Virus record (IMG/VR): IMGVR_UViG_3300032047_000178
Coordinates: 1 to 20,697 of that record
Source: a virus
Direction: 5' to 3' (one strand)
Length of the DNA: 20,697 bases
The notes under the pieces are model-generated. The model did no database searches and was not told the DNA's origin. It saw nothing but the letters and a program-made list of their open reading frames with translations. This document shows positions 1-20,697 of this stretch, one piece after another; position 1 is the stretch's first letter; every line of letters begins with the position of its first letter. Both the position numbers and the translations under genes were made by a program.

Positions 1-3000
1 GCTGATGGTCAAACAACCTCAGGTTTTGGTTTATTAGACGGTAGTGGTTCTTGGGCAGTAAGATGTGTAGAAAGTCAATATGTAGAATTAAGATATAATA
101 ACTCTACAAAATTTCAAACTTCAAATACAGGTATAACCGTAACAGGTAATGTTGCGTCAACAACAGCAACCACAACTGCTAATATGACTATTGGAGGAGA
201 TTTAACTATCTCAGGTGGTGATATTACTTTAACTGGAACCGGTAGAATACAAGGTATTGATACAGTGTCTTCAGGAACAGACGCTGCGAATAAAACATAT
301 GTAGACAATGCTGTGACAGGCGCTGGTTCAGGTACATATGTACCTTTAGCAGGTGGAACCATGACTGGTTCTTTAATAGTTGATGGTGGTGGTAGTAGTA
401 GTATTTATTTAAAAACTAAAGGTAGCGCAAGAATTGCTTTAGAAAATGCTAGTGCAACAGATAGTTTTTATATATCAAATACAGGTGGTAGTGGTTCATC
501 TACTTTAGATTTAGGTGGTGCTTTAACCCTTGTGGAAGGTGGTCTTGCTACTTTTACAGATGGTATTAACATGACAGATGGTGAGCTGTTAATGTGGGGT
601 GGAAACTCTATATTAACTCACAGTGGATCTGCAACTACTATTGGTGATAACAGTTCTGGATCTGTAATTAGTATTGCTGGTGGTAATTCTACTTTTGGAG
701 GCAATATATACATGACTGGAACTGGTCATATTGGTGCTGCAGATAATTTTTATGTTGGTGGAGCAACAGCTGGTACAGATCATACATACATAGGAGATAG
801 TGGTAGAAACGTTACAATATATAATGGCGCTACATTTACAGTAGCAAGTGGTGCTACAAGTTTGGGAAGTAGTTTAACCGTGAACGGTGCTATCACCATG
901 ACGGATTACATTTATCACTCTAGTGATTCAAATACTTATTTTGGATTCAATACAGCTGATTCTATTCAATTAGTAACTGGTGGTGGTCAAAGATTATTAG
1001 CTAATAATAATGGTGTTAAAATAGGTGGAGGCGCTACAGTTACAACAATTTTAGACGAAGATAATATGGCTAGTGATAGTGCAACAGCGCTAGCTACACA
1101 ACAAAGTATTAAAGCATATGTTGATAGTTCTACTACAGGAGTATTAACATATCAAGGAACATGGAACGCTGATACAAACTCACCAACGTTAAGTAGTGGA
1201 TCTGGAACCCCAGGTTATTACTATATTGTATCAACTGCAGGTTCTACAAATTTAGATGGGATTACAGATTGGGCTGTAGGTGACTGGGCAGTATTCTCAG
1301 ATCAAGCTACCGATGCTTGGCAAAAAATAGATAACACTGCTGTAGGTAATATAAGTGGATCAGGAGTATCGAGTAGAGTAACTTATTGGAACGGAACTGG
1401 ATCAGTAACAAGTACATCTGGTTTTACTTTTGATGGTTCAAACTTAGCCATACCTGGTTATTTAACAATATCAGGAAATCAACTTGTAAGTCCTAGTAAT
1501 TTTACTATAGACGTTGGTGGTAGTATAACTTTAGATGCTGATGGGTCTGACATATTATTATCAGATGGCGGCACTGTATTTGGTAAATTTGCCAGCTACT
1601 CAAATAATCTTAATATTTATTCACAACAACAAGACCAGGATATAGTATTTAGAGGTAATGATGGTGGTTCAGGAATAGTAGCATTAACATTAGATATGTC
1701 AGATGGTGGTACTGCAGAGTTTGGTAACAGAGTATATGTACCAGAATATATTGCTCACAGTGGAGATTCTGATACACTTTTTGGATTTAGTGGGGCAAAT
1801 ACTTATATTGTTAACACAGGAGGTACCACTGCTCTTACAATAAATTCTTCTCAAGCTGCCACTTTTGCAGGGGATGTAACAGTTGGTGACGAACTTACTA
1901 TAACAACAATAGGAAACGCTACAGCTGATCCTGATAAATTTTTATGTGCATCAGGCGGTAACAAAGTTGGGTATAGAACAGGCGCTCAATTATTATCTGA
2001 TATAGGCGCTGCATCTTCAGCTAGCTACTTACCACTCGCTGGTGGTACTATGACTGGAAATGTTATTTTTAATGACAATGTACAAGGACTATTTGGTACA
2101 GGTTCAGATCTTAAAGTATTTCACGACGGGTCGGTTTCTTTTATAGATAACTATACTGGATCTTTAAATATTAGAGAGTTTGCCGCAGACGGAGATATTA
2201 TATTTTCTGCTGATAACGGTTCTGGTGGAGGAAATATTACTGAATATTTTAGACTAGATGGTAGTGGTCAGTATCTACTTGTATCAGCCGCTTTGGGAAT
2301 GTACTTTAATGACGGTATTGCAGCTAGATTTGGAAACTCAGGAGATTTATATCTTTATCACAATGGTACGGAATCTGTTATAGCTAATGAAGTTGGTAAT
2401 TTTTATATTAGTCAAAGAGCTAATAATGGTAATATTATTTTTGAAAGTGATGATGGATCTGGAGGTATAACTTCATATTTTAGAGTAGATGGAGCTGGTG
2501 AAAATGTTCAATATGCTAAAAATATTTTATTATATGATAATGTACAGCTATTAATAGGTAGTGGTGGAGATTTTCAAGCATACCACAACGGTAGCACAAC
2601 ATATTTAAGAAATAACACTGGAACATTAGAGATAAGAAATCAAACATCAGGTGCTTCAGATATTTACTTTAAAACAACAACAAGTTCTCCATCTTTAGAT
2701 ACGTTTATTATATTAGATGGTAGCGCTGAGCAAACACAGTTTACTAAAGATACAGAACACCAAGATGGTGTATATGCTAGATTTGGTAACTCAAGTGATT
2801 TATCAATTGTACACAACGGATCAACTGGATATATTCAAAACTATACTGGAGATTTACAAATACAAAACAACTCAAATGGTGATGATATTTTATTTAGATG
2901 TGATGATGGATCAGGTGGATTAACTACATATTTTTATTTAAATGGTGGTGATACAAATATTAACTTTCAAAAAGATACACTGCACCCTGATAATGTAAAA

Positions 3001-4305
3001 GCAAAGTTTGGTACAAGTGCAGATTTACAAATATATCACGATGGCTCAAATTCTTTTATAAGGGATTTAGGTACAGGAAATTTATTAATTGATTCTAATG
3101 GTGCAGAATTAAAATTACGAGTTAATACTACTGAAAACGCATTAATTGCTAATAGTGATGGCTCTGTAGAATTATATTACAATAACATTAAAAGATTTGA
3201 AACTACAAGCAATGGAATTGAAGTAACTGGAAAAACAAATACAGATACTTTATTAATTGGAAGCAGTATAGAAGTAGATGCTATATTAGATGAAGACAAC
3301 ATGGCTAGTAATAGCGCTACGTCATTAGCAACTCAACAATCTATAAAAGCTTATGTAGACGCTATTTCAGTACCTACAGTAAATAATTCCACTATTAGTT
3401 TAAGCGCAACAAACGGTTTAGTAGGTAGTTCTTCATTTACATTAAATCAAGCAAGTAATCAAACAATTACCTTTAGTTTATCTATAAATTCTCTTAGTAC
3501 TTCAACAACAGCTGGAGATGCAGACTTTTTTATAGTAGGTACACAAATGGGCGCTGAATATAAAATGGCGCCTGCAAATATTGCTCTATCTCACTTTAAC
3601 AATGATTCAGGTTGGACTACTAATGCTGGTACTGTTACAAGTGTTTCAGTAGGTACTGGTTTAGATATATCTAATTCTACAACTACGCCTAGTATTACAA
3701 TGGATTTAACAGAACTTACATTAGGTAGTGGTTTAGACGCAACAACAACTGGTCTTAGTTTAGATTTTAGTGAGTTTGTATCAGCAAACTCAGATGAGGT
3801 TACAAGTTTTATAGTTTATAACTCTGGAGATGATCAAGCAGAAAGATTACTTTTAGCAAACGTACATGATATAGAAGCTTATTGGAAATATACACCAGTT
3901 GTATTTAATGGTGCTTTTAATGATAGTTCTAGTAGTACAAGTACTTTTTATATTCCAATTGCTGGTTCTTATAGTGAGGGAACTTCATCACAAGAATATC
4001 AATTTGCAGCAATGCCTTTTGCAGGAAGAATAAGAACACTGATGATGCAAAATACAGGAACAACTCCAACTACTACTAATTCAACAAGAATGAAAATATA
4101 TAAAAATGGATCACTAGCTTACACTACTAGTTACCAAGTTCCTACAAATAGTGGTAGTGTGGGCGCGTATATTTTATTCGATAATAATACAGCGTATACA
4201 TTTTCAGCTGGAGATAGAATACAATTTGCATATAACAAACAATTTACAGGAGATTATTGGAGAGATGTCGCGTTTACAGCGGTTGTAGAATTCCAGGAAA
4301 TGTAA
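1..4305 (+). CDS. Large mosaic tail fibre protein, 5'-truncated by window edge
   Basis: The frame is open from the first base to a TAA at 4303-4305, giving 1434 visible residues. The ATG at 184 has open frame upstream and no leader, so I read it as internal and the true start as lying outside the window. The composition is Gly/Ser/Thr/Asn-rich and beta-like, typical of fibrous adhesins. Visible modules: LPLAGGTMTG boxes (337-369, 2026-2058); a Trp-rich segment at 1141-1341 containing TYQGTWNA and WAVGDWAVFS, reminiscent of carbohydrate-binding modules; two copies of a 26-residue LATQQSIKAYVD box; five HNGS/HDGS repeats (2092-3231); and a compact beta-rich C-terminal domain (about 3890-4302) ending in VVEFQEM that could be the receptor-binding tip. 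Role inferred: host recognition at the tail. The tail-fibre call is strong; receptor and fold are unknown. Confidence 0.85.
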   Translation, partial: ADGQTTSGFGLLDGSGSWAVRCVESQYVELRYNNSTKFQTSNTGITVTGNVASTTATTTANMTIGGDLTISGGDITLTGTGRIQGIDTVSSGTDAANKTYVDNAVTGAGSGTYVPLAGGTMTGSLIVDGGGSSSIYLKTKGSARIALENASATDSFYISNTGGSGSSTLDLGGALTLVEGGLATFTDGINMTDGELLMWGGNSILTHSGSATTIGDNSSGSVISIAGGNSTFGGNIYMTGTGHIGAADNFYVGGATAGTDHTYIGDSGRNVTIYNGATFTVASGATSLGSSLTVNGAITMTDYIYHSSDSNTYFGFNTADSIQLVTGGGQRLLANNNGVKIGGGATVTTILDEDNMASDSATALATQQSIKAYVDSSTTGVLTYQGTWNADTNSPTLSSGSGTPGYYYIVSTAGSTNLDGITDWAVGDWAVFSDQATDAWQKIDNTAVGNISGSGVSSRVTYWNGTGSVTSTSGFTFDGSNLAIPGYLTISGNQLVSPSNFTIDVGGSITLDADGSDILLSDGGTVFGKFASYSNNLNIYSQQQDQDIVFRGNDGGSGIVALTLDMSDGGTAEFGNRVYVPEYIAHSGDSDTLFGFSGANTYIVNTGGTTALTINSSQAATFAGDVTVGDELTITTIGNATADPDKFLCASGGNKVGYRTGAQLLSDIGAASSASYLPLAGGTMTGNVIFNDNVQGLFGTGSDLKVFHDGSVSFIDNYTGSLNIREFAADGDIIFSADNGSGGGNITEYFRLDGSGQYLLVSAALGMYFNDGIAARFGNSGDLYLYHNGTESVIANEVGNFYISQRANNGNIIFESDDGSGGITSYFRVDGAGENVQYAKNILLYDNVQLLIGSGGDFQAYHNGSTTYLRNNTGTLEIRNQTSGASDIYFKTTTSSPSLDTFIILDGSAEQTQFTKDTEHQDGVYARFGNSSDLSIVHNGSTGYIQNYTGDLQIQNNSNGDDILFRCDDGSGGLTTYFYLNGGDTNINFQKDTLHPDNVKAKFGTSADLQIYHDGSNSFIRDLGTGNLLIDSNGAELKLRVNTTENALIANSDGSVELYYNNIKRFETTSNGIEVTGKTNTDTLLIGSSIEVDAILDEDNMASNSATSLATQQSIKAYVDAISVPTVNNSTISLSATNGLVGSSSFTLNQASNQTITFSLSINSLSTSTTAGDADFFIVGTQMGAEYKMAPANIALSHFNNDSGWTTNAGTVTSVSVGTGLDISNSTTTPSITMDLTELTLGSGLDATTTGLSLDFSEFVSANSDEVTSFIVYNSGDDQAERLLLANVHDIEAYWKYTPVVFNGAFNDSSSSTSTFYIPIAGSYSEGTSSQEYQFAAMPFAGRIRTLMMQNTGTTPTTTNSTRMKIYKNGSLAYTTSYQVPTNSGSVGAYILFDNNTAYTFSAGDRIQFAYNKQFTGDYWRDVAFTAVVEFQEM
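1048..1125 (+). repeat. 26-residue fibre box, copy 1
   Basis: This box starts ILDEDNMAS and ends LATQQSIKAYVD. It matches the copy at 3283-3360 at 24 of 26 residues, but the DNA differs at 19 of 78 positions, mostly silent. It precedes the Trp-rich module at 1141. Confidence 0.85.
2092..3231 (+). repeat. Five degenerate ~76-residue HNGS repeats in the tail fibre
   Basis: Within the fibre, the pattern F/I-G-x-x-x-D-L/F-x-x-x-H-N/D-G-S/T, then an N-x-T-G-like turn and D-I-x-F, begins at 2092, 2329, 2554, 2782 and 3007. Spacings are 79, 75, 76 and 75 codons. The first four units continue into a DI-F strand followed by a hydrophilic linker; the fifth diverges after DLGTGNLL. The copies are clearly related in protein but diverged in DNA, so this is an old structural repeat rather than a recent tandem duplication. 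Such repeats usually build a trimeric beta-rich shaft; that role is inferred. Confidence 0.8.
3283..3360 (+). repeat. 26-residue fibre box, copy 2
   Basis: Second copy of the box at 1048-1125, with two residue changes (Asp to Asn, Ala to Ser). It closes the HNGS repeat region and precedes the C-terminal part of the fibre. Confidence 0.85.
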
Positions 4306-4364
4306 AATTGGTGAAAAACCAGTGATAATAAAAACATACCCGGCTCGGGAAGAGCAATAAACCA
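4306..4364. other. Intergenic spacer with small hairpins after the fibre gene
   Basis: Immediately after the fibre stop, ATTGGT (4307-4312) can pair with ACCAGT (4318-4323) around a GAAAA loop, with one G-T wobble. Further on, CCCG/CGGG (4339-4349) or alternatively GCTC/GAGC (4343-4355) can pair; this is an unusually GC-rich patch for the region. No T-run follows, so a classical intrinsic terminator is not supported. It could be a weak terminator, an RNA processing site or a leader for the next gene. Confidence 0.3.
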
Positions 4365-4676
4365 ATGTCTAACTTAAAACCAAAACCAATGACATTTTAT
4401 TACCAGACTCAATCGTGGACTAGTCGACCACAAATTTCAGAAGAAACCCTTAACCTTTGGAAACATCTCGCAGAAAAGAAAAACTGGAGAATAACCCAAT
4501 TACCTAACGGTTTTTATCAAACTGAATACCAAGATCCAAATGAAGATACTTGGAACGACGTTACAAGACGTGAAACTATTGAAGGAGCAGAGAGCGCTAT
4601 TGATGGATCAGTAGAGCATTATGCTAAAAAAATAGAATTCTTAAAAGGTCCTAAAGTCGTGAAAACTTTTAAATAA
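4365..4676 (+). CDS. Small conserved-looking phage protein, unknown function
   Basis: A 103-residue soluble protein with no signal peptide or membrane segment. It begins with a polar stretch (KPKPMTFYYQTQSW), then an Ile-Ser-Glu-Glu-Thr-Leu helix, a Trp-rich core (W33, W41, W63) with LPNGFYQTEY near residues 46-55, and an acidic/Arg helix (TRRETIEGAESAIDGS) before a basic C-terminus. The look is that of a conserved phage structural-region protein, and I have an impression of similar sequences beside fibre or chaperonin genes in marine phage genomes, but I cannot confirm that here. It lies between the tail fibre and groEL, so a role as fibre accessory or chaperone is possible but unproven. Confidence 0.7.
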   Translation: MSNLKPKPMTFYYQTQSWTSRPQISEETLNLWKHLAEKKNWRITQLPNGFYQTEYQDPNEDTWNDVTRRETIEGAESAIDGSVEHYAKKIEFLKGPKVVKTFK

Positions 4677-4680
4677 ACAT

Positions 4681-4697
4681 TTAAATTAAATTAAATT
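4681..4697 (+). promoter_or_regulatory. A/T-only (AAATT)3 leader before groEL
   Basis: The bases directly before the groEL ATG are only A and T, with AAATT repeated three times at 4683-4697. There is no Shine-Dalgarno sequence. The same repeated pentamer precedes the gene at 12368. Read as a Bacteroidetes-style unstructured initiation region; a promoter role is not shown. Confidence 0.5.
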
Positions 4698-6254
4698 ATG
4701 TCTAATGCAATCGTAAAAAACCTTAACTTCGGAGACGAAGCTAGGGAAAATGTATTTAAAGGTATAACTAAACTTACACAAGCTGTTAGCTCCACTTTAG
4801 GAGCTAGCGGTAAGTGTGTAATGCTAGAAGATTCAACAGGTAAACCTATTATAACTAAAGATGGTGTTACTGTAGCTGATTCAATTATACTTAGAGATCC
4901 AGTAGAAAACATGGGCGCTACTTTATTAAAAGAAGCAGCTCGTAAAACAGTTAAAGAAGCAGGTGATGGAACTACCACCGCTACATTATTAGCTTATGCT
5001 ATTTTGCAAGAAGCTTATAAAGTTGCTGATAAAAATAATTCCAGACAACTTAAAAATGGAATTAACAGTGCTGTTGAAAAAGTAGTTAAATATTTAGAAT
5101 CTATTAGTGTTCCAGTTAAAGGAAACATGATAGATCAAATAGCTACTATATCAACAAATAATGATAAAAAATTAGGAGAAATTATTGCTAATGCTTTTAG
5201 ATCAGTAGATAACACAGGTGTTGTTATGATGGAGGTTTCAGCTTCAGGTAAAACAGAAGTTGAAATTGTTGAAGGAGTTCAATATGATAAAGGATTAACA
5301 AATTCTCATTTTATAACCAACAAGCAGAATAAAACTGCTGAATTAGAAAACCCATTAGTATTATTGGTTGAATCACCTATTGAAACAATAAGACAAATTC
5401 AATCAGTGCTAGAGTACGTAATAAAAAACAACAAACCTTTGCTTATTATAGGCGATTTAGAACAAGGTGTTTTATCAGCTCTAGCAATGAATAAAATGAA
5501 GGGTAATATAAAGATAAATGTTATTGATGCTCCAACATATGGTATTAATAAAAAACAAACACTAGATGATTTATCTTTATTAACAGGCGCTACTATTGTA
5601 AATGAGGATCTAGGTGATGACATGGATTTGATACAAGTAGAATATTTAGGCTCATGTTTAAAGAGTGTTACATCGCACTCTGAAACTATTATTCAAGTAA
5701 AAGAGACTTCAAAAGAAGTAGAAGAAGTAATAAATAGTATAAAAGAAAAATTAAAACAAGATAACCCTTCTCACGAGGTTATAAAATTAGAGAAGAGATT
5801 AGCTATGTTAGCCGCTAAAATAGCTGTAGTAAAAGTAGGTGCTAATTCTGATATAGAATTAAAAGAAAAACAAGATAGAGTAGAAGATGCTATATGTGCT
5901 ACTAAAGCTGCTATAAAAGAAGGAATTGTTCCAGGAGGAGGAGTTGCGTTATTAAACGCTGCTTTAAAAATGGAAGAAGAAAATGAAGGGGAAAAAGTTT
6001 TAGGTAAAGCTATAATATCACCTTATAAAACAATTTTACAAAATGCAGGTATTGAATCAATTACTATACCTGCTAAAAATGGGGACGGAATTAATGTAGT
6101 TACAGGAAATATGGTAGATATGATTGAAGCTGGAATTATAGATCCATTGTTAGTTACAAAAAGTGCATTAAAAAATGCAGCAAGTGTAGCAACCACTATA
6201 TTGTCAACAGATTGTGTAATTAATAATTTAAGAATCGATGAAGGCAGTAGGTAG
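4698..6254 (+). CDS. groEL: Phage-encoded GroEL chaperonin (60 kDa family)
   Basis: A 518-residue chaperonin subunit that would form an ATP-driven folding ring in the cytoplasm. Hallmarks: ITKDG at 52-56, the GDGTTT ATP site at 89-94, RVEDA at 394-398, the VPGGGVAL turn near 411-418 and IDP at 481-483. Equatorial, intermediate and apical regions are all present in order, so this is a full chaperonin and not a fragment. Differences from E. coli GroEL: the nucleotide-loop TLGPKG reads TLGASG (33-38); the apical substrate-groove YLSPYF reads LTNSHF (200-205); and the C-terminus ends at RIDEGSR without the Gly-Gly-Met tail. Codon use and AT content match the phage neighbours. The gene overlaps groES by 17 nt. 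Probable clients are phage virion proteins (inference). Confidence 0.96.
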   Translation: MSNAIVKNLNFGDEARENVFKGITKLTQAVSSTLGASGKCVMLEDSTGKPIITKDGVTVADSIILRDPVENMGATLLKEAARKTVKEAGDGTTTATLLAYAILQEAYKVADKNNSRQLKNGINSAVEKVVKYLESISVPVKGNMIDQIATISTNNDKKLGEIIANAFRSVDNTGVVMMEVSASGKTEVEIVEGVQYDKGLTNSHFITNKQNKTAELENPLVLLVESPIETIRQIQSVLEYVIKNNKPLLIIGDLEQGVLSALAMNKMKGNIKINVIDAPTYGINKKQTLDDLSLLTGATIVNEDLGDDMDLIQVEYLGSCLKSVTSHSETIIQVKETSKEVEEVINSIKEKLKQDNPSHEVIKLEKRLAMLAAKIAVVKVGANSDIELKEKQDRVEDAICATKAAIKEGIVPGGGVALLNAALKMEEENEGEKVLGKAIISPYKTILQNAGIESITIPAKNGDGINVVTGNMVDMIEAGIIDPLLVTKSALKNAASVATTILSTDCVINNLRIDEGSR

Positions 6255-6498
6255 AAATTTAATCATACAAAAAACAAAAGAAGGAACCACCAAAACAAAA
6301 GGTGGTTTACTTCTTGCAGAAACTCATAGGGATGATATTAGATACGTAGAAGCTATTGTTGTATCTGTGGGTGAAGAAATTAAAGGAGTAAACGAAAATT
6401 CAAAAATATTTTTTGATAGACACGCTGGTCATAAGATAGAAATAGAAAAACAAACTTATCACGTTATAAAAGCTCAGGATGTAGTTGTGGTGTTATGA
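6238..6498 (+). CDS. groES: Phage-encoded GroES co-chaperonin
   Basis: An 86-residue protein of the Cpn10 fold, the lid of the GroEL cage. It shows the family pattern: an R-x-L-I-I-x-K start (6-12), a mobile loop with TKTKGGLLLAE (18-28) whose GGLLL corresponds to the GGIVL hydrophobic tripeptide that docks on GroEL, a V-x-S-V-G strand (41-45) and the C-terminal K-A-Q-D-V-V strand. The usual L-x-V-G-D-x-V is reduced to NSKIFFD. It is slightly shorter than the usual ~95 residues. The start lies inside groEL (17-nt overlap), indicating co-translation. Its stop overlaps the next gene by ATGA. The order groEL-groES is the reverse of the common bacterial operon. Confidence 0.93.
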   Translation: MKAVGRNLIIQKTKEGTTKTKGGLLLAETHRDDIRYVEAIVVSVGEEIKGVNENSKIFFDRHAGHKIEIEKQTYHVIKAQDVVVVL

Positions 6499-6938
6499 AA
6501 ATAAATGCTAGTGATCTTAAAGATTTAAATATTCTTAAACATTATAGAATAATTAGAAAATGGGCTTGCAAAAATAATGATTTAACTGATGCTGATTTAG
6601 AGGTTTTAATATATCTAGATTGTATGGACCTTTTTAGTAAACATGATTTTGAACAAGGTGTTTATTCTTATAGTTGGGATAATAGAAGATGGAATAGATT
6701 AATTCAAAATGGTTGGATAGTTGTATGGAGACATAGAAATAGAACAACTCAAAAATATAATATCTATAAAGTTTCTTTTAAATGCAAACAACTTATCATG
6801 AGAATGTATAGAATCATGTTAGGAGAAGATGATATACCAACTAGTGCAAGAAGAAATAAATTAATAAAAGGTAATAGCTACACAGATAAAGTACTTACAA
6901 AAGCTATATACAATGTAAATAAAGATAAAACAAGATGA
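6495..6938 (+). CDS. Winged-helix (MarR-like) DNA-binding-type protein
   Basis: A 147-residue protein beginning at the ATGA overlap with groES. The predicted architecture is helical, with an acidic helix (LTDADLEVLIYLDCM, about 29-43), a Trp/Arg-rich recognition-type helix (SWDNRRWNRLIQNGW, about 60-74), then a beta-hairpin wing with basic residues (VVWRHRNRTTQKYNIYKVS), followed by more helix and a basic tail. This matches the layout of MarR-type winged helices, although I see no diagnostic signature that settles the family. It could regulate late genes, or be a virion or DNA-packaging protein that uses the fold. Cys24, Cys43 and Cys97 are scattered and do not form a zinc motif. The fold is likely; the target is unknown. 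Confidence 0.6.
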   Translation: MKINASDLKDLNILKHYRIIRKWACKNNDLTDADLEVLIYLDCMDLFSKHDFEQGVYSYSWDNRRWNRLIQNGWIVVWRHRNRTTQKYNIYKVSFKCKQLIMRMYRIMLGEDDIPTSARRNKLIKGNSYTDKVLTKAIYNVNKDKTR

Positions 6939-7291
6939 AAAAAAGTCCATTAAATTTTGGTTTTGGTGCTCTATTAGGAGGTGGTAGTATTAGAGGAATT
7001 GCCGACATGTTAAGATCAAGAAGAAGTAAAAATAGAGTAGGTGGTAGTCAAAATGCTATCATGACTAAATTAAATGAAATTAGTACTAAATTAGATGGTG
7101 GAACACCACCAGCTCCTTCAGCTCCACAAGGTCAAACTGCTGGAACAACTGGTTTAGTTAATAGCGCTGCTGATGTAAGTGAAACAATGATAGATCCTAC
7201 TGAAGTAAACGAAAGCATGATGGGTGAAAATGATGTTGTTAAAGACCAAACTGCATTAATGATGAAAAAAAACAATAAAAAAAAGAAATAA
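6935..7291 (+). CDS. Small SPL-motif protein with basic C-terminus
   Basis: A 118-residue protein overlapping the previous gene by ATGA. It starts MKKSPLNFGFGALLGGG, a Gly/hydrophobic N-terminal stretch that may be weakly membrane-associated or a buried helix. An Arg-rich patch (RSRRSKNR) follows, then a Pro/Ala/Ser-rich disordered linker (TPPAPSAPQGQ) and a Met-rich, acidic segment. It ends in a nearly pure Lys/Asn tail. The KSPL at residues 3-6 belongs to a motif found across the following genes. No known domain recognised. The composition suggests a virion-associated or assembly protein rather than an enzyme; that is inference. Confidence 0.7.
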   Translation: MKKSPLNFGFGALLGGGSIRGIADMLRSRRSKNRVGGSQNAIMTKLNEISTKLDGGTPPAPSAPQGQTAGTTGLVNSAADVSETMIDPTEVNESMMGENDVVKDQTALMMKKNNKKKK

Positions 7292-7293
7292 TT

Positions 7294-7512
7294 ATGTCAC
7301 ATCACAAAAAATATGATCCTTCAATGGAAAGATTAAAACCAGGAACTAAAGTTGGTATAGTAGGTGAATCTCACGTTTGGGATGGACCTTTAAATCAAGA
7401 AGGTAGAGCGCACGGTATGGGTTCAAGTTCTGGTATAACAGGAATGGAAGTTTTAAAAGCACCTACAATGTATAAAGCAGGTCCAATAAGTCAAATAGCT
7501 AAGGGAAAATAA
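7294..7512 (+). CDS. Small Gly-rich protein of unknown function
   Basis: A 72-residue protein two bases after the preceding stop. It is soluble and Gly/Lys/His-rich, with a MSHHKKYDPS start, a central GIVGESHVWDGPLNQEG segment and a C-terminal MYKAGPISQIAKGK. The last part loosely resembles the SPL-type motif of its neighbours (GPIS with flanking Lys), but this is weak. No domain recognised. Its position in the middle of a tightly spaced cluster on the same strand supports that it is translated. Confidence 0.6.
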   Translation: MSHHKKYDPSMERLKPGTKVGIVGESHVWDGPLNQEGRAHGMGSSSGITGMEVLKAPTMYKAGPISQIAKGK

Positions 7513-7513
7513 T

Positions 7514-7723
7514 ATGTATACACAATATAGCAGTCCGTTTTTTAAAGAAGGATTTCCAGAAATAAAAGAAGAAAATAAAGGTAAGTTTACAGCTTGGGCT
7601 AAAAAGAACGGCTTTAAAGATGCATGTTCTGCAGCTTCAGCAGTAATGTCAAGTAAAGATAATTATAGCGAAGAAGTTGTTAAAATGGCTAATTACGCTA
7701 ATAACTTTGGTTGTAAAAAATAA
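7514..7723 (+). CDS. Small helical protein with ACSAASAVM core
   Basis: A 69-residue protein separated by one base from the previous stop. It begins MYTQYSSPFFKEGFPE, carrying an SPF element, then forms a compact helical module: KFTAWAKKNGFK, DACSAASAVMSSKDNYS and EEVVKMANYANNFG, ending CKK. I associate the pattern K-F-T-A-W-A-K...A-x-x-A-V-M...K-Y-S...A-N-x-A with small modules in phage structural regions, but cannot verify this without a search. Two Cys (C38, C67) could form a pair only outside the cell. Function unknown. Confidence 0.65.
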   Translation: MYTQYSSPFFKEGFPEIKEENKGKFTAWAKKNGFKDACSAASAVMSSKDNYSEEVVKMANYANNFGCKK

Positions 7724-7726
7724 GAT

Positions 7727-8212
7727 ATGTCAAATCACAAAAATATAAAACTTAAAAAATCACCAGAACTTAACCAACAAACTAAAGATAGTTTACAAGG
7801 TGAGGCTTGGAAATACGGTAAAGCTTTTTATAGCCCTAAACATAAGGTGAATGTAGATCCAGAAGATGGAGTATTATCAAACAGAGTGTTTTACAAAGAT
7901 GGTTCTGAGTTAAAATATGAATCTATCGATAAACCTTTTGACGAAAACAATTCAGCTCCTACTAATTTTTCTACTCCTTTTATGGCTAAAAGCCCATTAA
8001 AAGATACATCTATATTACAAGAAGATCAAAAAGATCAAGGAACTCCTTGGTCTAAATATAATAGTGATGATATAGCTGCTAACAAAGGATCAGGTAAACC
8101 TCTTCCAAAACAACATTTTAAAGGTCAAAGAGTTTATCCAAACGAAAACGACGCTTGGCAAACAGATGAGCAGGCTCAAGCAACAGAAGATTTAGAAAAT
8201 ACAGATAATTAA
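7727..8212 (+). CDS. Hydrophilic SPL-motif protein, probably disordered
   Basis: A 161-residue, highly polar protein without a hydrophobic core or membrane segment. SP-type elements recur: KKSPEL near residue 10, FYSPKHK at 34-40, STPF at 82-85 and KSPLK at 88-92. The second half is rich in Asp, Gln and Lys (QEDQKDQG, KPLPKQHFKGQRVYP) and ends in an acidic tail. Only three bases separate it from each neighbour, so it is part of the same transcript. The look is that of an extended linker or internal virion protein; no known family recognised. Confidence 0.65.
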   Translation: MSNHKNIKLKKSPELNQQTKDSLQGEAWKYGKAFYSPKHKVNVDPEDGVLSNRVFYKDGSELKYESIDKPFDENNSAPTNFSTPFMAKSPLKDTSILQEDQKDQGTPWSKYNSDDIAANKGSGKPLPKQHFKGQRVYPNENDAWQTDEQAQATEDLENTDN

Positions 8213-8215
8213 GAT

Positions 8216-8467
8216 ATGAAAAGTAATTCACCATTTCAACAAAATAGCTGTGCTAAAGCTAGAAAAGAGTTTAAAGCTGGTTACATGAATAGAACTAATA
8301 AAACTCCAGAAGAAAATTTAGCAGAATATAATGCAGAAAAAAATGAGTTTCATTGTAACAAAGACACTAACTTTAAAATGAAGCTTAGACCTTCAGGTGA
8401 TGATGACATTCCTCATACTGATAAACAAATTAGAAAAGCTAAAAAAGAAAAAAAGAAAGAATCATGA
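8216..8467 (+). CDS. Small basic SPF-motif protein
   Basis: An 83-residue protein starting MKSNSPFQQNSCAKARKEF, so it shares the N-terminal SPFQ element with the next two genes. The central part is a charged helix (TPEENLAEYNAEKNEFHC), and the C-terminus is strongly basic (KAKKEKKKES). Cys12 and Cys47 are the only cysteines. No domain recognised. It overlaps the following gene by ATGA, a sign of translational coupling. It may bind nucleic acid or an acidic partner through its tail, but that is only composition-based inference. Confidence 0.65.
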   Translation: MKSNSPFQQNSCAKARKEFKAGYMNRTNKTPEENLAEYNAEKNEFHCNKDTNFKMKLRPSGDDDIPHTDKQIRKAKKEKKKES

Positions 8468-8754
8468 GTTCACCATTCCAAAAAGCATTTAGTTCTAAAA
8501 GCCCTTTAAAAAACGGAGAAAAAACTTTATACTCTGAAGCTGATTGGCATAAAGTTGCTTCAGTTAATGATAAATACGCTGTAGATTTAGGTACAGTAAA
8601 AAGTTCTAAACCTAAAAAATCAGAACTTGGAGGTTGGGATAGTAAAGAAAAATCATTTTCATTTAAATTAAATGAGAGTGATAAAAATTTAATAAATTCT
8701 TTTAAAGAAGCAGGTAAGATGGCACAATCAGGTGGTCCTTACACAAAAAGTTAA
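8464..8754 (+). CDS. Small protein with SPFQKAF...KSPLK N-terminus
   Basis: A 96-residue protein whose first 15 residues (MSSPFQKAFSSKSPL) are almost identical to those of the next gene at 8779, differing only at one Ser/Ala. After this shared segment the two proteins diverge: here a Lys/Ser/Trp-containing region (EADWHKVASVNDKYAVDLG, GGWDSKEKSFSFKLNE) ends at GGPYTKS. The shared N-terminus on unrelated bodies looks like a targeting or docking tag. No membrane segments and no catalytic motif are seen. The gene starts inside the previous one (ATGA). Confidence 0.7.
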   Translation: MSSPFQKAFSSKSPLKNGEKTLYSEADWHKVASVNDKYAVDLGTVKSSKPKKSELGGWDSKEKSFSFKLNESDKNLINSFKEAGKMAQSGGPYTKS

Positions 8755-8778
8755 AATATAAATATAAAAAATAATAAA
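8755..8778 (+). promoter_or_regulatory. 24-nt A/T-only leader
   Basis: The whole gap before the ATG at 8779 contains only A and T, with no Shine-Dalgarno sequence. It is one of several such leaders in the window and is read as an unstructured, SD-independent initiation region. Confidence 0.4.
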
Positions 8779-9459
8779 ATGAGTTCACCATTTCAAAAAG
8801 CCTTTTCGGCTAAGTCACCTCTTGGGAATCACAAAAAGATCCAAAGACAAATAGATATGTTAAGAAACAAACCTGAAAAAGCTGAGAAAAAAGGATTAAG
8901 CTCTGAAAGCGGTGGTGGTATTGATTATGAAACTATTGAAAAATTACAATCTCAATTACCAGAAGCAAAAGCATCTCACAACCCACCTAGAACGGAAGAA
9001 AGTGATGCTAAAATTAGAGAAGATGAAGATGCTGCTCAAGGATCTGCTGCTGAAATGCGCAGTCCTTTAAAAAAAAACTCTCCACTAGAAGGTAGTTATT
9101 ATAGTCCAGCCGGTGAAACATATGTTTCTCACGTGGGTATGATTCAAAATGCGGTTGGAGCTGTGCAAAAAGCTTTGGATTCTTATATGACTGAAAGTGA
9201 TGAGAATAAAGCTAAAAGATTACAAGCAAGAGTGGATAGTAGAATTAAAAGATTTGATCACGAAACTGATGACGAAGGTAATGTTATGGGCACAGATACA
9301 AGTTTTATAAATGAAAAAACTCAAGAATTACAAGATAGAGCTACACAACATTTAGATAACGCGGAAACTAGTAAAAGTAACGCTCAGTTAAAAAAATTAA
9401 AAGCTGCATTAACTGCAGGAACAATAACACAAGCACAATACAACGAATTAATAAAATAA
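8779..9459 (+). CDS. SPL-motif protein with possible SHOCT-like C-terminus
   Basis: A 226-residue hydrophilic, largely helical protein. The N-terminal tag MSSPFQKAFSAKSPL is shared with the previous gene. A charged helix follows (QRQIDMLRNKPEKAEKKG), then a second cluster of motifs at 94-110 (RSPLKKNSPL and YYSP). The middle has a short apolar segment (MIQNAVGAVQKALDSYM) and coiled-coil-prone helices to about residue 200. The last ~25 residues (LKKLKAALTAGTITQAQYNE) match the pattern of the SHOCT oligomerisation domain: L-x-x-L-x-x-G-x-I-T-x-x-x-(F/Y). It carries at least four SP-type motifs, the most in the cluster. Function unknown; a scaffold or internal virion protein is a reasonable guess. 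Confidence 0.7.
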   Translation: MSSPFQKAFSAKSPLGNHKKIQRQIDMLRNKPEKAEKKGLSSESGGGIDYETIEKLQSQLPEAKASHNPPRTEESDAKIREDEDAAQGSAAEMRSPLKKNSPLEGSYYSPAGETYVSHVGMIQNAVGAVQKALDSYMTESDENKAKRLQARVDSRIKRFDHETDDEGNVMGTDTSFINEKTQELQDRATQHLDNAETSKSNAQLKKLKAALTAGTITQAQYNELIK

Positions 9460-9462
9460 ACA

Positions 9463-10128
9463 ATGGGACATAAAGGACACTGGGGCGAATATACTGGTAA
9501 CGCAAAATGGTCAAAAGATCACGCTCATACAAAAGTTACTAAAGGTAATTACAAAGCTTCAGAAAGAGATGACGCTGCACATATAGATTATCTTAAAAGA
9601 GATATTAAAGATGATCAAAAATTTCATGTGAAAGACAAAGATGAGAAGCAAACTGCTGATGAAAAGCATATATCTAAATTAGCAGGTGATATGAAGTATG
9701 ATAAAGAACATCATGGTTCACCAGCTGCTTACGGAGATGGACTTAAAAAACGTATTGCTAGAAAACAAGAACAAGTTGATGCTGCAAAAGCTTCTTTTGG
9801 AACTGACAATGTTGATAGAAGTTTTGATAGAAAATTAAAATCTCTAGAAAGAAAATTAAAAAGAGCAGATAAACGTGGAATAAATATAGAAAGCTATGAT
9901 ACTAGAGACGCTTCAGGTGTAGGAATTACCAAATCACCAGTTAAACACAACTCAGCTTCTGGTAGAAGTCATATACATAGTAAATATCACACTTCTTATG
10001 AAGGAGATGCTACTTTTCCTAAAGATAAAAAGAAAGGTGGACCAGTTGTAAAAGGAGATCACGGACCAAGTAGATTTAAAAAACAAAAACAAGAAGCAGA
10101 AGCTAATAAAGAAAATAAAGAAAAATAA
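9463..10128 (+). CDS. Highly charged Lys/His/Asp-rich protein
   Basis: A 221-residue protein with a very unusual composition: Lys, Asp, His and Glu dominate and hydrophobics are scarce. His clusters occur near the start (GHKGHW, KDHAHTK) and around residue 83. A coiled-coil-prone basic segment lies at about 95-140 (GLKKRIARKQEQVDAAKA, RKLKSLERKLKRADKRG). A motif of the neighbouring family appears as KSPVKHNS at 157-164, and GSPAAYG at 85-91 is similar. It ends in a Lys/Glu tail. No domain recognised. Such composition fits a DNA-contacting or internal head protein, but this is not demonstrated. Confidence 0.65.
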   Translation: MGHKGHWGEYTGNAKWSKDHAHTKVTKGNYKASERDDAAHIDYLKRDIKDDQKFHVKDKDEKQTADEKHISKLAGDMKYDKEHHGSPAAYGDGLKKRIARKQEQVDAAKASFGTDNVDRSFDRKLKSLERKLKRADKRGINIESYDTRDASGVGITKSPVKHNSASGRSHIHSKYHTSYEGDATFPKDKKKGGPVVKGDHGPSRFKKQKQEAEANKENKEK

Positions 10129-10144
10129 CTAAAATAACTAAGCA

Positions 10145-10294
10145 ATGAACTCACCATTAAAAAATCAAAATAAGGGATACGAATCCCCAAAACAAGAAAA
10201 AGCAAACTTGATGCATGATAATCCAATAGCAAAAGACGCTAGTGGAGGAAGAGATAAATCTTTTATGTCTAAGCATTCAAAATCAAGAATGTAA
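10145..10294 (+). CDS. 49-aa SPL-motif microprotein
   Basis: A short frame of 49 residues (ATG at 10145, TAA at 10292-10294) starting MNSPLKNQNKGYESPK and ending SKHSKSRM. It is below common gene-finder cutoffs. Support for it being real: it starts with the same NSPLK element found at the N-termini of neighbouring genes, it fills an otherwise empty gap, and it sits in phase with the operon spacing (16 nt after the previous stop). It has no hydrophobic segment. Function unknown. Confidence 0.6.
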   Translation: MNSPLKNQNKGYESPKQEKANLMHDNPIAKDASGGRDKSFMSKHSKSRM

Positions 10295-10359
10295 CAGTAC
10301 GAGAACTGTTTAAAACTCGAGTCAAACAATAACAATAACAATAACAAAAACAAAACAAA
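10295..10359 (+). promoter_or_regulatory. Leader with stem-loop and (AACAAT)3 before a structural-type gene
   Basis: AACAGT (10293-10298) pairs with ACTGTT (10305-10310) around an ACGAGA loop, overlapping the stop of the microprotein gene. Downstream, AACAAT is repeated three times (10325-10342), followed by an A/C-only stretch up to the ATG at 10360. From 10325 to the ATG there is no G, so the RNA should be unstructured. This looks like a strong SD-independent translation leader; the hairpin might be a processing or stabilising element. A -33/-7 promoter could not be recognised. Confidence 0.5.
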
Positions 10360-10806
10360 ATGGCAAAATTTGTAAAATTTAAAATTTCTAACGGTACTAC
10401 TTTAGCTGCTGGTGGAAACTACGCAAGAGACGTACTCGTTAATATTGACGATATTGAAAACGTAGCTGATGCTGTAAATGGTGGTGTTTATACTGCAATT
10501 GTAACACTAAAAGGTATTGTAGGATTAGAAGCTGGTCATGCTAATGGCGCTACTGTTCCTGCTGGTACTATTGGTGGTAGAATACTTACTTTAACTGTAT
10601 CTACTTCTGCTACTGCTGCTGTAAATCCAACAGCTATTACAGTTAGTGGAAACATGCCTTCGCAAGCAATTATGAGAGCTATGACTGCAAACCCAGGTGG
10701 TGTTGCTGCAAGTGCTCAACTAGGCTTAGATGGTGGTGGTGTAAGACCAGCTGATGACCAAATGTATTGGTCAAGTGCGGTATTCAGTTCTGATAACACT
10801 TTATAA
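10360..10806 (+). CDS. Small virion structural-type protein
   Basis: A 148-residue Gly/Ala/Thr/Val-rich protein with alternating beta patterns (KFVKFKISNGTT, VYTAIVTLKGIVG, RILTLTVSTSA). A C-terminal helix/loop (SQAIMRAMTANPGG) follows, then an aromatic end (DQMYWSSAVF). No Cys, no signal peptide, no catalytic motif. The low-charge beta-rich composition and a dedicated, probably strong leader suggest an abundant virion component such as a head decoration, neck or small tail protein. Some Gly/Ala-rich wording resembles the capsid protein at the right end, but I do not see true homology. The exact role is not determined. Confidence 0.65.
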   Translation: MAKFVKFKISNGTTLAAGGNYARDVLVNIDDIENVADAVNGGVYTAIVTLKGIVGLEAGHANGATVPAGTIGGRILTLTVSTSATAAVNPTAITVSGNMPSQAIMRAMTANPGGVAASAQLGLDGGGVRPADDQMYWSSAVFSSDNTL

Positions 10807-10814
10807 ACTAAATT

Positions 10815-10970
10815 ATGAAATCTAGAGGCTTAGGTGACAACATAGAGAAGTTTACAAAAGCTTCAGGTATCAAAAAGTTAGTTGATAATGTATCAAAAGG
10901 TTTAAACATTCCCTGCGGCTGTTCAGGTCGTAGGGATGCTTTAAACAAAATGTTTCCTTCAAAAAAATAA
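10815..10970 (+). CDS. 51-aa Cys-motif small phage protein
   Basis: A short frame of 51 residues (ATG 10815, TAA 10968-10970) starting MKSRGLGDNIEKFTKASGIK and ending MFPSKK. The C-terminal half has a PCGCSGRRDALNKMFP signature: Cys-x-Cys, an Arg-Arg pair, then L-N-x-x-F-P. I associate the combination GLGD-IEK...GIKK...CGC..RR..LN..FP with a small phage protein often encoded near lysis or structural genes, which makes this frame credible despite its size. The two Cys could bind metal as a dimer. Gaps to both neighbours are very short. Function unknown. Confidence 0.7.
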   Translation: MKSRGLGDNIEKFTKASGIKKLVDNVSKGLNIPCGCSGRRDALNKMFPSKK

Positions 10971-10972
10971 TT

Positions 10973-11281
10973 ATGGCTTTTAAACTAAACAATCCTCCGT
11001 ATACTAAAAAAACTCCGGTATATCATGTACCTATGGAAGATGGTGTAATGGGTAAAGCTAATAATAATGGAACTATTATTATAAATAAAGATGTAGATCC
11101 TGAGCAAGCAGAAAAAGTAGTAGCTCATGAAGAGGTTCACATTGATCAAATGAAAAGAGGTGATTTAAATTATGATGATGAAAACGTGTACTGGAAAGGA
11201 AAGACATATCCAAGAAGCGAAATGAATGAAGGTGATTCTGCTTTACCTTGGGAAGATGAAGCATATAAAAAAGTAGTATGA
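10973..11281 (+). CDS. HExxH zincin-like metallopeptidase domain protein
   Basis: A 102-residue protein with VVAHEEVHIDQMKRGDL at 49-65: the HEEVH (52-56) fits the HExxH zinc-binding, catalytic-Glu motif, placed on a helix. Downstream, PWEDEAYK (92-99) gives an acidic residue, Glu94 or Glu96, that could be the third zinc ligand, a gluzincin-like arrangement. A beta strand (GTIIINKDVDPEQ) precedes it, as in minimal zincins. It is far shorter than a normal secreted peptidase and has no signal peptide. It overlaps the holin gene by ATGA, so a lysis-related or virion-maturation protease role is conceivable. Activity is unproven. Confidence 0.7.
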   Translation: MAFKLNNPPYTKKTPVYHVPMEDGVMGKANNNGTIIINKDVDPEQAEKVVAHEEVHIDQMKRGDLNYDDENVYWKGKTYPRSEMNEGDSALPWEDEAYKKVV

Positions 11282-11736
11282 GTAAAAAGAAATTCAAAGA
11301 CACAACCGTTGGACAATTATTGTTTGGAGCAGCTTCTGTAATAAATCCTACTTTAGGAAATATATTACAAGGCGTAACTTCACCAAAAGAGGCTATTGAA
11401 GCTATTACTAAAGCCGATGCTCCTGCAGAGGATAAGGTAAAACTACAACAAATAATATACGAACAACAAACAAAAGAAATAGAAGCTATCACATCTAGAT
11501 GGAAAGCGGATTCTATGTCTGATTCATGGCTAAGTAAAAATGTACGTCCACTAGTATTAGTGTGGTGTATAGTTATATTTTCAATGGCAGGAATTTTAGA
11601 CAGTATAGAGACGCTACCATTTCATATAAATGAATTATGGAATGATACTTTCGAGAAAATAATGATGTCAGTCGTCTTAGCCTATTTCGGTGGACGAACG
11701 ACGGAAAAAGCAAGTAATATATTTAAACAAAAATAA
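11278..11736 (+). CDS. Holin of the 3TM type
   Basis: A 152-residue protein whose layout fits the phage 3TM-holin family: a mildly hydrophobic N-terminal segment (VGQLLFGAASVINPTLGNIL), an amphipathic charged helix (EAITKAD... to KEIEAIT), the marker RWKADSMSDSWLSKNVRPL at about 74-92, then clear transmembrane segments at about 91-108 (LVLVWCIVIFSMAGIL) and 126-142 (KIMMSVVLAYFGGRTTEK). The family forms inner-membrane lesions that time lysis. No endolysin with a recognisable catalytic domain lies in this window. The start overlaps the zincin-like gene by ATGA, so the two are co-translated. Confidence 0.85.
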   Translation: MSKKKFKDTTVGQLLFGAASVINPTLGNILQGVTSPKEAIEAITKADAPAEDKVKLQQIIYEQQTKEIEAITSRWKADSMSDSWLSKNVRPLVLVWCIVIFSMAGILDSIETLPFHINELWNDTFEKIMMSVVLAYFGGRTTEKASNIFKQK

Positions 11737-11744
11737 AAATTAAA

Positions 11745-12305
11745 ATGGGATATTTTAGCAAAGCAATAGCTATAACAAAAAGCGATACAATAAATACTCT
11801 TCCAGCATGGGAATTTATGAATCAAACTGGAACTCTAGGTACTTACTTAGCAGGTTCTTTAATTTATGTTGGAGGTGCAGGAGATGTTAATGTTATCCCT
11901 GCAGGAACAGTAGGTGTACAAAACACAGTAATATCTTTAAGTATGATTAACGATCAAAGAGGTACTAACTATACAGCTGCTAATAACGTTGCCACAACAT
12001 CAACTGGTAGTGGATCAGGTTTAACAGTTAATACTACCGTTGCTTTTCAATTAGTAACTGCTGTTGCTGTAGGTAATAGTGCTGGTAGTGAATACAAAGT
12101 AGGTGATATAATAACAATTACTGGTGGTGACGCTAATGCTAAAGCTACAATAACAGAAATAAAAAGTTTATTACCTGTTGTAGGAGATGGAGTTGAATTT
12201 TCTGGATTAGACGCGGGAGATATTGTACCTATATATGTTGATTACGTATTAAGTACAAATACTAGCGCTACATTGTTAGTAGCTGGTAGAGAATCATCTA
12301 TGTAA
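11745..12305 (+). CDS. Virion structural-type beta-rich protein
   Basis: A 186-residue protein with low charge and many Gly/Thr/Val/Ala, forming beta strands (GTYLAGSLIYVGG, VGVQNTVISLSM, YKVGDIITITGGDA). VGDIITITGG is a common turn-strand in phage structural proteins. The C-terminal part (IVPIYVDYVLSTNTSATLLVAG) is again beta-like. It sits eight bases after the holin with an AAATTAAA leader. No enzyme motif or signal peptide. Likely a virion component (decoration or head-tail joining), with no stronger assignment possible. Confidence 0.6.
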   Translation: MGYFSKAIAITKSDTINTLPAWEFMNQTGTLGTYLAGSLIYVGGAGDVNVIPAGTVGVQNTVISLSMINDQRGTNYTAANNVATTSTGSGSGLTVNTTVAFQLVTAVAVGNSAGSEYKVGDIITITGGDANAKATITEIKSLLPVVGDGVEFSGLDAGDIVPIYVDYVLSTNTSATLLVAGRESSM

Positions 12306-12367
12306 ATAATTAATATACGGGTGACTATATAAATAAGAATAATAACAAATTAAATTAAATTAAAATT
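12306..12367 (+). promoter_or_regulatory. Intergenic leader ending in (AAATT)3
   Basis: A 62-nt gap that holds an AT-rich stretch, a small ACGGGTGAC patch and, at 12347-12361, three AAATT units followed by AAAATT directly before the ATG. It matches the groEL leader in its repeat. No clear promoter or terminator is recognised. Confidence 0.4.
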
Positions 12368-12619
12368 ATGAGTAAAGAAATTAAAAAAATTACTGACGAG
12401 CAATTAGAAAAAGTAAATAAACAGCAAAATGAACTTAGTGAATTACTAAGATCATTAGGTGTATTAGATGTTCAAAAACAAAATTTACATCAAAAAATTA
12501 GTGATCTTTCTAAAGTTATTGAAGAAACTAAAAAAGAATTAGAGGAAGAATATGGTTCTGTTAATATCGATTTAAAAGACGGATCATATACTGACATCGA
12601 AAAAGAAGATGCAAAGTAA
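12368..12619 (+). CDS. Short coiled-coil protein
   Basis: An 83-residue, strongly helical, charged protein with heptad-like Leu/Val/Ile spacing from residue 10 to 60 (LSELLRSLGVLDVQKQNLHQ, DLSKVIEETKKELEEEYG). It ends in a non-helical tail carrying SVNIDLKDGSYTDIEKED. The antiparallel hairpin potential around the SLGVLD turn is notable. Likely a small oligomeric assembly or chaperone-like factor encoded just upstream of the packaging genes; a tail-fibre or scaffolding helper role is possible but unsupported. Its stop overlaps the next gene by 11 nt. Confidence 0.75.
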   Translation: MSKEIKKITDEQLEKVNKQQNELSELLRSLGVLDVQKQNLHQKISDLSKVIEETKKELEEEYGSVNIDLKDGSYTDIEKEDAK

Positions 12620-12836
12620 TATTAGAAAAATCAGTATTGGATCTGATTATAAAAATGATGCCATGCATTACGCGATTGGACAACAGGTCTATGGTGGACA
12701 TGATATAGCTTATATCGTATATGATGAATCCGATAATTCTTATAATATTTATATAAAGAAAAACAATGAGGTGTTGCCTTGGAAGAAGTTTAATTCTAAC
12801 ATGGCAATATCTGTTGAGTATGATTTAGAATACTAA
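12609..12836 (+). CDS. 75-aa conserved-looking phage protein
   Basis: A 75-residue protein overlapping the previous gene by 11 nt. Its mixed alpha/beta sequence holds RKISIGSDYKNDAMHYAIGQ, a Gly turn (QQVYGGHDIAYIVYDE), a Tyr-rich strand (SYNIYIKKNNEVLPWKKF) and a C-terminal ISVEYDLEY. The K-I-S-I-G-x-D-Y-K and AMHY-x-x-GQ signature gives it the feel of a conserved small phage protein near the terminase genes, which I cannot verify here. No Cys, no membrane segment, no catalytic motif. Function unknown. The next gene starts at the last base of its stop (TAATG). Confidence 0.65.
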   Translation: MQSNIRKISIGSDYKNDAMHYAIGQQVYGGHDIAYIVYDESDNSYNIYIKKNNEVLPWKKFNSNMAISVEYDLEY

Positions 12837-13441
12837 TGAAAAGTTTATATGATTTTATTATACAACCTTTAGGTGATAAATATAGTAACACGGTAAAGAT
12901 TGGAAACAAAAATATTGTTGTTAATACTAAAATTGAAAACTGGAAGTTTGTAAATAGATTAGCAATAGTAAAACAAACTCCTTTAGCTTTTAATACTAAA
13001 ATAAAAGTAGGAGATATTGTAGTAATTCATCAAAATGTTTTTAGAACCTTTTATGATATGAGAGGTGAAAAAAAGAAAAGTAGATCTTACTTTAAAGATG
13101 ATTTGTATTTTTGTGCTATTGATCAGGTATATTTATATAAAAATAAAGAAGGTTGGCATAGTTTTGGCGATAGATGTTTTATAAAACCTATTAAAGATAC
13201 TGATGATCTAACGTTAGATAAAGAGAAAAAGTTAATTGGCATATTAAAATATGGTAATAACTCATTAAACGCACTTAATATTAACCCAGAAGACTTGGTA
13301 GGTTATACGCCGAATGGAGAATGGGAGTTTTTAGTAGAAGGAGAGCGTTTATATTGTATGAAATCAAATGATATTGTTATAAAGTATGAGCGTAAAGGAA
13401 ACGAAAAAGAATATAATCCAAGCTGGGCGAGTAGCAGTTAA
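12836..13441 (+). CDS. Tandem GroES-like (co-chaperonin-fold) protein, putative
   Basis: A 201-residue protein whose two halves each resemble a Cpn10 unit. First half: YDFIIQPL (5-12), a KIGNKNIVVN loop (21-30), RLAIVKQTP and KIKVGDIVVIHQNVFR (55-70, compare the GroES V-K-V-G-D-I-V turn), closing with LYFCAIDQVYLYK. Second half: FGDRCFIKPI (110-119), GILKYGNN, INPEDLVGYTP (149-159), and EGERLYCMKSNDIVIKYE (168-185), close to the GroES E-x-L-I-x-S-E-S-D-I-L-A pattern. So it may be a co-chaperonin-related protein with a GroES duplication. It is not certain that it binds GroEL; it could be another structural beta-barrel protein. Its 3' end overlaps the next gene by 56 nt. Confidence 0.5.
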   Translation: MKSLYDFIIQPLGDKYSNTVKIGNKNIVVNTKIENWKFVNRLAIVKQTPLAFNTKIKVGDIVVIHQNVFRTFYDMRGEKKKSRSYFKDDLYFCAIDQVYLYKNKEGWHSFGDRCFIKPIKDTDDLTLDKEKKLIGILKYGNNSLNALNINPEDLVGYTPNGEWEFLVEGERLYCMKSNDIVIKYERKGNEKEYNPSWASSS

Positions 13442-13661
13442 AGAATTAATTAAAGTTGCTAAAGAACCCATTATAGATTTTGGACCAGATATTTCCGCAG
13501 ATAGATTAAAGAATGCTGCAGCTACTAAAAAATTAGCAATATTTGATGCTTTTGAGATTTTGAATAGAATACAAGAAGAGCAAGATATGTTAGAAAATAA
13601 ACCTAAAGAAGTGAAAAAAGAAACTACTTTTAAAGGTTTTGCAGAAGGGAGATCTAAGTAA
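13386..13661 (+). CDS. 91-aa protein in the small-terminase position
   Basis: A helical 91-residue protein directly upstream of the large terminase gene, sharing TAATG with it. A basic amphipathic N-terminal helix (VKETKKNIIQAGRVAVKEL) precedes SADRLKNAAATKKLAIFDA, a strong conserved-looking helix, then FEILNRIQEEQDMLENK. Its position suggests the small terminase subunit or a TerS-like DNA-recognition factor, but no helix-turn-helix is obvious and it is short for that family. The first 56 nt overlap the previous gene; no internal ATG before codon 60 is available, so this start seems required. Confidence 0.6.
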   Translation: MSVKETKKNIIQAGRVAVKELIKVAKEPIIDFGPDISADRLKNAAATKKLAIFDAFEILNRIQEEQDMLENKPKEVKKETTFKGFAEGRSK

Positions 13662-15871
13662 TGTACGAGCAAACTTTATATAAAGTATTACCTAATTATA
13701 TTAAACCTAAAACTCTTAAAAAACAAAATAAATTTAAGAAGTGGGAGTATGGATATAATGAAGATCACGATATGGTGATTATATCTAAAACAGGTGAAAT
13801 AGGTGAGGTATATGAAATTCAAAATTTAAAAATAGCTTTACCTAAAAAAGAAAAGGTTCATAAATTTGAAAATGATAGATGGAGTAAAACTGAATATCCT
13901 AAAGCTTTAAGTAAAATTAAAACGGTTTTTGATTGGAAACAATATCCTCAAGACTTTAAAGAAAAGTGGTTTGAATATATTGATGAAGAATTTAAAAAAC
14001 GTGAAGAAGGTTATTGGTTTTATAACAATGGAAAAGCTACTTATATTACAGGTACTCATTACATGTATCTACAATGGTCTAAAATTGATGTTGGAGCACC
14101 AGATTATAGAGAAGCAAATAGATTATTCTTTTTATTTTGGGAAGCTTGTAAAGCTGATATAAGAGCATATGGAATGTGTTATCTTAAGAATAGACGTTCT
14201 GGATTTTCTTTTATGGCTTCAGGAGAAGTTGTAAACTTAGCTACAATATCTAGTGATTCAAGATATGGAATACTATCTAAAACAGGTCCTGATGCTAAAA
14301 AAATGTTTACCGACAAAGTAGTTCCAATATCAGTTAACTATCCTTTCTTTTTTAAACCGATTCAAGATGGTATGGATCGACCTAAAACAGAATTAGCATA
14401 TAGAGTACCTGCTTCTAAATTTACTAGAAAAAGTATAGAATCAGGAAGTGAGGATTTAGAGCTACAAGGTCTTGATACAACGATTGACTGGAAAAATACA
14501 GGGGACAATAGTTATGATGGTGAAAAACTAAAACTATTAGTACATGATGAATCTGGTAAATGGGAAAGACCAAACAATATTTTAAATAACTGGAGGGTTA
14601 CAAAAACCACTCTAAGACTTGGTAGTAGGATTATTGGTAAATGTATGATGGGATCAACATCTAACGCATTAGATAAAGGAGGTAGAAATTTTAAAAAACT
14701 ATATGATGATTCAGATGTTACGAAAAGAAACAGCAATGGACAGACTCGCTCAGGACTATATTCTTTGTTCATTCCTATGGAATGGAATTACGAAGGATAC
14801 ATTGATTCTTACGGGATGCCTGTATTCGACACTCCACAAAGAAAAGTGCATGGACCTCATGGAGTACCAATTAAACTCGGAGTTGTTAAATATTGGGAGA
14901 ATGAGGTAGAAGGATTAAAAGAAGATCAAGATGGTTTAAATGAATTCTATAGACAATTCCCAAGAACCACTAAGCACGCTTTTAGAGATGAATCTAAATC
15001 ATCTTTATTTAATCTTACAAAAATATATCAACAGATAGATTTTAATGAAGATTTAAAAAACACATTAGGGGTTTCAAAAGGTAGTTTTCAATGGGAAAAT
15101 GGTCATAAAGATACAAAAGTTATATTTGTTCCAAACAATCAAGGAAGATTTTTAGTAACGTGGGTTCCACCTACGCATCTTCAAAACAAAAGATATTTAA
15201 AAAATGGAGTTAATTATCCTAGTAATGAGCATTGTGGTGCTTTTGGATGTGACCCATATGATATATCTGGAACTGTAGACAAAAGAGGATCTAATGGATC
15301 TTTACACGGTTTAACAAAATTTAGCATGGAAGAAGTTCCACCTAATCATTTTTTCTTAGAATATATAGCGCGTCCACAAACTGCTGAAATATTTTTTGAA
15401 GATGTACTTATGGCTTGTGTATTTTACGGCATGCCAATATTAGCAGAAAACAATAAACCAAGATTACTTTATTATTTTAAACGTAGAGGTTATAGAGGTT
15501 TTGCTATGAACAGACCAGATAAAAAAAGAAATAAATTATCTGTTACAGAAAGAGAAATAGGTGGTATACCTAATTCAAGTGAAGACATTAAACAAGCTCA
15601 CGCATCTGCTATTGAAACCTACATAGAACATTTTGTAGGTTTAAAAGAAGTAGGTTATGGAGATATGTATTTTCAAAGAACATTAGAAGATTGGTCTAGA
15701 TTTAATATAAATAATAGAACAACTCATGATGCTTCAATTAGTTCAGGTTTAGCTTTAATGGCTTGTAACAAACACAGGTATTCACCTGTTAACAAGAGAG
15801 AATTAAAAGCTGTTGATCTAGGTATAAAAAAATACAACAATAAAGGAACTTTATCAAAAATTATAAATTAA
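13661..15871 (+). CDS. terL: Terminase large subunit (packaging motor ATPase/nuclease)
   Basis: A 736-residue terminase, somewhat longer than the usual 450-600. It drives ATP-powered DNA packaging into the prohead and cuts concatemers. ATPase half: an atypical Walker A in NRRSGFSF (177-184), where the usual GKS/T lysine is Phe; Walker B LLVHDE (292-297) with Asp-Glu; and a motif III-like GSTSN (331-335). Nuclease (RNase H-like) half: GCDPYD (529-534, Asp531), AENN (595-598, Glu596) and THDAS (688-692, Asp690) can supply the metal-binding acids. Frame intact, ending at TAA. The start shares TAATG with the upstream gene; the portal gene starts at the final A of its stop. The order TerL-portal-scaffold-capsid matches head modules. 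Confidence 0.93.
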   Translation: MYEQTLYKVLPNYIKPKTLKKQNKFKKWEYGYNEDHDMVIISKTGEIGEVYEIQNLKIALPKKEKVHKFENDRWSKTEYPKALSKIKTVFDWKQYPQDFKEKWFEYIDEEFKKREEGYWFYNNGKATYITGTHYMYLQWSKIDVGAPDYREANRLFFLFWEACKADIRAYGMCYLKNRRSGFSFMASGEVVNLATISSDSRYGILSKTGPDAKKMFTDKVVPISVNYPFFFKPIQDGMDRPKTELAYRVPASKFTRKSIESGSEDLELQGLDTTIDWKNTGDNSYDGEKLKLLVHDESGKWERPNNILNNWRVTKTTLRLGSRIIGKCMMGSTSNALDKGGRNFKKLYDDSDVTKRNSNGQTRSGLYSLFIPMEWNYEGYIDSYGMPVFDTPQRKVHGPHGVPIKLGVVKYWENEVEGLKEDQDGLNEFYRQFPRTTKHAFRDESKSSLFNLTKIYQQIDFNEDLKNTLGVSKGSFQWENGHKDTKVIFVPNNQGRFLVTWVPPTHLQNKRYLKNGVNYPSNEHCGAFGCDPYDISGTVDKRGSNGSLHGLTKFSMEEVPPNHFFLEYIARPQTAEIFFEDVLMACVFYGMPILAENNKPRLLYYFKRRGYRGFAMNRPDKKRNKLSVTEREIGGIPNSSEDIKQAHASAIETYIEHFVGLKEVGYGDMYFQRTLEDWSRFNINNRTTHDASISSGLALMACNKHRYSPVNKRELKAVDLGIKKYNNKGTLSKIIN

Positions 15872-18276
15872 TGAATATATATACTAATACCAATAGTGCT
15901 TTCCCTAGTCAAGTAGTGAGTGATGCTGAAAAAGCAAGTATTGAATATGGGAGTCAAGTTGCTATGGCCATAGAATATGAATGGTTTAAGACAGGAAGAA
16001 CTAATGGAAATAGGTATTTAACTAATTGGAATCAATTCCACCAATTAAGATTATATGCTCGTGGAGAACAAAGCATACAAAAATACAAAGATGAATTATC
16101 TATTAATGGTGATTTGTCTTATCTTAATTTAGATTGGCAACCAGTTCCTATATTATCTAAATTTGTAGATATAGTTGTAAACGGTATATCAGCTAAAACA
16201 TATGATATTAAAGCTTATGCTCAAGATCCAGAGTCTATAAAGCAAAGAACTAAGTACGCTGCTAAAATACAAGAGGATATGCTTGCTAGAGAATATCTTA
16301 ATTCTTTAAAGCAATCTTTAGGTATAAATTTATACCAAAGCTCTTCACCTGAAATACTACCTGAAACTCCTGAAGAACTTGAACTTCACATGCAACTATC
16401 TTATAAGCAAAGTATAGAGATAGCTGAAGAAGAAGCTATATCTTCTGTTATGGATCATAACAAATACGATTTAACAAAGCGAAGATTAAACATGGACTTA
16501 GCTGTTTGTGGTATTGCAGCTTGTAAAACAAACTTTAATACAGCTGAGGGTATAACAGTAGATTATGTAGATCCAGCTTATATGGTTTATTCATATACTG
16601 AAGATCCTAATTTTGAAGATATATATTATGTAGGAGAAATAAAGTCTATTACAATTCCTGAACTTAAAAAAGAATTTCCTGATATATCTAATGAAGAATT
16701 AGAAAGAATACAGAAAATGCCTGGAAATAGAAATTATATTACAGGTTGGGGAGGTTATGATGAAAATACTGTTCAAATAATGTATTTTGATTATAAAACA
16801 TATCATAACCAAGTATTTAAAATAAAACAAACAGATCAAGGTTTAGAAAAAGCCTTAGAAAAAGATGATACTTTTAATCCTCCACAAAATGATGGTTTTG
16901 AAAAAGTAAGTAGAAGTATAGAGGTTTTATATAGTGGTGCTAAAGTGCTAGGAACTGATACTATGTTAAAGTGGGAACTTGCTGAAAACATGTCTAGACC
17001 TATGTCAGATACTACAAAAGTAGAAATGAATTACGCGATATGCGCGCCACGTATGTATAAAGGTAGAATAGAATCACTTGTAAGTAAGTGTATTGGTTTT
17101 GCTGATATGATACAATTAACCCACTTAAAACTACAACAAGTGTTAGCTAAAATGGTACCAGACGGTGTTTATTTAGACATGGACGGTCTTGCTGAAGTTG
17201 ATTTAGGTAACGGAACTAACTATAATCCAGCAGAAGCATTAAATATGTATTTCCAAACTGGTAGTATTGTTGGTAGATCTCTTACTCAAGATGGTGATAT
17301 GAATCCTGGAAAAGTTCCTATTCAAGAATTAACAGCTAGTTCTGGCCAAGGTAAGATACAAAGTTTAATTTCTACATATCAATATTATTTACAAATGATA
17401 AGAGATGTGACGGGATTAAATGAAGCGAGAGATGGTAGTACACCAGATAAACAAACATTAGTTGGTTTACAAAAAATGGCAGCTAACGCGTCTAACGTAG
17501 CTACTAGACACATCAAACAAGCTGGTTTATATATAACATTAAGGATAGCAGAAAATATTGCTTTAAAAATAGCAGACGCATTAGAATTTCCATTAACAGC
17601 TGAGTCTTTAGTTAATAATATTTCTAATTACAATGTAAATACTTTGATTGAGGTTCAAAACCTTAATCTTCATGATTTTGGTATATATTTAGAATTAGAA
17701 CCAGACGAGGAACAGCAAGCTCAATTAGAGCAAAATATTCAAATGGCTTTACAGCAAGGTGGGATTGATTTAGAAGATGCTATAGATTTAAGACAAATAA
17801 AAAACCTTAAATTAGCTAATCAGTTATTAAAAGTAAAACGTAAAGCTAAAGGTAAGCAAGATCAAGAAAACTCTATGGCTCAAGCTAGAGCTCAATCTGA
17901 AGCTCAAGCTGATGCAGCTGAAAAAATAGGTTTAGCAGAAGTTCAAAAACAAGAAGCTATTTCTGGATCTAAAGTTCAATATGAACAAGCAAGATCTCAG
18001 ATGGAGATTCAACGTATGCAAACCGCTGCACAATTAGAACAAGAAAAAATGCAGGCTCAATTCCAGTATGATATGCAATTAAAGCAGATGGATATGCAGT
18101 CAATGCAAGATAAAGAACAAAGAATAGAAGATCGTAAAGATAAGCGTATAAAAATGGAAGGTACGCAACAAAGTCAGATGATAGATCAAAGAAAAAATGA
18201 TTTAATGCCAATTGATTTTGAAAAAGAAGGTGCAAATCCACAAGCTGATGGAATGCCGCAAGGACCAACAGCTTAA
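15871..18276 (+). CDS. Portal protein
   Basis: An 801-residue portal, the ring at the capsid vertex through which DNA passes and to which TerL docks. It follows terL at a TAATG overlap. Mixed alpha/beta clip and wing regions occupy the first ~500 residues. VTGLNEARDGSTPDK (513-527), followed by ATRHI, is a typical portal segment near the tunnel or crown helices. The last ~150 residues (about 655-770) are rich in Gln, Met, Ala and Glu, predicted as a long helical coil, ending in a Pro/Gly tail (QADGMPQGPTA). Large size and a long C-terminal helical extension fit a barrel-type portal like those of P22-like or crAss-like phages; which is not decided. No signal peptide. Confidence 0.9.
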   Translation: MNIYTNTNSAFPSQVVSDAEKASIEYGSQVAMAIEYEWFKTGRTNGNRYLTNWNQFHQLRLYARGEQSIQKYKDELSINGDLSYLNLDWQPVPILSKFVDIVVNGISAKTYDIKAYAQDPESIKQRTKYAAKIQEDMLAREYLNSLKQSLGINLYQSSSPEILPETPEELELHMQLSYKQSIEIAEEEAISSVMDHNKYDLTKRRLNMDLAVCGIAACKTNFNTAEGITVDYVDPAYMVYSYTEDPNFEDIYYVGEIKSITIPELKKEFPDISNEELERIQKMPGNRNYITGWGGYDENTVQIMYFDYKTYHNQVFKIKQTDQGLEKALEKDDTFNPPQNDGFEKVSRSIEVLYSGAKVLGTDTMLKWELAENMSRPMSDTTKVEMNYAICAPRMYKGRIESLVSKCIGFADMIQLTHLKLQQVLAKMVPDGVYLDMDGLAEVDLGNGTNYNPAEALNMYFQTGSIVGRSLTQDGDMNPGKVPIQELTASSGQGKIQSLISTYQYYLQMIRDVTGLNEARDGSTPDKQTLVGLQKMAANASNVATRHIKQAGLYITLRIAENIALKIADALEFPLTAESLVNNISNYNVNTLIEVQNLNLHDFGIYLELEPDEEQQAQLEQNIQMALQQGGIDLEDAIDLRQIKNLKLANQLLKVKRKAKGKQDQENSMAQARAQSEAQADAAEKIGLAEVQKQEAISGSKVQYEQARSQMEIQRMQTAAQLEQEKMQAQFQYDMQLKQMDMQSMQDKEQRIEDRKDKRIKMEGTQQSQMIDQRKNDLMPIDFEKEGANPQADGMPQGPTA

Positions 18277-18303
18277 TTATTAATTATTTAATTATATTAT
18301 ATT
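18277..18303 (+). promoter_or_regulatory. 27-nt A/T-only leader before the scaffold gene
   Basis: The gap between the portal stop and the ATG at 18304 contains only A and T (TTATTAATTATTTAATTA and continuing). There is no Shine-Dalgarno sequence. It could be an SD-independent initiation region; a promoter is possible, but no consensus is recognisable. Confidence 0.4.
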
Positions 18304-19518
18304 ATGTCAGAATTAAAAACAAATGAACCTGTTAAACAGGAAGGTGACTTTAAAATAAAGTCTAAGCCTAAAAAACCTAAACAATTAGGTAATAGTGAAC
18401 AGGAAGTAAAGAAAGTAAATTTAAAAGAACCGTTAGTAGAAATACCTAACGATGTTACCAAGGTTACAATACCTAAGGAAGCACTTAAAGAAGAAAACAA
18501 TGCCATTCAAATCGGAGAAACAAAGGAAGTACCTGTGGAAAAACCATCCGGAGATAGCGCAGAGGTGGGAGAACCTATACAAGAGTCCAACGAGACTACT
18601 GAAGGGTTTTCTCCAATCAAAGAAGTAACGGAAGAAGTTAAAAAAGTAGAAGCAGAAATAAAAGAAGCTATTAGAGATGAAAAAGTATTAGGTAAACAAT
18701 TACCTGAGAATATCGAAAAACTAGTTAATTTTATGGAAGAAACTGGTGGGACAATAGAAGATTACACTAGATTAAATGCTGATTATACTACTGTAGATGA
18801 TACTACTTTATTAAAAGAATATTATAAGCAGACTAAACCACATTTAGATGCTGAAGAAATAGACTTTATCATGGAAGATAAATTCGATTTCGATACAGAA
18901 ATTGACGAAGAGCGTGACGTCAAAAAGAAAAAACTCGCTAAAAAAGAGGAGATTGCAAAAGCTAAAAGCTTTTTAGAAGAAACTAAGAATAAATATTACG
19001 ACGAAATCAAGTTGAGAACCGGCGTAACTCAGGATCAACAAAAAGCTATGGACTTTTTCAATCGATACAATAAGCAGCAAGAAATAGCTGAGCAACAACA
19101 TCAAACATTCCAGGAAAATACAAAACAACTTTTCAATGAAAATTTCGAAGGTTTCGATATATCGGTGGGAGATAAAAAATATAAGTACAATATAAAGGAT
19201 GTAGATAAAGTTGCTGAAAACCAATCAAACATTAACAATTTAGTTAAGAAGTTCTTAGACAATGAAGGTAATGTTACTGATGCGGCTGGTTATCACAAAG
19301 CAATTTATGCGGCTGAAAATGTAGATAGAATCGCGTCTCATTTTTATGAGCAAGGAAAAGCAGATGCAGTTAAAGACGTGGTGAATAAATCTAAAAATTT
19401 ATCACCTATAAAAGCTAGAACCCAACAAGGTGAAGTTTTTGTAAATGGCTTTAAAGTTAAATCTGTTTCTGGAGCTGATTCTTCTAAATTAAAAATCAAA
19501 AGAAGAAAATTTAACTAA
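18304..19518 (+). CDS. Putative head scaffolding protein
   Basis: A 404-residue, very acidic/basic, mostly helical protein between portal and capsid genes, the classic place of the scaffold that shapes the prohead. Residues 1-125 are low-complexity and probably disordered (Lys/Glu/Pro-rich), with SPIK at 103-106. Then helices with ENIEKLVNFMEETGGT (135-150) and an acidic/basic coiled-coil segment at about 183-260 (EEIDFIMEDKFDFDTEIDEE, KKKKLAKKEEIAKAKSF). A second SPIK occurs at 367-370. The C-terminus is basic (SSKLKIKRRKFN), a common capsid-binding feature of scaffolds. No catalytic motif. An alternative is an accessory head protein, but position and composition favour the scaffold. Confidence 0.82.
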   Translation: MSELKTNEPVKQEGDFKIKSKPKKPKQLGNSEQEVKKVNLKEPLVEIPNDVTKVTIPKEALKEENNAIQIGETKEVPVEKPSGDSAEVGEPIQESNETTEGFSPIKEVTEEVKKVEAEIKEAIRDEKVLGKQLPENIEKLVNFMEETGGTIEDYTRLNADYTTVDDTTLLKEYYKQTKPHLDAEEIDFIMEDKFDFDTEIDEERDVKKKKLAKKEEIAKAKSFLEETKNKYYDEIKLRTGVTQDQQKAMDFFNRYNKQQEIAEQQHQTFQENTKQLFNENFEGFDISVGDKKYKYNIKDVDKVAENQSNINNLVKKFLDNEGNVTDAAGYHKAIYAAENVDRIASHFYEQGKADAVKDVVNKSKNLSPIKARTQQGEVFVNGFKVKSVSGADSSKLKIKRRKFN

Positions 19519-19534
19519 TTAAAAATTTAAAATT
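19519..19534 (+). promoter_or_regulatory. 16-nt A/T-only leader before the capsid gene
   Basis: The gap before the capsid ATG is only A and T, ending AAAATT. It resembles the leaders of groEL and the 12368 gene and lacks a Shine-Dalgarno sequence. Confidence 0.4.
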
Positions 19535-20697
19535 ATGAGTTTATCTCCACAATTTGGTAGTATTATTCCAAGTCCGATTCAAACTCCATCACCTTCAGCT
19601 TATTTAGCTTTTAACGGTGGAGCGAATGACTTTGCGCAACAATATTTACCAGAAATTTACGAACAAGAAGTAGAGCGTTATGGAAACAGAACGTTATCTG
19701 GCTTTTTGAGAATGGTTGGGGCAGAAATGCCAATGACCTCAGATCAAGTAATCTGGTCTGAACAAAATAGATTACATATATCCTATGACAACTGTAGCGT
19801 AGCTGCAGGAGGAGGAGCTGGTGCTGGTTTAGCATCTGTTGTTACAATTCCAGTTGGTGCAGGTGTAACTAACGTTATATCTATTAACGATACTGTTGTA
19901 CTTTTAGACCCTAACGGTCAAGAAGCTAAAGGTATTGTTACAGCAAGAGCTGCTGGTAACGTAACAGTTCAACCATTTGCTAACGCAACATTTGATGCAC
20001 AGGGAATTAGTATTGCTGCTGCAACAATTAAAATGTTTGTTTATGGTTCTGACTACACTAAAGGAACTAGCTTAGCTGCTGGTGGTGTAGGTAATTCAAA
20101 CGCTAGAATAAGCGTTGACCCTTCATTCACACAGTTTTCTAACTCACCAGTGATCATAAGAGATCAGTACGTTGTTACTGGATCTGATATGGCACAGATT
20201 GGTTGGGTTGAAGTTGCTACTGAAGATGGTGCTTCTGGATACCTTTGGTATTTAAAAGCTGAATCTGAAACTAGATTAAGATTCGAAGATTACTTAGAAA
20301 TGGCAATGGTAGAAGGTGAATTAAACGCTAACGTTAATGGTGCTGCAGGAAGTTATGCTACTGCTGTTTTACCAGGTACGCAAGGTTTATTTGCTGCTAT
20401 TAGAGCTAGAGGTAATGTAAACGTTGGTTTTACAGCGGCTGCAGGACTTGATGAGTTTGATGCTATTCTTAAAAACCTAGATACTCAAGGAGCTATTGAA
20501 GAAAACATGTTATTCTTACAGAGACAAACATCTCTTGATTTTGATGATATGTTAGCTTCTATCTCTGGTGGTTTCGCTGGTGGTACTGCTTTCGGTTTAT
20601 TCGAAAATTCAGAAGAAATGGCACTTAACTTAGGTTTCTCTGGTTTTAGAAGAGGTTCTTATGACTTCTATAAAACTGATTGGAAATACTTAAACGA
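19535..20697 (+). CDS. Major capsid protein, 3'-truncated by window edge
   Basis: A frame starting at ATG 19535 (MSLSPQFGSIIPSPIQTPSP) and running to the edge, 387 codons plus two bases, with no stop. It follows the scaffold gene, as expected for the major capsid protein. It has an N-terminal arm with SPI elements, a helical LPEIYEQEVERYG segment, a Gly/Ala/Val/Thr-rich beta region, then an E-loop/A-domain-like part with RLRFEDYLEMAMVEGEL, LDEFDAILKNLDTQGAIEEN and ALNLGFSGFRRGSYDFYKTD. Codon use looks richer in C-ending Phe/Asn/Tyr/Asp codons than its neighbours, typical of highly expressed genes. HK97-like fold is the likely assumption; the sequence alone does not prove it. Confidence 0.85.
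   Translation, partial: MSLSPQFGSIIPSPIQTPSPSAYLAFNGGANDFAQQYLPEIYEQEVERYGNRTLSGFLRMVGAEMPMTSDQVIWSEQNRLHISYDNCSVAAGGGAGAGLASVVTIPVGAGVTNVISINDTVVLLDPNGQEAKGIVTARAAGNVTVQPFANATFDAQGISIAAATIKMFVYGSDYTKGTSLAAGGVGNSNARISVDPSFTQFSNSPVIIRDQYVVTGSDMAQIGWVEVATEDGASGYLWYLKAESETRLRFEDYLEMAMVEGELNANVNGAAGSYATAVLPGTQGLFAAIRARGNVNVGFTAAAGLDEFDAILKNLDTQGAIEENMLFLQRQTSLDFDDMLASISGGFAGGTAFGLFENSEEMALNLGFSGFRRGSYDFYKTDWKYLN

Follow-up and report, generated by a model that had tools for sequence, protein, structure and literature searches.

The window analysed here is a 20,697-base IMG/VR virus record. The terminase and the portal were each matched to head-and-packaging families of PHROGs, and the nearest named phages by terminase or portal are the podovirus ctfjg026 (unclassified), the Flavobacterium phage Elemovirus, and Cellulophaga, Maribacter, and Tenacibaculum phages. 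A flavobacterial host is likely given these relatives and a related contig assigned to a metagenome bin of Flavobacteriaceae. Neither megablast of the window nor tblastn of the gene 8779 protein matched anything among 50,697 phages. Phage GroEL and GroES genes lie directly upstream of a cluster of small genes, located between GroES and the terminase, in which a short SPL/SPF peptide (the tag) recurs. The cluster and two further candidates are listed below; genes are named by their first position.

6935..7291, plus strand: 118 aa gene; N-terminal tag MKKSPLN at 6935-6955.
7294..7512, plus strand: 72 aa gene of a conserved VGESxIWDGPL family (alignment A1); untagged in this phage.
7514..7723, plus strand: 69 aa gene; tag MYTQYSSPFFK (7514-7546) and a helical KFTAWAKK body.
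7727..8212, plus strand: 161 aa gene; internal tag STPFMAKSPLK (7970-8002), with AKSPLK at residue 89.
8216..8467, plus strand: 83 aa gene; tag MKSNSPFQQ (8216-8242).
8464..8754, plus strand: 96 aa gene; double tag MSSPFQKAFSSKSPLK (8464-8511).
8779..9459, plus strand: 226 aa gene; double tag MSSPFQKAFSAKSPL (8779-8823) and internal RSPLKKNSPL (9058-9090).
9463..10128, plus strand: 221 aa gene; internal TKSPVK at residue 158 (KSPVK at 9931-9945).
10145..10294, plus strand: 49 aa gene; tag MNSPLKN (10145-10165).
10973..11281, plus strand: probable member, a 102 aa zincin-type metallopeptidase with HEEVH, a conserved downstream Glu, and the N-terminus MAFKLNNPPY.
18500..18628, plus strand: possible member, a nested-frame ORF (MPFKSEKQR..YKSPTRLLK) inside the gene at the scaffold position.

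In the nine cluster genes (6935 to 10145), the pattern [KNSR]SP[LF] occurs 11 times versus 0.13 expected from composition-preserving shuffles (maximum 3 in 5000), and seven genes contain it, again versus 0.13 expected; the other 17 window genes (5257 aa) contain no copies. The first-pass annotation had made its reading depend on such an enrichment, had listed the copies gene by gene with 7294 as the exception, and had called the bodies dissimilar outside the motif. All listed copies were found in the genes named, 7294 is without one in this phage, and BLASTP among the nine proteins with tags masked gave no match better than E 0.1. With tags unmasked, the sole matching pair was 8464/8779 (E 2e-7), the matching segment being the tag itself. 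The motif extent had been drawn too short for this pair; SPF/SPL is present as described, and the two genes share an extended tag of 15 residues. The N-terminal placement described as frequent was seen for most copies, and three window copies are internal. PHROGs and Pfam scans, which are unsuited to homology of a short peptide (for instance with the T4 capsid targeting sequence, CTS), gave for the nine proteins nothing above the Pfam cut-off, no curated match, and one weak PHROG of unknown function (8779).

Related loci were used in two sets, 84 around the terminase and 80 around a 7294 homolog, out of more than 500 existing IMG/VR loci. In the 84 loci, SPL is the most enriched tripeptide upstream of the terminase and is outside the top list elsewhere. 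In the 80 loci, after clustering at 45% identity into non-redundant families (kinship between loci is thereby reduced and still present), SPL was found in 40 of 172 cluster proteins (5.3 expected), SSPF in 19 (0.3 expected), KSPL in 14 (0.2 expected), and SPLK in 15 (0.4 expected), and neighbouring genes of these loci had no enrichment of SPL/SPF-type words. The search across related marine phage loci that had been proposed in the annotation returned SPL/SPF-type peptides as the most enriched words in the cluster and not elsewhere. With ORFs called from the first ATG, so that some N-termini are possibly wrong, [SN]P[LF] is near the N-terminus in 43 of the 172 non-redundant cluster families (1.7 expected), and SP[LFIVM] is within the first 20 aa in 56 of 107 (13.4 expected). 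Tags per genome range from 0 to 12, and the window's type is the richest. In a nearly complete 69-kb relative (G001), the N-terminal tag is confined to the plus-strand (late) genes, where 7 of 51 ORFs carry it, against none of 41 on the minus strand (Fisher p 0.016); the minus-strand block appears to hold early and replication genes. The isolated relatives Elemovirus, ctfjg026, phi38:1, and phi18:3 have no tags in this cluster. From these isolates and the range of tag number, the tag is not essential to this virion type. When IMG/VR was searched with a DNA pattern encoding MSSPFQK, at least 80 sites matched, compared with 14 when the pattern was scrambled as a control; almost all of these sites lay elsewhere than at gene starts and in unrelated phages, and the search was uninformative.

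The serine codons of the 12 window copies are TCA, TCT, AGT, and AGC, and SP[LFV] is encoded by 11 different nonamers in these copies; 115 N-terminal copies across the loci use 28 nonamers. The AGY and TCN serine codon classes do not interchange by one synonymous step. Because the copies mix both classes, recent DNA duplication is inadequate for the whole set, and the tag is a protein-level feature with no recent copying of one DNA piece. The shared start of 8464 and 8779 may be a duplication; its synonymous sites have diverged. Enrichment, N-terminal bias, codons, and masked BLASTP thus give good support to a protein-level tag shared by unrelated bodies.

Orthologous bodies gain, lose, and swap tags. 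Orthologs of 6935 retain an N-terminal SPL (MKKSPLN/MSKSPLK) in L084, L086, and L088, and the L085 ortholog is without it. Orthologs of 10145 in L086 and L088 are without the N-terminal tag but have a C-terminal GGGSPLK, and the L007 ortholog of 7294 starts with MKKSPLK. The second half of 7727 is encoded in L084 and L085 as a separate gene with an N-terminal tag, so 7727 looks like a fusion with the tag marking the start of the second half. The nested ORF at 18500 is conserved in 11 loci at an unchanged position and reading frame, with KSPLQ, SSPIK, or SPARLLK in orthologs. One body, the KYP family (alignment A4), carries MGRFSTPFLQKSPLK in L179, MAYIQNNPLGAAK in L189, MGYIQPNSPFGPG in L182, and MANFLINRIRGAGK in L174. 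In the GCAKSEGG family, L163 carries SPF and L166 carries NRLGAAK. DUF6321 (PF19846) bears a YxQxNSPF or NPF tag in a number of loci and is untagged in L100; pelagiphage and cyanophage DUF6321 matches align only from residue 23 on, downstream of the tag. Look-alike tags in sister phages (NPLGAAK, QxFGPSR, and GAAR) suggest one common role with changing partners. Homologs without the SP element had been named in the annotation as evidence against its reading, and some orthologs are of this kind; in them the body is conserved and the tag has come, gone, or been exchanged, which fits a modular add-on rather than refuting one. The 7294 family is missing from the three tag-free terminase loci checked and was found in the other 26, a weak association since the loci share descent. 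It was considered as the tag receptor on this presence and absence; it co-occurs with tags, but the loci are kin by descent, and no claim is made.

Several orthologs of the metallopeptidase 10973 have NSPF, SSPF, or KSPF at the N-terminus, and the family has NPPY, SPF, or PPF at one and the same position (alignment A2). H52, E53, H56, and E94 are invariant, giving HExxH and a downstream glutamate. The predicted structure (model m84ce12d55cfb, pLDDT 82) matched IrrE with Z 6.3 over 79 residues (rmsd 3.2) and abylysin with a Foldseek probability of 1.0 but E 0.02. Motif and predicted fold both fit a zincin with an IrrE/minigluzincin-like fold. Zincin-like peptidases are common among proteins thought to be injected (PMC5512222).

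Two tagged bodies were matched to the crassvirus cargo protein gp45. In phicrAss001, gp45 is cargo protein 1 (C1); it is detected in the virion by mass spectrometry, parts of it are resolved inside both capsid and tail, and its ejection has been proposed (PMC10172136). The 7514 profile matched cr128_1 gp49 (E 1e-12) and jaberico g49 (E 5e-12) and more weakly phicrAss001 gp45 (E 3e-4, residues 363-418). The cr128_1 protein is a gp45 ortholog (BLASTP E 2e-109), and jaberico g49 matches gp45 via the 7514-type domain itself. The cr128_1 and jaberico proteins joined the search set after a prior match, and the unbiased results are those of the phicrAss001 proteome search and of tblastn. In the former, 273 family profiles were compared with 101 phicrAss001 proteins, and the top match overall paired the KYP family with gp45 (E 2.5e-12, residues 268-329). 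The tagged KYP protein of L179 is 56% identical to gp45 279-329 over 52 aa (E 1e-13). In tblastn against the 50,697 phage records, 38 of its 38 matches were Crassvirales, each starting after the tag. The two gp45 domains are immediately before the portal-bound domain (425-552). On sequence comparison, the 7514 and L179 bodies are homologs of two neighbouring gp45 domains; the KYP family is outside the window, and among the proteins of the window the 7514 body is the one link to this cargo protein. Because domains such as KFTAWAK also stand alone (cr50_1 gp16, a gene near head genes), this homology is a pointer and not proof. The predicted structure of 7514 has three helices after a disordered tag and is a modest model (mean pLDDT 70, tag about 47-52); Foldseek of this model gave no match, and a PDB sequence search with the 7514 profile gave no relative. 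Family profiles searched against Cellulophaga, Elemovirus, and Tenacibaculum phages matched no tagged family to a virion protein proven by mass spectrometry, and most tagged bodies have no known relative. FxxGGxL was considered as a crassvirus counterpart of the tag, and its five copies in gp45 versus 1.2 expected were too weak.

The tag, found on some eight small proteins that are otherwise unrelated, probably labels them as cargo to be loaded into the virus. In the reading preferred here, with a rough probability of 0.55, SPL/SPF is a selected docking tag that recruits small late proteins into the virion. The phages concerned form a large marine group that is podovirus-like and probably flavobacterial. 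In them the tag would be a short flexible docking peptide through which small cargo proteins are brought to one common site of the head or tail during assembly; the tagged proteins would enter the virion and then be ejected into the host together with the DNA. Cargo modules fused in one crassvirus polypeptide would be encoded separately here and loaded singly via the common tag. Packaging, a common head or tail receptor, and host-directed functions of the bodies, one of which is the zincin metallopeptidase, are each parts of the model that we infer. Virion delivery was one of three options in the first-pass annotation and gains indirect support from the homology of tagged bodies to gp45. More tentatively, at somewhat less than even odds, the system may be fully modular across a widespread group of marine Bacteroidota phages, with SPL/SPF or the sister tags NPLGAAK/QxFGPSR loading almost any small protein into the virion, ejected effectors swappable through exchange of tags, and the crassvirus cargo as the fused counterpart. 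A receptor search gave no matching conserved element in the MCP N-arm or the scaffold C-terminus. Scaffold or MCP as template of the tag was rejected; the window scaffold has NLSPIK near its end, which is not conserved in relatives.

That some tags are internal or C-terminal counts against virion docking. The tag could instead dock late proteins to a non-virion partner inside the infected cell, the proteins never being packaged; the chaperonin encoded by the phage, an enzyme of the host, or a complex for replication or lysis would be examples. The adjacent GroEL/GroES genes agree with this, as does the peptide itself, which resembles a general hydrophobic docking motif within a disordered stretch, but such a partner is unlikely given that two tagged bodies are homologous to a virion cargo protein and that the tag-free relative G002 and the untagged isolates also encode GroEL/GroES. 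Nor need the proteins share a function if a mosaic paralogous family duplicates and recombines, the common start being incidental to the birth of genes at a preferred junction. Bodies do have small modules in common that are shuffled among loci, and 8464 and 8779 share their 15-residue start. Non-interconvertible serine codon classes, the many different nonamers, tags on clearly unrelated domains (DUF6321, KFTAWAK, and zincin), and a peptide that persists while linkers diverge, or is replaced on the same body by the look-alike NPLGAAK, make this origin quite improbable.

A maturation protease site, with the N-terminal peptide cut off each protein at assembly, would be compatible with the cargo model and is placed like the N-terminal CTS propeptides of T4 head proteins, which are 10-20 residues long (PMC5694885). 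It is nevertheless very improbable: cleavage at internal and C-terminal copies and at double tags would split the proteins, a head-maturation protease was not identified in the window, and the conserved residues on either side fix no single cut position.

The docking reading has a precedent in T4, where internal proteins are a diverse set joined solely by a short N-terminal CTS (PMC3012670), and the statement in the annotation that no described system has this layout was too strong. Both systems have diverse small bodies under one short N-terminal peptide, with head delivery and ejection suggested, whereas the peptide, host group, and phage lineage differ here, and copies are more numerous and some are internal or C-terminal. 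By analogy, the simplest account is that the tag would work like the T4 CTS; identity as a CTS is not claimed. The crassvirus C1 domains, homologous to the 7514- and L179-family bodies, belong to a single protein of 750-850 aa encoded after the muzzle gene, whereas here they are separate tagged genes, and the SPL/SPF tag is outside the region matched to gp45. Judged by these matches, the window system is distinct from C1, with homology of single domains and a different layout. Polyvalent proteins (Iyer et al. 2017, PMC5512222) are similar in being encoded by late genes and in including a zincin-like metallopeptidase among the proteins suspected of being injected, but have many domains per chain, in contrast to the mostly single small domains here. 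Several enzymatic domains in one chain were not found in the window proteins (49-226 aa, no Pfam domain above cut-off). In a near-identical relative (G003), one late protein is a giant of 3073 aa with HEFLH.

If the docking reading is true, the tag would be a sequence handle for injected proteins of abundant uncultured marine phages, most without recognisable relatives, and would link unknown small marine phage genes to gut crassvirus cargo. Cargo loading would be testable by a short peptide on a reporter. It would be a second, apparently unrelated case after T4 of one short peptide labelling many cargo proteins.

Besides the short SPL/SPF element (SP element) carried by most small proteins of the cluster at 6935-10294, the features listed here stood out, in the window and in loci (L-numbers) of related marine phages.

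Window 4698-6498, + strand: phage-encoded GroEL and GroES (Pfam, 7e-62 and 2e-12, respectively)
Window 10360-10806, + strand: gene of the TANPGGV-segment family
Window 18500-18628, + strand: nested ORF (MPFKSEKQRKYLWKNHPEIAQRWENLYKSPTRLLKGFLQSKK), in a different frame inside the scaffold-position gene (18304-19518)
L140 8603-9295: tagged protein containing a long helical, hydrophobic stretch (IPGFGAIPDLINTVVSGGRAAHAA...)
L163, gene lying 2077 bases beyond the anchor gene: another tagged protein with a stretch of this kind (IPGFGAIPDLINTVVSGGRAAHAA...)
L105 12813-20000 and on, equal to G003 (near-identical relative) 28812-38033: late protein of 3073 aa with an HEFLH motif

The nested ORF recurs in 11 relatives with identical frame offset and position, and several versions end in an SP element (KSPLQ, SSPIK, SPARLLK). 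In the sister loci L150, L151, L166-L169, L171, and L189, equivalent proteins carry other recurring short elements instead of SPL/SPF, namely NPLGAAK, NPLGPAK, QxFGPSR, and GAAKMGYxQxFGAAR. The hydrophobic stretches in L140 and L163 are similar to membrane-inserting segments.

The chaperonin genes, also present in isolated relatives, lie directly upstream of the tagged cluster. The late protein, whose first 2396 aa match nothing in Pfam, resembles giant proteins in the relatives' genomes G001 (3300 aa) and G002 (2704 aa; tag-free). The family of 10360-10806, strongly conserved in the TANPGGV segment near the C-terminus and otherwise diverged, is probably a structural protein.
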